A stretch of DNA of 64,000 bases, from positions 1-64,000 of the forward strand of contig JAEUIE010000044.1 in NCBI GenBank assembly GCA_016795155.1. The letters are read 5' to 3'. The stretch comes from Planctomycetia bacterium (GTDB lineage Bacteria; Planctomycetota; Planctomycetia; Gemmatales; HRBIN36). The notes below the pieces were generated by a model that did not search any database, was not told where the DNA came from, and saw only the letters and a program-made list of their open reading frames with translations. Positions 1 through 64,000 of this stretch are shown one piece after another (the first letter of the stretch is position 1; each line of letters opens with the position of its first letter). The position numbers and the translations under genes are program-made.

Positions 1-66
1 CTTGGGAACCGGTAACAATGGTTCAATCAATGCCCAGAGTTGATCATCCAAAATCGGTTTGGCCAT
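1..66 (-). CDS. IS5-family transposase, N-terminal fragment (runs off window)
   Basis: Reading the minus strand from ATG at 66 gives 22 residues containing ILDDQLWALIEPLLP, which I recognise as the N-terminal helix of IS5-family transposases (the DUF4096-type DNA-binding segment). An AAGGAG ribosome binding site sits about 7 nt upstream of the ATG, which supports the start. The frame is open to the window edge, so the DDE catalytic domain cannot be seen and I cannot say whether the transposase is intact. Confidence 0.7.
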   Translation of the reverse strand, partial: MAKPILDDQLWALIEPLLPVPK

Positions 67-138
67 AGCAGTGCTCCTTGCTCGCCAAACTTATAGCCTG
101 ACTGGACGAGAAGCACTAGCTCATTTTGTTAGATGCTC
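1..138 (-). mobile_element. IS5-type insertion sequence, terminal part cut by the window edge
   Basis: The minus strand begins a transposase reading frame at 66, and between it and position 138 lies a short leader ending in GAGCATCTAACAAAATGAG read on the minus strand. That GAG-initiated end resembles the terminal inverted repeats of IS5-family (IS427-like) elements. It is followed by TA at 139-140, a plausible target-site dinucleotide. The element lies only 18 bp past the stop codon of the next gene, so it appears to have landed just downstream of it without disrupting it. The other end is outside the window, so completeness and the exact boundary are inferred. Confidence 0.6.
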
Positions 139-155
139 TAACTCATTAAGCGTAA

Positions 156-1049
156 TTACTTCAGTTTCAGTGTCATGGTCTGGGTAATGTTAGCAGAGCC
201 GATGCCACCCATATCCATTTCGCTGATCGTCTTCATGTTCATTTCTTGAACGCGGCCCTTGGCGTTGTCGAAGAGCGTAGTGCCACTGGCATCCTTAGTG
301 GTCATCTTCATCTGGAATGGTGCATTGGGATCGGGTTCGAGATTCAGATTGAGCTTCATGTCAATCTTGTCGAAGTCGCCTGACTTGCCTGCATAGGAAT
401 ACTTGGTCTTGGTCTTCATGGTACCCATCGGGCCCATCTTCATATCCAGTGTTTTCTCCCAGTTGGTGCTGCCGGAGACTGGTGCTTCCTTGGGAAGAAC
501 CAGAACGGATTGATCCATCATGTTCTTGAACTGGTCTTCTGAAAACATGTTGCCACCCAGGCCGCCAGCCTGCCCACCAACGTTCTTCAGTTCTTCCATC
601 AGCTTCTCTGACATCTTCACATCCGACACTTCGCCACGTGGGGAAATGGTCATTTTGATTTCGCCTTCTGTCATGGCTTTGAAAATGCCAGCCATGGCAG
701 CGAGCGCTCCTTCGGGTTCCTTATCGCTTTTGGAATCGTATTCCATAGAGCCGATTGGCCCGCCTTCCATTTTCATGACAACGCGATCTATCTTCTGCTT
801 GATCTTGCCATTGCCAGTAGCGGTATCGACTGATTCGGTAGTCTGTGACATTTCGAACATCATGTTCATGTTGATTTCGAATTCTTGCCCCATGGCAGAC
901 ATTTTCATGTTCTGCTTCTGCTCCATGACATAGGAATTCTTGCTACCTGCCTGGAACTTGTATCGCAGTTCCTGTGCATTTAGACAAACAGGCACCAAGG
1001 CTAACAGGCAGAGTGTCAAACCCTGAAGCTTGTAACAACGCGCCAACAT
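156..1049 (-). CDS. secreted hypothetical protein (DUF6263-like)
   Basis: A 297-residue protein with a clear Sec signal peptide (residues 1-25, hydrophobic core LTLCLLALVPVCL, ending near NAQ). The mature part starts with an ELRYKFQAG strand typical of planctomycete secreted proteins annotated as DUF6263. It is unusually rich in methionine and lysine (repeated MKM motifs) and reads as a series of beta strands. No catalytic motif is visible and the function is unknown. The start is supported by AGGAG 7 nt before the ATG. It lies 116 bp downstream of yqgE on the same strand, and the IS end follows its stop. Confidence 0.75.
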   Translation of the reverse strand: MLARCYKLQGLTLCLLALVPVCLNAQELRYKFQAGSKNSYVMEQKQNMKMSAMGQEFEINMNMMFEMSQTTESVDTATGNGKIKQKIDRVVMKMEGGPIGSMEYDSKSDKEPEGALAAMAGIFKAMTEGEIKMTISPRGEVSDVKMSEKLMEELKNVGGQAGGLGGNMFSEDQFKNMMDQSVLVLPKEAPVSGSTNWEKTLDMKMGPMGTMKTKTKYSYAGKSGDFDKIDMKLNLNLEPDPNAPFQMKMTTKDASGTTLFDNAKGRVQEMNMKTISEMDMGGIGSANITQTMTLKLK

Positions 1050-1165
1050 GAGAAACTCCTGGAAGAGGAAGGCTGAGGTTCAATTCATCTCATGCCTTCA
1101 GAATATGAGTAAACGAGCGTAAAAACAGCATAGTCATGAACTTATCATAGACTTAAGGCAGCATC

Positions 1166-1723
1166 TTAATTCATACGTGGATCAAGCGGCTTAATCCGGA
1201 TTCCCAATGCTGATTGCAGGGCTTGTGAGCGTTGCAATTCCGTGCGACATTGCTCCCATAAATCGATCTCTTCTGAATGGAAAATATGTTCCGTTTTGGC
1301 TGGCATCACATCCCATGAATCTTCGATGATTTCCTGTTCCAACTGCCCTGGCCCCCAGCCGGAATAGTTGAGCACAAACAGTGTTGGCTCCTGCTGCTTG
1401 CGAATCAGTTGCTGCAAATGTTCAGGCAACAAGGCTCCATAAACCCCAGGCATTACTTCCATATCTGCCATGTCCCGGATGGTATGGGCAGCGGCAAATG
1501 GCCCACTGACTGGCCCGCCCATATTCAATGGCTTTTGCCAGTTCGAGGTAAATTCAAATGCCTTCTTAGCCACATCCGCCACCGTGACAGACATGGGCTT
1601 GTTGAGAATGATCCCCGCTGCTCCATTCTCGGTATGATCAAAGATCAACACGACCGAACGGGAAAAATTCGGATCGTTCAGACTTTCTGTCGCCAGCAGT
1701 AAATGACCTTTAAGTGATTTCAT
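1166..1723 (-). CDS. YqgE/AlgH family protein (DUF179)
   Basis: A 185-residue cytoplasmic protein matching the YqgE/AlgH (DUF179) family in length and pattern: an N-terminal KGHLLLATESLNDPNFSRSV segment, GAAGIILNKPM, a GGPVSGP loop and a C-terminal YSGWGPGQLEQEI motif. The biochemical role of the family is not settled; AlgH has been linked to regulation of alginate genes. Its ATG overlaps the TGA of the upstream nucleotidyltransferase gene (ATGA), which implies translational coupling. Confidence 0.93.
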   Translation of the reverse strand: MKSLKGHLLLATESLNDPNFSRSVVLIFDHTENGAAGIILNKPMSVTVADVAKKAFEFTSNWQKPLNMGGPVSGPFAAAHTIRDMADMEVMPGVYGALLPEHLQQLIRKQQEPTLFVLNYSGWGPGQLEQEIIEDSWDVMPAKTEHIFHSEEIDLWEQCRTELQRSQALQSALGIRIKPLDPRMN

Positions 1724-3114
1724 ATTGGTGATACATCATCGCTTGAATTGACCCGCTTTGCAAGTTTTTCCAGTAGTGATAATGCATCCTGCCTGTTGTT
1801 GATTTCTTCATTCAGTTGAGCATCGCGGACTGCATCGAGAAGCACTTTGAAACGCGGACCCTTCGTAACGCCTAATTGAATCAGATCCTCACCCGTAACA
1901 AGCGGTGCAGGTTGCAATTGTTCCCTAGTCCAATGACGCAGGTGTTCGCGGCAATAATCGAGACCTTGCGTTGAGATTCCTCGTCCCTTGACATCTGCTT
2001 CCACCAGGCTCAACAAGTCAGCCACATCAGCATGTGCCAGGATAGGTTTTAATTCTGCCCAGGGCATGCTTGCAGCATGATGCATTTTCTCCAGTGAGCG
2101 AATCAGGAAATCAACCTGGGCAATCTCAGCCTGTGATAGTCTGAATTCCCTGCCAAACGTGCCAAACAATTCCTGATGTGTGATCTGCATTTCCGCTCGA
2201 AAGGCACGCTGCAAATCGAGCAACACCGCAGCCCAGCACAGCGGAAAACTGCTTTCGCCAGGCAGTTGGCTGACCAGAACGCCTGGGAATGTCTCTTCTG
2301 CCTGTTCAATGTCTACCAGTGTGGGAAGCAGTGTTGGCAATAGACGCAACTTCATGAGGTAATTCAATGCAATCTGACGTGCGGGGTACAGCAGCATTTT
2401 TTTCAGTTCATCAGTAATCCGTTCAGCACTGACCTGCTTCAAATCGGGATGCATCAGTTTGATGGCATCTGCGGTCTGTTCCTCCAGGGCAAAGCCCAGC
2501 CTGCTGACAAACCGAACGGCACGCAACATGCGGAGTTTGTCTTCCTCAAACCGCTGTACGGGATCGCCGATGGCGCGAACCAGCTTTCGGTTCAGATCAA
2601 GTTGTCCGCCGACAAAATCAATCACTTCATCGCGCGTGGGATCAAAGAACAATCCATTGATGGTAAAGTCCCGCCGCTTGGCATCCTCTTCAGGCGTTCC
2701 ATAACGAACGGAATCGGGGTGTCTGCCATCGGAGTAATGGCCATCGCTACGAAAGGTAGCCACTTGAACATGAATGCCGGGTTCCTGTCCCAGAATTTCA
2801 ATGACGCCAAACTGGGCCCCTACCGCAATCGTCCGGCGAAACAGCTTTCTGACATGATCTGGGCTGGCATCGGTGGCTACATCGTAATCGTGAGGTGTAA
2901 TTCGCAGGAGCAGATCGCGTACACAGCCGCCAGCCCAGTAGGCACAATAACCGGCATCACGCAGACGTGTCAGTACCGACAGTGCGAACATCCGCATCTT
3001 CTGTGCGTGTTCGGCTGGCGTCGGGTTGATGCCAGATGGCAAGCTGGTTCCGGCCATATCGACGAACGTCCCACTGTGAGGCATCGGGTAGTTGTTCCGG
3101 ATCGTAGTCATCAT
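1720..3114 (-). CDS. CCA-adding enzyme / poly(A) polymerase family nucleotidyltransferase
   Basis: Class II tRNA nucleotidyltransferase-type protein, expected to add CCA to tRNA 3' ends or A tails to RNA. Visible motifs are GGCVRD (residues 62-67), the metal-binding pair in HDYDVATDA (D76, D78), the RRDFTINGLFFDP motif, and the SAERITDELKK helix of the tRNA nucleotidyltransferase middle domain. The longest frame, given here, overlaps the upstream rsmD by 158 nt. Internal ATGs at 3084, 3057 and 2997 are all possible starts, and the first conserved residues lie after residue 43, so the true N-terminus may be shorter. The 3' end overlaps yqgE by 4 nt. Whether it is CCA-adding, A-adding or poly(A)-specific cannot be decided by eye. 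Confidence 0.88.
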   Translation of the reverse strand: MMTTIRNNYPMPHSGTFVDMAGTSLPSGINPTPAEHAQKMRMFALSVLTRLRDAGYCAYWAGGCVRDLLLRITPHDYDVATDASPDHVRKLFRRTIAVGAQFGVIEILGQEPGIHVQVATFRSDGHYSDGRHPDSVRYGTPEEDAKRRDFTINGLFFDPTRDEVIDFVGGQLDLNRKLVRAIGDPVQRFEEDKLRMLRAVRFVSRLGFALEEQTADAIKLMHPDLKQVSAERITDELKKMLLYPARQIALNYLMKLRLLPTLLPTLVDIEQAEETFPGVLVSQLPGESSFPLCWAAVLLDLQRAFRAEMQITHQELFGTFGREFRLSQAEIAQVDFLIRSLEKMHHAASMPWAELKPILAHADVADLLSLVEADVKGRGISTQGLDYCREHLRHWTREQLQPAPLVTGEDLIQLGVTKGPRFKVLLDAVRDAQLNEEINNRQDALSLLEKLAKRVNSSDDVSPI

Positions 3115-3586
3115 CGGTCTGGAGCACCAACACTGACCCGGGAGCTATCTTTGATTGTAATACTTCCACGCTGTTCCGGATGGCAGAAGCCTGCTCACTG
3201 ATATCCGTATAGGGTGGACCCAGAAAGTAATTCGCAGGTTCTTTGGGAATGGCTCCTTTTTCAATCCATCGATAGGCATCAACCTGGAGCACCCGTACCT
3301 GGTCACTGACACCAAATATTTTTGCGTGTTTCAGAATAGCCTGTACAGCAGCGCCATCTTTTTCGATGAACGTAGACTGTCTGGCTCCGCGGCTCAATGC
3401 TTCCAGTCCGACAGCTCCGCTACCTGCAAAGATGTCGAAAAAAGGCCGTTCGGGTATTTCGTGCATCAGAATGTTGAAGAACGCTCCCCTAGCCCGATCC
3501 GACATGGGCCGGAGCTTGGGATCGAGTTTCACATCGATCTTTCGACCACGAAGATCGCCGCCAATAATACGTAAACGGTACTGCAC
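2957..3586 (-). CDS. rsmD: RsmD-family 16S rRNA (guanine966-N2)-methyltransferase
   Basis: A 209-residue Rossmann methyltransferase. RsmD features are the N-terminal RIIGGDLRGRKI segment, the RARGAFFNIL helix, and the SAM-binding motif FDIFAGSGAVGLEALSRGA (residues 50-68). The start is GTG at 3586 with AAGAGGT upstream. The catalytic motif IV, normally D/N-PPY, reads GPPY here (Gly123; codon GGT where GAT would give Asp). That residue positions the target amino group in N2-G and N6-A methyltransferases, so activity is uncertain. The C-terminal 20 residues are poorly conserved and lie over the start of the next gene. Confidence 0.88.
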   Translation of the reverse strand: MQYRLRIIGGDLRGRKIDVKLDPKLRPMSDRARGAFFNILMHEIPERPFFDIFAGSGAVGLEALSRGARQSTFIEKDGAAVQAILKHAKIFGVSDQVRVLQVDAYRWIEKGAIPKEPANYFLGPPYTDISEQASAIRNSVEVLQSKIAPGSVLVLQTDDDYDPEQLPDASQWDVRRYGRNQLAIWHQPDASRTRTEDADVRTVGTDTSA

Positions 3587-3739
3587 TGAAACCTCTTGAA
3601 TAGACGTTGGCTTTGCTATTCTACAAAAACAGCCGCTGGTTCACGAAACATCCATGACCATTCACTTGTGCCCCACATTTTGATTTCTTAGGATAGAGAT
3701 AACTTGCCTGCTTCCCTCCTGTCCGTTCCCGCCTGAAAG

Positions 3740-6274
3740 ATGTTTGCCATGCTTCGATACCTTGCAGTTCTTGTCTGTCTTTCTATTTCTGTTCATGCTT
3801 TGCACGCTCAGCCCGTGCCTCGTCTGAATGTACTTTCACCCGCTGGAGGGCAGGTAGGCACTGAGGTCAAAGTCGTGCTCACAGGCACTGATCTGGATGA
3901 GGTCACCAGCCTGCTGATTGCACCCGCGGGTTTAACCGCTGAACGAACACCTGACCCTGCCAAGAAGGGTGCATTCCTGCCCAATGCCTTTACCGTCAAG
4001 ATTCCCAAAGAAACTGTTACAGGCAACTTTGATGTGCGTGCTGTTGGCACCTGGGGAGCCACCAACCCTCGGGCATTTGTCGTAGGCGAACTGCCCGAAT
4101 ATGCGGAAAAAGAACCCAACAACGATGTCCCCCAGGCTCAGAGCATTTCGCTTAACTCTACGGTGAACGGAGTCATTCAAAGTCCTGCTGATGTTGATTA
4201 TTATACCGTCAGTTGCAAACAGAATGAAACCATTATTGTTCACATCCTCGCTGAGAGTATGGACAGCCGTCTGGAACCCGATGTTCGCGTTTTTCAAGCA
4301 TCCGGGAAACTCATCTCTGCCAATCGACCTCGCGCTGTACCCGATGGAATCTGCACCTTTACTGCTCCCGTCGATGGCGTTTACCTGATCCGAATCTGTG
4401 CACATGCCCATGTCGAAGGAAATCCAGAGTCGTTCTATCGTTTAAGTGTTTCGACACGCCCCTGGATTGAAGCCATCTACCCTGGCATGGTAGAGCCAGG
4501 CAAAGCGACTTCAGGAACGATCTGGGGTTACAATTTGCCAGGCGGAACTGCTGATCCCAGTTTTGTCGTCAATGGCCAGCCTCTTCAGAAACTAAATGTC
4601 ACGCTGACGCCCCCTGCCGATGCACATGCTGCACAGCAGTTGCAGGGTCAATGCTGGATACCTTCTTTCAGGTCAACTCTGGACGGTTTCTTTTATCGCA
4701 CCAGGAACGCTGCAGGCTGGTCTAATGCCGTGCCAGTAACCTATGCTCATGCACCAATCATCGTGGAAGCAGCGGATCATGGCACTGCAGCCAAGGCACA
4801 ACCGATTACCCTGCCTTGTGAACTGGCAGGCCGCATTGAACGACGTAATGACCGCGACTGGTATGCATTCACCGGCAAGGCGGGCGAATTCATTGCCATG
4901 GAAGCCTTTGCCGAGCGGTTGGGTGTCCCGGTTGATCTCTATTTCGCCTTGTACCGGGACAATGGCACACTGATCAGCGAGTACGACGATCAAAGTGAAC
5001 CGGTGTTGTATCATCGCTTTTACGGTCGGACCGACGATCCATCGGTTCGAGTCACATTGCCTGCTGATGGAAAATATCATCTGCTGGTGAGCAGTCGGGA
5101 TGCGACTCTGCGAGGTGATCCCCGACTGATGTATCGGATCAGTTTGAACAAACCGAGACCCGATTTTCGCGTGGTGGCAGCCGACGCCAATCCGGTTAAC
5201 CCAGGCGCCATCAGGCTGGTGCCAGGCGGCAAACAGCTTGCAGATCTGGTGGTGTTCCGACGAGGTGGATTTACCGGCCCGATTACCATCGGTGTGGAGG
5301 GGTTGCCTGCCGGGGTGACCTGTGAAGCAAACTCCATCCCCGCCGGTGCCAACACCGGTTTGATCGTGTTTTCCGCAACGAATAAAGCAGCCGTTGGGAA
5401 TGTGAATCTGGTCATCAAGGCAACCGCAAGCATTGATGGACAGACGGTGACAAGGGAAGTACGAACAGGATGCCTGGTATGGCCTAATGTCAATGAACAG
5501 AACAACAGTCCGGGCATCAGTCGACTTTGCCGGGCTATGGTACTTTCAGTTTGTGCGGGTAAACCGGCATTCCGGATCAGTTCGGTGGAGAAAGAACTGA
5601 AACTTCCAGCGGGAGCCGGACATAACCTCAAAGTAAAAGTAGAACGTCTTTGGCCGGAAGCCAAAACTCCAATCATCATCACCGCGTTGCATCTGCCAGC
5701 TGGGGTAACGTTCAATAACAATCAGCCGCTCACTCTGGCAGCAGATAAAAATGATGCCGAGATCAGGCTGCAGGTGCAACCTAACAGCCAGGCCAAACAG
5801 TTTCCACTGGTTTTACGCGCAGTCACCCAGGTGCCTTTTGCCAAAGACCCGCAGGCTAAACAGAAACCAACTATTCAGATCTCTGACTGGTCATCACCCT
5901 GCCCGGTTGAAGTGTACCGTGAACTGGTCGAAGTCACCGTTCCCAGTTCACCTGTTTCGCTGAAACCTGAGGGAGAAGCTACCGTCGAACTAAAACTGAA
6001 ACGCCTGAATAATTATCAGGGCGCTTTTACGGTTCAGGTACAGGGGTTGCCAGGAGGAATCACTGCAGTTCCTCTGACCATTGCGGAAAAAGCAGTGGAA
6101 GCCAAGCTGGTGCTGAAAGCCAACCGGAATGCTACTGCGGTCAAGACAGACAACGTACGAGTGCGATTTTCAGGCACGGTAAATGGAGTGAATCTCGTGA
6201 CCGAGATTAAACTTCCGATTGAAGTAGTGAAAGCTGATGTGGCAAAACCTCAAGCACCAGCCAAGAAGAAGTAA
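3740..6274 (+). CDS. large secreted protein with pre-peptidase C-terminal-like domains
   Basis: An 844-residue exported protein with a signal peptide over residues 1-23 (ends HALHAQ). It opens with an IPT/TIG-like segment (LNVLSPAGGQVGTEVKVVLTG), then has a region with EPNNDVPQAQ followed by DVDYYTV (around 120-235). A second such region has NDRDWYAFTGKAGE (around 368-470). Both resemble pre-peptidase C-terminal (PPC) beta-sandwich domains. The C-terminal half is repeated Ig-like beta domains ending in a lysine/proline-rich tail. No protease motif is visible, so it is likely a surface or periplasmic scaffold; this architecture is common in planctomycetes. A second ATG at 3749 is an equally plausible start. 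Confidence 0.8.
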   Translation: MFAMLRYLAVLVCLSISVHALHAQPVPRLNVLSPAGGQVGTEVKVVLTGTDLDEVTSLLIAPAGLTAERTPDPAKKGAFLPNAFTVKIPKETVTGNFDVRAVGTWGATNPRAFVVGELPEYAEKEPNNDVPQAQSISLNSTVNGVIQSPADVDYYTVSCKQNETIIVHILAESMDSRLEPDVRVFQASGKLISANRPRAVPDGICTFTAPVDGVYLIRICAHAHVEGNPESFYRLSVSTRPWIEAIYPGMVEPGKATSGTIWGYNLPGGTADPSFVVNGQPLQKLNVTLTPPADAHAAQQLQGQCWIPSFRSTLDGFFYRTRNAAGWSNAVPVTYAHAPIIVEAADHGTAAKAQPITLPCELAGRIERRNDRDWYAFTGKAGEFIAMEAFAERLGVPVDLYFALYRDNGTLISEYDDQSEPVLYHRFYGRTDDPSVRVTLPADGKYHLLVSSRDATLRGDPRLMYRISLNKPRPDFRVVAADANPVNPGAIRLVPGGKQLADLVVFRRGGFTGPITIGVEGLPAGVTCEANSIPAGANTGLIVFSATNKAAVGNVNLVIKATASIDGQTVTREVRTGCLVWPNVNEQNNSPGISRLCRAMVLSVCAGKPAFRISSVEKELKLPAGAGHNLKVKVERLWPEAKTPIIITALHLPAGVTFNNNQPLTLAADKNDAEIRLQVQPNSQAKQFPLVLRAVTQVPFAKDPQAKQKPTIQISDWSSPCPVEVYRELVEVTVPSSPVSLKPEGEATVELKLKRLNNYQGAFTVQVQGLPGGITAVPLTIAEKAVEAKLVLKANRNATAVKTDNVRVRFSGTVNGVNLVTEIKLPIEVVKADVAKPQAPAKKK

Positions 6275-6967
6275 TTACTTCACCGGCGGAAGTGGAATAC
6301 TTGGAATTTGTGGAGCCTTCAGAGTTGGATCGCCACTGGAGACCTGTTTCAGCTTGGCTGCCCACGACTGATAGAGTGCATTGAGACTGTTATCACCGGT
6401 CGCAGAAAGCTTTTCCTTGTGGGAACGTGCATCCTTCAGTAATGGATGATCTTTCCAATCATTATTGGTGCCGTATTTGTTGATAGCAGAATCGTAAAAG
6501 CTGATGGCTTTCGATACATCACCCAGATTCTCGTTAGCACGGGCAGCACCGATGAATGCACGCAGCAGAATTTCAGGATGGCTGGCAGTCTTGCTCAGCG
6601 ATTCGTACTGCTGGGCAGCCTGGTCGAATTCCTTTAGAGCTTGTTGTGGATCAATGAACAACTGGGAAAAGCCCCGGTCGAACGCCTGATCTGCTGCACC
6701 TAACAGAATGGCATGACCTGCGGGTCCTGACTTCCAGGGCTCTGGAGCATCGCCAAGACGATCACGCTGTTCGTAATACTGAATCCAGGCTCGCGAAACA
6801 CGGTTGGCAGCAGTACTCGACCAGTACCAGTAAACGATGCCCAGGGCAACGACCAGCCCCAACATGAGGAGAATCATGTTCGATGGGCGTTTCACACCAG
6901 TCGTTAACTGAGTTAACCCCTTGGAGAGATCATTTTCTGCCAGACGATGCCGTTCTTCAGCCTTCAT
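6275..6967 (-). CDS. membrane-anchored TPR-like protein
   Basis: A 230-residue protein with a basic N-terminus (about 30 residues), one transmembrane segment (residues 31-50, MILLMLGLVVALGIVYWYW), and a helical C-terminal region. That region contains TPR-like pairs (QALKEFDQAAQQYESLSK; GDVSKAISFYDSAINKYG). The topology, N-in with one TM then TPRs, resembles YfgM-type proteins, but I cannot assign it to that family. It is downstream of the ABC permease on the same strand with 68 nt between them. Its stop codon abuts the stop of the convergent secreted-protein gene with no spacer. Confidence 0.75.
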   Translation of the reverse strand: MKAEERHRLAENDLSKGLTQLTTGVKRPSNMILLMLGLVVALGIVYWYWSSTAANRVSRAWIQYYEQRDRLGDAPEPWKSGPAGHAILLGAADQAFDRGFSQLFIDPQQALKEFDQAAQQYESLSKTASHPEILLRAFIGAARANENLGDVSKAISFYDSAINKYGTNNDWKDHPLLKDARSHKEKLSATGDNSLNALYQSWAAKLKQVSSGDPTLKAPQIPSIPLPPVK

Positions 6968-7035
6968 TGCTGCATCCTGAAACTCTTTGCAACTGACATC
7001 TTAGGTGGAGTGGAATACAGGTCAATCCTCCAAGT

Positions 7036-9102
7036 TCATGGAGTTGCAGCAACAGTTTCTCGTTGGGGTTTGATTTGCACCGATTTTCTGCGAGAACCAC
7101 GTGCTTTTTCGTGCCTGCCACTGAGTGTTTCGTAGTTTTTGCATAGCCACCAGAACAGCCAGATCAGGTGCAAGGCCAGGCCAGTGGCATACATGACGGT
7201 CAATACTGGATAGAAGCGTGATAATTGATTGCGCATACTGTATTCATAGGTAGAACGATCCAGAGGAATCAGCGTCATCATAGCCGGATGGATGAAACTA
7301 ATGGAATCAAAATACGGATTACGAGAGTTACCCATGATCCAGCACGAGCACAGGCATACCAGAAATAAATGAACCTGTATCGATAGTAACGACACCGTAA
7401 AGGCATGCCTGGTCCACAGCGTGAGCAGCCAGGCAAGAGGCAACAGAAGCATACAGAGCAGCCAGAGGGTCATCAGTCCATCCTCCCGGAACATGCCAAA
7501 GACCATCGGCACGAGAATGACGGTCACCACCGGCAGGCTGAAACCAGCGAAGAGGGCACCCGTTACCGAGCGGGCTACCAGCGAGCAGGTTATGCCATGC
7601 AGCACAAACCCCATCGTGACTAACGTACCCATAAATATGGAGAGCACTGCATTGCTAAACGTAACCTGGTCTGCAAGTACAAAGAGCAGCATGACCGTAA
7701 TAATGAGCAGGTAAACTTTCTTGACATGTCGCCAGACCGAGAGGAATGTCCCGAATATGACTTCATGGGCTTCGAGTGGCGTCACCAGAATAAACTCAAG
7801 GAAACCACGTCGCCGGTCATTCACAATACAGATGCCAGCAGTCAGGCAAGCCATGATTGCCAGGCCCAGCCAGGGCCAAACCATGAAAACGATAATCGAT
7901 TCGACGCGTCGGAAAAAGTTTTCATCCAGTGTTACGAGATATACAAGAGCCAGAATCACCAGAATCCAGCCACCTAATTGAGCACGCTGCAAGTGATTCT
8001 CCCGATCGTAGACGAATGCCCGCCTTGACCGTTGCCAGAGTGGATTTTCGACCGGAAACCAGAGCCATTGATCAGGCTTACTTTTGGGCAGATGCTTGAG
8101 CAAGCGGCTAGTGACCGGCTTGAGCAGGATCAGATTCACCACCCAGGTAATTGCCCGCCGTATGCGTTGCATCAATCTACCTGGCCCTGGTTCTATTCGC
8201 ACACGCCGCATGGCCAGGTAAATCAAAAGGCAGGACCAGAGCACCGGCAAAATCAACATCCACCAGAAATACCAGGGGCCTAACACGGCACTGATCCGCA
8301 TGGCCGTGAAATCTTCGACTGATATCACGAACATCGCTAATGGATTGATCAGGCAAACAATGGTTAAGGCCAGAAAATAGATTCCATCGCGAGAAAACGC
8401 GGGGCTCAATTTTCCAAATATTTCCAGTTGGTACATCACTTCCAGACTGTGAAGCACTTCTGCACCGGCAAAAATCAGCATGGGAATCACCAGCAGCCAG
8501 CACAGCATCCACCAGTAGGTTCTGATCAACGCACCGAGTGTGGTTTTGGTCGTCGTGGAAAAATAGATGGCAAAAGAACTGACATACAGCAACGCCACCA
8601 TGGTAGCTATCAGTGCGTGGACAAATACCTGAGCATTCACGCCGCCGAACAACATGGTCATGGCAACAATGGGCACACCGCTCAGAATCAGCAGCACCAT
8701 TGAAACCACACGGCTAAGCAGCTTGCCGAAGATGATTTCCCGGTTGGTGAGTTGCGTGGTAAACAGCAGATCAAGTGTCTTTTGTTCACGTTCCCCCGAA
8801 ATGACACCGGTGAGAAAAAAGGGGACAAAAATATAGACCGCAAGGTACTGCACCCACAGGTAGCCCAGAAAAAAGTGCTCCGCCATGCGGGCCAGGGTTG
8901 CGACTGTTGTTTTGCCCTGAATTCGAACCATCCACTGCGATTCTTCATAGACCAACCATAAAACCAGCAGCACCACAGCGCCAAATAGTATGCGATTCTG
9001 GTAATACCTCCATCGACGCGACATCTCCACCATTTCCTTGGCGAAGATCGGACCGAACAGGTCTGTAATCATCGAGAGCATCAGCCAATACTCCAGTTGC
9101 AT
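7036..9102 (-). CDS. ABC-2 type transporter permease
   Basis: A 688-residue polytopic membrane protein. The first half has the ABC-2 pattern: a PIFAKEMVEMSRR helix, TM segment, extracytoplasmic loop, TM, then the conserved SGEREQKTLDLLFTTQLTNREIIFGKLLSR motif found in exporter permeases. A second copy of the same motif follows midway (RRRGFLEFILVTPLEAHEVIFGTFLSVW), so the protein is an internally duplicated double-length permease with about 12 TM segments. No ATPase gene is adjacent, so the partner is elsewhere. Internal ATGs at residues 8 and 11 (9072) could be the true start, since the conserved part begins at residue 12. Confidence 0.85.
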   Translation of the reverse strand: MQLEYWLMLSMITDLFGPIFAKEMVEMSRRWRYYQNRILFGAVVLLVLWLVYEESQWMVRIQGKTTVATLARMAEHFFLGYLWVQYLAVYIFVPFFLTGVISGEREQKTLDLLFTTQLTNREIIFGKLLSRVVSMVLLILSGVPIVAMTMLFGGVNAQVFVHALIATMVALLYVSSFAIYFSTTTKTTLGALIRTYWWMLCWLLVIPMLIFAGAEVLHSLEVMYQLEIFGKLSPAFSRDGIYFLALTIVCLINPLAMFVISVEDFTAMRISAVLGPWYFWWMLILPVLWSCLLIYLAMRRVRIEPGPGRLMQRIRRAITWVVNLILLKPVTSRLLKHLPKSKPDQWLWFPVENPLWQRSRRAFVYDRENHLQRAQLGGWILVILALVYLVTLDENFFRRVESIIVFMVWPWLGLAIMACLTAGICIVNDRRRGFLEFILVTPLEAHEVIFGTFLSVWRHVKKVYLLIITVMLLFVLADQVTFSNAVLSIFMGTLVTMGFVLHGITCSLVARSVTGALFAGFSLPVVTVILVPMVFGMFREDGLMTLWLLCMLLLPLAWLLTLWTRHAFTVSLLSIQVHLFLVCLCSCWIMGNSRNPYFDSISFIHPAMMTLIPLDRSTYEYSMRNQLSRFYPVLTVMYATGLALHLIWLFWWLCKNYETLSGRHEKARGSRRKSVQIKPQRETVAATP

Positions 9103-9149
9103 TACAACCTAGCAGATGAACCGACGTGATGCATTATCTTTCCAACTGA

Positions 9150-9905
9150 TTACTGTGCCGTCAAACCACCATCCACAGGCAGATTGGCTCCAGTCAGGAA
9201 GCCTGCTTCGGGCGAACACATGTATAACACCGCACTGGCGATTTCTTCAGGCTTGCCGATTCTGCCAATGGGATGCATCTTGTTCAGCATTTCCCTGCTG
9301 CTTCCCTCTTCGGACATTCGCTCAAACATTTCCGATTCGACCACGCCGGGAGAAACCGAATTGATTCGTACACCCTGGCTGGAATACTCCAGTGCTGCCG
9401 AACGGGTCAGACCAATCACGGCATGTTTCGATGCAGCATAGACTGACATGCCTGCTACACCCACCACGCCTGTTACGGATGCATTATTGACAATCACCCC
9501 GCCGCCCCCTTTCAACATGGCTGGAACCTGATATTTCATGCACAGCAACACGCCAAGAACATTGCAATCCATTACCTGGCGATAGTTCTCCACGGTCTGT
9601 TCATGCGTCGGCTTGTACCGTAGCCCCTCCACACCAGCATTGTTGAATGCCACATCCAGACGGCCAAAGGTTTTCATGGTTGCTTCGATCAATCCATTGA
9701 CCTGTTCTTCACGACTGACATCGGTTGGAACGAACAAGGCATCGGTCTGATGTGATTTCAATTCTGCAACCAGTGATTCGCCTTCTACAGCACGTCTGCC
9801 AGCCACCACAACCCTGGCTCCTTCGCGGGCAAAGGCGATGGCAGTGACCCGGCCAATACCTGAAGTGGCCCCTGTAACCAGTGCAACTTTGTTGTGAAAT
9901 CGCAT
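9150..9905 (-). CDS. short-chain dehydrogenase/reductase (SDR)
   Basis: A 251-residue classical SDR. Visible are the NAD(P)-binding TGATSGIG motif near the N-terminus, NNAGV, the catalytic serine in NNASVTG, the YAASK catalytic Tyr/Lys pair, and the C-terminal FLTGANLPVDGG segment. An arginine after the second strand (GRRAVE) leans towards NADP(H), but this is only suggestive. The substrate cannot be predicted. The start is supported by AAAGGTGA about 8 nt upstream. It is divergent from secA across a 255-bp spacer. Confidence 0.92.
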   Translation of the reverse strand: MRFHNKVALVTGATSGIGRVTAIAFAREGARVVVAGRRAVEGESLVAELKSHQTDALFVPTDVSREEQVNGLIEATMKTFGRLDVAFNNAGVEGLRYKPTHEQTVENYRQVMDCNVLGVLLCMKYQVPAMLKGGGGVIVNNASVTGVVGVAGMSVYAASKHAVIGLTRSAALEYSSQGVRINSVSPGVVESEMFERMSEEGSSREMLNKMHPIGRIGKPEEIASAVLYMCSPEAGFLTGANLPVDGGLTAQ

Positions 9906-10160
9906 CGTAATTCACCTTTCAACTGAAAATGATACGGAGATTGTCAAGTTGATTACATTACACCAGTGTATGAGGCGATATTGACCCCTTTTTCCCACCA
10001 GCGTACACTTCCTTGGTTCATATACTGTACTAATACCGCTGTGTTTTCTTCAGAACTTTTGGTGCGAAGATAACTTACGGTTTGAACTCGGGGAAAATGC
10101 GGGTAGGGATACCCAATCTCTCAGTATTTCCACAACTCCTTCAGTCAGGCGCTCCACACG

Positions 10161-13100
10161 ATGTCTACCGCTACGAAAGAACCCAAGATGGCTTCGACAT
10201 CCAATCAACCCGCAGCACCCCGGCAAGACGATAGCAGTCTGTGGGAGAAGATCGGCGATGGATTTACGGCCATGACCGAGGGCGTCAACGGCCTACTCTC
10301 CAAGATGTTCGGATCGAGCAACGAACGTGCGGTTCGCAATCTCGGTTTTATCCGTCTGAAGGATCAGGATCCACCTTACCGCATTGCTCCTGGTTCCGTG
10401 CTGGCCCGCATCAATGAGCTAGAACCGAAAATGCGGGAGCTTTCCGATGAAGGCCTCAAGGCATTAACCCCTGCATTCCGGGCACGGCTGGCCAAGGGCG
10501 AAACGCTGGATGACATTCTTCCCGAAGCGTTCGCTGCCTGTCGTGAAGCTGGCCGTCGATTCAAGAATATGCGTCATTTCGATGTGCAGATGCTCGGTGG
10601 CATTGCACTGCACCAGGGCAAGATTGCTGAAATGGTGACTGGTGAAGGAAAAACGCTGGTAGCCACCGCACCTGCCTACCTGAATGCATTGACTGGTCAG
10701 GGGGTGCATGTCATCACGGTCAATGATTACCTGGCCCGTCGCGATTGCGAATGGATGACACCCATTTATCAGGGCCTGGGAATCACGGCGGGATTCATTC
10801 AAACCGATATTGATCCTGAAGGGCGACGTAATGCCTACGATTGCGACATCACGTATGGCACCAACAGCGAATTCGGCTTTGACTATCTGCGAGATAACAT
10901 GAAGCCGGCCCGTTGGGGTGACAACCGTTTCAATAAGTATCAGCAGCAGTGTCAGAAGGCACTGAATTACGCCATCATCGATGAAGTGGATAACATTCTG
11001 ATCGATGAAGCCCGTACGCCTCTCATCATCAGTGGTTCAGCACATGGCAACGTTGAACGATTCAAGCAGGCAGATCGTGTTGCCCGACAGTTGAAGAAAG
11101 ATGTTCACTTCGAAGTGAAGGAAAAGGAACGCACCTGCCATCTCACTGAAGAAGGCATTCACTATGCAGAAAAGCTGGCTGGTGTGGAAAGCTTTTACAC
11201 CGCAGGCAACATGCACTGGCCTCACCTGCTCGATCAGGCATTGAAGGCACACCACCTCTACCACCGCGACAAGGAATACATGGTCGCGCCAAGCCAGGAA
11301 CCACATGAACGTGGCAGACCTATCGTGGTGATCATCGATGAATTCACTGGTCGTGCCATGTTTGGCAGACAGTGGTCGGACGGGTTGCATCAGGCGGTAG
11401 AAGCCAAGGAAAATGTACCCATCAAGGAAGAAACACAGACGCTGGCGACGGTCACCCTACAGAATTTCTTCAAGCTCTACAAGAAGCTGGCAGGCATGAC
11501 CGGTACGGCCATGACCGAAGCCAACGAATTCTGGAAGATCTACAAGCTCGATGTGTTGGCTGTGCCAACAAACCGGGCCATGAAACGCAAGAATTATCCT
11601 GATGTTGTCTTCCGAACAGAAAAAGAAAAATGGAACGCCATTCTGGAAGAAATTGTTGATGTACACGCATCGGGACAGCCCATTCTGGTTGGCACGACGG
11701 ATGTCGCCAAATCGGAAGAACTGAGCGTGATGCTTAAACGCCGAGGCATCAAGCATGAACTGCTCAATGCCAAACCTGAATTTGTCGCCAAGGAATCTGA
11801 AATTGTTGCCCAGGCAGGTCGACAAGGCTCAGTCACCATTGCCACCAATATGGCTGGTCGAGGGACCGATATCATTCTCGGCGGTAATGCGGAATACATG
11901 GCTTGGAATGAACTGCGTCATGAATACCAGACTCGTCTCGACGTACCGGTTGATGTCTGGAAAGCAAAAGTAGATGAAGTTGAAGCACGTGAGAAAACCA
12001 AAGAGGAAGGTCGCAAGGTTGCTGAACTGGGCGGGTTGCATGTGATCGGCACGGAACGGCACGAATCACGCCGCATCGACAATCAGCTTCGCGGTCGATC
12101 AGGCCGTCAGGGCGATCCTGGATCGAGCCGGTTTTATGTCTCACTACAAGATGAATTGATGCGTATTTTCATGGGTGAATGGGTCGCCAACGTGCTGACA
12201 CGTTTGGGCATGAAAGAGGGCGAAAGCATTGAAAGCAAGATGGTCAGCCGGCGTATTGAGGCTGCCCAGAAGAAGGTGGAAGAACGCAACTTCGATATAC
12301 GCAAAAATCTATTGGAATACGACGAGGTCATGGATTATCAGCGTAAACGCATCTATGGCTTCCGGCAGAAGATTCTCGATGGAGCCAACTGCAAGCTGAT
12401 TATTCAGGAAATGCTGCAGGACACCGTTTCCAAAAACGTGGACAGATTCCTGGGAGATCGTTACGGCACCGAAGCGTTTACCCGCTTTGTCGGCAATCGG
12501 CTCAATTGCGAGTATGACCCCAGCGAATTTGTCCGCATGCCGTTCAGCGAAGCTGAAACCAATGCCAAGAACAAGGCTTGCATGAAGGCGGTCAACGCCA
12601 TCCAGGATGCCCTCGAAGAGAACATGGATCCCACCATTGAGGACAGCGAGTGGAACTGGGAAGCCTTTGCCAAGTTCATGGACGCGAAGTTTGGCGTCAA
12701 GACTTCGGTGCGTGAACTGAAGCAGATCGGCCGTGACAAGATCATGGAAGAGTTGCTGCCTCGCGCTGAAAAGAACATTGAGGCCATTGACATTCGGGAA
12801 GGTGCCCCGATGCTTGCAGAAGATTACGGCCTGTCTGCTATTGCTAACTGGTTCAGGCTTAAATTCAACCTGACGGTCAACATCGACGAACTGCGTGATA
12901 AATCGGGTGCCACGGTTAAAGCCTTGCTGAATGAAAAGGTGAAGCAGCTTTACACGGAAAAGGAAGTTGAATTCCCCGTCAAAGTATTGATGCATCACTT
13001 CCTGGGCCGCGACATGTATGGCCAGCAGCGGTTTGATCCGCACGGACTGTTAGCCATGGCCAAGGAACGGTTTGCCGGTGGTACTGCTGGTATTGCCGAT

Positions 13101-13880
13101 CCTGAGTTCGTAATTGCCACCAAGGACAACATCGAAAAAATGCTGATTGACACCAGCCGGAAAGCCTACCCGGCAGATGGGGCTGATCGCATTGAAGCAG
13201 AACTGGACAAGCACTTCGGCTCAGCGACCAAGCTCAGCGAAGAATCTGCACGGGAACTGGCGGCATGGGCCAACCAGTCGCTCAAGCTGCAGGTGGAAGT
13301 CAATGAACTGGCTGGCTTCAAGGAAGATCATGTTCGCCAGGTACTTTACTGTGCTTTTGATAATGTCTATCGACCGGAAATGATGTCGATGGAACGTTCA
13401 CTGGTGCTGAACGTGGTCGACTCTTCCTGGAAAGACCACCTCTATTCGATGGACTACCTTCGATCTGCCATCAGCTTCGTGGGCTATGCACAGCAGGATC
13501 CCAAAACGACCTACAAACGCGAAGGTATGCGGGCGTTCGATGAGATGTGGGAAGGTGATCCGAATGCGGAATTCCAGGAGAAGGAAAGCATTCGCGACAA
13601 GATTACTGATCTGATTTTCCGCATGGAAGAAGCCATTCAGGATACATCCGAAGCGGTGCTGTCGAGTGCTCAGACCCGGCACGATGCCGCCAGCAGACCC
13701 CTGCCTCCCGAAGGCAGTATTCGGGCACAGCAGGATGAAGCCATCGCCAACAGCCAGCAGGGCGCAGGCAAACCGGAACCGGCCCGCAACAAGGGGCCAC
13801 GCGTCGGCCGCAACGACCCCTGCCCCTGTGGCAGTGGCAAAAAGTACAAGCAGTGTCACATGAAAAAGGACATTGGCTAA
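10161..13880 (+). CDS. secA: protein translocase subunit SecA
   Basis: The ATPase motor of Sec protein export. The 1239 residues are well above the usual 830-950. Motifs include Walker A GEGKT (near residue 160), [18 protein letters not shown], the MTGTAMTEA signature, NMAGRGTDI, the [30 protein letters not shown] helicase block, and a C-terminal zinc-binding SEC-C motif ([18 protein letters not shown]). The extra length lies mostly after the [16 protein letters not shown] helix (residues about 730-1080), expanding the helical scaffold/wing region with helix-rich sequence before [13 protein letters not shown] resumes the canonical fold. An ATG at 10188 is an alternative start. Confidence 0.97.
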
Positions 13881-13891
13881 AAAAAATACTC

Positions 13892-14010
13892 GGTGCTGAG
13901 TTCTCAGTGCTTAGCCTGAGTACTGAATTGAGATAATTGATGCTTTGGGTGCCATGGTTTGCGTGTACTCACGCTAACCATGCCTATCCGAAACTCGAAT
14001 ACTAAGCACT
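13892..14010. repeat. inverted heptamer repeats flanking a hairpin in the secA-kdtA spacer
   Basis: At 13892-13912 three 7-bp units read, on the minus strand, AAGCACT, GAGAACT, CAGCACC. At 13997-14010 two units read, on the plus strand, GAATACT, AAGCACT. Between them, at 13953-13982, is a hairpin of CATGGTT-T-GCGTG with CACGC-T-AACCATG around a TACT loop. The whole block is a roughly 120-bp inverted structure occupying most of the 155-bp spacer. The same unit family recurs at 14941, 32749 and 45594. No U-tract follows the hairpin, so a terminator role is not supported. Confidence 0.7.
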
Positions 14011-14035
14011 ATTTCATGCGAAAGGATTCGCGAAC

Positions 14036-15358
14036 GTGCCTGGGCTTCTCAATCTTCTTTACCTGCTGGCACTTCTTATCGCCTCTCCCTGGCTCCTTTA
14101 CCGGCGATGGCGTCAAGGCAAACGTCTAGGCGGCCTTCGTACCAAACTCACCGGCGACGTCGTCTTGACTATGACTTCGGGAGCATCCCCAGGCCAAAAC
14201 CAACGCATCTGGTTGCATGCCGTCAGCGTTGGCGAAGTATTGCTCCTTCAACCCATTATCAACAAGCTCAAACAACAATTCCCAGATTTCGGTCTATACC
14301 TCTCCGTCACCACCACCACCGGCAGAGAAGTCGCAGAGAAAACCTACCCCGATCTGAACATCATCTGGTTTCCTTTCGATTTCACCTGGGCGGTCAACCG
14401 TGCTTTATTGCAGATTCAGCCTCAACTGATCATCCTGGCTGAGTTGGAGCTTTGGCCGAATTTCATCACGATCGCTCACGCCAGATGTATTCCAGTTATT
14501 GTTGTGAATGGCCGCATGGGGCAGCGCAGCTTCCGGGGGTATCAGCGGCTTCGCTGGTTGATTTCCCCGCTGCTGAAACGCATCGATCATTTTGCAGTAC
14601 AGCAGGAGGAGTATGCACAAAGACTGCTGCAGCTTGGCATGCCAGCGGAAAAAATCAGCATTACCGGTTCCGTCAAATTTGATGGCGTCACGGTGAATCG
14701 CCACGACGCGAAAGTCGAGCAGATGCGCACCTTGCTAGGCATCAAAAAAGAAAGCCTGGTCTGGGTAGTGGGAAGCACCCAGGCACCCGAAGAATCCTGG
14801 GCGCTGGAAATCTTTCAGATCGCACGTCCATTTCATCCTGATCTGACGCTGATCATCGTCCCGCGCCATCAGGAACGTTTCCAGGAAGTGGCTGACTTGA
14901 TGGCAAAATCAGGACTGCCTTTCCGCCGCAGATCAACCCTGAACACTCAGCACTCAGCACCTGGCACCACTCTCTTTTTGATCGACACCCTGGGTGAACT
15001 CAAGACCATCTGGGGGCTGGCTGACGTCGCCTTTGTTGGTGGCAGCTTTAACGAGCGGGGCGGGCAGAACATGATTGAACCTGCTGCTTATGGCGCTGCA
15101 GTAACCTTCGGCCCGAATACGTGGAATTTCAAGCAGATCGTTCAATCGCTGCTTGAGCATCGTGCTGCCATCGAAGTGAAAAACAAAAACGAATGGGCTG
15201 GTACAACGACGCGTTTATTGGCAAGTGCAGCAGAGCGTCAGGAACTAGGCAACCGGGCCCAGCAGTTCGTAGCCAGCCAGCAGGGGGCAACGCAGAAAAC
15301 GATCGAATTGATTGAACCCTATTTACAACAGGATCACACCCGGAAGCAGGCGGCTTAG
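14036..15358 (+). CDS. kdtA: 3-deoxy-D-manno-octulosonic acid (Kdo) transferase
   Basis: A GT30-type glycosyltransferase of the inner membrane, expected to add Kdo to lipid A. There is an N-terminal hydrophobic anchor (LLNLLYLLALLIASPWLLY), then HAVSVGEVLLLQPII, the ELELWPNFI motif, and the donor-site region GGSFNERGGQNMIEPAAYG with GPNTWNF. The start is GTG at 14036 with an AAAGGA-like site upstream. Residues about 299-311 (RSTLNTQHSAPGTT) are an in-frame intrusion encoded by heptamer repeats at 14941-14968, in a loop before the LIDTLGEL strand. The 3' end overlaps the convergent gene by 4 nt. Its presence implies a Kdo-containing outer membrane. Confidence 0.93.
   Translation: MPGLLNLLYLLALLIASPWLLYRRWRQGKRLGGLRTKLTGDVVLTMTSGASPGQNQRIWLHAVSVGEVLLLQPIINKLKQQFPDFGLYLSVTTTTGREVAEKTYPDLNIIWFPFDFTWAVNRALLQIQPQLIILAELELWPNFITIAHARCIPVIVVNGRMGQRSFRGYQRLRWLISPLLKRIDHFAVQQEEYAQRLLQLGMPAEKISITGSVKFDGVTVNRHDAKVEQMRTLLGIKKESLVWVVGSTQAPEESWALEIFQIARPFHPDLTLIIVPRHQERFQEVADLMAKSGLPFRRRSTLNTQHSAPGTTLFLIDTLGELKTIWGLADVAFVGGSFNERGGQNMIEPAAYGAAVTFGPNTWNFKQIVQSLLEHRAAIEVKNKNEWAGTTTRLLASAAERQELGNRAQQFVASQQGATQKTIELIEPYLQQDHTRKQAA
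14941..14968 (+). repeat. heptamer repeat inside kdtA
   Basis: Four consecutive 7-bp units, GAACACT, CAGCACT, CAGCACC, TGGCACC, lie within the kdtA reading frame. They match the units in the secA-kdtA spacer about 1 kb upstream and those at 32749 and 45594. Kdo transferases of other bacteria have no matching residues here in my reading of the family, so the block looks inserted with the frame preserved. Confidence 0.7.
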
Positions 15359-16689
15359 TACGCATTCTTCTGTGAGAAGCCTCGCAGAACTGTCAGCACC
15401 ATGATGCGTAAATCGAACCAGGGATTCCAATGCGTGATGTAATAGAGATCATGGCGAATGCGTTGTCGTAGTGATGTATTACCTCGCCAGCCTTGCACCT
15501 GGGCCCAGCCGGTCATGCCTGCTTTCACCATGTGCCGTGCCATGTAGTTGGGAACCGTTTTCCGGAACCGCTCAATAAAGACTGGTCTTTCCGGCCTTGG
15601 GCCTACCAGGCTCATTTCACCTTTGAGAACATTGAATAACTGAGGCAGTTCATCGAGATTCCACTTGCGTAGATACTGTCCCAGCCGGGTAGTTCGTGAG
15701 TCCCCTGCAGTTGCCCAGATCGGGCCGGTGGATTGTTCCGCATCGAGGCGCATGGTGCGGAACTTGATCATCTGAAATCGCTGGCCGTTCAGACCGCAGC
15801 GTTCCTGCCGATAGAACACCGGCCCCTTGCTGGTCAGTTTCACCAGGCAGGCAATCAGCAGCATCATTGGCAATGAGAGAAGCAATGCCAGACTTCCCAG
15901 CACCAGGTCCATCGTTCGCTTGACGGCTCGGTTCAAGCCCAAATGAGGATTATCCCGCAAACCGATAAAGGTCAGCCCATCCACTTTGGTAGTAGAGAAT
16001 GACAATGGAGTGAGTGGGGCAGCATCGAGTATAAGCCTGATTTCCACAATGCTCTGACTCAGCGTTTCATAGACCCGCCTGGCTTCATGGTACCGTTGTA
16101 ATGGCAAAGCGATAAAGACCTGGCTGATGCCATGTTCCAGAACCAGCCGAGGTAAATCAGACACATTTCCGATGATTGGCAGATCGCTCGTCCAGCGTGT
16201 CGGTTCATCTTCAATGAAGCCGATCACATGCATGCCCATCCAGCCGGCATGTTCCATGGCACGGGCCGTTCGACGAGCAACCCGGCCTGTGCCGACAATC
16301 ACCACCGGGGTGGCGTTGTAGCCCTGGGCACGCAGGTTGCCAAGAATGAGCCACCAGAGCCTGCGAAAGAGGAATAGCCCAAATGTTACCAGAACAACGA
16401 GGTAGAGCACAATAGAGCGATGAATACCTGGAAGTGGCTCGATAACATAGAGCGTCAGCAGCCAGAGCGCCATCGCTTGTAAAAGGCTGACTAGTTCTTC
16501 CCTGGCTCTACGCAATCGATGCAACACATAGAGCTTGCATACCGCGAGCGACAATGCCGCCAGGCTGAGGATGGCTACCCATTTGGAAATGAACTCCTCG
16601 CCTGCCTGCAGGTAGAAAACAACCGAGATGACCAGCAGGTCCCAAAGCAGAAACCAGAAAACCAAAAGTTGTCGATTCGAAGGCAGCAC
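15355..16689 (-). CDS. undecaprenyl-phosphate sugar phosphotransferase (WcaJ/WbaP type)
   Basis: A 444-residue polyprenyl glycosylphosphotransferase that should start exopolysaccharide or O-antigen synthesis by moving a hexose-1-phosphate onto undecaprenyl phosphate. The N-terminal third has about four TM helices, followed by a Rossmann-like domain (VIVGTGRVARRTARAM). Another TM helix (near 262-285) and the bacterial sugar transferase domain follow, with KFRTMRLDAE, LRKWNLDELPQLFNVLKGEMSLVGPRPE and GMTGWAQVQGWRG. It ends in the usual YYITHWNPWFDLRIMVLT segment. It converges on kdtA with a 4-nt overlap. Confidence 0.93.
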   Translation of the reverse strand: MLPSNRQLLVFWFLLWDLLVISVVFYLQAGEEFISKWVAILSLAALSLAVCKLYVLHRLRRAREELVSLLQAMALWLLTLYVIEPLPGIHRSIVLYLVVLVTFGLFLFRRLWWLILGNLRAQGYNATPVVIVGTGRVARRTARAMEHAGWMGMHVIGFIEDEPTRWTSDLPIIGNVSDLPRLVLEHGISQVFIALPLQRYHEARRVYETLSQSIVEIRLILDAAPLTPLSFSTTKVDGLTFIGLRDNPHLGLNRAVKRTMDLVLGSLALLLSLPMMLLIACLVKLTSKGPVFYRQERCGLNGQRFQMIKFRTMRLDAEQSTGPIWATAGDSRTTRLGQYLRKWNLDELPQLFNVLKGEMSLVGPRPERPVFIERFRKTVPNYMARHMVKAGMTGWAQVQGWRGNTSLRQRIRHDLYYITHWNPWFDLRIMVLTVLRGFSQKNAY

Positions 16690-16790
16690 GTCGGACCTCC
16701 TTGTCCGTTACCATGCATAGTAAACCGTCTTCGAAGTCGCTGGTCAAGATTAGTCATCAAGTGATTAAGATTTGCAGCAATATCAACCGA

Positions 16791-17201
16791 CTATTTTCCA
16801 CGCAACTCGCGTCTAATGACCAGTTTCAATCCTGACCAGATTTCATCTACCGCACACACCTTGATATCCACCAAACTTATAGGCAAACAGACATCCCGAA
16901 TCGTCTGCTCGGTAATATCCGTAGGCACCTTGCTGGCTTTCTTGGGCCAGGATACCCAGATCATGCCATCCTGCTCAAGAAACTCCAGGGCACGGGACAG
17001 CAACAATTCCAGTTCACTTCTCTCTTTGACAAAGAAGTGAATGAAATCGAGCTTGCCTCGCAAGGCCTTCGAGACAGTCACATCTTCAGGTAACGATCCC
17101 AATTCACGAAGGTAACCATCGGGTGCATCACGGAAATGCACTCGCATTCCCGGTTGTATGCCGAGTTTCTTCAGCAGCGGCGTGCCACTGTAACCGGACA
17201 T
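16791..17201 (-). CDS. DUF3052 family protein
   Basis: A 136-residue cytoplasmic protein with the DUF3052 pattern: SGYSGTPLLKKLGI at the N-terminus, a central FFVKERSELE segment and GMIWVSWPKKASKVPTDITE near the C-terminus. Function is unknown. Its ATG shares one base with the TAA of the upstream acyltransferase/ligase gene (TAATG), so the two are almost certainly co-translated. Confidence 0.88.
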   Translation of the reverse strand: MSGYSGTPLLKKLGIQPGMRVHFRDAPDGYLRELGSLPEDVTVSKALRGKLDFIHFFVKERSELELLLSRALEFLEQDGMIWVSWPKKASKVPTDITEQTIRDVCLPISLVDIKVCAVDEIWSGLKLVIRRELRGK

Positions 17202-19513
17202 TACCCTTTGTCCTTGCGGGGAGTATTGCTGGCAATAAGTTCGAGCGCCGTTTTCTTGAGTCTTTGCAAATCGAGTTTGCCACTGCCCAACACGGGCATT
17301 TCATCAACCTTGTAGTACTGCCGTTCATCCGGTATCCACAAATTAGGCAACCCACTCTTGCCGAGTTTCGATTGCACCTCAGCCAGGTTCATCTTGTCGT
17401 AATCGACATAGAGGACGACTAGCTTTTCACCCTTCTTTTCATCCGGTACGCCCACGATGGCAAATACCCGATCTGCAGTATCAACAATAGTGTGCAGTTC
17501 ATCCTCCACACGGACATGAGGCACCATTTCGCCAGCAATCTTGCTGAAACGAGACAAGCGATCAGTAATGGTCAGGAACCCATCATGATCGAGCTTGGCA
17601 ATATCACCTGTGACATACCATTTGCCTCGCATGACTGATTTCGTCAGTTCAGGTTTGCCCAGGTAACCTTCCATGACGTTCGGACCATAGACCATGAGCA
17701 TGCCAGGCTGCTCTGGTGGCAAATCCACTTCGGTCTCAGGATCAACAATTCTGACAGCAATGCCCGGAAATGGATGTCCGATCGAGCCGGGCTTGGTACC
17801 AACTTGTTTGACACCTCCCAGTTCGGCATCGTTCAGGTTGGCAGACACTGCAGGGGCCAATTCAGTTGTTCCGTAACCTTCCTTCGGCTCGATATCAAAT
17901 TTGGCTTTGAACTCCTCCCGTACCGAGCATGGCAGTTTCTCTGCTCCAGTAATCAGTAGTCGTAAGCTGGCAAAGTCTTCCTTCGCGCATTTCCGCATGT
18001 AGAAGCGGAGGAATGTTGGAGTAGCAGTAAAGATGGTTGCCTTGAATTCCCTGCAGGCATCGCCCACTTCACTGGCCTGTCTGGGGTCAGGGAAGCAAAC
18101 CACTGAAGCACCAGTGACAATTGGCAACCAGAAACAAACGGTGTAGCCGAAGCTGTGAAACAGGGGCAGAACAGAGAGAATGCGATCCGTTGCGTGAATA
18201 TCAATGGCTTGCGATGCAGATTCGATATTAGCCATCACATTGTGATGGCTAAGCATGACACCCTTAGGTTCGCCGGTGCTGCCACTCGAAAAGATCACAG
18301 TAGCCAGATCGTTGCTTGTGTGTTTGCCCAAGCCGAGCACCAGATATTCAATCGCCACGCGAGGCAACAACAGTAGTGTCAGGAAGGTACGCAGTTTGAC
18401 AAACTTGGTAACCTTCGGTCCAAAATCTTCCAGTTCAACGATTTCGACATCGGGGCCAAAATCAAACACCAGCTTATCTTCGATCTTCTTGCGAAATTGT
18501 CTCGAAGTCAGCACCTGCTTGATATTGCACTGCTTGATGGAGGATCGAATCGATTCTATCGATGCAGTGTAATTCAGATTAACGGCAGTTCTACCCAGCA
18601 AACTCACGGCAATGTTGGCAATCATGCCACCCACGACGGTTGGCATCAAGAGTCCCACCATTTTGGAATCGCCAATTCGTTCTTTGATCAGACGAGACAG
18701 GCAGACAGCCCCGGTCAACGTTTCGATGTAGTTGAGCTTTCTGCCAGTCTTCCCCGGTTCCATCAAACAGGGACGGAAACGATGCCTGCACACTTCACGG
18801 ACAAATTCCCGATGCAAAGGTTTATGTTCGTCTTTTCTCAGGTTAAAGGAATCAGCGATCAGTTCCTGTACAGCTTCCCGCACCTTCCAGGAAGGCGTAG
18901 CTTGTGGCATCACCTTGCCATAAATGATCGTGAATGGATACCGCCAGCGCTGCGGCCATTTCCAGAAGAGCTTGCCATAGCGGTAACTGAAGATGCTGCC
19001 CCAGAGGCGATCCAGGCCAACCGGAATAATGGGTGCATCAGCCTTCTTGAGGATGTGCTCCATGCCCCGTTTGAAAGGCATCATAGTGCCAGTGCGGCTG
19101 ATCGCGCCTTCAGGGAAGATGCCTACCAGTTCACCACGGTGCAGTGCTTGCTGTGCCAGCTTGAGGGAAGTGATCAAATCGCGGGCACTGCCATTGTCGG
19201 AGATGGGTATCACCTGCCCCAGGCGAAGAAGCCAGCCCATTCTGGAAGTATTTACATAGGGCGCCCATACCAGAAAACGTATGCGTCGCGGGCAATGGTA
19301 GTAGAGAAACAGTCCATCCAGCATGCTGAGATGATTGCCGACGATCAAGCCAGGGCCGGTTTTGGGTATGTTCTCTAACCCGACAACCTTGGTACGGTAA
19401 AACAGCTTGAGGATGACCCAGATGGCGGAGTAACAGATCGCCCGGAGAATCTTCTGAAGAATCGTCAACTCGGGTAACGTACTGGGAGTGGAATGTGCGT
19501 GGCAGGCTGTCAT
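17201..19513 (-). CDS. bifunctional acyltransferase / acyl-ACP (or CoA) synthetase, Aas-like
   Basis: A 770-residue fusion. Residues about 40-210 are a PlsC-type glycerophospholipid acyltransferase (NHLSMLDG catalytic His/Asp motif; FPEGAISRTG). Residues about 250-760 are an AMP-forming ligase (IFSSGSTGEPKGVMLSHHNV phosphate loop, GYGTTELAP, YVTGDIAKLDHDGFLTITDR, C-terminal GSGKLDLQRLKK with the catalytic lysine). The domain order matches the Aas enzyme that re-acylates lysophospholipid, without the MFS domain seen in some homologues. Residues between the domains form a degraded N-terminal ligase lobe. The exact acyl donor (ACP or CoA) is inferred only. Confidence 0.88.
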   Translation of the reverse strand: MTACHAHSTPSTLPELTILQKILRAICYSAIWVILKLFYRTKVVGLENIPKTGPGLIVGNHLSMLDGLFLYYHCPRRIRFLVWAPYVNTSRMGWLLRLGQVIPISDNGSARDLITSLKLAQQALHRGELVGIFPEGAISRTGTMMPFKRGMEHILKKADAPIIPVGLDRLWGSIFSYRYGKLFWKWPQRWRYPFTIIYGKVMPQATPSWKVREAVQELIADSFNLRKDEHKPLHREFVREVCRHRFRPCLMEPGKTGRKLNYIETLTGAVCLSRLIKERIGDSKMVGLLMPTVVGGMIANIAVSLLGRTAVNLNYTASIESIRSSIKQCNIKQVLTSRQFRKKIEDKLVFDFGPDVEIVELEDFGPKVTKFVKLRTFLTLLLLPRVAIEYLVLGLGKHTSNDLATVIFSSGSTGEPKGVMLSHHNVMANIESASQAIDIHATDRILSVLPLFHSFGYTVCFWLPIVTGASVVCFPDPRQASEVGDACREFKATIFTATPTFLRFYMRKCAKEDFASLRLLITGAEKLPCSVREEFKAKFDIEPKEGYGTTELAPAVSANLNDAELGGVKQVGTKPGSIGHPFPGIAVRIVDPETEVDLPPEQPGMLMVYGPNVMEGYLGKPELTKSVMRGKWYVTGDIAKLDHDGFLTITDRLSRFSKIAGEMVPHVRVEDELHTIVDTADRVFAIVGVPDEKKGEKLVVLYVDYDKMNLAEVQSKLGKSGLPNLWIPDERQYYKVDEMPVLGSGKLDLQRLKKTALELIASNTPRKDKG

Positions 19514-19611
19514 GAATTCACCGATCTCACTGGAAAACTGCTATGAACAGTAGCAAAGCAAACAAGTTTTTGCCACTGGTAAGTCCTAACATGACAAAAC
19601 TTATACCCTTC

Positions 19612-19652
19612 TAAAGTTCAAAAAGTAACGCCGATGAGAATATCATCGGCGT
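19612..19652 (-). terminator. intrinsic terminator of trxA
   Basis: Downstream of the trxA stop, the minus strand has a perfect 10-bp stem (ACGCCGATGA with TCATCGGCGT, loop of 5 nt; 19628-19652). It is followed by the T-rich run TTACTTTTTG. This is a standard Rho-independent terminator layout. Confidence 0.8.
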
Positions 19653-19678
19653 GCGAAAGGTGCTAAGTCAAAACGGAA

Positions 19679-20011
19679 TTACGCCAGGGCTTTTTCAACT
19701 GCTGCAGCATAAGCTGATTTAGGCTGAGCACCCGATAGCCTTTCGATCACTTCACCATTCTTGAAAATATAAACCTGGGGAATGGTGTTGATACGGAATT
19801 GAGCTGCCAAATCCTGGTTGTCGTCGACGTTCACCTTGCCCACTACCACTTTGCCTGCATATTCATCGGCAAGTGCCTCGATGTGAGGAGCAATCATGCG
19901 ACAAGGTCCACACCAGACAGCCCAGAAATCAACCACGACTGGCAACGCGCTTTCCACCACAGCACTCTGCCAATTGGCCTGGTTCAGTTCCACTACATTC
20001 TTAGCAGCCAT
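19679..20011 (-). CDS. trxA: thioredoxin
   Basis: A 110-residue cytoplasmic thioredoxin with the redox motif WCGPC at residues 33-37. Also present are the VVVDFWA strand before it, KVNVDDNQDLAAQFRI, and the cis-proline motif NTIPQVYIFKNGE. Length and all key residues are standard. It is a single-gene unit with its own terminator immediately downstream. Confidence 0.97.
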   Translation of the reverse strand: MAAKNVVELNQANWQSAVVESALPVVVDFWAVWCGPCRMIAPHIEALADEYAGKVVVGKVNVDDNQDLAAQFRINTIPQVYIFKNGEVIERLSGAQPKSAYAAAVEKALA

Positions 20012-20257
20012 AACTCCGTATCTCCCTGGACAAACTAAGCTTCAACTTCAGCATTGTAGACATGTCACAGGCTGAGGCCAAGTTTTCTTGATTTCCTATT
20101 ATTTGGAACGGTGTTAATGCCTGATTCCTACACAATGGATAGCGGTAATAGCGCCTATGCGTAGTTAAGGGTAGCATCCGCACAGAGTTGCCATAGCATA
20201 CTCAGTACCTGCTTGTGGCATCTGATTTGCTCTGTATTATGCTAACTTACTGCATAG

Positions 20258-21337
20258 ATGGCGATGTCTAACTACCTTACGATACTTTTTCTGCTGTCTT
20301 GCTTGATTTTTACCGGTTGCGGTGAAAGTGCCTATCCCACTGGGACGAAATATCATTTCCAGCCTTACACCGTTCTCGAAGGTACCGATACTGTCAAAAC
20401 CTATGCTCTCAATGAGGATCAGGTTGAGCAGATGGATGAGTTGCTGTTACCGTTTTTCGGTACACCCCGCAACCCTCAGGTCAAAATTGATGGCCTCGAC
20501 AGTGAACTGAATGAACTTCAGTTATCACCAGACCAGATGGCAGAGGGCAGCAAGTTGTTCCTGGCACAGTGTGCCAACTGTCACGGCAAGGAAGGAGCCG
20601 GGAATGGAAAATCTTCTGTGACACTGGACCCCAAACCACGCGACTACCGGTACGGCAAATTCAAATACTTATCAACGGTCCGCAAGGATAACGACGGGAA
20701 ACCTGATACAGGCCGAGCCAGCCTGCCCGCTCGTGAAGACCTGTTTCGCACCATCAAAATGGGTTTGCCTGGTGCAGGCATGTCCAGCTTTGATCAAAGC
20801 GATGAGCGTATCAACCGCCTTGTAAGCTATGTGATCCATCTGGCATTGCGAGGCCAGGTTGAATATCGACTCACACGATTCTGGCTTGAAGAAGATGAGA
20901 AGCCTACCGAAAAGGATGTTAAAAAAGAACTGACTGAACTGGTCAAACAATGGGCCAGCGATGCGAGGTCAAGAATCACTCCATCGGTGCCTTGGGAAGA
21001 AATCGAACGGGAAGGCATCAAGACCAACTGGGCAGCGGGCAAGGATCTGTTCCTGAACAAGGCAGGCTGCATTGATTGCCATGGCAAGGATGGCAAAGCC
21101 AATCCGCAGGAACTGAAGAACATTGCAGCCATGAAGGATGACTGGGGCGCGCCGATCAAACCTCGCAGCTATGTCACTGAAGATTTTCGCGGTGGTGATC
21201 GACCGATCGATTTGTTTTATCGTATCAAGCTGGGCATCAAGCCATCCCGAATGCAAGCCATTGACGGTGTCAAATTCAATGATGCGGATATCTGGAACCT
21301 GGTGGGCTATATCCGCAGTCTGAAATGGAAGCAGTAG
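20258..21337 (+). CDS. diheme c-type cytochrome lipoprotein
   Basis: A 359-residue lipoprotein with an N-terminal hydrophobic segment and lipobox ending in Cys21 (IFTGC). Two heme-binding sites, CANCH (105-109) and CIDCH (271-275), mark two class I cytochrome domains. Candidate Met ligands follow each (GAGMSSFDQ; PSRMQAID). It is followed by ctaA and ctaB, so it is likely an electron carrier or oxidase-associated subunit of the aerobic respiratory chain, held at the outer face of the cytoplasmic membrane. No oxidase subunit genes lie in the window. A start at 20264 is possible. Confidence 0.88.
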   Translation: MAMSNYLTILFLLSCLIFTGCGESAYPTGTKYHFQPYTVLEGTDTVKTYALNEDQVEQMDELLLPFFGTPRNPQVKIDGLDSELNELQLSPDQMAEGSKLFLAQCANCHGKEGAGNGKSSVTLDPKPRDYRYGKFKYLSTVRKDNDGKPDTGRASLPAREDLFRTIKMGLPGAGMSSFDQSDERINRLVSYVIHLALRGQVEYRLTRFWLEEDEKPTEKDVKKELTELVKQWASDARSRITPSVPWEEIEREGIKTNWAAGKDLFLNKAGCIDCHGKDGKANPQELKNIAAMKDDWGAPIKPRSYVTEDFRGGDRPIDLFYRIKLGIKPSRMQAIDGVKFNDADIWNLVGYIRSLKWKQ

Positions 21338-21342
21338 TCATC

Positions 21343-22305
21343 ATGCAGCAGGAGAGTAAATACCATCCGATGCTGTTCTGGTTAGCCCTGGCTACCTGTG
21401 TGATCGCTTTCGTACTGATTGGCAGCGGCGGAACGGTTACCTCCACCGGCGTGGGGATGGTGGATGAGAAGTGGACATTTTCCCCTTTCAACCTGTTCAC
21501 GGTTCGCGGGTTCGAAGAATCCGTGAAGAGCCTGGGGATGTTTATCGAGCATTCTCATCGTCAGTTGGGATACATCGTAGGCATGCTTGCCGTGGTTTTG
21601 GCCTGTTTCTGCTGGGCTGTGGAACGCGGCCATCGTCGTTGGATTGGCGTCGCAGTGCTGGTAGCAGTGGGCTTGCAGGGCGCCCTGGGTGCGGCTCGTA
21701 TTCTGCTGAATCCCAAAGAGGGTATTCTCAATCCCGTCCTTGGCAGGGATTATGCCATGATTCATGGCTTCTTTGGTCAGGTGACTTTTGCATTTCTGGT
21801 CGCATGTACTTTCACCTTTTCGCGCAGTTGGATATCTGCGCGACGTGATGCAACGTCAAGCGCTGATGAGTTTCAATCTCTCACCAAACTGCTGAGTATC
21901 CTCTTCCTTGTACAGTTAACTATTGCGGTGCTGGTTCGACATTATGGAGGTGGACTTCTGCTCATCGCTCATGCCTCCGTTGCTGTCCTTATTTTCCTTC
22001 TAACCTTCCTGGTCGTCGTTCGCAGTATTCGTCTTCCCCGCCAGTTGATCAAGTTTCCCCTCTATGCGTTAGCCCTGGAAGTTATCATGATGATAGTATT
22101 GGGGACTACTGCGTGGTGGCTGGGTGCCGGCTATGGTGCACTCGATGGCACTACACCCGATCTGCATCGCATGACCCTGGCAACGCTTCATCAATGGCTT
22201 GGCGCCTTGACGTTGGCAACCAGCATTATTCTGACGATGAGAACCCGCAGGCACCTTGTCCCTCTTTCCACCGAACCCCCAGTGGAAGCAAAGGCAGAAA
22301 GATGA
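21343..22305 (+). CDS. ctaA: heme A synthase (COX15/CtaA)
   Basis: A 320-residue, eight-TM protein converting heme O to heme A. It has the CtaA N-terminal GSGGTVTSTGVGM motif and paired membrane histidines: EHSHRQLGY and MIHGFFGQVTF in the first half, IAHASVAV and TLHQWLGALT in the second. This fits the two-half architecture of the family. The start chosen is ATG at 21343, 5 nt after the cytochrome stop; an upstream in-frame ATG at 21325 would overlap it. The 3' end overlaps ctaB by 4 nt (ATGA). Confidence 0.93.
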   Translation: MQQESKYHPMLFWLALATCVIAFVLIGSGGTVTSTGVGMVDEKWTFSPFNLFTVRGFEESVKSLGMFIEHSHRQLGYIVGMLAVVLACFCWAVERGHRRWIGVAVLVAVGLQGALGAARILLNPKEGILNPVLGRDYAMIHGFFGQVTFAFLVACTFTFSRSWISARRDATSSADEFQSLTKLLSILFLVQLTIAVLVRHYGGGLLLIAHASVAVLIFLLTFLVVVRSIRLPRQLIKFPLYALALEVIMMIVLGTTAWWLGAGYGALDGTTPDLHRMTLATLHQWLGALTLATSIILTMRTRRHLVPLSTEPPVEAKAER

Positions 22306-23240
22306 ATTCGCAGACATTGGCCCAAAACGCGGTGCTGCATCCGGAAGCTGTAGAGCAGCTTGCCGCAACGACGCACTCTGTCTGGCGTGATGCCATGCTG
22401 CTGGGAAAACCACGCATCACTGTCATGGTAATGATGACAGTTGCCATCGGCTTTCTGCTCGCTCCGCTGGGAACCAGCCAATGGCTTCTCATGCTGAATG
22501 CGATGCTGGGAGTTGGTTTTGTTGCAGCTTCTTCCGGTATTCTGAACCAGGCTTGGGAACGTGAAACTGATGCTCTGATGCCTCGCACTAAATCCCGGCC
22601 GATGCCAACGGGTCGCATCAGCCCTGCCCTTGGCTATTCCATTGGCCTGGCATTCGGATTCATTGGTCTTGTCTGGCTGATATTGGCAGTCAACACGCTC
22701 ACCGCCATGTTAGCATTCCTGACTTTGGTATTTTATGTGTGCCTGTATACACCGTTAAAACGGTACACGGCCTGGAATACCTTTGTTGGCGCGATTCCCG
22801 GTGCTATGCCTCCGTTATTGGGCTATGCTGCCGCAGCTAACACACTGTCACTTGAAGCCTGGTTCATGGCTGGACTATTGTTTCTCTGGCAGTTCCCTCA
22901 CTTTTTCGCCATCGCCTGGATTTATCGAGAAGATTATCGCCAGGGTGGTTTGGTGATGGTTTCAACCATCGATAAGACCAGGGGCAAGTTTACGGGCGAC
23001 ATGACTCTTGCAACCGCATTGGTACTGGTTGCATTCAGCATGCTACCCGTTGCCTATGGCTGGACAGGCACACCCTATCTGATTGCTTCTCTGGCGTGTG
23101 GCTTCTTATTCTGCTGGACAGCGTTTCGATTTTTACAGAATCCCGATAGGTTTTCCGCACGACGTACACTGCTCGCCTCGCTGATCTATCTGCCCGTCAT
23201 GTTCCTGTTATTCCTGATTGACGGCCCACGCGTATGGTAG
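22302..23240 (+). CDS. ctaB: protoheme IX farnesyltransferase (heme O synthase)
   Basis: A 312-residue UbiA-type prenyltransferase that farnesylates protoheme to heme O, the substrate of the preceding CtaA. The first prenyl-diphosphate motif reads NQAWERETDALMPRTKSRP, with Glu where many homologues have the first Asp of NxxxDxxxD. The second Asp-rich loop is IYREDYRQGG. About nine TM helices follow the pattern of the family. The start at 22302 is set by the 4-nt overlap with ctaA and by alignment; the frame is open further upstream, but only inside ctaA. Confidence 0.94.
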   Translation: MNSQTLAQNAVLHPEAVEQLAATTHSVWRDAMLLGKPRITVMVMMTVAIGFLLAPLGTSQWLLMLNAMLGVGFVAASSGILNQAWERETDALMPRTKSRPMPTGRISPALGYSIGLAFGFIGLVWLILAVNTLTAMLAFLTLVFYVCLYTPLKRYTAWNTFVGAIPGAMPPLLGYAAAANTLSLEAWFMAGLLFLWQFPHFFAIAWIYREDYRQGGLVMVSTIDKTRGKFTGDMTLATALVLVAFSMLPVAYGWTGTPYLIASLACGFLFCWTAFRFLQNPDRFSARRTLLASLIYLPVMFLLFLIDGPRVW

Positions 23241-23550
23241 TGGCGGTAATTAAAAAGATGATTATTTGCGAATTTTTTCAAACTTCTCTGGCATTCGTCC
23301 GTCTAGAACGGTAGGATCAATTACCGCGATCATTCGGTTCATCATATCTCATCGAATGGTCGAAATGAGTGCTCATTCAGCATTCCTGAATGTAACTCAT
23401 TGACACATCTTGGAAAACTGTGATAGGTTGATGATACATCCCATTCTGTTCATGGTTCAGTCTGAAGACGACTCGCCTCGTTTTACTCTCAGATTAGTAT
23501 CATGAACAGACAACTGGATGATACATCGCTGAATATGCGGGAGATTTAGT
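23241..23550 (+). promoter_or_regulatory. ctaB-pilM spacer with a nested hairpin and paired repeats
   Basis: This 310-bp spacer has no gene. At 23365-23402 a nested hairpin pairs AATGAGT with ACTCATT and, inside, CATTCAG with CTGAATG around a CATTC loop; no U-tract follows. GATGATACATC occurs twice in the same orientation (23431-23441 and 23518-23528, 87 bp apart). TCTGTTCATG (23446-23455) is matched in inverted orientation by CATGAACAGA (23502-23511). The second direct repeat lies about 22 bp before the pilM start. The arrangement suggests a regulated promoter for the pilM operon, but no protein can be named. Confidence 0.5.
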
Positions 23551-25965
23551 ATGGCCGCCAAGCTGCCCGGCGTTTGGGGTATTGATCTTGGACAAAGCGC
23601 ACTGAAGGCCATTCGCCTTGAATTAATAGATGGAGTCGTGACAGCTACGGCGTTCGACTACATCGAACACCCGAAGATTCTCAGCCAGCCCGATGCTGAT
23701 CCGGAACAACTCACTCGCGATGCCCTGCAGCAGTTCCTTTCGCGAAACAAATTGCAAGGCGATCAGATTGCCATCAGCGTACCAGGGCAAACCGGCCTGG
23801 CGCGATTCGTTAAACTGCCTCCCGTTGAAGCCAAGAAAATTCCCGACATTGTCAAATTCGAAGCCAAGCAGCAGATACCCTTCCCACTCGATGAAGTGGT
23901 CTGGGACTGGCAGCGCATCGGCTCCGAGAGCGGCGAAGATTTTGCGGAGAACGAAGTCGGCCTGTTCGCCATGAAGCGCGACATGGTCAATCGTTATCTG
24001 CAATCATTCCGCGACGCCATGATCGAAGTACATCATGTGCAGATGGCCCCACTGGCATTGGCCAACTATGTCACGTTCGATCAGTTGGGCAAAGGTGCCT
24101 ACGGCACTGACGATCCCAATGATTCCAGTGATGATGGTTGCATGGTGGCAGTCGATGTTGGTGTCGATAACTCCAATCTCGTAGTTACCGATGGAAAGAA
24201 AGTTATCTGGCAGCGACCCATCCCCATTGGAGGCAATCATTTCACCCGCGCGTTGACCAAAGAAATGAAGCTCACCTTTGCCAAGGCTGAGCATCTCAAA
24301 CGCAATGCCACTAAGGCTGAAGACCCCAAGAAGATCTTCCAGGCCATGAAGCCTGTCTTCTCTGATTTCGTCGGTGAGTTACAGCGTTCGCTGGGATTCT
24401 TTACGAATACCCATCGCGGGGCCAATGTAACCCGCATGGTGGGTTTGGGCAATGCATTCCGCCTGCCTGGGTTGCAGAAGTTTGTCAGCCAGAGCTTGGG
24501 AATGGATCTGGAGAAAGTGGAAACATTCGGCCGGCTGGCTGGCGATGACGTCAAGAAATCCCCCATTTTCCTCGATAACATCCTCAGTTTTGCGGTCGCG
24601 TATGGCCTGGCATTGCAGGGGCTTAAGCAGTGCCGCATTCAGACGAATCTGTTGCCTAATGAAATTCGCGTCGAGCGTATGATTCGTGCCAAGAAGCCGA
24701 TGGCGCTGGCTGGTGCAGCGGCATTACTACTGGGATTGGGAATCTACTCCTGGTCGAGTGGTTCCAGTTTTGCTCACGCCAAGTCTGCAGCCAAAGCTGC
24801 CGAGGAAGCAAACTCGGTCATCTCGAACAAGAATCGGCTGGATACTCAATACACCGAAAAGCGAAATGAAGTAATCAAAGCCAGGCATGATGCTGCGAAC
24901 ATCATTCGAGGCAGCGAAGAGCGGGTCAATTGGCCGCTGTTCTATCGTTTGCTGAATGATTGCTTGCCACGTCCCAACGGCACCAATCTGCCTGCCAATA
25001 CACTTTGGGATACCACCGTTCCCAGCCGGGCTTATTACAACATCGAATCGCAGCGTGCCAACGAAATTTTGCTGGAACGTCTGCAACAGGCGCTATTGAC
25101 CGACAACTTCAATCAGAATGACCTCATTCAGGTGAATATTACCGGTGTGTATGCGAGGTATTGTGACCTGGCGATGGCCAACAGCTTTTACACGAACGTG
25201 AAAAACCCTGAAATCAATTTGAACCGGGATGGTGTAAGGTACGATTGGCCAACCTATCGTGGGAACGATGACTGGAAGGAAGCACCCAAGAAGCCAGGCT
25301 GGGCAATTGAAATTCGCGGCTACACCTTCCACAGGGAAGCGCAGCGATTTGTTGAACACACACTGGTGGAAAATCTGAAGCAGAGGAAGGCCGTTCCCTG
25401 GCCATTGCAAAGCCCGATGCCGAAGCTGACGCCGATCGAGACCAGCCATGTGGCACTGATCAAGTACCGAACTACGACCAATCCCGCTGAATCGTTCAGC
25501 CTGATCGATGCACCACTGTATATCAACGATCTGGTATCGTCAGGTGCAACAGGCGGAGGTGGTGGCATGGGAGCCAAAGCCGGTGGACTGAGTATGGGGG
25601 GTGGTCTTGGAGGAGAAGGTGGTGCCGCGGCCGATGCACCTAATCCACGCGTTACTCCCTGGGTGGGACTCGGACTGGTACATGGATCCGCTGGAGCCGG
25701 TTCAGGCATGGGTAATGCTGGCGGTGGACTAGCCCAGAAAGGTGGCTTGGCTGGTATACCCGGAGGAAGTTCGTCAGGTATGACAGTGGGTGGCGGACAA
25801 ACTGGCACTACTGCCAACTCTGGGAATGTTGCCAACACCGCGGAACGAGCTTTTGAACGTAAGCGAACGGAATTCGTCATAGTCCTGTACTGGGTAGAAC
25901 CTCTACCCACCGAACCTGAAGAGGCCAAAGCGAGCGGACAGCCCTCAGCAGCTCCTTCACAGTAA
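23551..25965 (+). CDS. PilM-like pilus assembly ATPase fused to a PilN-like membrane domain
   Basis: An 804-residue protein. Residues 1-360 are an actin-like PilM domain: GIDLGQSALKAIRLE at the start, FPLDEVVWDWQ, VDVGVDNSNLVV, and GGNHFTRAL. It runs directly into NLLPNEIRVER (366-376), which matches the N-terminal signature by which PilN docks on PilM. One TM segment (384-400) and a helical extracytoplasmic region follow. Residues about 664-775 are glycine-rich (GGGGGMG, GGGLGG repeats), followed by a short strand-rich end (FVIVLYWVEPL). The start is supported by GGGAG. It heads a three-gene run. The PilM assignment is firm; the PilN fusion is inferred. Confidence 0.8.
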   Translation: MAAKLPGVWGIDLGQSALKAIRLELIDGVVTATAFDYIEHPKILSQPDADPEQLTRDALQQFLSRNKLQGDQIAISVPGQTGLARFVKLPPVEAKKIPDIVKFEAKQQIPFPLDEVVWDWQRIGSESGEDFAENEVGLFAMKRDMVNRYLQSFRDAMIEVHHVQMAPLALANYVTFDQLGKGAYGTDDPNDSSDDGCMVAVDVGVDNSNLVVTDGKKVIWQRPIPIGGNHFTRALTKEMKLTFAKAEHLKRNATKAEDPKKIFQAMKPVFSDFVGELQRSLGFFTNTHRGANVTRMVGLGNAFRLPGLQKFVSQSLGMDLEKVETFGRLAGDDVKKSPIFLDNILSFAVAYGLALQGLKQCRIQTNLLPNEIRVERMIRAKKPMALAGAAALLLGLGIYSWSSGSSFAHAKSAAKAAEEANSVISNKNRLDTQYTEKRNEVIKARHDAANIIRGSEERVNWPLFYRLLNDCLPRPNGTNLPANTLWDTTVPSRAYYNIESQRANEILLERLQQALLTDNFNQNDLIQVNITGVYARYCDLAMANSFYTNVKNPEINLNRDGVRYDWPTYRGNDDWKEAPKKPGWAIEIRGYTFHREAQRFVEHTLVENLKQRKAVPWPLQSPMPKLTPIETSHVALIKYRTTTNPAESFSLIDAPLYINDLVSSGATGGGGGMGAKAGGLSMGGGLGGEGGAAADAPNPRVTPWVGLGLVHGSAGAGSGMGNAGGGLAQKGGLAGIPGGSSSGMTVGGGQTGTTANSGNVANTAERAFERKRTEFVIVLYWVEPLPTEPEEAKASGQPSAAPSQ

Positions 25966-26030
25966 CCTATGCTTCATAGCTTCCATGATCATTTGAACTC
26001 ACAGGCATACAGCACTTTAGGATTCGTACC

Positions 26031-28550
26031 ATGGCCATGAAACTCGATAAAGAAACAGTGATCAAACATCGTTTCTGGTTCCTGTTACCCGTCTTCGCTA
26101 TCTGCCTGCTGGTGGGTTGGATCTGCGTACTAGGTGTGCGTGGCGAAACAGCCAAGAACTATACGACTGCCCGTGAGCGGGACAATGCACTGAAAAATAT
26201 CAGCAGCCAGCAGGAACTGAAGAATCAGTCATGGATTGATGCCATGATCAAGGAACTGGAAGTCTCTTCAGCCAAGAAAAACGAACTCTGGTACAAGGAA
26301 TTTGATCGTCAAAACAAGGTGGTACGCGACACCAAGGATCGCAATCAGTATCGCATCATGCAGCCATTCTTCACCTGGCCGGAACGTACTCGTGCGCAGT
26401 GGATGAAAACCAGCCAGGGTCGCGACCTGTACAACATGGATTTTGGTGAATACCTCGGCAATGTTCCCAGTGATGAATACCGCGAAGAATACCTTGGCCA
26501 GTTTGAAGGCATTGTAGATCTGGTGAAAGACTGGTTGAATGAAACCAATCCCAACAATCCGTTAGGTGCTGTACGTGTCTACGGAGGAAAAGATGACCAT
26601 CGCAGATATGTCATTCCACAGTTGCTGAAACCTTACAATCTGCTCAAGGAAAAACATGTACTGTCTGATGAAATCCACCTGCTGCAGGAAGATGTCGCAG
26701 TCAAACGGGAAATCATGGCCAGCCTGGCTGATCTGCTGGACAGTTACTCCAAGCTGAAACATGAATGGAATGAAGTGCCATTTGATGATATCAAAGCAGC
26801 CTCAGCGCCTGTTGCTGTGTCTACCAGTTCGAATCCTGCCGATGGCCAGGCAGCAGCCAACCCGACTATAGCTGCTCCAGTTGCCACCACGGATAATGCT
26901 CCGGTTGTCCCTGCCGCCCGGGAAAGCTCTCCTGAAATTTATCAGAAAGTACGTTTCTACAATTACATATGGCCCAATCTGCTTAACACAGCAGAGATAG
27001 CTCAGAATGCCAAACTGAAGCCCACCACGGTTGAGTTCGGCTTGCCCGTTGTAGACCCCTATAAAGGCTGGAGACTGGACCTTCAGGTAGGCCAGGATCC
27101 TCAGGATGATAAGAAACTGATATTGCATATCGTCTCGGCCAACCATAGCAGCCTGCATAGCTTGCCAGTGATGCCACTCATGGTCTGGTATTCAGAACTC
27201 GGCAGCGAACTGGAATCAAATCAGCCCCTTTTTGTGAGCGATGCCGGTGGAGTTGGCCCCAGCGAATACTGGCCCAATGCAACGATCAAAAAAATCAGTG
27301 AAAAGAAATTGAAGGAAATTCCGCTTCCCGCCAATTTTGGCAAGATCACACGAGTCACCCGTGTACTGCCAGAAAATGCCATCGATCAGCAGGTGGTCTT
27401 CAACAATGACTGGCTGGTAAACTTGCAACTGACACGTCGTGCCAATACGCCTACCCTCACCTTGCGAGGTGAGGTTATCAATCGCAGTGGACGGCGATTA
27501 CCCGTCTCTACCTTTACTGCCGGTTTGACTCTACCCAACTCAACCAATCTACTTCAGGAAGAATTCAAAATTCCAGTAGATGCCTTCAATGCCGGCGAAC
27601 GTCGAACCTTCGCTCAGGAAATCAAGAACCCCATACAACCTCGCACCATTGCCATCGTTCGACAGAAACTCAACTGGCGATCAACGCCGATCAAGCGAAT
27701 CGATCGACTGGAAATCGGCGAAGTAGCCCATCAACAATCAGATCGATTGAAGATCCTGCCATTGAAAGCCTATGATTTCAAAACTAAGGATCCATTGAAC
27801 CAGAACATATCCACTACACCCGTAGACCCTGCAGCAGGTGGAGAGCAGGCAGGCGAGGCAACCGCTGGTGGTTTTGGTGCACTCGGTATGGGAGGTGGAA
27901 ACAAGCTGGGTACCGGTGGGGCCGCCGGAAACGTTTTCAGCCCCAATCAGGGTATTCCGCTGAAACGCTACGTGGAAGTATCATCGCAGTTGCGAAGAAT
28001 GCCGGTTGCCCTGGTCATGGTCGTGGATGCCACAGCAATTACAGATGTGATAGCTGCCATGTCGAACTCACGCCTGCGTTTTCAGGTTACGATGGCTCCC
28101 TGGACCAAAATCCAGAATCTGGGTCGACCAGGAACGGCCGAAGCAACAGCCAGTGCCAGTACAGCCGGACAACCTTCCTCACGTGGTGCCGAAGCGCTCG
28201 CGTCTGGTGGAAGCTCCATGCTTGCTAAAGGCGGTAGATTTGGACCAGGTACTTCTGGTGGCAGTGGTGGAGGAACTGGTGCACCTGGACTGATAGGCAG
28301 CGGTGATGGACCACCAGCTGGTGGTATTCAAGGTGGTGGAATTGGAGGGCGACAAGGTCCCGGGGCTGGTACAGCCGGCGGTCAGAAACCCACGGTTGTC
28401 AGCATGGGTTTTGAGGACGATTCGAGCGTGGTCGAACTACAGATTTATGGCATCATCACAGTCTATGAAAGCCCTGATCATGCTCGACGAATTGAGCAGC
28501 AAAAGGCCAATGCACCTGCAGCCGCCCCAACAACACCTCCAGCCCAGTAA
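26031..28550 (+). CDS. membrane-anchored glycine-rich protein of the pilM operon, unrecognised
   Basis: An 839-residue protein with a short basic cytoplasmic N-terminus, one TM segment (residues about 15-35, FWFLLPVFAICLLVGWICVLG), then a charged helical stretch, probably coiled coil (about 40-110). A long extracytoplasmic part follows. Glycine-rich blocks occur near residues 602-640 and 735-785. The segments around them (VEVSSQLRRMPVALVMVVDATAITDVIAAM; VELQIYGIITVYESP) look like ferredoxin-type strands. Topology and place after the PilM-PilN-like gene suggest a PilO-like partner. I do not recognise the family, so this is inference. It is 65 bp after the previous gene. Confidence 0.65.
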   Translation: MAMKLDKETVIKHRFWFLLPVFAICLLVGWICVLGVRGETAKNYTTARERDNALKNISSQQELKNQSWIDAMIKELEVSSAKKNELWYKEFDRQNKVVRDTKDRNQYRIMQPFFTWPERTRAQWMKTSQGRDLYNMDFGEYLGNVPSDEYREEYLGQFEGIVDLVKDWLNETNPNNPLGAVRVYGGKDDHRRYVIPQLLKPYNLLKEKHVLSDEIHLLQEDVAVKREIMASLADLLDSYSKLKHEWNEVPFDDIKAASAPVAVSTSSNPADGQAAANPTIAAPVATTDNAPVVPAARESSPEIYQKVRFYNYIWPNLLNTAEIAQNAKLKPTTVEFGLPVVDPYKGWRLDLQVGQDPQDDKKLILHIVSANHSSLHSLPVMPLMVWYSELGSELESNQPLFVSDAGGVGPSEYWPNATIKKISEKKLKEIPLPANFGKITRVTRVLPENAIDQQVVFNNDWLVNLQLTRRANTPTLTLRGEVINRSGRRLPVSTFTAGLTLPNSTNLLQEEFKIPVDAFNAGERRTFAQEIKNPIQPRTIAIVRQKLNWRSTPIKRIDRLEIGEVAHQQSDRLKILPLKAYDFKTKDPLNQNISTTPVDPAAGGEQAGEATAGGFGALGMGGGNKLGTGGAAGNVFSPNQGIPLKRYVEVSSQLRRMPVALVMVVDATAITDVIAAMSNSRLRFQVTMAPWTKIQNLGRPGTAEATASASTAGQPSSRGAEALASGGSSMLAKGGRFGPGTSGGSGGGTGAPGLIGSGDGPPAGGIQGGGIGGRQGPGAGTAGGQKPTVVSMGFEDDSSVVELQIYGIITVYESPDHARRIEQQKANAPAAAPTTPPAQ

Positions 28551-28610
28551 CCAGGGATGAAGTCTTGATCATTTCCCCCACTTTAGAGAGTTACGAACGA
28601 GGAACGAGTC

Positions 28611-30851
28611 ATGGCTAAAGTCAAATTCGATGCGAAGGAATTCATGTTGCAGTATGGCGACCGCATCGGAGTCGGAATCGCAGGCTTCCTGGCATTGCTC
28701 TTCCTGGTATTTGCCATACTGGGCACCAGTGGTGGAGTATCTGCCGAACAGGTGAAAGACAGTGGCAAGAATGCCGACGACGCCATTCGTCGCTCCGAAG
28801 TGAACCCGGAGAAAATTGCACTCAAAGATGAGGCAACCGTCAAACCGCTGAATCAGATCGATGAACTTTCCCGTTCATTGACCAAACAGATTTCGATTGA
28901 TCAGCTTCAACTCGCTTATCGGTTCTTTGAACCTGAAGTCCCCCGTGGTAAATTCCGCTCCAATCCTAAAGTACTGGATGTCATCGAACTTGCAGTTGAA
29001 CCACTGATTGGAGCGTTCCGGATGTATGAAATCCGCTATGTCAATAACAATGAAGAAGTCATGGTGGTAACACCACGTGCTGGAGTCAAAGCACCCAACC
29101 TGGGACAGAATAAGAACAACTTTCAGCAGGGAAATGGCCAGAATCTTGGTACCGGCGGACCACCAGGGGGTGGATTGGCTGGTGGCGGACTAGGTATGGG
29201 ACAGGGTTCTGGTCGTGGAGGACCTCCAGGAGCAGGGAGAGGCAAACTCGGAGGTAAGGGTGGCTTAGCAGGGGGTAATCAAGGAAAAAGTACCACGACA
29301 ACGACTAAGGCTCCTTCAGGCAATCCTGGTGGTGATGAATCCATTTATACCTTTGTCTGGCAGAAGAATGTTGCTCCCAACGATATTCTTGGAGTAACCA
29401 TCAGACCCTTACGAAGTGCCTACATTGCAGCCACCTATCCGCACGGCAAGCAAACAGAAGAAATTGCCAAAAAACTGCAGATCCAGCCGTTTGAAGTGGA
29501 ACGTCTCTACCGTCGAATCGATGTTCAGCGACGTCGCATTATTCCCAAGGGCACTTTGCTGCCTGACGGAAAGTACACCGAAACCGAACTGGTGGAAGTC
29601 GCCAATCCACGAGATCGTTCCAAAATGGAATACAAAACTCAGGCTGATATCGACAAGGCGCTCGCATCACTTGACGACCAGAGTTCTGACAAGGATCGTG
29701 ATGCAGCAGCAGGATGGACCGATATTAATATCCGTAATGTTGCTGCAGTCATGCGGACAGCTTACTCGGTTGTTCGATCCAACAATGAGCCTTTCTATAC
29801 CGAAAAAGAATCAATCATTCAGGAATTGCTCGACTATGCAGGCCCCCGTATCGCCTTGCGATTGCCTCGCATGGTACGCAATGACGAGTATCCCGACATC
29901 ATGTCAAAGCTGCCAACGTTGATGGCAGCTGTGAAGAAAATCAAGGATGATGCCAAGGCAAAGATACCACCACCACCTCGTGACAGCCGCATTACCGGTG
30001 GTACCATGGAAGAATTTGAAGGCACAGGTGGAACCGAGTCGGAAGACTCGAAAAAGGATAAACCCAAGGATGCACCTGAACAGTCTTCGATCCCCGATTA
30101 TATTCCTATTCGCTTCATTGATGTTGATCTGCCAACCGAACTCGTTGGTGGAACCACCTATGAATATCGCATTCGCATGGTACTCAATAACCCGAACTTC
30201 AAGCGGGAGAGCGATGTTGCAGCTCCGGAATATGCTCGCGATGAAATGCTCTTCGGAGATTGGAGTAAAGCCGCACGAGTTTCCTTTGAACCTGATGACC
30301 TGATTTATGCCGGCGAGCGGGATCGTGCCAAAGGTACCACCGATGACCGTGAGAAGGACAAAGTTCCCGTGCAATTGCACAGTTGGCTGGGCAAGGCCCG
30401 CACGCTGGGTGGCAATGAAATGGACTTCGCACTCGTGGGCGACTGGTGGGTGGAAAAACTGCTGATTGGCCGTGGAGAATATATTGGTCGTTCACCAGAT
30501 GCACCCGGAGCTGCTGGCGAATCGAATCTGGTGCAGTGGATTTCCTATGCATTTGATTCGGTAAACAATAAAGTCGGTGCGGATGTTCAAAAGAAAACCA
30601 GGACACTTGATCTCTACACCGAGAATCTGCTAGTTGATTTCCATGGTGGTACTTACCAGTCGTATCGTTCCGATTTCGCCCGTACCACCAAGCGGGAAGA
30701 TGTACCTGCTGAACTGCTGATTCTAACAGCCGATGGCAGGCTGATTGCCCGTCAAACTGGCGATGATGCCCAGGATACAGGTCGGCAGAAACGTCTCGAG
30801 CATTGGAAGAACTGGGTAGAAAAACTGCACAAACCTGGTGACAAGAAATAA
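28611..30851 (+). CDS. membrane-anchored glycine-rich protein of the pilM operon, unrecognised
   Basis: A 746-residue protein with an amphipathic start and one TM segment (residues about 20-42, VGIAGFLALLFLVFAILG), then an extracytoplasmic body. A glycine-rich linker (residues about 177-225, GGPPGGGLAGGGLGMG) splits an N-terminal mixed domain from a larger C-terminal part. The latter includes YEYRIRMVLNNPNFKRESDVA, reminiscent of fibronectin-like or Ig-like strands. It could fill the role of PilP or another alignment-complex subunit, but no family motif is visible. It is 60 bp after the previous gene and ends 38 bp before a strong hairpin. Confidence 0.65.
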   Translation: MAKVKFDAKEFMLQYGDRIGVGIAGFLALLFLVFAILGTSGGVSAEQVKDSGKNADDAIRRSEVNPEKIALKDEATVKPLNQIDELSRSLTKQISIDQLQLAYRFFEPEVPRGKFRSNPKVLDVIELAVEPLIGAFRMYEIRYVNNNEEVMVVTPRAGVKAPNLGQNKNNFQQGNGQNLGTGGPPGGGLAGGGLGMGQGSGRGGPPGAGRGKLGGKGGLAGGNQGKSTTTTTKAPSGNPGGDESIYTFVWQKNVAPNDILGVTIRPLRSAYIAATYPHGKQTEEIAKKLQIQPFEVERLYRRIDVQRRRIIPKGTLLPDGKYTETELVEVANPRDRSKMEYKTQADIDKALASLDDQSSDKDRDAAAGWTDINIRNVAAVMRTAYSVVRSNNEPFYTEKESIIQELLDYAGPRIALRLPRMVRNDEYPDIMSKLPTLMAAVKKIKDDAKAKIPPPPRDSRITGGTMEEFEGTGGTESEDSKKDKPKDAPEQSSIPDYIPIRFIDVDLPTELVGGTTYEYRIRMVLNNPNFKRESDVAAPEYARDEMLFGDWSKAARVSFEPDDLIYAGERDRAKGTTDDREKDKVPVQLHSWLGKARTLGGNEMDFALVGDWWVEKLLIGRGEYIGRSPDAPGAAGESNLVQWISYAFDSVNNKVGADVQKKTRTLDLYTENLLVDFHGGTYQSYRSDFARTTKREDVPAELLILTADGRLIARQTGDDAQDTGRQKRLEHWKNWVEKLHKPGDKK

Positions 30852-30888
30852 GCTGATTCCACTTGACCAATCAGGAATCCACGTTATG

Positions 30889-30920
30889 AACCCTCCTGCT
30901 GAGAAATCTGCAGGAGGGTT
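30889..30920 (+). promoter_or_regulatory. perfect 11-bp hairpin covering the ribosome binding site
   Basis: AACCCTCCTGC (30889-30899) pairs exactly with GCAGGAGGGTT (30910-30920) around a 10-nt loop. The 3' arm contains AGGAGGG, which is the only good Shine-Dalgarno sequence for the ATG at 30925. It also ends in TTT, so the structure could act as a weak intrinsic terminator for the pilM operon, as a switch hiding the ribosome binding site, or as both. Confidence 0.75.
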
Positions 30921-30924
30921 TACT

Positions 30925-31323
30925 ATGCGCACCGTTCTTCGCTGGATGCTGACCCTGTGTCTGCTCGCTGGCTGTCTGGCTGGCCTGCATTTCTGGCTGC
31001 AGGAATATCAGAAACCCCTGGTGCGCAGTGAAATTGAAGAACCGCTGTTCACCGTTGCCGACGCCGAATACTCCAAGGCCCTGCAGGAAGGTAGACAGGT
31101 GATTCGGTACGGTCCACTTCCTGGATCGGCTTTTTATGCGGGCAGTCTGGCCTTTCAACAGCCGGAAGAAGCACTGGCTTGGCTCAAATCAACAGGTTAT
31201 TGGGACAAAGGCTGGCGGGTGTTTGAACTCACCGGCGATTTCCTGAAGGATACGCACCTGATCCGAGGCCTGGCACACACCAATAAAACGCTGCTCATCA
31301 GCCGGGAAGTGCCGGTTCACTAA
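30925..31323 (+). CDS. small membrane or lipoprotein, unknown function
   Basis: A 132-residue protein with a hydrophobic N-terminus (residues 3-22) containing LLAGC, which could serve as a lipobox or simply as a signal anchor. The rest is a small alpha/beta domain (RQVIRYGPLPGSAFYAG; EEALAWLKSTGYWDKGWRVFELTGDF). I recognise no family. The start at 30925 is chosen because the AGGAGGG site lies 7-10 nt before it; the frame is open further upstream but without a start that has a binding site. It follows the pilM operon and precedes the DoxX-like gene. Confidence 0.65.
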   Translation: MRTVLRWMLTLCLLAGCLAGLHFWLQEYQKPLVRSEIEEPLFTVADAEYSKALQEGRQVIRYGPLPGSAFYAGSLAFQQPEEALAWLKSTGYWDKGWRVFELTGDFLKDTHLIRGLAHTNKTLLISREVPVH

Positions 31324-31426
31324 ATGACTGTATTTCAAGCGATTCAGGGTTCAGATGCTACCCAAACGCTACCTGCTCTGGTAGTGTAAAAGGATTCCTA
31401 CCCTGTTGGTTGCTTGAATCGTTGTG

Positions 31427-32710
31427 ATGAAGAAATCCTGCTGCTGTACCAAGACATCCTGGCCCACCCGTTTCTTCCTGGTGCTGTTAAGGCTGGCCAT
31501 AGGCTGGCATCTTTTCATCGAAGGCGCCACCAAGCTGGAAACCTGGAGCGTCGGGCCATCCATCTCCAATAAGCCTTTTTCCAGCCGAGGCTACCTGCAG
31601 CAATCGCAAGGACCGCTCGGTCCGTTGTTCAGGAATATGGCTGGCGACCCCGATGCTACTCTGCTGACCTTGCTTGATACCAGCAGTCAGGCAATTCCCC
31701 CTGCTCTGGAAAAACAGTGGCAGGACTATGTCAACCGCTATTCAGCTCACTACCAACTCGACAATGCACAGCGACAACAGGCAGATATCCTGCTGAAACA
31801 GCACCTGCAGATGTTACAGACATGGTTCAAGGATGGCAAAAAGGAAGTAACCCGGGATTACCCGTTTGCCACCACTATTCCCACCCTCAGCACTGCTACA
31901 CGCATCAGCACGTATCGCAACAAGCATCAGGAACTCAGGGGCTACATCGATCAGTGGAATGTGCTCTTCAGCAAGGATGTCACCAAATCACGAGTGAGTG
32001 CGCTTCGCAGCGAGGTTAGTAAACTGCGAACCGAACTGCAACAGGATCTTGACGAACTGCAGAAGAAGCTGGGACAAGAACTGGATAAACTGCTGACGAA
32101 GGAACAGGAAGCAATTGATTTCGAAAAGTACATGGGCAGACTAATAAGCGCCTCGAATTCCGAAGGCAACAGCTCTGACCATCAGGCACTGGCAGAATTA
32201 AAACAAGCAGCACGTGAGGTTAAGAATAGTACTTTCACAGTGAATTGGGACACATTCAATACTTATCCTGAATCGGTGATCAGCGCTTTTCTGCAGGATC
32301 CGGACTATCGCAAGCTGGCCAATCGCATTGGCAAACGGGAAATGGCTCCACCCTTGCGTGTAGAAGATACCCGCCTGCTCGACTGGGCAGACCGTTCCGT
32401 CGCCTGGGGCCTGACACTGGCGGGCCTCGGATTGCTTCTGGGATGTTTCACTCGCTTGAGTAGCCTGGTGGGCGCTGGATTGCTCATGCTTTTTTATGTC
32501 TCTCTGCCTCCCCTTCCCGATTTGCCTGAAAACCCGCTCGCTGAGGGTAAGTATCTCTTTGTCAATAAGAACCTGATTGAAGCACTTGCACTCCTGGTGC
32601 TGGCAACCACTGCATCAGGCCGCTGGTTCGGCATTGATGCGCTGCTCTCCTGTATCTGGCCGTTCAAATATTTCTGGCCAGGAGAGAAGCCAGAAGCAAG
32701 TAGCAAGTAG
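31427..32710 (+). CDS. DoxX-like membrane protein with a large central insert
   Basis: A 427-residue protein. It opens with the DoxX-type helix (FFLVLLRLAIGWHLFIEGATKLE) and closes with three DoxX helices (SVAWGLTLAGLGLLLGCFTRLSSLVGAGLL; NKNLIEALALLVLATTASGRWFGID). Between them is an approximately 250-residue soluble insert, helical and charged, with a likely coiled coil (LRTELQQDLDELQKKLGQELDKLL). DoxX relatives are linked to quinone or thiosulfate redox steps, but no activity can be assigned here. The last four residues and stop come from a heptamer repeat. An upstream GTG at 31424 is an alternative start. Confidence 0.78.
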   Translation: MKKSCCCTKTSWPTRFFLVLLRLAIGWHLFIEGATKLETWSVGPSISNKPFSSRGYLQQSQGPLGPLFRNMAGDPDATLLTLLDTSSQAIPPALEKQWQDYVNRYSAHYQLDNAQRQQADILLKQHLQMLQTWFKDGKKEVTRDYPFATTIPTLSTATRISTYRNKHQELRGYIDQWNVLFSKDVTKSRVSALRSEVSKLRTELQQDLDELQKKLGQELDKLLTKEQEAIDFEKYMGRLISASNSEGNSSDHQALAELKQAAREVKNSTFTVNWDTFNTYPESVISAFLQDPDYRKLANRIGKREMAPPLRVEDTRLLDWADRSVAWGLTLAGLGLLLGCFTRLSSLVGAGLLMLFYVSLPPLPDLPENPLAEGKYLFVNKNLIEALALLVLATTASGRWFGIDALLSCIWPFKYFWPGEKPEASSK

Positions 32711-32790
32711 ACAGGAGCCAGGAGAAAAACAACAACCGCCTTGATCCCGAGCACTGGGAACTGAGAACTAAGCACTGAGCACTAAAGAGA
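32695..32790 (+). repeat. two heptamer repeat blocks between the DoxX-like and oxidoreductase genes
   Basis: At 32695-32708 AGCAAGT is repeated twice; it encodes the C-terminus of the DoxX-like protein and supplies its TAG stop. At 32749-32783 five units follow in register: GAGCACT, GGGAACT, GAGAACT, AAGCACT, GAGCACT. They run into AAAGAGAGAGAG, which ends a few bases before the ATG at 32798, so the repeat array borders or supplies the ribosome binding site of the next gene. Confidence 0.75.
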
Positions 32791-32797
32791 GAGAGCC

Positions 32798-34447
32798 ATG
32801 GCCATCGACTTAACCCCCGCCGAGCGTGAAATAGGAAAAGCGAACTTTCAGGGCGTGGTGGGCAGCCATTACAACGCCAACCAGCCCAACCGCAGACAGT
32901 TCATGAAAGGGGCACTCGCTGCTGCCGGTACTGTGCCTGTCGGCGCTGCTGCCTACTATGGCTACAAGAAACTGCAGGGCGGGCCGGTGAAAGCTGGCCT
33001 CATCGGCTCCGGCGATGAAGGTGGTGTGCTCGTTGGTGAGCACAATCCTGAGTATCTCGAATTCATTGGTGTGGCTGACATTCGGCCATTCAACCGTCGT
33101 CGCATCTTCGATGGGGAGCCGCGTGGCCCACGCAAGGGGTTCAACAAAATCTACGGCTCGCGTGCCAACAACATCAAGGTTTACAGCAACTATTCGGAAC
33201 TGCTCGATAACCCTGAAATCAAAATCGTCGTTATTGCCCTGCCTTTGCATCTGCATGCACCGGTAGCCATTGAAGCGTTGAACAAAGGCAAGCACGTTCT
33301 CTGTGAAAAGCTGATGGCATGGAATATCACGCAGTGTAAAGAAATGATCCGTGCTGCAGAAAAGTATGATCGTTGCCTGTCCATCGGGCATCAGCGGCAT
33401 TACAGCATGCTGTACGCTCATGCAGTGGAAGTGCTGAACGCCGGCGAAATCGGCGATATCCACCACATCCGGGCGTTCTGGCATCGCAATAATTCCTTGC
33501 CTCGACTGGATAAGAACGGCGTACAGATGATGGAAGACATGGTTGACCACTTAACCGGGAAGAAGACCGGCAAAATGATCCCCATGTGGCGTGATGGCTG
33601 GCGACCGGAAATTCCTCCCGATGATCGCCAGGAACTCGAAGCCAAGGTTAGACAATTAGGCTATTACAGCCTGGAGGAACTGGTCCGCTGGAGACTCTAC
33701 GACCGCACCGGTGGCGGCCTGATGGCGGAGCTTGGCTCACACCAACTCGATGCCTGCAGTATTTTCCTGGGCAAAGTGAAACCCCTCGCTGTCACTGCTA
33801 TCGGCGGAAAATATTTCTACCGCGATGACCGCGATGCAGAAGATCATGTTTTCTGCACATTTGAATTTCCAGGCAAGAACTACTGGAAAGACCAACCCTG
33901 GGGTGAAGTGAACGACAAGGATGACAAAGTCATTGTCACCTATAGCTCGATCAACTCCAACAGCTACGAACCTTGGGGCGAATGTGTCATGGGCACTAAA
34001 GGCACCATGATTGTGGAAAAAGAAGAAACGGTGATGCTGTATGGCAGCGGAGGTAAGGGCGCTGCAGTCACTACCAGCACGGCAGGTGCCGGCGCACCAG
34101 CTACTGCAGCTTCTTCCACCTGGGAAGCCGCTACCGCCAAGGGTAAATCAGCTCTGGGCAGCGATGGCCCGGTTTCACGAGGCTACCGGGAAGAAATGGA
34201 GCACTTTGCCTACTGTGTGAAAATGTGGGAAGACAAGAATGTCAAACCCGCTGAACGTCCTCACCCGCGCTGTGAAGGCACCGTGGCGATGGCAGATGCG
34301 ATTATCGCTCTCACGGCCAACCGTGCCATGCGAGGCCATGCAGGCAACCAGTTCCAGCCCCTGCGTATCGTGTTCCAGAAAGACTGGTACGATCCGAAAA
34401 GTGATGCTGTACCGGATGCTGATGCCACCGTGAAAACAGTCAGTTAA
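32798..34447 (+). CDS. Gfo/Idh/MocA family oxidoreductase with Tat-type leader
   Basis: A 549-residue NAD(P)-dependent oxidoreductase. The N-terminus has RRQFMKGALAAAG, a twin-arginine-type leader placed after about 30 residues, so export is likely but the long n-region is unusual. The Rossmann fold starts at KAGLIGSGDEGG, with EKLMAWN carrying the usual catalytic lysine of the EKP motif and a GSHQLDACSIF helix. An alanine/threonine-rich low-complexity stretch (STAGAGAPATAASS, near residue 430) interrupts the C-terminal domain. The substrate is unknown, probably a sugar or cyclitol. Planctomycetes carry many such paralogues. Confidence 0.9.
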   Translation: MAIDLTPAEREIGKANFQGVVGSHYNANQPNRRQFMKGALAAAGTVPVGAAAYYGYKKLQGGPVKAGLIGSGDEGGVLVGEHNPEYLEFIGVADIRPFNRRRIFDGEPRGPRKGFNKIYGSRANNIKVYSNYSELLDNPEIKIVVIALPLHLHAPVAIEALNKGKHVLCEKLMAWNITQCKEMIRAAEKYDRCLSIGHQRHYSMLYAHAVEVLNAGEIGDIHHIRAFWHRNNSLPRLDKNGVQMMEDMVDHLTGKKTGKMIPMWRDGWRPEIPPDDRQELEAKVRQLGYYSLEELVRWRLYDRTGGGLMAELGSHQLDACSIFLGKVKPLAVTAIGGKYFYRDDRDAEDHVFCTFEFPGKNYWKDQPWGEVNDKDDKVIVTYSSINSNSYEPWGECVMGTKGTMIVEKEETVMLYGSGGKGAAVTTSTAGAGAPATAASSTWEAATAKGKSALGSDGPVSRGYREEMEHFAYCVKMWEDKNVKPAERPHPRCEGTVAMADAIIALTANRAMRGHAGNQFQPLRIVFQKDWYDPKSDAVPDADATVKTVS

Positions 34448-34449
34448 TG

Positions 34450-35931
34450 CTAATGTGTCTTGGCCCACTTCTTTTCGAGATGCCGGGCCAGCCAGCCTAA
34501 TGGCACTGACATCAACAGATACAGGGTGGCTGTCGCCAGGCCAATCTCCAGGTACTGGTTGGCTGGCTTGGAAAGAATCTGAAACTGCTTCGATAATTCC
34601 ACCAGCGATATGGCACTGACCAGGCTGGTATCCTTGAACAGTGCTACAAAATCATTGGTCATGGGCGGCAGAATACTGCGCATGGCTTGAGGCAGAATGA
34701 TCCGGCGAAAAGTCAATCGCTTAGGCATCCCCAGGGCGGCAGCGGCTTCCCATTGTCCTTTCGGCACGGCAGACAAACCTGCACGATAGACTTCGGCCTC
34801 GTAAGCAGCGTAGTTCAATCCAAATGCAAGAATGGCGACAAACTCTGGGCCGTAATTGCGATAGTCTTCACCCAGAAGTAAGACCACCAGGTTGCCTATC
34901 TGTGGCACACCATAGTAGAGAACATAGAGCAGAAACAGAACCGGAATGCCACGGAAGAACTCGACATAAGCAATGGAGATAAACTGTAACGGCCTGCTGC
35001 CATAGAGCCGCATCAGGGCGATAGGCAAGCCGATAATGATGGCGAGCAGCATGCTGAGCACTGCAATGCGGATAGTGACCTTGGCCCCTTCCCAGAGAAG
35101 TTTCAGGTATCCACCTTCGCCAAACATCTGGTACGGCTTGTTTGCTTCGCCTGCAACATCCTGTGGCTTGTTCAGTTCCTGTTGATCGTCATTCCACAGG
35201 TTCCATTTTTCGTAGATGCGTTGTAACGAGCCATCGTTCCACAATTCCTGCAATGCCTGGTCAACCTTGCCTGCAAATGCCTCATCTTCCTTCCGCAGCA
35301 CTATGACGTAATACCCCTTGGCAAAAGGCGGCCCGGCAAACTGCAGCTTGGGATTGGGCTTGGCATACGTCACTGCCATCGGCTGATCGAGTAGCACAGC
35401 ATCAATGCGGCCCAGCTCCAGGTCGCGATAGGCATCGGTCGGCCCGTTGTAGAGTTTCTTTTGTATGTTCCTGGCATTCAGGATGCGGTCGGCAGCGGTT
35501 TCCTCCATCGTACCTACTATCGCATTCTTCTTCAGGCAATCTTCCAATGAAGCAAACCGTGTATCGCCTTTCCGGGTCACTAACTGCTGCTGGTAAACGT
35601 AATAAGGACGACTGAGCCGGAACTGCGCTGCCCGATCTGGCGTCGCTTCGATGCCATTGAGCGCCAACTGGTAGTCGCCACGCTTGAGACCGTTGGTAAG
35701 TTCCTTGAATTCATTTTGCACAAACTCCATCGGTTTGCCGAGCTTCTGCCCTAAAGCTTGTGCGAGTTCTACTTCATAACCCAGGTAGTTGGCAGAGTTA
35801 TTGGGATCACGAAAAATATACGGGGCTCCACCTTCTGCATCGGAACCCCAGCGGATGACGACCGTTTCTGAAGGCTTGCAGCCGGTTAGGCAAAGTAGCA
35901 ATAACAGTACCACCTTGAGATGTTGTTTCAT
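34450..35931 (-). CDS. polar amino acid ABC transporter: binding protein fused to permease
   Basis: A fusion of about 493 residues. A lipoprotein signal (LLLLLCLTGC) is followed by a family 3 periplasmic solute-binding domain (about 25-265: GYEVELAQALGQKLGK, DYQLALNGIEATPDRA, GRIDAVLLDQP). Then comes a His/Glu/Gln/Arg-type permease domain (about 285-490) with the EAA loop EVYRAGLSAVPKGQWEAAAALGM. This puts receptor and channel in one chain, as in GlnP-type importers. No ATPase gene is nearby. The start at 35931 is preferred over an in-frame start 18 nt upstream because the signal peptide begins there. It is separated from the upstream transporter gene by a terminator. Confidence 0.92.
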   Translation of the reverse strand: MKQHLKVVLLLLLCLTGCKPSETVVIRWGSDAEGGAPYIFRDPNNSANYLGYEVELAQALGQKLGKPMEFVQNEFKELTNGLKRGDYQLALNGIEATPDRAAQFRLSRPYYVYQQQLVTRKGDTRFASLEDCLKKNAIVGTMEETAADRILNARNIQKKLYNGPTDAYRDLELGRIDAVLLDQPMAVTYAKPNPKLQFAGPPFAKGYYVIVLRKEDEAFAGKVDQALQELWNDGSLQRIYEKWNLWNDDQQELNKPQDVAGEANKPYQMFGEGGYLKLLWEGAKVTIRIAVLSMLLAIIIGLPIALMRLYGSRPLQFISIAYVEFFRGIPVLFLLYVLYYGVPQIGNLVVLLLGEDYRNYGPEFVAILAFGLNYAAYEAEVYRAGLSAVPKGQWEAAAALGMPKRLTFRRIILPQAMRSILPPMTNDFVALFKDTSLVSAISLVELSKQFQILSKPANQYLEIGLATATLYLLMSVPLGWLARHLEKKWAKTH

Positions 35932-35956
35932 CGATATTGCCAGTCCCACGACATGG

Positions 35957-35993
35957 AAAAACCCTGTTGCATGTATGCTGCAGGCAACAGGGT
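35957..35993 (-). terminator. intrinsic terminator after the first POT gene
   Basis: On the minus strand ACCCTGTTGC pairs with GCAACAGGGT (10 bp, 13-nt loop) and is followed by TTTTCC. It lies 16 nt past the stop codon of the transporter gene at 36009 and before the ABC fusion gene, so it should end the transporter transcript. Confidence 0.8.
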
Positions 35994-36008
35994 AAAAATC
36001 CGATCGAG

Positions 36009-37400
36009 TTATTTACCGTTGATATGAGCCAGATGGAATTTACGGCCAATGATCAGTACCAGTACTGCTGCAATCAAAGGCAAGGCAGTATCGACACCGA
36101 AAAAAGCAAAGGGTGACATCGGGAAAGCGGCATCCGGGTTAGCATAGTTTCTCGCCCAGAAGGAATTGATGAAATTGGCTATGGCATTGGTCATGAGAAA
36201 ACAGGCCGTGATCAAACTCTTCATGCTGGATGGTGCCTGGCCATAGGAGAAATCGAGACCTGTACCATAGGTCAGAACCTCTCCCAAGGTCAGCAGGAAA
36301 TAAGCCAGTATCAGCCACAGGCAATTCACTTTAGCGCCATCGGCGGACATGTAAGCACACAGGGTCATGATCAGGGGTCCACAGGCGGTAAACACCAGCC
36401 CGATGGATATCTTCTGAATAGGGGAAATGCGACGGCCGGTTGGATCAACGCGTGGCCAGAAGAAACTGAAGAATGGAATCAGAATGAGAACGCCGAGCGA
36501 ATTGATCCATTGAAATGCGTCTGCAGACAACTGAGCCGGTCCGCCAACTGCTGCCAGCCAGGGTGTGTTCAAATCCATGTTCTTATCTGCAAAGAGCACC
36601 CATTGTGTATCATTGTGCTCGTAAGGCAACCAGAACAGCACATACATGGCAAACACGCCAAGCAGAGAGGTTATTACCTTCCATTGCTTTTTTCTTTCTT
36701 CAGGAGTCATCGGTGGTTGCGGGCCAGGCTTTTCAATGGCGTAATGTTTTCTACCAACGGCGAAGGCGATCAGCGCGCCGATCATGAGCAGCGCTGGTAT
36801 GGAAAAAGCCACCTGGTAGGCAAAGGACATGGCCTGATCCTGTGCTGCCGTCTGCTGTGTGATATCCTTGGGCTGCTCACCCTGGACATAATCTCGTACC
36901 AGAGGGAGCGCGAGCATCGAGAGGAGTGCACCTACATTGATGGAGAAATAAAACCAGAGGAAACCGTTTGCACGCAGGTTGACGTTGCCAGGCCTTTTCT
37001 GGTCGTAGGTCATGCCCAGCAGTGATGAGATGTTCGGCTTGATGACTCCGCTGCCGAAGGCAAGCAAGCCCAGGGCAAAGAAGAGCATGGACCTGTCGCC
37101 ATACGCCAGCATCATCTGGCCAATAACGTAAGGAATGGAAAACCAGACGATGGTCCAGTATTTACCGAAATACCGGTCAGCAACATACCCGCCTAGCAAG
37201 GGCAACAGGTAACAGGCCATCTTGAACCAGTAATAATACGATGATGCATCGGCTTCATCGATCTGCAGACTCTTGGTCATGAAGAGCATCAGAATAGCAC
37301 GCATGCCGTAGTAGCATGCACGTTCTGCAAATTCACCCCAGAAGATAAAATACAGTGCGCTGGGATGCTTGCTACTCGTGCTGGGAGAGTCCTGTGACAT
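36009..37400 (-). CDS. POT/PTR2 family proton-dependent oligopeptide transporter
   Basis: A 463-residue MFS protein with the POT proton-coupling motif (FWGEFAERACYYGM, ExxER-x-x-YYG) and the FGSGVIKPNISSLLGMTYD segment. FYFSINVGALLS (the PTR2 signature) follows. About 12-14 TM helices are visible. It should import di- and tripeptides with protons. It is 11 bp downstream of a paralogue, and the two are co-directional. Confidence 0.92.
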   Translation of the reverse strand: MSQDSPSTSSKHPSALYFIFWGEFAERACYYGMRAILMLFMTKSLQIDEADASSYYYWFKMACYLLPLLGGYVADRYFGKYWTIVWFSIPYVIGQMMLAYGDRSMLFFALGLLAFGSGVIKPNISSLLGMTYDQKRPGNVNLRANGFLWFYFSINVGALLSMLALPLVRDYVQGEQPKDITQQTAAQDQAMSFAYQVAFSIPALLMIGALIAFAVGRKHYAIEKPGPQPPMTPEERKKQWKVITSLLGVFAMYVLFWLPYEHNDTQWVLFADKNMDLNTPWLAAVGGPAQLSADAFQWINSLGVLILIPFFSFFWPRVDPTGRRISPIQKISIGLVFTACGPLIMTLCAYMSADGAKVNCLWLILAYFLLTLGEVLTYGTGLDFSYGQAPSSMKSLITACFLMTNAIANFINSFWARNYANPDAAFPMSPFAFFGVDTALPLIAAVLVLIIGRKFHLAHINGK

Positions 37401-37411
37401 AGATCACCTGT

Positions 37412-38932
37412 TTACGGTTGAGACTGTTCCTGTTCCGCCAATCGGCGGTTAAAGGGCTTGGCAATGAAGTAAAAAACAATCACTGCAATAATGCATATCG
37501 CCAGTTGTACGCTGAAGTATTGCGTGGGGGTATACCGTTTAAGAACGGCCTGCTTGGCGCTGACGAGCGAAAGTTCGAGGCCGCTTTCCATCGTTACTCC
37601 CATTGTAGCGGGAGACGCTGCCAGGCTAGACGCCATGAAACCTGTTGCCTGTAGTATTTGCCTGGCTTCGGTTTTGATGACTTCAACACTGTAGATGGGC
37701 GTTACCTGGCTGTTGATCAACGTGCCACTGAAAATCGTGAAGAGAAAACAAGCGGTAATAAAACCCTTCATCGATTTTGGAGCAGCTACAAAGGCGAGTT
37801 CCAGCCCCACGGGGGAAATCAGTATTTCCGCTACTGTCATGCAGAAATACGCAGCCACGAGCCAGAGGATGGATGTTTTGCCTGTACCAGCCATTTGATC
37901 GGCCAGAACAAACATGAGCGGAGTTAGAGCGGTAAAGACAAACCCCAGCTGCATCTTGTCGGTCGGGCGAACCTTATGTCCTCGCTTCTCCATCCAGGTG
38001 AAGAGGATGGTGGAGAGTGGCAGAAGGGTCAAAATAAACCAGGCATTGAGTTGTTGAAACTGATCTGCCTTGTAGGTCGTACCGAAGATGGTGGTATCGA
38101 GTTTCTCGCGGGTAAAATAGAGCCAGACGGTGTTGTAATGTTTCATCACGCTCCAGAAGACCGCGCACAGCACAAATACACCCAACAGCTTTGCCAGGGT
38201 GCTCCACTGTTCTGCACGTTCTTCCGGTGTTTTTTTCTTGTGATGAATCGTTTCAACGGCGTAGTATTTCCTGCCCAAGGCAAACAAAATAAGCGCGATC
38301 ACCATCAGAATGGTCGGCAACCAATATGCGTTGTTGTAGCCTACTCGAGATCGAAGCCATGGCATGCCTGCCTGGGCAAGCAGAGAGCCGACATTGATAG
38401 CCCAGTAAAACATCGAGAAGGCTGTGCTGCGCAGCTGCAACTCTCCCGGTTTCTGCTGATCGTACGTCATTCCCAACAAGGTTGACAAGTTAGGCTTGAT
38501 GACGCCGCTACCAAACGCCAGGATCACCAATGCAATAAGCATGATGACTGGTGGAATAGCAAAGCCACTTGTAGTACGAATGACGTCTTCGGCTGTCAGC
38601 GGTATGGTCATCAGCCAGTTGCCAATGACATACGGTACTGCAAAGCCGACGATGGTCCAATATCTACCGAGAAAGCGATCAGCGATGATCCCGCCAATGA
38701 GAGGGGTCAGGTAGGTCGCTGCTTGAAAGTAATAAGCCCAGCGGGAAGAATCTGATTCACTGAACAGCAATTTCTCGTTCATGTAAAACGTGAGAATAGC
38801 CAGCATACCATAGTACGAGCAACGTTCCGCTAGTTCGCCCCAAAAGAGAAACCAGAATCCGAATGGATGCCCTTTGATGTAGGCAATGATCTTGCTGAGG
38901 GGATTGCTGCTCGTGGCCGGTGTCTGGGACAT
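37412..38932 (-). CDS. POT/PTR2 family proton-dependent oligopeptide transporter, second copy
   Basis: A paralogue of the neighbouring transporter (FWGELAERCSYYGM; FGSGVIKPNLSTLLGMTYD; FYWAINVGSLLA), about 506 residues. It differs by a longer C-terminal extracytoplasmic loop (near residues 405-470) and a charged tail. ATG at 38932 is chosen over the adjacent GTG. The 11-bp gap to the next gene implies one transcript. The conserved blocks align residue for residue, which points to an old tandem duplication. Confidence 0.92.
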   Translation of the reverse strand: MSQTPATSSNPLSKIIAYIKGHPFGFWFLFWGELAERCSYYGMLAILTFYMNEKLLFSESDSSRWAYYFQAATYLTPLIGGIIADRFLGRYWTIVGFAVPYVIGNWLMTIPLTAEDVIRTTSGFAIPPVIMLIALVILAFGSGVIKPNLSTLLGMTYDQQKPGELQLRSTAFSMFYWAINVGSLLAQAGMPWLRSRVGYNNAYWLPTILMVIALILFALGRKYYAVETIHHKKKTPEERAEQWSTLAKLLGVFVLCAVFWSVMKHYNTVWLYFTREKLDTTIFGTTYKADQFQQLNAWFILTLLPLSTILFTWMEKRGHKVRPTDKMQLGFVFTALTPLMFVLADQMAGTGKTSILWLVAAYFCMTVAEILISPVGLELAFVAAPKSMKGFITACFLFTIFSGTLINSQVTPIYSVEVIKTEARQILQATGFMASSLAASPATMGVTMESGLELSLVSAKQAVLKRYTPTQYFSVQLAICIIAVIVFYFIAKPFNRRLAEQEQSQP

Positions 38933-38955
38933 CACATCGTCCTGGTGGGAATTTA

Positions 38956-39363
38956 TTACTTGCCTTCCGGTGGTGCCCCATGCGGAACGGGTTTCAGTGT
39001 ACCATCTGCCTGGCGATCTACCGAGACATAAATGACATCGGCCTGCGTGACGGGAATGATCCTGCCTTGCCTTTCTGCTTCCACTTCAACACGCACGGTT
39101 ATGGATGTTCTTCCAACACGAATGGAATGTGCCCAGAAACTGACGAGGTCACCCACCAGCACCGGTTCCTTAAAATCGACTTTATCGATGGCAATCGTAA
39201 CGAGCATTTTCGCTTTGCCGCCCTTGGCATCCAAGGCATGGCGAGCACCACAATGTGCTGCCTGATCGATATAGCTGAGCAATACGCCACCGAAGATGGT
39301 TCCCAGCGGGTTGGTATCGCGAGGCATCATAACCACTTTGATGGCTAGGTATCGTTCTGACAT
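38956..39363 (-). CDS. acyl-CoA thioesterase, hotdog fold
   Basis: A 135-residue single hotdog domain of the YciA/BFIT type: MPRDTNPLGTIFGGVLLSYIDQAA carries the conserved Asn and Asp of the active site helix region, followed by VDFKEPVLVGDLVSFWA. It hydrolyses acyl-CoA thioesters; chain-length preference is not readable. The ATG at 39363 has TAGGAG 6 nt upstream. An upstream in-frame ATG would overlap the preceding gene and has no ribosome binding site. It starts 7 nt after the MetE-like gene and is probably co-transcribed with it. Confidence 0.9.
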   Translation of the reverse strand: MSERYLAIKVVMMPRDTNPLGTIFGGVLLSYIDQAAHCGARHALDAKGGKAKMLVTIAIDKVDFKEPVLVGDLVSFWAHSIRVGRTSITVRVEVEAERQGRIIPVTQADVIYVSVDRQADGTLKPVPHGAPPEGK

Positions 39364-39370
39364 GCTGCTC

Positions 39371-40501
39371 CTAACTGGAAATATCGCCATTGCGTGCCGG
39401 AGGAATATCCATCTCCGGTTCTGAGGTAGGCAGAGACAGCACAGGCGTCGAAGGCGTTGCTTCCTTCACGCCCAATTCATGGCGAACCTGCCTGGCTGCT
39501 TCCACCATGTTATTGACTTTTCGGATGGCGACATTGCGGGAAAGCGACGCGAGTCCGGCATCGGCAGATATCCATAATCGCTCAGCTGGAACCTGCGTTT
39601 TGGCCTGATGAATGCGTTCCACCAGCAGACCTACTGGTTCCACCCAGGTACAGGTGGTATCGACAATTCCCAAGCCTACCCGCCGGGCAGGTATTTCTTC
39701 CAGAATACTGATTTCTGAAAAATCCGAGGCTGCAAATGCCAGATCAAACTGCCGAACATTCATGGTGGCAGCAACCACCGCCGTCGTCAGCGGAGCGAGC
39801 CAGGGGCGATAGGATCGGCGGTTCATGGGCCTGCCATAACCATCCAGATAGCCCAACCGCAAATGGATTTCGATTGGCAGACCATCCACCGTACGTCGCA
39901 CCAGATCGGCCAGCGTGGCTGGGTCTTCATTCGACCAGGCCATGCCCGGTTCATCGAGTTGGATCATGGTGACACCCATGCTGCCCAGCGATTCCATTTC
40001 ATCACGCAGAATGCCCGAAAGCGTTTGCGCAGTTGATAATCGGCTTTGCCCGCCATGAATGAGGCCAGCTAATGTATAAGGGCCGGGAATGGAAATGACT
40101 GAAAGCGTACTGCTCAGGGACATCAGCCGTTCCGCATCGCTGCATAGCCCCAGGCCACGCAATGCAATCAACGGCTTGGTCTGCTGATACCGTGCCGCTT
40201 GATGGTACAATCTGCTGCGGAGCCTTTTGCGATGAGGCAACACTTCCAGACCCTGAATGCGGTCCAGGATAGTGATGCCTTCGACGACACCGGGCAATCC
40301 CAATTGGGTCGTGACTATATCTGCACCCGCCCGCAATTGATCATCCAGTGCAACCAGAAATGCATCTCGCGATACTTCTTCCTGATCTTCGTGGAACCCA
40401 CGATCTGTGTGGCGCAACCCATCCAGATGATGTCGAACATACCAACTGGCAGCAGGCCAGGAACCAGCAAGATAAATAGGAAGCAGAGGAAGATCAGACA
40501 T
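39371..40501 (-). CDS. MetE-like (UROD/MetE superfamily) protein without the zinc site
   Basis: A 376-residue TIM-barrel protein related to the catalytic half of cobalamin-independent methionine synthase: MIQLDEPGMAW matches the homocysteine-binding QxDEP motif, and the C-terminal ISADAGLASL segment aligns with NPDCGL. Of the four zinc ligands, only the histidine remains (H213 in EIHLRL). The expected Cys is R215, the expected Glu in LEF is A255 (LAF), and the expected Cys in the DCG motif is A315. Zinc-dependent methyl transfer is therefore unlikely by the standard mechanism. It sits upstream of a thioesterase gene and divergent from carB. True function unknown. Confidence 0.8.
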   Translation of the reverse strand: MSDLPLLPIYLAGSWPAASWYVRHHLDGLRHTDRGFHEDQEEVSRDAFLVALDDQLRAGADIVTTQLGLPGVVEGITILDRIQGLEVLPHRKRLRSRLYHQAARYQQTKPLIALRGLGLCSDAERLMSLSSTLSVISIPGPYTLAGLIHGGQSRLSTAQTLSGILRDEMESLGSMGVTMIQLDEPGMAWSNEDPATLADLVRRTVDGLPIEIHLRLGYLDGYGRPMNRRSYRPWLAPLTTAVVAATMNVRQFDLAFAASDFSEISILEEIPARRVGLGIVDTTCTWVEPVGLLVERIHQAKTQVPAERLWISADAGLASLSRNVAIRKVNNMVEAARQVRHELGVKEATPSTPVLSLPTSEPEMDIPPARNGDISS

Positions 40502-40793
40502 GGTTTCTCAGGACTTACAAAGCGTGTGGTACAGCAGATAGAGAGTACCTGCAATACAGGGCCTGTGCCAGTGAAAAAGACAGGTGTCAATCCAATTTCC
40601 CGAGACGCTGTAGGCAGACTCGGTTCCCGATTTTGGAATCTGAACCGACCAGGAATATCAGCCTTCAACTGAATCCTGATCATATCCATCAGACAGTTCA
40701 GACTTGGCTCACATTCCAATCCAATGATCATGCCTTATCCCGCGATTTTCGTATTCATGAACAAGAGTAACTCGCGCTTTGCAGGAACCATGA
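40502..40793. promoter_or_regulatory. divergent spacer between the MetE-like gene and carB
   Basis: This 292-bp stretch has no credible gene. It must hold promoters for both directions. Short open frames here lack coding character. A GCAGGA ribosome binding site precedes the carB ATG. I see no riboswitch, pyrimidine-rich attenuator or strong palindrome. Confidence 0.4.
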
Positions 40794-43700
40794 ATGCCCA
40801 AACGTACTGACATCAAGAAGATTCTGATTATCGGCTCCGGGCCTATTATCATCGGCCAGGCTTGTGAATTTGATTACTCCGGAACCCAGGCTTGCAAAGC
40901 ACTTCGCGAAGAAGGATATCAGGTAGTTCTCGTTAACTCCAATCCTGCCACCATCATGACCGATCCGGAGATGGCAGATCGGACGTATATTGAACCGATC
41001 ACCTGGGAATACGTTGCGGAAATCATCCGGATTGAACGGCCTGATGCGTTGCTTCCCACCCTGGGTGGCCAAACCGGTCTCAACACGGCGATGGCTCTAC
41101 ATAAAAACGGCATACTGGAAAAGTATGGCGTCGAAATGATCGGTGCCAAGCCGGAAGCCATTCACAAAGCGGAAGACCGACTGGCGTTCAAGCAGGCTAT
41201 GGAAAAGATTGGGCTCGATCTTCCCAAATCCAAACAGATCCACAACCTGGATGAAGCACGCGATGTGCTCGACCTCGTAGGCCTACCATGCATCCTTCGC
41301 CCCAGCTTTACCCTGGGTGGCACGGGTGGTGGAATCGCTTACAACCGTACTGAATTCTTCGATATGATTGCCCGCGGACTGAATCTCAGCCCGGTGCACA
41401 GCGTGCTGGTGGAGGAATCGTGCCTGGGCTGGAAGGAATATGAGCTCGAAGTGATGCGCGACCACGCTGACAATGTCGTCATCATCTGCTCGATTGAAAA
41501 TCTCGACCCGATGGGAGTTCACACGGGTGATTCCATCACGGTGGCGCCGGCACAAACGCTGACTGACAAAGAATACCAGCGCATGCGTGATGCCTCGCTG
41601 CGGGTCATCCGTGAAATCGGCGTGGAAACAGGTGGATCGAACATCCAGTTCGCAATCAACCCTGCCAATGGGCGGATGATTGTCATCGAGATGAACCCGC
41701 GTGTCAGCCGCAGTTCCGCACTGGCCAGCAAAGCAACGGGTTTCCCCATTGCCAAGATTGCAGCCAAGCTCGCGGTAGGCTATCGGCTTGATGAACTGAA
41801 AAACGACATTACGCGTGAAACACCTGCCTGCTTCGAACCGACTATTGATTACGTCGTCACCAAGATTCCACGCTGGGCATTCGAAAAATTCCCCGATGCT
41901 GATGCCACGCTGACCACGCAGATGAAATCGGTCGGCGAGACCATGGCTATCGGCAGAACCTTCAAGGAATCACTTCAGAAAGCCTTGCGCGGCCTGGAAA
42001 CCGGCCATTTTGGTCTGGGGTCACATCGATTCGACCGCTGGGGGACTCCGAAGCAACCGACTATTGAAGAAATTGAGCACAAGCTGGCAACACCCAACGC
42101 TGAACGCATTTTCTTCCTGCGCTATGCTATGAAAGCTGGCATGAGCCTGGATGCTATTCATCAGCGTACGAAAATTGACATGTGGTTTCTCAACCACATC
42201 GCAGATATCGTTGCCATGGAAGAAGAACTGCGGCAGATGGCGAACTTTGATCAGGTCACAGAACCCATTCTCCGACGTGCCAAGCAGTTTGGGTTTTCAG
42301 ATAAGCAGCTCTGCAACATCTGGAATGTCAGCGAAAGTGAAGTGAAGCAGAAACGGCGCGAGTATGGGATTCTTCCCGTATTCAAACTGGTCGATACCTG
42401 TGCCGCGGAGTTTGAAGCCTACACGCCGTATTACTATTCCACTTACGACGCAGCTCCGAAACAATTTGGCGGGGGAGAAGTGCTGGTCGAAAATGAAGTG
42501 AAGCCCAAGGGGAACAAGAAGCGAATCATGATTCTGGGCGGTGGCCCCAATCGTATTGGTCAGGGCATTGAATTCGATTACTGCTGCTGCCAGGCGTCAT
42601 TTGCTCTCAAGGAAGCTGGCTATGAAACCATCATGGTCAATTCCAACCCTGAGACGGTTTCGACCGATTACGACACCAGCGATATGCTGTTCTTCGAACC
42701 GCTGACAGCTGAAGATGTACTTCATATCGTGGAAGAAGTGAAGCCGGACGGAATCATCGTCCAGTTCGGCGGTCAGACACCGCTCAACCTGGCTAAGGCA
42801 CTGGAAGCTGCCAACGCCCCGATTATCGGCACCAGTGTTGACAGCATCGATGTAGCCGAAGACCGCGAACGATTTTCTGAGCTGGTCAACACGCTGAAAT
42901 TGAAACAGCCTCCCAGTGGCATTGCTTATGACGTAGGTAGCGCTAATCGAATAGCACAACGGATCGGGTATCCTGTGCTCGTCCGACCCAGCTATGTGCT
43001 TGGTGGCAGAGCCATGGAAATCGTAGGTGAACAACGGGGACTGGAACAATATGTTTCTCGAGCTGTTGATGTATCACCCGGTAAACCGATTCTCATAGAT
43101 CGCTTTCTCGACAACGCGATCGAGGTCGATGTCGATTGCCTGGCTGATGGCAGGGATGTCATCGTTGGTGGAGTCATGCAACACATTGAAGAAGCAGGGA
43201 TCCATTCAGGTGATTCTGCCTGTGTTCTTCCGCCCTACAGTCTGACACCGGAAATCACGGAAGAAATCAAGAGGCAAACCAGGCAACTCGCCCTGGCCTT
43301 GAATGTACAAGGCCTGATGAATGTTCAATTCGCCGTAGCCAACTTCAAAGCCTTTGGCAACAACGACAACCAGGCAGAAAAGCCAGTCATTTACATTCTG
43401 GAAGTGAACCCCAGGGCCAGCCGGACATCACCTTTTGTTTCCAAAGCCATCGGACTACCCATGCCGAAGGTTGCTTCACTGATTATGGTGGGCAAAACCT
43501 TGCGCGAGTTGGGAGTCACCAGAGAGATTACCCCTCCTTACTACTCCGTGAAAGAAAGCGTCTTCCCGTTCAACAAATTCCCCGGCGTAGATATCATCCT
43601 GGGTCCTGAAATGAAATCAACCGGCGAGGTCATGGGGATCGATGAAGATTTTGCAGTTGCTTTTGCCAAGACACAACTGGCATCCAATAATCCTCTGCCT

Positions 43701-44117
43701 AAAAATGGCCTGATCTTCATCTCCGTAGCAGATCGCGACAAGGAAGTTGCAGTTCCCATTGGAAAACGGTTTGTCGAATTGGGATATGATCTGGTAGCAA
43801 CGATGGGAACCATGCGAGCGCTCCATGCCGCGGGAGTCAAGTGCCGCGAGATCAACAAGATCAGCACCGGCAGGCCCAATCTGCTTGATCTGCTTGAGAA
43901 TGATCAGGTGGCACTGATCATCAATACCCCCAGCAGTCGGATCAGCCGTTCGGATGAACGAAAAATCCGTTCTGCGGCAGTGACGCGGGGAGTCACCTGC
44001 ATTACGACGATATCTGCAGCTCAGGCTGCAGTTGCTGCGTGTTCCGCACTACAGGGCAGCACGGTGAAAGTTAAATCGTTACAGGAACGATTAAAACTGT
44101 TATCACCTTCGACTTGA
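40794..44117 (+). CDS. carB: carbamoyl-phosphate synthase large subunit
   Basis: The 1107-residue ammonia-using synthetase of arginine and pyrimidine synthesis. Two homologous ATP-grasp halves are plain. The first starts [23 protein letters not shown] and has [17 protein letters not shown]; the second starts [23 protein letters not shown] and has [16 protein letters not shown]. The C-terminal allosteric (MGS-like) domain covers residues about 960-1100. The length is near the usual 1070-1080 with a few loop extensions. The small subunit carA is not in the window. An ATG 4 nt upstream is out of frame. Confidence 0.97.
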
Positions 44118-44202
44118 TCAATCGCACAGATTCTGCGAAATTACGCCATGCATCATAGGGGCAGGTCTGTTGACTATGCCTCAAACCTGAAGAACTTCAT
44201 GG

Positions 44203-45321
44203 ATGAAGTGCATGACACCATTGTCCATCATCAACGATCAGTCTTCGCCCGGCCTGCAGGATATTCAGTCCCGCTTGTCAGGTATCGAGGCGCGACGCAT
44301 CGCCATTATTAAGCCCAGCGCCTTGGGTGATATTGCCCATACTTTACCTGTAGTCACTGCTCTCAGGCATCGTTTTCCCCGCGCTGAGATTAGCTGGGTG
44401 GTGAATAATGTGTACGCAAGCCTGCTCAAGAACCATCCCGATCTGGATGATGTCATCAGCTACGATCGCCACAGTTTCCAAAAAGACTGGGGCACCGGCA
44501 TCGATTACCATGCGCGATTTTTCCGTCAACTCTTTCGCAGACACTTTGACCTGGTCATTGATTTACAAGGACTTCTTCGAACTGGCCTGATGGTTCGGGC
44601 ATCCGGCGCTAAATGGAGAATGGGACTGTCATCTGCCCGTGAAGGATCACGGTGGTTTTATAACATCGTGCTGCCTGATGATCTGTGGAACATGCATGCG
44701 GTAGATCGGTACTGGCTTGCTGTAGATGCACTCGGCGTTGGTAATATGACCAAGCAGTTCAAGCTGCCCAATCTGGAACCCGAACGAAAAAACTGGCTGG
44801 CCAAGCTGGCTCACTTGCCTCGCCCGTGGGTGATGATGAACCTGGGTACACGCTGGCATACCAAGCGCTGGCCCGTGAACCATTTTGCGATCCTCAGCCA
44901 GCATGTCTCACTGGCCAGTGCAGGCAGCACGGTTCTGGTCGGTGGACCCGACGAGACGCAACTTGCTGAGCAGTTTACAAGCTACTGGTCACGTAATGTC
45001 TATTCGACTGTCGGGAAAACTACGTTGCGTGAATTGGCAGCCCTCTTGAGTCTGGCTGATCTCGTTATTTCCAACGATAGTGGCCCATTACACCTGGGGG
45101 TAGCACTGGGCAAAGCGGTTTTGACTCCATTTACCTGTACCTCGCCTGTACGCACTGGTCCGTATCAACAGCCTCAAGGTGTTGTCTCGACGAATGTGCC
45201 CTGCGCTGCTAGTTATGTTAAAACCTGCACTCATATGAGTTGCATGAGTGAATTGACACCCGCTCGAGTTCTTCCAACACTGGATATCCTTCTTCGCTCA
45301 TGGCAACATTACACCGCCTGA
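44203..45321 (+). CDS. glycosyltransferase family 9 (heptosyltransferase-like)
   Basis: A 372-residue GT9 enzyme with the WaaC/WaaF pattern: RRIAIIKPSALGDIAHTLPVVTALR at the N-terminus, FDLVIDLQGLLRTGLM, and the donor-side NLGTRWHTKRWP and SNDSGPLHLGVALGKAVLTPF motifs. It probably transfers a heptose or related sugar to the LPS core in the cytoplasm. The ATG at 44212 is an alternative start. The last 22 nt overlap the start of maf, so the two genes are coupled. Together with kdtA it supports an LPS-type outer membrane. Confidence 0.9.
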   Translation: MKCMTPLSIINDQSSPGLQDIQSRLSGIEARRIAIIKPSALGDIAHTLPVVTALRHRFPRAEISWVVNNVYASLLKNHPDLDDVISYDRHSFQKDWGTGIDYHARFFRQLFRRHFDLVIDLQGLLRTGLMVRASGAKWRMGLSSAREGSRWFYNIVLPDDLWNMHAVDRYWLAVDALGVGNMTKQFKLPNLEPERKNWLAKLAHLPRPWVMMNLGTRWHTKRWPVNHFAILSQHVSLASAGSTVLVGGPDETQLAEQFTSYWSRNVYSTVGKTTLRELAALLSLADLVISNDSGPLHLGVALGKAVLTPFTCTSPVRTGPYQQPQGVVSTNVPCAASYVKTCTHMSCMSELTPARVLPTLDILLRSWQHYTA

Positions 45322-46019
45322 TTTTAGCCAGCAGTTCACTTGGCAGAAGAGCCTTACTGACCCAGGCCGGGTATACTTTTGAAGTAATGCCCAGCCATAT
45401 TGATGAGCACGATGGTACAGGAGTAACTGATCCAAGAAAATACGTCGCTGAATTAGCCTGGCAAAAGGCAGAAGCTATCAGCTATCAGCTATCAGCTGTC
45501 AGCCAACCTACTTTCCCCTCTCCCTACCGGGGAGAGGGATTGGGGGTGAGGGGTTCCTCTCAAGTCGAAGCCCATCCTTCACCCCACCTGCCGCTGAGCA
45601 CCGAGCAATCAGCACCCAGCACTCTGATTCTCGCTGCTGATTCAACTGTCTGGCACCATGGTCAGATCATCGGCAAACCCGTTGACGAAGCCGATGCCCG
45701 CCGAATCTTAGGAAGCTTGGCTGGAACCACCCATGAGCTTTGGACAGGTGTATGCCTTTGGCGGTTGGAAGATGGATTGCAGTTCTGCTGGCAGGAAAAG
45801 AGTGATCTCTACTTTCGGCCGCTCAGTGCAGATGAATTGGAATACCTCATTCAAAGCAAAGTCTGGGAAGGCAAAGCAGGCGGTTATGGCATTGAATCCG
45901 TTGGTGATCCATATCTGACGGTAGTTACTGGAACTGTCAGCAATGTGATTGGGTTGCCTGTTGAATCATTGACAATATTGCTCCGTCAAGTTGCGCCTGA
46001 CCTCATACACCAGGATTGA
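45300..46019 (+). CDS. maf: Maf family nucleotide pyrophosphatase with an in-frame repeat insertion
   Basis: A 239-residue Maf/YhdE-type protein that hydrolyses non-canonical or free nucleoside triphosphates. Family motifs are present: LASSSLGRRALL (usual SxSPRR, with Gly for Pro), AADSTVWHHGQIIGKP (the ADTxV motif with catalytic Asp), and GKAGGYGIESVG near the C-terminus. Residues about 58-110, between the AWQKAEAI helix and the LILAADS strand, are encoded by a repeat cassette; removing them leaves about 187 residues, the normal Maf length. The insertion is 52 codons, so the frame is kept. Its stop overlaps the convergent kinase gene by 17 nt. Confidence 0.9.
   Translation: MATLHRLILASSSLGRRALLTQAGYTFEVMPSHIDEHDGTGVTDPRKYVAELAWQKAEAISYQLSAVSQPTFPSPYRGEGLGVRGSSQVEAHPSPHLPLSTEQSAPSTLILAADSTVWHHGQIIGKPVDEADARRILGSLAGTTHELWTGVCLWRLEDGLQFCWQEKSDLYFRPLSADELEYLIQSKVWEGKAGGYGIESVGDPYLTVVTGTVSNVIGLPVESLTILLRQVAPDLIHQD
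45473..45628 (+). repeat. composite heptamer plus REP-like cassette inside maf
   Basis: It consists of three parts. First, AGCTATC three times, AGCTGTC, then AGCC (45473-45504). Second, a palindrome with CCCTCTCCC (45516-45524) pairing with GGGAGAGGG (45530-45538) followed by TGGGGGTGAGGGG. This resembles a REP-like element found in many bacterial genomes, whose translation YRGEGLGVRG is familiar from annotated proteins. Third, heptamers CTGAGCA, CCGAGCA, ATCAGCA, CCCAGCA (45594-45621). The total of about 156 bp is a multiple of three. Confidence 0.8.
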
Positions 46020-47604
46020 TCAAGGGAAACCGCATCGTAAAGCTTGTTCCCCTGCCTACAGTAGATTCACAAGTGATGCTTCCATGATGTGCATCCACCA
46101 GGCTCTTGCAGATGGCTAATCCCAGTCCCTGACCGCCTGTTGTCCGGTTTCGCGACTGATCGACACGAAAGAAACGCGAAAATATATGAGGCAATGATTC
46201 TTCAGGAATCCCCATACCATTATCCGTCACTTTCAGGATGGCATCCTTGCCATCGGTATCCACCTGCACCTGAATGCGACCATGTTCCGGCGTATATTTC
46301 AGCGCATTGCTGATCAGATTGCTAAGCACCATACTCATCAAGATCATATCGCCCTGTATGGTTATCGTCTGGGCAGGGAGTTTGCATTCCAACACATGAT
46401 TACCTGCTCTTGCCTGATGCTGGGCCATCGCATGACGCACCACCTGGCATAATTCAATCGACTTGAAGTTGGATTGAAGTTGACCAGCATCAGCACGGGC
46501 CAGAGTCAGAAGTGAATCGATGAGGGTACGCATCCTGCTGGAGCCATCGAGGCATGACTTCAGGATTTCGCAGTATTCTCCCTCACTGCGGGGGCGTGAG
46601 AGTGCCAGTTCCAGGTTAGTATGCAAAACCGCCAGCGGCGTTCTCAACTCGTGGCCTGCATCTGCGGTAAATCGAGATTGTCTTTGAAAAGCGCCCTCCA
46701 GCCGATCAAAGGTATCATTCAGCACGGTTGCCAGTTCTTTGAGTTCAGTATCCACTTGACGGGTATCAATGCGTTCATGAAGGTGTGTTGCAGACAGTTT
46801 GGCAGCAGTAGCTGAGATAGCTTTCACCGGTTTCATAATCATGCCGGAGATGTACCAACTGCCCAGCAGACCAACAAATAACGCAAGAGAACCACTGGCA
46901 ATCAACTGGTAGAACAGTGTATCCAGACGTGTCAGTTCGTGAACCATGGATACGCCTACCAGGATCAGGCTTCGTTCAGGACCCCGAAACAACGCTAATC
47001 TTGTCTTGTCAGATTCGATGAACATGATGGTCATCATCTTGCCCAAGAGATTATTGAAATACTGTGGATCTCGCTTAAGATCAGGGTCACTATTCGTAGC
47101 AAAGACAACTCCGTTTTCTTTAAAAATCGTAAAGAACTGTGGCATTTTGTAGATTTCACTTTCCGTGGGAGGTGGCAATCTGAGATCCCGCCTCATTCTT
47201 TCCACTCCATCACGCATAGCCTGATTACGCCGCTCCATTTCAGACTGGCGATTGGTATCGCCTTCACGGCGTTTGTCTGGATTGCGTTTTTCTGCTGGCC
47301 TGAGTTCCATTGCTTCTTTTCTGATGCTGTTGTCGAGTAGGCGTGCTTCACGATTCTGGTTTGGCGAACTGAAAGAACCTGGAGCGAACGGATTGTTAAA
47401 TGGATAAGGCTTCAACAACTCGCGCAGTGGATAGGCCTTCACCGCTGCATCCAAATAGCGAACAGCACCTTCGAGTCGGACATCCATCTGCTGCAGGCTG
47501 GCATGTTCAGCGCTCCAATAGAGGTAACAGGCAAATCCAACAATGACCAGGAGCAGAACACCGGCAAACCAGAACAACAGCCTGGCGCGGATGGAATTAA
47601 GCAT
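46003..47604 (-). CDS. two-component sensor histidine kinase
   Basis: A 533-residue membrane kinase. TM1 is at residues 8-28; a large extracytoplasmic sensor region (about 30-235) contains a charged low-complexity stretch (RPAEKRNPDKRREGDTNRQSE). TM2 is near 238-258, then a HAMP domain, the H-box RFTADAGHELRTPLAVL, the N-box LSNLISNALKYTPEHG, and DNGMGIPEESLPHIFSRFFR with GQGLGLAICKSLV. All catalytic boxes are intact. It overlaps its response regulator by 8 nt. The signal is unknown; the layout resembles heavy-metal or cell-envelope sensors. Confidence 0.93.
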   Translation of the reverse strand: MLNSIRARLLFWFAGVLLLVIVGFACYLYWSAEHASLQQMDVRLEGAVRYLDAAVKAYPLRELLKPYPFNNPFAPGSFSSPNQNREARLLDNSIRKEAMELRPAEKRNPDKRREGDTNRQSEMERRNQAMRDGVERMRRDLRLPPPTESEIYKMPQFFTIFKENGVVFATNSDPDLKRDPQYFNNLLGKMMTIMFIESDKTRLALFRGPERSLILVGVSMVHELTRLDTLFYQLIASGSLALFVGLLGSWYISGMIMKPVKAISATAAKLSATHLHERIDTRQVDTELKELATVLNDTFDRLEGAFQRQSRFTADAGHELRTPLAVLHTNLELALSRPRSEGEYCEILKSCLDGSSRMRTLIDSLLTLARADAGQLQSNFKSIELCQVVRHAMAQHQARAGNHVLECKLPAQTITIQGDMILMSMVLSNLISNALKYTPEHGRIQVQVDTDGKDAILKVTDNGMGIPEESLPHIFSRFFRVDQSRNRTTGGQGLGLAICKSLVDAHHGSITCESTVGRGTSFTMRFPLINPGV

Positions 47605-48250
47605 ATACCAGATACCCCTGCCCTCGCCGGGTCACGATGAAATCTTTCCCCAGTTTCTTGCGGATATTGGAAACATGCACATCAATCAGGTTGGACATGC
47701 TGTCTTCTGATTCATCAAAAAGATGTTCGTAAAGTTCCGTACGTGTTACCAGCTTTCCTGGTTGCAATGCGAGCATCTCAACCAGAGAGTATTCCAGGGC
47801 AGTCAGATTGGCATCTACTCCGTTAAGTGTAACCATGCGCGACTGAGTGTGCAGCGTCACCGACCCCAGTTGAATGATTGGATGAGCCTGCCCTTTGGAC
47901 CGCCGTATAACTGCACGCAGCCGAGCATTCAATTCCTTTAGATCAAATGGCTTGACAATGTAGTCATCAGCACCGTTGTCCAGACCATGGACCCGATCAT
48001 CAATACCATCACGGGCGGTCAGCATCAGTACCGGCGTCTTCTTCGTTTTTCGTAGTTCCTTCAAGACAGCCCAGCCATCCAGCCCTGGCAACATGACATC
48101 GAGGAGTATAGCGTCATAGTCCCAGGTACTTGCTTTGTAGAGAGCATCCTGGCCGTTAGTTGCTTCATCTACCGCGTAACCTTGCTCACGCATGGCACGA
48201 GCGATGACCTGTAACAACTGTGGCTCATCTTCAACGACCAGGATTCGCAT
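47597..48250 (-). CDS. OmpR-family response regulator
   Basis: A 217-residue two-domain regulator: a receiver with the phospho-acceptor Asp in YDAILLDVMLPGLDGW, the conserved Lys in YIVKPFDLKELNARLRA, and a winged-helix DNA-binding domain ending VHVSNIRKKLGKDFIVTRRGQGYLV. It is first in the pair, with the kinase overlapping it by 8 nt. It is divergent from the DUF1573 gene across a 197-bp spacer, which makes that gene a possible target. Confidence 0.95.
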   Translation of the reverse strand: MRILVVEDEPQLLQVIARAMREQGYAVDEATNGQDALYKASTWDYDAILLDVMLPGLDGWAVLKELRKTKKTPVLMLTARDGIDDRVHGLDNGADDYIVKPFDLKELNARLRAVIRRSKGQAHPIIQLGSVTLHTQSRMVTLNGVDANLTALEYSLVEMLALQPGKLVTRTELYEHLFDESEDSMSNLIDVHVSNIRKKLGKDFIVTRRGQGYLVYA

Positions 48251-48447
48251 GTTCAGAAAACCTTTTAACAGAATAGCTTAACATCAGATTAAAGCCATCT
48301 ACCTCAAGCCAAGATGAAGCTAACTCAGGTCAAGATGAGATAACAAGGAGAAATGGGGGTCTTGTCATTGATTGGGCAAGTGAGCTTTTCAGCTTCTACC
48401 ATTTATGGTATAGACAGACTCTTCATAATGCATGTGCCGATACGGGG

Positions 48448-49464
48448 ATGATCATGGAACGGATTCTATGTTCAGTGTTGTGTATTCTGTTTGTCTTGCC
48501 GAGCCTGAATGCAGATGGTGAAAAGAAGACAGCGGGCACGACGAGTCCAGCACCAGCAGAAGGCAAAATGTTTGGCGAACTGAGCCATGATTTCGGCACA
48601 GTTCCACGCGGCTCACAGTTATTGCATCGATTCCAGTGGCGAAATACGACAGATAAACCACTGGAACTGGTGGAATACCAGCGATCCTGCGGCTGTACCA
48701 CGGTGAACATCACTCCCAAAGTAGTTGAACCTGGCGCACTGGGCACGATTGAAATGCTGATGGACACCAAGCCTTTTGCCGGTGAGAAAACAGTCAATCT
48801 GAGCCTCGTGTTCGGACCAGGAAAACTTGTCAGCGCTCAATACCAGGTTCGTGCCTTCAGTCGAGGCGACATTGTCTACAATCCTGGCCAGTTCACCTTC
48901 GGTGTCATCAATGAAGGCAGCACTCCTCATGGAGTTGTAGATATCGAATATGCAGGCAACCATGATTTCAAAATTACCGGAATCGCGGAGCAACCTGCTG
49001 GAGTTGAAGTCAACATTAAGGAGAACTATCGCCGACCAGGTGCCGTGGGGTACCAGATCAGCACTACATTGAAGAACGATATTCCCAGTGGCGACTATAA
49101 GCAGACAATCCAGTTGCGAACCAACGATCCCAATAACCCCATTTTACCGGTTCTTGTCGATGCGACCATTCGATCGGCATTGGCAGTGGTTCCCGACAAG
49201 CTGTTTTATGGCACCGTGCGAGCTGGTGGCACCATGAATCGACGCGTAACTCTGCGGGCTTCAACACCGTTTCGTATTCTGGCTGTGGAAGGCCAGGCCA
49301 ATGGCGTTTCGGTGGCCATCCCCAGTGCAACTGCCTCGGTGCATTCACTGATATTCCAGTGGCGACCAGTTGATACTGGCGAATTGAATATGGAAGTACG
49401 CATCAAGACTGATAGCGACAAGTTTCCGATGTTAGTACTGCCAATCAGCGGTATTGCACAGTAA
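48448..49464 (+). CDS. secreted DUF1573 domain protein
   Basis: A 338-residue exported protein with a signal peptide (residues 3-23, ERILCSVLCILFVLPSLNADG). A DUF1573 domain follows, with the characteristic HDFGTVPRGSQLLHRFQWRNTTDKPLELVEYQRSCGCTTV segment. This is an Ig-like/ASH-type beta sandwich with a CGC pair, and a second similar beta domain follows (LTNDPNNP-type segment near 225, then GTVRAGGTMNRRVTLRA). Function is not known. The ATG at 48454 is an alternative start. It is convergent with the kinase gene at 49494. Confidence 0.87.
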   Translation: MIMERILCSVLCILFVLPSLNADGEKKTAGTTSPAPAEGKMFGELSHDFGTVPRGSQLLHRFQWRNTTDKPLELVEYQRSCGCTTVNITPKVVEPGALGTIEMLMDTKPFAGEKTVNLSLVFGPGKLVSAQYQVRAFSRGDIVYNPGQFTFGVINEGSTPHGVVDIEYAGNHDFKITGIAEQPAGVEVNIKENYRRPGAVGYQISTTLKNDIPSGDYKQTIQLRTNDPNNPILPVLVDATIRSALAVVPDKLFYGTVRAGGTMNRRVTLRASTPFRILAVEGQANGVSVAIPSATASVHSLIFQWRPVDTGELNMEVRIKTDSDKFPMLVLPISGIAQ

Positions 49465-49482
49465 ATGCTGTTCGTTTTCATT

Positions 49483-49510
49483 TGCCGGATGATCTACTTT
49501 TCATCCGGCA
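49483..49510. other. hairpin between convergent genes, spanning the kinase stop codon
   Basis: TGCCGGATGA (49483-49492) pairs exactly with TCATCCGGCA (49501-49510), with an 8-nt loop that contains the kinase gene stop. No clear U-tract is present on either strand, so a bidirectional terminator is possible but not strongly supported. Confidence 0.5.
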
Positions 49511-52019
49511 GCTTCATCTGATTATCGCGAAATCGCCCTTTCAGCTCTTGCAGATTCTTTTCGTTACCCAGAGGACGTTCGCTGGCAAACTTCCAGGCCT
49601 CCTGGTAACCCTGTTGCGCCAATGCCAGATTACCCAACATTTTAGCTACATCTGCGTAGTAGATCATTTGCTGAACGATCATCGGCTGGCTTCGCAGGTT
49701 GGGATTGTGACGGATAATGTCCATCAATTCTCTGGCCAGCCGTAATGCTCGTGAAATATCACCAGACTTATTGACCAGCCCCACGAGGTTGCCCATCTGC
49801 AAGATAGTAAGAGGATGACGCGCCCCCAAATACTTTTTCATAAGCGTCAGAATTTCCTGATAACTGGCTTCTGCATCCTGAAATTTTCCTTCACTTCTAA
49901 GTTTTTCTGCATACACCATTTTGACAAGAATATTTCCAATGGGGCCTGCTTGTTTGGACTGCTGGAAAACTGTCATGGCTTCGCTTGCATATTGCAAGGC
50001 AATTCGTTCCTGCCCGGGTTCCGATAACTTTAAGCTGGCAAGTGCTGCAAGCGTAAAACCAATATCTTCATGGTTCTTCGGTAATAGTTCGCGTCGTATT
50101 TTCAGAGCTTTCAGTAACAATTGCTCTGCTTCCTTGCGCAACTTATCCTGAAACTGCGGCCCTTCCACGCTCAACGGACGATAGAACGAAAGACTTCCGA
50201 GCCAGTAAGCCGCCTCTGCTACCTGAAGAGAGTTCTCGCCCAAAGCATCCTGCCTGGCTTTCAGCACTTTTCTGAAGTATTGATCCGCTTCCTGATAGTT
50301 CCCCAAATCCTGGGCAATGCAACCAAGCAAAAGCTCCGAAGAATAAGTGGATTGATGCGTTGCTCCCAGATGCTTCACATGCAACTCACGGCTTTCCTTG
50401 GCCAGGTTCAACGCTTCGGTATACAGACCCAGTGCCTGGTAGGTTCTGCTCATGGCTTCCAGCAGCCTGGCTTTGATCAGAGGCTGATCTTTCAAGTGTT
50501 CTTGAACGAGTACATTGCCTCGTTCCAGAAAGAGTTGAGCAGTCTGTAGGTTGGTTTGTTCTTCATCCCCTCGAAACCCAGAAGAAGCTCCAGCGAATGG
50601 CGAAGCTGTTTCGAAAATGCGAGTCAGGTAATCGGTCAGTTGCTGAGCAGAAACCTCTTTAAGCCGTGCTTGCTGTTCACTCAGTTGCGATTTGGTGTGT
50701 TCTTTGGCCAGCAGCCAGGAACCAATCGCTGTTGCCAGCGGGATGACAATACCCAATGCAACCAGCACTGCTACCAGTGAATGATGATGACGTAGAAACC
50801 GTTTGAAGGTGACAACCCACGGTTCTTTCCAGGCTGTAACCGGCTCATCTGCCAGGAATCGATCCACATCGGAAGCTAATGCACTGGCTGATGCATAGCG
50901 ATCTCCCGGCTCGCGAGACATGGCCTTAAGGCAAATGGCTTCGAGTGCGCGAGGCACACCACCTACTATGGAAGAAGGCGGATCAAACTTCGCCAGTAAT
51001 GCCTGCTCAAAGGCGCTTTCTTTGGTGATCTGCTGATATGGTGGACGATTACAGAGGATGGCGTAGAGCGTAGCCCCAAGCCCAAAGATGTCTGTTTCTG
51101 AGGTAATTTCTGCCGAACCACCCGATGCCTGCTCAGGACTGAGATAGCCTAGAGTTCCCTGGATGGAACCTGAATAGTGAGACAGATTGCGATTGGCATT
51201 CCAGTCTGTGGCACCTCTGCTTGTTTTCTGTTGCCGGGGCGACATACCCCAGTCGAGCACAATCGTTTCTCCGAACTTGCCCAGCATGATATTCTCAGGC
51301 TTCAGGTCGCGATGCAGCACCCCTTTACTGTGGACATATGCAACCGTCTGGCAAACTGCCACAAAGCGTGACAGCAGATGTCGAAATGCGAGTCGTTTCT
51401 CAGAAGTCTGGCTGGATTGACCTTGATGATACTCCTTGATGGCCTGCTGCAGCGTTTGCCCTTCGATGAAACGCATACTGTAGCAGGGGCGTTTGTCAGC
51501 TAATTGCCCCACTTGATAAATGGGTACAATTCCAGGGTGTTCCAGTTGGCTGGTCACACGGGCTTCGCAGAGAAAATCTTCTCTGGCATGTTCTGAACCA
51601 CACCACTGAGGCAAAAGTGTTTTGACTGCGACACGTCGGTTGAGGAATAAATCCTGTGCCTGGAATACCTGACCCAAGCCACCCTGAGCATGAAAAATCA
51701 AAGAAGCGTAGCTGGTTTCCAGTTGAAAAGGCATTTGTTCATAGTGCTCAAGCATTTGCTTGAGCGGATTGAGTAGTTCATCTCCATGAACAACCTTAGG
51801 CAACATGTTCTGATAAAGTGCCAGGTCTGCCTTCATGCCCATGCGACTGCGGTGACATAGATCAATCCTGATGAGTTCCAGGATGAAAGGAATGGAATCC
51901 TGCTCGTTGATGAAACGACCTAGTGGAGATGAGTTGGCTGCGTTCCACTGTGCGTCAAACGAAACCAGTCTGCTTTCTTCATGCTCAGTAAATGCTGGAT
52001 CGCTTACGACCGGAGACAT
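49494..52019 (-). CDS. serine/threonine protein kinase with C-terminal TPR region
   Basis: An 841-residue membrane kinase of the PknB group. An N-terminal region (1-105) precedes the kinase domain (about 105-375): glycine loop HAQGGLGQVFQA, AVKTL lysine, HRDLKPENIML catalytic loop, and VLDWGMS in place of DFG, a variant common in planctomycete kinases. A substrate-side GTLGYLSPEQA motif follows. There is one TM segment near residue 408-430, then an extracytoplasmic coiled coil and repeated TPRs (about 480-830). The TPR part could bind ligand or partner. It is convergent with the DUF1573 gene. Confidence 0.93.
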   Translation of the reverse strand: MSPVVSDPAFTEHEESRLVSFDAQWNAANSSPLGRFINEQDSIPFILELIRIDLCHRSRMGMKADLALYQNMLPKVVHGDELLNPLKQMLEHYEQMPFQLETSYASLIFHAQGGLGQVFQAQDLFLNRRVAVKTLLPQWCGSEHAREDFLCEARVTSQLEHPGIVPIYQVGQLADKRPCYSMRFIEGQTLQQAIKEYHQGQSSQTSEKRLAFRHLLSRFVAVCQTVAYVHSKGVLHRDLKPENIMLGKFGETIVLDWGMSPRQQKTSRGATDWNANRNLSHYSGSIQGTLGYLSPEQASGGSAEITSETDIFGLGATLYAILCNRPPYQQITKESAFEQALLAKFDPPSSIVGGVPRALEAICLKAMSREPGDRYASASALASDVDRFLADEPVTAWKEPWVVTFKRFLRHHHSLVAVLVALGIVIPLATAIGSWLLAKEHTKSQLSEQQARLKEVSAQQLTDYLTRIFETASPFAGASSGFRGDEEQTNLQTAQLFLERGNVLVQEHLKDQPLIKARLLEAMSRTYQALGLYTEALNLAKESRELHVKHLGATHQSTYSSELLLGCIAQDLGNYQEADQYFRKVLKARQDALGENSLQVAEAAYWLGSLSFYRPLSVEGPQFQDKLRKEAEQLLLKALKIRRELLPKNHEDIGFTLAALASLKLSEPGQERIALQYASEAMTVFQQSKQAGPIGNILVKMVYAEKLRSEGKFQDAEASYQEILTLMKKYLGARHPLTILQMGNLVGLVNKSGDISRALRLARELMDIIRHNPNLRSQPMIVQQMIYYADVAKMLGNLALAQQGYQEAWKFASERPLGNEKNLQELKGRFRDNQMKLPDEK

Positions 52020-52197
52020 GTTTCCATCGCATCAAGTACACAGCCTGAATTCAGGCATAATTCACAGCAACATCATACTATCTGATGGAACAGATTCATA
52101 CTGAAAACCGACTTGAAACAGATTGTCAGTCAGACGTTGAACCCCATGAATTCAGACGTATAACTCCAATGGATCGTCGATTTTCCACCAGGAGTAA

Positions 52198-53226
<1,029 letters not shown>

Positions 53227-53283
53227 TTAATCCCGTACCGCGGTCGGATCAACCGACACTCAAACGTGGTATACATTAACCCC

Positions 53284-53305
53284 CGGAGAGCACTTGTGCT
53301 CTCCG
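53284..53305 (+). other. perfect hairpin between gapA and pgk
   Basis: CGGAGAGCAC pairs with GTGCTCTCCG around two central T residues (in practice a 4-nt loop). TCTTCATT follows, which is too weak for a typical intrinsic terminator. It may partly terminate after gapA or stabilise the gapA message, giving different levels of the two enzymes. Confidence 0.55.
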
Positions 53306-53336
53306 TCTTCATTGATCATCTCAGGAATTACACTCC

Positions 53337-54527
53337 ATGCCCAAGAAAACCCTCACCGACCTCGGCAACCTGCAAGGCAAGCGCGTTCTTATCCGCGTCG
53401 ATTTCAATGTTCCTCAGGACGATGCAGGGAACATCAGCAATGATCGCCGTATTCGCTCTGCGGTACCCACCATTGAACATGTCATCAAGAATGGTGGTGC
53501 AGCCATCATTATGAGCCACTTCGGCAGGCCCAAGGGCGATCCGAAGAAAGATGCCCCATTCAAGATGGACAAAATTGCCACTCGACTGGGTGAATTATTG
53601 AAAAAGCCTGTCAAAAAACTGGACAGCGTTGTGGGGCCAGAAGTAACATCTGCTGTCGCTGCACTAAAACCAGGCGATGTCCTCGTCCTGGAAAATCTGC
53701 GATTTAACCCCGGTGAACAGAAAGGCGATGAAGCCTTTGCCAAAGAACTGGCAGCCTTGGGCGATGTCTATGTCAACGATGCCTTCGGCACCTGCCATCG
53801 TACCGATGCTTCGATGTACGCAGTGCCTGCAGCGATGGCAGGCAAACCCCGCGTCGTGGGATTTCTGGTTGCCAAGGAACTGGACATTCTGGGCCAACTT
53901 CTCAGCAATCCACCCCGTCCATTGATTGGAGTCATGGGTGGCGCCAAAGTCTCCGACAAGATGGGCTTCATCAAGAGCATGCTCCAGAGAGTTGACCAAC
54001 TCCTGATCGGCGGTGCCATGACCTATACCTTTATGCTGGCCAAGGGACAGACCATTGGCAGTAGTAAAGCAGAAGCCGATAAGATCGATCTCGCTAAAGA
54101 GTTGCTTTCCTTGGGCGGAGATAAGATCGTTCTGCCTGTCGATCACCTGACTGCAGACAAGCCCGATGCCAGCGCCAAAACCACCGTGGTAGAGGGTCAG
54201 ATTCCCGCAGGTGCTTTCGGCATGGATATCGGCCCCAAAACCATAGCACTCTACAGCGACTTGATTCGCAAGGCTGGCACGGTTGTCTGGAACGGCCCGC
54301 TGGGCAAGTTTGAAGACGAACCGTTCGCTAACGGTACCAAAGCTGTCGCGCGGGCGATGACCGAATGCAAAGGCACCACCATCGTAGGTGGTGGCGAAAC
54401 CGCTGAAGCCGTGGAAGCCTTCGGCCTCGATACGAAAATGACCCATGTCTCCACAGGCGGCGGAGCGTTCCTGGAATATGTGGAAGGCACTCCCTTCAAG
54501 GCTCTCTCGGTCATTGATGAAAAGTAA
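53337..54527 (+). CDS. pgk: phosphoglycerate kinase
   Basis: The 396-residue cytoplasmic kinase. It has the N-terminal VLIRVDFNVPQDD motif, MSHFGRPKGDPK, the LENLRFNPGEQKGD loop, and NDAFGTCHRTDASMYAV. The nucleotide-side GVMGGAKVSDKMGF and the C-terminal GGGETAEAVEAFGLDTKMTHVSTGGGAFLEYVEG complete it. All are standard. A strong terminator follows 29 bp after the stop, closing the gapA-pgk unit. Confidence 0.98.
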   Translation: MPKKTLTDLGNLQGKRVLIRVDFNVPQDDAGNISNDRRIRSAVPTIEHVIKNGGAAIIMSHFGRPKGDPKKDAPFKMDKIATRLGELLKKPVKKLDSVVGPEVTSAVAALKPGDVLVLENLRFNPGEQKGDEAFAKELAALGDVYVNDAFGTCHRTDASMYAVPAAMAGKPRVVGFLVAKELDILGQLLSNPPRPLIGVMGGAKVSDKMGFIKSMLQRVDQLLIGGAMTYTFMLAKGQTIGSSKAEADKIDLAKELLSLGGDKIVLPVDHLTADKPDASAKTTVVEGQIPAGAFGMDIGPKTIALYSDLIRKAGTVVWNGPLGKFEDEPFANGTKAVARAMTECKGTTIVGGGETAEAVEAFGLDTKMTHVSTGGGAFLEYVEGTPFKALSVIDEK

Positions 54528-54555
54528 CAATACCATCCACGGTTTGTGGGGTTAG

Positions 54556-54587
54556 AAGCGGTGAAGACAATTCACCGCTTTTTTTTT
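54556..54587 (+). terminator. intrinsic terminator after pgk
   Basis: AAGCGGTGAA (54556-54565) pairs with TTCACCGCTT (54571-54580) around GACAA and is followed by seven T residues. This is a textbook Rho-independent terminator, and it ends just 13 bp before the ATG of the next gene. Confidence 0.93.
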
Positions 54588-54600
54588 GGTAGTTTCAAAC

Positions 54601-55548
54601 ATGCTCCTCTCTTGCTTGCTGCTTGCGTTGGCGTTTCAGGATACTTCTACTTATCCCGATCCAGGTCCACATGCCGTTGCCAGCAAAAACTTCGATTGGA
54701 ATGATGCCGAGCGCAAGCGGGATGTTCCAGTCAAAATCTATTATCCACAAGATGTGAAAACGCCTGTTCCGGTCATTCTCTGGTCGCATGGACTCGGTGG
54801 CAATCGTGAAGCCTATGTATACCTTGGCAAGTTCTGGGCCAGTCACGGCTACGTAGTGGTGCATCTGCAGCATAAAGGATCGGACAGCGCTGTCCTGCGG
54901 GATGGTGGTATGCAGGCATTGCGCACCGCAGGCAACGCCCGCAATGCCATGGATCGACCGAAGGACATTACTTTTGTGATCGATCAACTCACAAAGTTGA
55001 ACCAGGACGATGGCGATTTCAAGGGTCGCTTCAATCTGAATGCCATCGGAGTGGGTGGACATTCGTTTGGTGCGCAAACCACGTTGCTGGCAGGCGGCCA
55101 AAAACTGGGGCCAGCTACATCCTTTACCGATAGCCGCGTCAAGGCACTGATGCCCATGTCGGCACCGGTACCCGCAGCCATCCTGCGCGAACAGGCTTAT
55201 CAGAATATCAAACTGCCCATTATGCACATGACCGGAACCAAAGATGATAGCCCCATCGGCGAAACCAAACCGGAAGAACGTCGTATTCCTTTTGATAAAA
55301 TCTCCGGCTGTCCGCAGTGGTTCATCAACTTTCAGGATGGCGACCATATGATCTTCTCCGGCAGAATGGCTCGCGCTGACAATGAGCAGAAAAAACAGGA
55401 TGTTGTCTTTCAGAAACTGATCAAGCAGTGCAGCCTGGCGTTCTGGAACGCCCATCTTAAGAAAGATGCTCAAGCACTCGATTGGCTCAATAACCATATG
55501 AAAACGTATCTGGGCAAACATGCAGCCAGTGTTGAGACGAAGCGATAA
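54601..55548 (+). CDS. secreted alpha/beta hydrolase (PAF-acetylhydrolase/chlorophyllase-like)
   Basis: A 315-residue exported hydrolase. It has a short signal (MLLSCLLLALAF), the VILWSHGLGGNREAYVYLG oxyanion segment, the nucleophile elbow GHSFG with Ser155, and a C-terminal GDHMIFSG that supplies the catalytic His. It resembles esterases acting on acyl lipids; the substrate is not readable. ATG at 54601 is preferred to a TTG at 54586 because the latter lies within the pgk terminator's T-tract. The lack of room between terminator and start means its promoter must overlap the terminator or lie within pgk. Confidence 0.85.
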   Translation: MLLSCLLLALAFQDTSTYPDPGPHAVASKNFDWNDAERKRDVPVKIYYPQDVKTPVPVILWSHGLGGNREAYVYLGKFWASHGYVVVHLQHKGSDSAVLRDGGMQALRTAGNARNAMDRPKDITFVIDQLTKLNQDDGDFKGRFNLNAIGVGGHSFGAQTTLLAGGQKLGPATSFTDSRVKALMPMSAPVPAAILREQAYQNIKLPIMHMTGTKDDSPIGETKPEERRIPFDKISGCPQWFINFQDGDHMIFSGRMARADNEQKKQDVVFQKLIKQCSLAFWNAHLKKDAQALDWLNNHMKTYLGKHAASVETKR

Positions 55549-55557
55549 ACCATAGGT

Positions 55558-57108
55558 ATGAAATTCACCATAATGTATTTCCGATCAGCGTTCAGCTTGA
55601 TCGTATTGTCGATCTATTTCTGTTCCATGGCTGCACAGGAAGTCAAGCAGCCTCCAGCAATCGATGTCATACTGTGGTTTGATACGGAAGATTACATTCT
55701 CCCAGACAGCGATGATGCCGCTTTGCAACTGGCAACCTGGCTCACGGAACACAAAATCCAGGCAACCTTCAAAGTTGTTGGTGAAAAGGCTCGCACCCTG
55801 GAACGTCGTGGCCGGACTGATGTTATCAATGCCCTAAAGAAACACGAGATAGGTTACCACAGTAACTGGCACAGCATCCCGCCAACACCTACACAATATC
55901 TCGATGCCTGCGGCTGGCTTGATGGCGTTGCAGAATTCACACGACGAGAGAAGCCAGGTTACGACGATGTCGTCCGCATCTTTGGCCAGAAGCCCACTTG
56001 TTACGGCCAGCCGGGCAGTTCCTGGGGACCACAATCCCACGCAGCACTCAAATCATGGGGCATGAATATCTACCTCGATGCCGGCAGGCACATCGACCTT
56101 GATGGCAAACCCTTCTGGTATGGCGGCTTGCTCAATTTCTATCGCCTGAAGCAGCAGATTCGCGTGGGACTGTTTTACCCGCATGAACTGGAAGAAGCAC
56201 GCATTCGCTTTCTGCAGGCTAGAGATCAGTTGCTGGCTGAAGGTGGCGGCGTGATCAGCATTGTCTATCATCCGTGTGAATTTGTGCATCAGCAATTCTG
56301 GGACGGCGTCAACTTCAAGCACGGCGCCAATCCACCTCGTGACCAGTGGAAGTTGCCTCCCGTGAAAATTGATGCTGAAAAGAAACAGGCATTCCACAAT
56401 TTCGAACAGTACATCGCCTTCATGAAGCGATTTCCTGATGTGCGGTTTGTGACTGCAACGCAGGCGGCAGCGGCATATCCGGACAAAGCACGCAAGGAAT
56501 ATTGGACTTATCTCGAAGTGGAAAAACTGGCGCTGGATGCCTCAAGAAACTTTCATCTCCGCGGGATAAACTGGCTGGTTACCAAAGATTATGCACTCAG
56601 CCCGGCTGAGTTTTTCTGGCTGTGCATCATGGCAGTCGATAAGCAAATTGACAATGAAAAAGCAAGCACGCTGGATGTCATCATTTCCAAAACTCTACCT
56701 GGAGCCATTGCAGGTCCTTGCCGAGCACCCTGTAAGGAAGTCCAACGAAACCTTAAGCTAGATCGCAATGATATAGAGCGTGCTGTGGGGCAGGTGAAGG
56801 ATTATCTACAGGTCCACCAGCAGATTCCACCTGAAGTATGGATAGGCAGCCAGGCTGTAACGCCAGAACGATTTCTGCTGGAGATGGTGCGGACTCTCGA
56901 TTATCGATCACAGATTCGTCAAAAACCTCTGCGAACGGTGCTATTGATTTCAACGGACCCAGGGCTACTTACCACGAAACATGTCGCTGATAATGGCCCG
57001 CATCTCTGGAAATGGGTGATATTTCCTGAAGGCTTCTCGGCACCGAACGTGATGCATCACGCACGTTTGCAGGCATGGACTCTCAAACCTGCCATCAGAC
57101 AACCTTGA
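55558..57108 (+). CDS. exported polysaccharide deacetylase-like (NodB-fold) protein
   Basis: A 516-residue protein with an N-terminal signal (residues 5-25, ending MAAQ). The NodB-type metal site appears as WFDTED (D42, D45) and YHSNWH (H101, H105), with SSWGPQS later, so residues about 33-330 are likely a carbohydrate esterase family 4-like barrel. The C-terminal 180 residues (about 335-516) form an unassigned domain with repeated PPEVWIGSQAVTPERFLLEMVRTL. It starts 9 bp after the hydrolase gene, so they form one unit of exported enzymes. The substrate is unknown. Confidence 0.75.
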   Translation: MKFTIMYFRSAFSLIVLSIYFCSMAAQEVKQPPAIDVILWFDTEDYILPDSDDAALQLATWLTEHKIQATFKVVGEKARTLERRGRTDVINALKKHEIGYHSNWHSIPPTPTQYLDACGWLDGVAEFTRREKPGYDDVVRIFGQKPTCYGQPGSSWGPQSHAALKSWGMNIYLDAGRHIDLDGKPFWYGGLLNFYRLKQQIRVGLFYPHELEEARIRFLQARDQLLAEGGGVISIVYHPCEFVHQQFWDGVNFKHGANPPRDQWKLPPVKIDAEKKQAFHNFEQYIAFMKRFPDVRFVTATQAAAAYPDKARKEYWTYLEVEKLALDASRNFHLRGINWLVTKDYALSPAEFFWLCIMAVDKQIDNEKASTLDVIISKTLPGAIAGPCRAPCKEVQRNLKLDRNDIERAVGQVKDYLQVHQQIPPEVWIGSQAVTPERFLLEMVRTLDYRSQIRQKPLRTVLLISTDPGLLTTKHVADNGPHLWKWVIFPEGFSAPNVMHHARLQAWTLKPAIRQP

Positions 57109-57111
57109 TTG

Positions 57112-57336
57112 TTACACTTTAATTCCAACTCTCGCCAGTGCTTCGCCAACACGCTCTTCTGAGGGTAGTTGCGGCTGGTCTTTCAGCAAGTCGATGACCA
57201 CGTCAACCAGTCGATCTTCATTTGAATTCAATACCGCAACCATGTAATCATCCGATGGGGTCGATGTTTTCCTGGCAATCCGTCCCAGCACCATCAGGAT
57301 GGACCGAACAGCCACTCTGGTTTCATCCCGGTTCAT
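57112..57336 (-). CDS. small hypothetical protein
   Basis: A 74-residue, mostly helical, acidic protein (NRDETRVAVRSILMVLGRIA; EDRLVDVVIDLLKDQPQLPSEERVGEALARVG). There is no signal peptide, TM or metal motif. An AGGAG-like site (CAGGAGAAAC) precedes the ATG, and codon use resembles its neighbours, so it looks like a real gene. The stop lies 3 bp from that of the convergent deacetylase-like gene. No family is recognised. Confidence 0.6.
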   Translation of the reverse strand: MNRDETRVAVRSILMVLGRIARKTSTPSDDYMVAVLNSNEDRLVDVVIDLLKDQPQLPSEERVGEALARVGIKV

Positions 57337-57423
57337 GATGTTTCTCCTGATTCAATCAGAATCTGCATGCTATCAGAACCAGGAGCTACTTACTGCGCAT
57401 TTTTCATCAGGGATTGATAACGA

Positions 57424-58185
57424 CTATTCTTCACGCACAGGTTTCAATGCCCTTAGCTGCTCTACCCGTTTTTTGAAATCATCCATGTTGGAGGCATAGG
57501 TCATATTCCATCGCATGTTGACAACTGGTACCGTGGCCCAGTCAGAGGCTGGATGGCCCAGGCTGTCTGCCTTTTCTCCTTTGGTAGCTTTTTTGCTCAA
57601 TGTATTCAGCGCTCCACGTTGATTGGCAGCTTCGGCTAGCTGACCAGCCTTGTACAGGCTGCGGGTAATGTCTGCAAGCCAGCCCAGCCTGGTTAACACC
57701 CTGTTATCTCCCACTTCGCGTGCATAGGCGGTAATTAATCTTGATTTCCATTTAACTGTCGCAAGAAGATAAGGCATCGATTCGACGATGAGCCTGGGTA
57801 CCGCATCGCCTCGTATAGCCAGGCAGATGAGCTGTTCGACTGGCCTGAATGCACCCGGTATTCGAATATCCTGCATGGGCAGATCACGAATACCCCAGTA
57901 ACGCAACTCCACAGTCAATTCTGCAAGTGCCCCAACTGCCCCTTCCAAAGTACCACTAATGAACCATTGCAAAGGCACATCGAGAGAACGGGCCAATTCT
58001 GTTAGTTGTGCCAAGGTTGGATGCCTGCGACCGCTTTCGAAGGCCGATATTTCGCCCTGCCTTAACTGACATTTATCAGCAAGACCCTTCTGAGTCAGTC
58101 CCATCTGGCGGCGGGCACGGCTTAAATGTTTGCCAACTTCCTTCCATTCAGGCAGTTTTCCCAGCTCAATCGATGCACTTGGCAT
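57424..58185 (-). CDS. XRE-type helix-turn-helix regulator with an unknown C-terminal domain
   Basis: A 253-residue protein whose first 70 residues are a Cro/CI-type helix-turn-helix (LSRARRQMGLTQKGLADKCQLRQGEISAFESGRRHPTLAQL). The rest (about 85-250) is helical and unrecognised, with LPMQDIRIPGAFRPVEQLICLAIRGDAVPRLIVESMPYL. ATG at 58185 is chosen because it lies just ahead of the DNA-binding domain; a start at 58257 adds 24 unconserved residues. It is divergent from dnaA with a set of TGCAAT repeats in between, so it may control itself and dnaA. Confidence 0.75.
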   Translation of the reverse strand: MPSASIELGKLPEWKEVGKHLSRARRQMGLTQKGLADKCQLRQGEISAFESGRRHPTLAQLTELARSLDVPLQWFISGTLEGAVGALAELTVELRYWGIRDLPMQDIRIPGAFRPVEQLICLAIRGDAVPRLIVESMPYLLATVKWKSRLITAYAREVGDNRVLTRLGWLADITRSLYKAGQLAEAANQRGALNTLSKKATKGEKADSLGHPASDWATVPVVNMRWNMTYASNMDDFKKRVEQLRALKPVREE

Positions 58186-58502
58186 ATTCCGAATCTTTCT
58201 GCTTGGCAAAGGGGGGTCGAATGCAGTAAGATAACCACATGCAATCATGGATCGCATGAAGCGATGCTTATAGCATTATGCAATGGATAATCGCAAGATG
58301 CAATAGTGATTGCTGACGGATTTTCCCGTCTGGTACCCAGCCCCGTGAAAGAGCCGGCGGTGGGATGGATTCTTCAACTATCGGTGGAACCGAGCAGGCA
58401 ACTTGAGTGGGAGAGGGGATTCAGGCAGGACAAACCGGAGCACCCATTAATTACGGAACTGTGCATGCCCGTGTGGCGTGCCTTGCAACAAGTGCCACGG
58501 AT
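58186..58502. promoter_or_regulatory. regulator-dnaA spacer with three TGCAAT-type direct repeats
   Basis: This stretch of about 317 bp has no convincing gene. TGCAATCATGGAT (58240), TGCAATGGATAAT (58279) and TGCAATAGTGATT (58299) share TGCAAT plus a similar downstream part. Spacings are 39 and 20 bp, so they face the same side of the helix. They are good candidates for an operator of the divergent regulator or for dnaA control. No cluster of DnaA boxes is seen. Confidence 0.45.
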
Positions 58503-60002
58503 ATGAGCACGACTCAACTGGTTCACCGCCCCGCGCCGGTTTCGCTCGATGAGTTAGCAACTCTGCTGGCCCATCGTCTGGGGGGAACCCGTTACGATGT
58601 CTGGTTCGGCAAAAGCAGAATGACCCTGAACAACGGTCTGCTCACGGTTCACGTTCCATCCCAGTTCCACAAAGACCGCATTGCCAAAAATTTCATGGAA
58701 CCCCTGCGCGAGGCAGCTCTGGAATCACTCGGCACCACGCCGGAAATTCAGATTGCGCTCGATACGCATCAGGCCATACTCCCTGCTTCCCTGCCCCTGT
58801 CGCCCAGCACTGGAGAATTGTTACCGGCTCGAACCACAGGAGTGGTTCGTTTACCTTTCACGGAGGATACCACCATGCCAGCACGTTCTGAAAATGCCCG
58901 TGCCGATCTTGCTCACAGGCGGGATACCGACCAGACTTTGAATCGTCCGGCCCGACAGCCCCGCAAATGGAAACTTCTCGACGACTTTGTTGTCGGTCCG
59001 TGTAACCGCCTGGCCTACCAGGGCATTATCAACCTGCTGCAGGATGTTGAACATTCGCCCAGACTCATCACCCTGTTCGGACCTTCCGGTGTTGGCAAAA
59101 CTCATTTGCTCGAAGGCCTCTATACATCGCTCAAAAAGCAAGTGCCTGGCGCCACGGTGATCTATCTCTCCGCAGAAGATTTCACCAATCGCTTCCTTGG
59201 TTCACTGAACACCAACCAGATGAACAGCTTCAAAAAGCAGTTCCGTGATGCCGCAGCGTTCCTGATTGACGACATCAGCTTCCTGGCCGGTAAAAAATCA
59301 TCCCAGGAAGAATTCATTCACACTGTCGATACGCTGATGCGGCACGGCCATCCTGTTGTACTCTCGTGCGATAAGCATCCCAAACTGCTCTCAGACACCA
59401 TGCCTCTACTGGCAGATCGCCTGATTGGTGGTGGCTGCTGGCCAATTGAACTTCCCGACAAAACCACACGCATCAACATTCTTCAGGCTAAGAGCGAAAA
59501 GCTCCATATGCATTTGCCCAAAGATGTTCTGCAATTCCTTGCTGACCGTATGCGGGGTAATGTTCGTGAGATTGAAGGCGTACTGCATACCATCCGACAT
59601 TATTCCCAGGTACACCAGGCTACGATCACGCTGGCGATGGTTCGGGAAGCAGTCTCCGATCAGTTTCCAGAGCAACGCAAGGTAACCACGCTGCCTCAAT
59701 TGGAATTGCTTGTCTGCAAACAACTCGGAATCGAACCCAAGCGGCTTCATGATGGCAGTCGGGCACGGGCTGTCAGCTATCCCCGCATGCTGGTGATGTA
59801 CCTGGCACGCCGGCTGGCTGGAGCAAGTTACAGCGAAATCGGCCAGTTCTATGGTGCCAAGAGTCACACCACGGCCATTGCTGCTGAACGCAAAGTGGCC
59901 CGCATGCTGGAAGAAGATGCACCACTGTTTGCCAACATAGACCGTTGTCCGGTACGTGAAATTATTGAATCGGTCGAACGCGAGGTGTATCGGGTGAAAT
60001 AG
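58503..60002 (+). CDS. dnaA: chromosomal replication initiator DnaA
   Basis: A 499-residue AAA+ initiator. Domain I is at residues 10-80 (YDVWFGKSRMTLNNGLLTVHVPS), followed by a variable domain II. The AAA+ core has Walker A GPSGVGKTH and Walker B AFLIDDISFLAG. Domain IV has the DNA-binding helix pair (YPRMLVMYLARRLAGASYSEIGQFYGAKSHTTAI), where KSHTTA replaces the more usual R/KDHSTV. The start at 58503 is chosen because the conserved domain I follows directly; an upstream in-frame start at 58407 adds 32 unconserved residues. dnaN, recF and gyr genes are not adjacent. Confidence 0.93.
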   Translation: MSTTQLVHRPAPVSLDELATLLAHRLGGTRYDVWFGKSRMTLNNGLLTVHVPSQFHKDRIAKNFMEPLREAALESLGTTPEIQIALDTHQAILPASLPLSPSTGELLPARTTGVVRLPFTEDTTMPARSENARADLAHRRDTDQTLNRPARQPRKWKLLDDFVVGPCNRLAYQGIINLLQDVEHSPRLITLFGPSGVGKTHLLEGLYTSLKKQVPGATVIYLSAEDFTNRFLGSLNTNQMNSFKKQFRDAAAFLIDDISFLAGKKSSQEEFIHTVDTLMRHGHPVVLSCDKHPKLLSDTMPLLADRLIGGGCWPIELPDKTTRINILQAKSEKLHMHLPKDVLQFLADRMRGNVREIEGVLHTIRHYSQVHQATITLAMVREAVSDQFPEQRKVTTLPQLELLVCKQLGIEPKRLHDGSRARAVSYPRMLVMYLARRLAGASYSEIGQFYGAKSHTTAIAAERKVARMLEEDAPLFANIDRCPVREIIESVEREVYRVK

Positions 60003-60032
60003 CCGGATACATCCAGGGGGGGCGTCAGCAAG

Positions 60033-60062
60033 ACATGCTCACAGCGCAAGCTGTGAGCATGT
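60033..60062 (+). other. 13-bp perfect hairpin with GCAA tetraloop downstream of dnaA
   Basis: ACATGCTCACAGC (60033-60045) pairs perfectly with GCTGTGAGCATGT (60050-60062) around a GCAA loop of GNRA type. It lies 30 nt after the dnaA stop. Only a weak T-rich run follows, so it could be a terminator, an mRNA-stabilising end or a REP-like element. Confidence 0.65.
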
Positions 60063-60183
60063 TGCATTTCCAGGTACATACATCCACTGTGACAACGATT
60101 CCTGGCGTTCACTCAACAAGCTACTTTACTTTCGTGATAGACAACATCATCATGACTATGAATACCTTTGACGGAATAGAGCC

Positions 60184-61047
60184 ATGCTGGCGTTACTTCT
60201 AGCCTCGTTGCTGACCGCACCTCCGGACGATATCTTCCAGATGAATAATCTGGTAGCCTGGTGCGTGGTTCCTTTTGATTCTAAAAATCGTCTGCCTCCC
60301 GAACGGGTGGCCATGCTGAAGACGCTGGGGTTCACCCGGCTGGCTTACGATTGGAGAGACAAGCATCTGCCAACCTTGGAACTTGAGCTCAAACACTGCA
60401 TTGATCAAGGCATCCGCATGCAGGCTGTCTGGTTTCCTGACCGCATTAACTTTGAAGCCAAGTGGATACTCGAAGTTCTTGAACGAAATAAAACCATCTG
60501 TGAACTCTGGGTCAATCTTCCCGAGCCGGTAGGAGAAAAAGACGAGGAGAAAGTGCAAGCTGCGATCCAGCATCTTAAGCCACTGGTGGATGCCGCCAGC
60601 AAGATTGGTTGTACGATCTGTCTTTACAATCACGGCGGCTGGATTGGCGAGCCAAAGAATCAACTCGCCATTCTGAAAGCTTTTGATGCGAATAAGATTG
60701 GTGTCATTTACAACCTGCACCATGGCCATCATCATCTCGACAAGTTTGCAGAAGTGCTCAAGCAACTGAAGCCTTATCTTAAATGCATTACCCTGAACGG
60801 TATGATTCCCGATGGCGACAAGAAGGGAAAGAAAATCATACCGGTTGGAGCGGGCAGTGAAGATTTGAAACTGCTCAAGATGATTCGCGATTCAGGCTAT
60901 ACAGGCCCGATCGCCATTCTCGGCCACGATCATACGGTGGATGTAGAAGAACGATTGCGCGACAATCTGGATGGATTGAACTGGCTCAAAGCCCAACTGA
61001 ATGGTTCGCATGCAGGACCTATGCCCAAGTGGCGAAGTTATAAATAA
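60184..61047 (+). CDS. sugar phosphate isomerase/epimerase-like TIM-barrel protein
   Basis: A 287-residue xylose isomerase-like (AP endonuclease 2 superfamily) barrel. It has a short N-terminal hydrophobic leader (residues 1-14), so it is probably exported. Motifs include FTRLAYDWRDKHLP, GCTICLYNHGGW with a candidate metal-binding His, VIYNLHHGHHHLDKF with a His cluster, YLKCITLNG, and a final PIAILGHDHTVDVEERLRDNLDGLNWL. The substrate is unknown. Planctomycetes have many paralogues, often near Gfo/Idh/MocA enzymes, although not here. It is convergent with the lipoprotein gene, 8 bp apart. Confidence 0.83.
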   Translation: MLALLLASLLTAPPDDIFQMNNLVAWCVVPFDSKNRLPPERVAMLKTLGFTRLAYDWRDKHLPTLELELKHCIDQGIRMQAVWFPDRINFEAKWILEVLERNKTICELWVNLPEPVGEKDEEKVQAAIQHLKPLVDAASKIGCTICLYNHGGWIGEPKNQLAILKAFDANKIGVIYNLHHGHHHLDKFAEVLKQLKPYLKCITLNGMIPDGDKKGKKIIPVGAGSEDLKLLKMIRDSGYTGPIAILGHDHTVDVEERLRDNLDGLNWLKAQLNGSHAGPMPKWRSYK

Positions 61048-61055
61048 TGTGTGTA

Positions 61056-62033
61056 CTACTTGGTTGCAGCCGTTTGCGCCTGCCAGGCTAAGGGCCAGGC
61101 ATTTCCCTTCTTCGGTGCAGTTGGAATGCGATGAGGCAGCACCGAGGCACCGCGCATGACTAGAACGACCTGTTGATCTGTGGGATACTGAACAAAAGCC
61201 AGATCGCCCCAGGTTTCTGCTTTGCCTTCATGCTGTACAGCCTGGCTGGCAGTGATCACCAGGTATTGCTCCTGACTGAGGGTCGTTTCCACGACCAGCT
61301 TTTCATACCGCTGATTGAATTTGTTTACTGTGTTGTTCAACTTGAGTGATTCGAGAAATACATTGGAAGATGCTTTAGGCACCAGGGCTGATTTTACAGC
61401 AGGTACCAGTCGGACTCGCGTCAGACCGTCTGTCGTTTTCTGCAACTGCATATCGAAGTAGAGTTCGATTTGAGACAGCTCACGAGCGGTATATTCTTTC
61501 TCTGCATCGGGAACAAGGAGATTCGCCTGTATGCCACGCGGCCCAACTGGCCAGGTGAGTTCCTGATCCTGCCGATTCATGACTCGCCGGGCTTCGACCA
61601 TGCAAATGGGAGATGCTTTCGGCGGTTCAACATATTTATCTTCAATGATAAACTGGTGCCTGATGATTTCTTTGTTCTGTTCAATAGCCTGGCGTGCATA
61701 CTCCGGGTTGGCCAGTGCTGCCTGCAATCTTGAACCACCGGCGGTACGCATCAAACCCATGCGTAAACCATGCCGAGCCAGTTGCTGACGGGTTTCCAGT
61801 GGAATAAACTGCTCGTCGAGTTCAGCCCACATGCCATCGTTCTTGAGGATAGGCTGATCCCGACGCCAGGTCATGGTGGCAACATCGAGTTGAGCCACCG
61901 ATTCATCTTCGGGATTGAGTGTAGAAAAAGGCTGCTTGAGCTGCTGTTTCCAGGCAACATTGTCCATGATTTCAGGCCAGACACAGCCTGAAACGAAACA
62001 GAAACCGGCCAGCAGAAAACTCCGTCGCTGCAC
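61056..62033 (-). CDS. putative lipoprotein, unknown function
   Basis: A 325-residue protein with a lipoprotein-type N-terminus (RRSFLLAGFCFVSGC, Cys17 as the candidate lipidation site). The body is mixed alpha/beta with ELTWPVGPRGIQANLLVPDAEKEYTARELSQIELYFD and VVETTLSQEQYLVI. No catalytic motif is seen. The layout resembles conserved planctomycete proteins of unknown function, but I cannot name a family. Confidence 0.72.
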   Translation of the reverse strand: MQRRSFLLAGFCFVSGCVWPEIMDNVAWKQQLKQPFSTLNPEDESVAQLDVATMTWRRDQPILKNDGMWAELDEQFIPLETRQQLARHGLRMGLMRTAGGSRLQAALANPEYARQAIEQNKEIIRHQFIIEDKYVEPPKASPICMVEARRVMNRQDQELTWPVGPRGIQANLLVPDAEKEYTARELSQIELYFDMQLQKTTDGLTRVRLVPAVKSALVPKASSNVFLESLKLNNTVNKFNQRYEKLVVETTLSQEQYLVITASQAVQHEGKAETWGDLAFVQYPTDQQVVLVMRGASVLPHRIPTAPKKGNAWPLAWQAQTAATK

Positions 62034-62127
62034 GTAGAAACTACCCCCTGTTTAACACAGCGGGGAGATAGCTCAGTTCATGGTTTCTGTCAATGGGGGT
62101 ATCAACATTGCTCAGTGAGCACTTCCT

Positions 62128-63252
62128 TCACTTCCCCTCTTTCAGTAGCGTATCCATAAGCTTCATACCCAGGTTATCTACATCTCGATTCGTGCCGCCC
62201 CGGTTGCAGAGGATGACCACTGCGACACCGGGCGATTTGCTGAAGGCACAATAGGTAGAAAAACCACCCGTACCGCCGTTGTGCCACCATACGCGCGACT
62301 TCTGCATATCAAGCATCAGCCAGGTCAGGCCGATCTGCATACGGGGATTCATTTCATATTGTGGAGCAAGTGCCAGGTTGAAAGCAGGCTGTAGCGCGTT
62401 AGTCTTGCCCATCGCTGCTTCCAGATAACGCAGCATGTCAGCAGCCGTTGAACGCACGCCACCGGCCCCTACCGCTGGATCGGTGAAATCCCAGTGTGGC
62501 ACCACAGTCCCCGTGGGAGAGTGTCCATCAATAAATCGTTTCTGCTCTGATGCTGGTACCGTGATAAAGCTGCTCTTCATTTCCAGTGGCTTAAACAACC
62601 GGTCGTCAATGAGTGTTGAGTAGTCTTTCCCATACTTGTGAGCGAGAGCAAATCCCAGTAAACCTGTGCCGAAATTGCTGTAATCCACCCTGGGCTTCTT
62701 CTCCACTTTCACCTTCGTTGTTTCCAGAGCTTTTTTGAGTTGATCGCTATCGAATCGGGAATCAGGGTCAGCCAGCAGCTTGCCATCTTTTCTAATGGCG
62801 TCCATCTGTATTTGAGGCATTCGGGGAAACCCTGATGTATGAGTCGCCAACTGTTCAAGAGTAACAGGTTTTCCATCCCGGGTTGGCACCGTCATCCCAG
62901 CAGGCAGATACTGCTGTATCGGATCATCCAGTTTCATTTCCATCCGCTGGATGGCATCCGCGAGAAGGATGGAAGTCATAGTCTTGGTAATCGAGCCGAT
63001 TTCAAAGATGGTATTCTCATCCAGCTTTTCGAGTTTTTCGGGCTTCTCGCCGATTGCCAGGTAATGCTTGTTGCCTTTCTGATCAATCACTCCAATCATC
63101 ACTTGATCGATTTTCTTCTTTTCCAGCATGGGGTTCAGCGTAGCCCGGGCTACTTCCTGCCAGGTGAGTTTTTCCTGTTTCGTTTTGGTTTCCTGTCCGA
63201 TGGAAACACTGGCGAGGAATATCGACAACTGCAGGACAAACAAATGCTTCAT
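62128..63252 (-). CDS. secreted serine hydrolase, beta-lactamase (class C) family
   Basis: A 374-residue exported enzyme with a signal peptide (residues 1-20, ending SIGQ). The class C/DD-peptidase catalytic SITK (S87, K90) and YSN (near 178) are visible. The third motif reads HNGG (WWHNGGTGGF), which replaces KTG. It most likely hydrolyses a peptide or ester; beta-lactam resistance should not be assumed. ATG at 63252 is chosen because the signal peptide begins there; the frame is open further upstream but crosses the divergent sod promoter region. Confidence 0.9.
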   Translation of the reverse strand: MKHLFVLQLSIFLASVSIGQETKTKQEKLTWQEVARATLNPMLEKKKIDQVMIGVIDQKGNKHYLAIGEKPEKLEKLDENTIFEIGSITKTMTSILLADAIQRMEMKLDDPIQQYLPAGMTVPTRDGKPVTLEQLATHTSGFPRMPQIQMDAIRKDGKLLADPDSRFDSDQLKKALETTKVKVEKKPRVDYSNFGTGLLGFALAHKYGKDYSTLIDDRLFKPLEMKSSFITVPASEQKRFIDGHSPTGTVVPHWDFTDPAVGAGGVRSTAADMLRYLEAAMGKTNALQPAFNLALAPQYEMNPRMQIGLTWLMLDMQKSRVWWHNGGTGGFSTYCAFSKSPGVAVVILCNRGGTNRDVDNLGMKLMDTLLKEGK

Positions 63253-63327
63253 TGGTTTCGTCCGAAAGGTTGCTAAGATAATAGCACATTCTAGTCGCAC
63301 CCTGCTCCACTTCCCAAGGAGATTTCC

Positions 63328-63942
63328 ATGAAGTTCGAACTTCCCAAACTCAGCTATCCTACTGCAGCCCTGGCTCCCGTGATCAGTCAGGAAACCATGG
63401 AACTCCATCATGGCAAGCACCATGCTGCTTATGTGACCAACCTGAATGCTGCTGTCGAAAAGCATGCCAGCCTGGCTGACAAATCGGTAGAAGCACTGCT
63501 CAAGGATTACAAGAGCCTGCCTGACGATGTTCGCCAGGCCATCATCAATAACGGCGGCGGACATTACAATCACAGCATGTTCTGGGAAATCATGGCTCCG
63601 GGCGGCAGCAAGGAACCCGTTGGCACGCTGAAGGATGCCATCGCTGGCATGGGTGGATTCGACAAACTGAAAGAACTGGTCAATGATGCCGGCATGAAGC
63701 GATTTGGCTCAGGCTGGTCCTGGCTCGTGGTTGATGGTGGCCACCTGAAAGTTGTCAGCACCGCCAATCAGGATTGCCCGCTGCAAAGCAACCAGTACGC
63801 CGTGTTGGGTGTGGATGTCTGGGAACACGCTTACTATGTCGATTATCGCAACCGTCGGGCTGACTACCTGAAGGAATGGTGGAAGGTTGTAAATTGGGAT
63901 ATTGTTGGACAACGCTACGATGCAGGCCTGAAGGCGAAGTAG
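63328..63942 (+). CDS. superoxide dismutase, Fe/Mn type
   Basis: A 204-residue cytoplasmic or periplasmic enzyme without signal peptide. Metal ligands follow the family pattern: a His in ETMELHHGKHHAAYV, a second His in NNGGGHYNHSMFW, and Asp and His in DVWEHAYYVDYRN. The GSGWSWLVV segment is also conserved. Metal preference (Fe or Mn) cannot be set by eye. ATG is preceded by AAGGAG. It is divergent from the serine hydrolase across 75 bp. Confidence 0.95.
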   Translation: MKFELPKLSYPTAALAPVISQETMELHHGKHHAAYVTNLNAAVEKHASLADKSVEALLKDYKSLPDDVRQAIINNGGGHYNHSMFWEIMAPGGSKEPVGTLKDAIAGMGGFDKLKELVNDAGMKRFGSGWSWLVVDGGHLKVVSTANQDCPLQSNQYAVLGVDVWEHAYYVDYRNRRADYLKEWWKVVNWDIVGQRYDAGLKAK

Positions 63943-64000
63943 TTCTATACCCAATGAAAAACACTTAATCTTCGATTTGCGATCTCCCCACGGAACTTTT

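Follow-up and report, generated by a model that had tools for sequence, protein, structure and literature searches.

We argue that the gene at 23551..25965 (+ strand, stop codon included), here called pilMN, encodes the PilM and the PilN of a type IVa-like pilus in a single chain. Taken as a whole this is the best explanation of the evidence, and we hold it to be probable. Normally these are two proteins, PilM in the cytoplasm and PilN across the membrane, which come together at the base of the type IV pilus. Positions are those of the window, which is the whole 64,000-nucleotide stretch of DNA that was analysed. The host is a planctomycete of the order Gemmatales with a genome of 5.28 Mb in 68 contigs, and pilMN is single-copy in it. 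The gene is one open frame of 804 aa. A first-pass annotation of this DNA, made from the letters, had described an apparent PilM-PilN fusion. That description is supported by PilM profiles and by a profile comparison that reaches PilN through an intermediate family. The two parts are fused, the fusion is conserved, the first part is PilM, and residues 363-475 are homologous to PilN.

The PilM domain spans residues 9-357 (23575..24621, +). It has an actin-like fold of the ATP-binding type, and PilM_2, TIGR01175 and Foldseek all recognize it. A PilM profile had been proposed as a check on the N-terminal part, and two of them score above their cut-offs. The Pfam family PilM_2 (PF11104) covers residues 10-356 with E=2.3e-33 and 116 bits against a cut-off of 27, and the NCBIfam family TIGR01175 pilM covers residues 9-357 with 157.1 bits against a cut-off of 133. 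When the pilMN model is searched against the PDB with Foldseek, ranks 1-10 are all PilM or PilM-PilN entries, with E down to 1.7e-23.

The domain runs on into NLLPNEIRVER, which starts at residue 366, and no stop intervenes, just as the first reading had it. A short variable linker (residues 358-364; 24622..24642, +) with high entropy at 359, 360 and 364 leads up to TNLLP, the docking peptide with which PilN ordinarily holds on to PilM (residues 365-369; 24643..24657, +). The peptide is identified by the invariance of LLP and by a phmmer alignment to the NLLP of 5eou. L367, L368 and P369 are the same in 72/72 aligned relatives, and the T and the N are each kept in 70/72. Positions 359, 360, 364, 370 and 374 are variable across those 72 relatives, with entropies of 2.4-3.3 bits. 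Of the 58 relatives in which the search pattern allowed the spacing from GLALQ to xLLP to be measured, 53 have 9 residues there and the other 5 have 16 or 20. From the last PilM helix to NLLP the natural junction is about 9 residues, compared with 10 in the engineered protein of 5eou.

That entry is also the top PDB match of the pilMN model. Chain B of 5eou is an engineered P. aeruginosa PilM:PilN1-12 fusion, and Foldseek gives it a TM by target of 0.82. The value is 0.83 for 2ych, which is PilM with a PilN peptide, and the peptide-bound entries, 5eou and 2ych, span 0.79-0.83. Peptide-free P. aeruginosa PilM crystals give 0.69-0.73, below peptide-bound PilM, in a comparison where species or crystal form differ too, so the difference is indirect evidence. 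Structure prediction had been suggested as a way to see whether NLLP lies far from the PilM groove in a confident model, and it did not refute the fusion, with a mean pLDDT of 93 for residues 361-370 in the single-chain AlphaFold model and 5eou as the best match. The xNLLP segment, reached through a linker of ~9 residues after the PilM C-terminal helix, would most likely occupy the groove of its own chain's PilM domain, much as in 5eou. The peptide could instead be swapped between domains, so that NLLP enters the groove of the next PilM domain around the ring and the fusion staples neighbours together. PilM acts as a ring, the ~9-residue linker is compatible with a swap, a few relatives have the longer linkers of 16 or 20 residues, and contacts in trans are invisible to single-chain prediction. 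However, the single-chain model places the peptide segment confidently and its conformation resembles peptide-bound PilM, and we consider the swap unlikely, though still worth keeping in mind. The model is compatible with docking of TNLLP in cis, and the cytoplasmic ring and the inner-membrane complex would be locked into one chain.

What follows the peptide was compared with PilN. The Pfam PilN profile (PF05137) has no match on the pilMN product, which is a weak test in this phylum. Free-standing PilN proteins of the Planctomycetota also fall below the Pfam cut-off, so we do not count the absence of a match as evidence. In a profile search these free-standing proteins find the solved PilN structures 4bhq and 3jc8 weakly (E=0.13 and 0.14). 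The link to PilN goes through a compact fused family of about 580 aa (f34), which is intermediate between the pilMN family and free PilN. The pilMN family matches f34 over residues 363-475 (97.0%, E=1.2e-10), and f34 matches free-standing planctomycete PilN starting at the peptide and reaching the first periplasmic strand (97.3%, E=2.5e-11). Compared directly with free PilN, the periplasmic region fails (0.2%) and the full-length profile gives 54.7%, limited to the R-x-x-W helix. A PilN profile search over this half had been part of the first-pass proposal; the Pfam model did not find PilN, and the profile comparison via f34 did, over residues 363-475. These alignments support the view that the residues from the peptide through the R-x-x-W helix correspond to the N-terminal part of PilN. 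A Pfam PilN search of the host's own genome returns nothing. The fusion may account for this, and such a search is weak in this phylum.

The membrane helix that had been read after NLLP (at 366-400) is borne out, with some adjustment of its borders. We place it at about residues 384-402 (24700..24756, +), where a hydropathy peak begins at 384 within an AF2 helix of residues 370-414. The mean over 19 residues is only 1.55, so this Ala-rich helix is just marginally hydrophobic; the 15 residues before it contain 5 K/R. The coiled coil and the R-x-x-W helix of PilN come next, at residues 419-471 (24805..24963, +), as AF2 helices 419-457 and 460-471 and within the profile match at 363-475. The helix motif after the coiled coil is of the PilN type, R458-x-x-W461...P473. 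A single membrane helix and then a coiled coil, directly after the peptide, is the arrangement expected of PilN, and both the AF2 helices and the profile match agree on it.

The last part of the chain is a periplasmic alpha/beta domain, residues 529-782 (25135..25896, +). Its elements are b1 529-538, b2 583-592, a2 598-611, b3 630-643 and b4 771-782, mostly with pLDDT of 84-96 in the AlphaFold model. A disordered Gly-rich loop of ~100 residues, at about 666-766, precedes the confidently placed last strand. The order of elements in the model is helix-strand-strand-helix-strand-strand, which is the (alpha-beta-beta)2 order of PilN and GspL. This order has been reported for GspL as a rare permutation, and domains of ferredoxin-like fold are also known from its pilus homologues PilN and PilO (PMC6233222). 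Foldseek run with the periplasmic model by itself finds no significant match in the PDB (best probability 0.03), and a profile search of the PDB with this region returns Gly-rich noise alone. The idea of a PilN-type fold after the membrane segment thus has half an answer: the order of elements agrees with it, and Foldseek gives no PDB match. The distal domain could be an unrelated graft, with just the N-terminal part of PilN retained, and it is true that residues 402-804 have no Foldseek, Pfam or PDB-profile match. But the helices and strands follow the rare GspL permutation (PMC6233222), the confidently placed last strand 771-782 included. Compact relatives also have a short PilN-like C-terminal region, and 3/12 of them have a weak hit to Pfam PilN (best E=0.013). 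We regard a graft as quite unlikely. A PilN fold is the reading of the distal domain that the model suggests.

The fusion is widespread. pilMN is matched in 40/41 near relatives, and most of the best matches are a long frame that continues past the PilM domain. A survey of the Planctomycetota found a match in 171/195 genomes, with most strong matches in frames of >500 codons. Five other planctomycetes have a separate pilM (about 350 aa) and pilN, with a PilO/GspM-like gene next and then, where examined, a PilQ-like secretin. Their pilN lies directly after pilM and its product starts with MI-x-(I/V)-(N/D)-L-(L/I)-P. In 2 of these unfused planctomycetes pilM and pilN overlap by ATGA, so a small length change could join both. 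At the same overlap of 4 bases a sequencing or assembly artefact could also join two genes. Yet the long frame recurs in independent near relatives (the 40/41 above), and throughout the phylum most PilM loci have it, and an artefact can be treated as already refuted.

Fused and unfused PilM domains fall on opposite sides of a 100/100 branch in an unrooted tree, and this split is compatible with a single fusion event. The tree was built without the GspL-like protein, which was left out because it had a very long branch in the first tree. One genome (G072) has the fused and the separate versions side by side. Two others (G205, with L189 and L190, and G191) each have two fused PilMN genes that have diverged from one another, which may point to duplicated systems. 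It should also be mentioned that contigs labelled Nitrospira, Bacteroidales and Kuenenia (L033, L062, L087 and L088) carry a PilMN 43-53% identical to that of the Gemmatales. They are probably mis-binned or mis-named metagenome contigs.

Two genes follow pilMN on the same strand, and the trio is conserved in the Gemmatales. OrfB (839 aa; 26031..28550, +) and OrfC (746 aa; 28611..30851, +) each have one N-terminal membrane helix. We propose OrfB as the PilO counterpart by its position and layout, and OrfC as the protein in the PilP position. OrfB has no Pfam match and no PDB match, and OrfC has no family match of its own and no PDB match; they are too divergent for the PilO and PilP profiles, respectively. 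For two homologues of OrfB there is a weak match to Amuc_1100_fam (best E=0.011). Within the window there is no secretin in the pilMN operon. In compact relatives the order is pilMN - OrfB - OrfC - secretin, and in several of them the OrfC position comes before the secretin gene.

Gly-rich, probably disordered periplasmic loops occur in all three operon proteins (window 25495-25839, 27810-28427 and 29076-29339). These stretches are residues 649-763 of PilMN, 594-643 and 711-799 of OrfB, and 156-243 of OrfC. Compact relatives in other classes do not have this composition, with 3-9% Gly over the whole protein. Downstream of the operon (window 31424-32710) is a DoxX-type membrane protein of 428 aa. 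It matches DoxX in two stretches and contains a large insert that looks like a coiled coil.

The rest of a type IVa pilus gene set is in the genome: PilB-like ATPase, PilT, PilC, pilins and secretin were all found. Another contig of the same genome (C3) encodes two PilB-like ATPases, a PilT-family ATPase above its cut-off, a PilC/GspF platform protein and pilin-type proteins. There are four secretins in the genome. In another planctomycete, Planctopirus limnophila, genes can be deleted, and the removal of three putative pilQ genes has been published (PMC11958385). pilMN would be the partner of the ATPases on that contig, to which it is not genetically linked.

The scenario we propose is as follows. 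The PilM domain would lie in the cytoplasm, where its expected partners are the ATPases of assembly and retraction. After NLLP the chain would cross the inner membrane, make a coiled coil, and end in the PilN-like periplasmic domain. That domain would pair with the product of the next gene, OrfB. Tethering would set the PilM:PilN ratio at 1:1, and release of PilM from PilN would no longer be an option. With PilM tethered, switching would therefore have to occur by the peptide leaving the groove while still attached, or within the PilM domain.

We lean towards the view that the pili of the Planctomycetota, and probably those of the Verrucomicrobiota too by way of Amuc_1101, include a lineage of their own, with PilM tied permanently to PilN, strict selection on the peptide, and a retraction ATPase. 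Given a permanent tether and a retraction ATPase, the exchange of PilM on PilN would be no part of the pilus cycle in the fused lineage. With pilMN, nature offers a way to ask whether a working pilus requires PilM to bind PilN and then leave it. PilM is unable to leave, and still the docking motif shows no variation. This suggests that what counts is being docked as such, or undocking on the tether.

The kind of fusion is already known, since GspL/EpsL has been described as a natural PilM-PilN fusion (PMC10191384, PMC6325625). Like the pilMN product, GspL/EpsL/PulL combines in one chain an actin-type domain resembling PilM, a single membrane helix and a periplasmic domain resembling PilN. With the same domain layout (PMC10191384, PMC6325625), pilMN might simply be the GspL of a type II secretion system (T2SS). 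However, TIGR01709 gspL scores it at 12 bits against a cut-off of 65, and TIGR01175 pilM is above its cut-off. The genome also has a separate T2SS cluster on another contig (C23), with its own 527-aa PilM_2-bearing protein in the gspL position. The neighbours of pilMN are OrfB and OrfC rather than that cluster, and in compact relatives the fused gene is beside a pilus-type secretin. All this makes a GspL very improbable. Unlike GspL, the pilMN product is PilM by profile, and its exact PilN docking motif is invariant. A T2SS also has no retraction ATPase (PMC10191384), whereas the pilMN genome has one of the PilT family.

Two features of the T2SS cluster deserve a remark of their own. Its GspL-like protein (L114:9197-10777, -) has IPLEFLAPKK at ~residues 290-305, just before the membrane helix. 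This is the place equivalent to NLLP, and the segment may be what is left of the same docking peptide. The secretin frame of the cluster (L114:2282-7957, -) is 1892 aa with ten Secretin_N stretches in Pfam, far above the usual length, and perhaps it spans a deep periplasm.

Another known counterpart is the Amuc_1101 family PilM-like pilus complex protein (NF045709; MUL2B of Akkermansia). It is homologous to pilMN over residues 43-469, NLLP and the membrane helix included, and it shares the layout of the pilMN product. The pilMN product scores 202 bits against NF045709, far under the cut-off of 650 and too low for an equivalog, and a compact planctomycete relative matches the same family over 34-597 of 608. 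The pilMN product differs from this family by its large insertions and its Gly-rich loop. The Akkermansia member has been called just a PilM protein (PMC13174399), and for NCBI and the literature the family is PilM or PilM-like rather than a fusion of PilM with PilN (PMC13174399). The fusion is a better description for a family that goes simply by the name PilM, and that includes an Akkermansia locus under active study.

Among solved structures, 5eou has a nearly equal junction, but it is engineered and has 12 PilN residues against the long PilN-like part of the pilMN product. The free pilM and pilN of other Planctomycetota are the unfused counterpart, in line with the canonical pilM-pilN-pilO-pilP-pilQ operon. 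Compact fused relatives keep the canonical order M-N-(O)-(P)-secretin, except that M and N are one gene. In a full-text literature search on PilM-PilN fusion, the descriptions among the hits read were all of the GspL type. What is new here is that a PilM of the pilus type is fused, that the fusion extends across a phylum, that the docking motif never varies, and that the genome also encodes a PilT-family ATPase.
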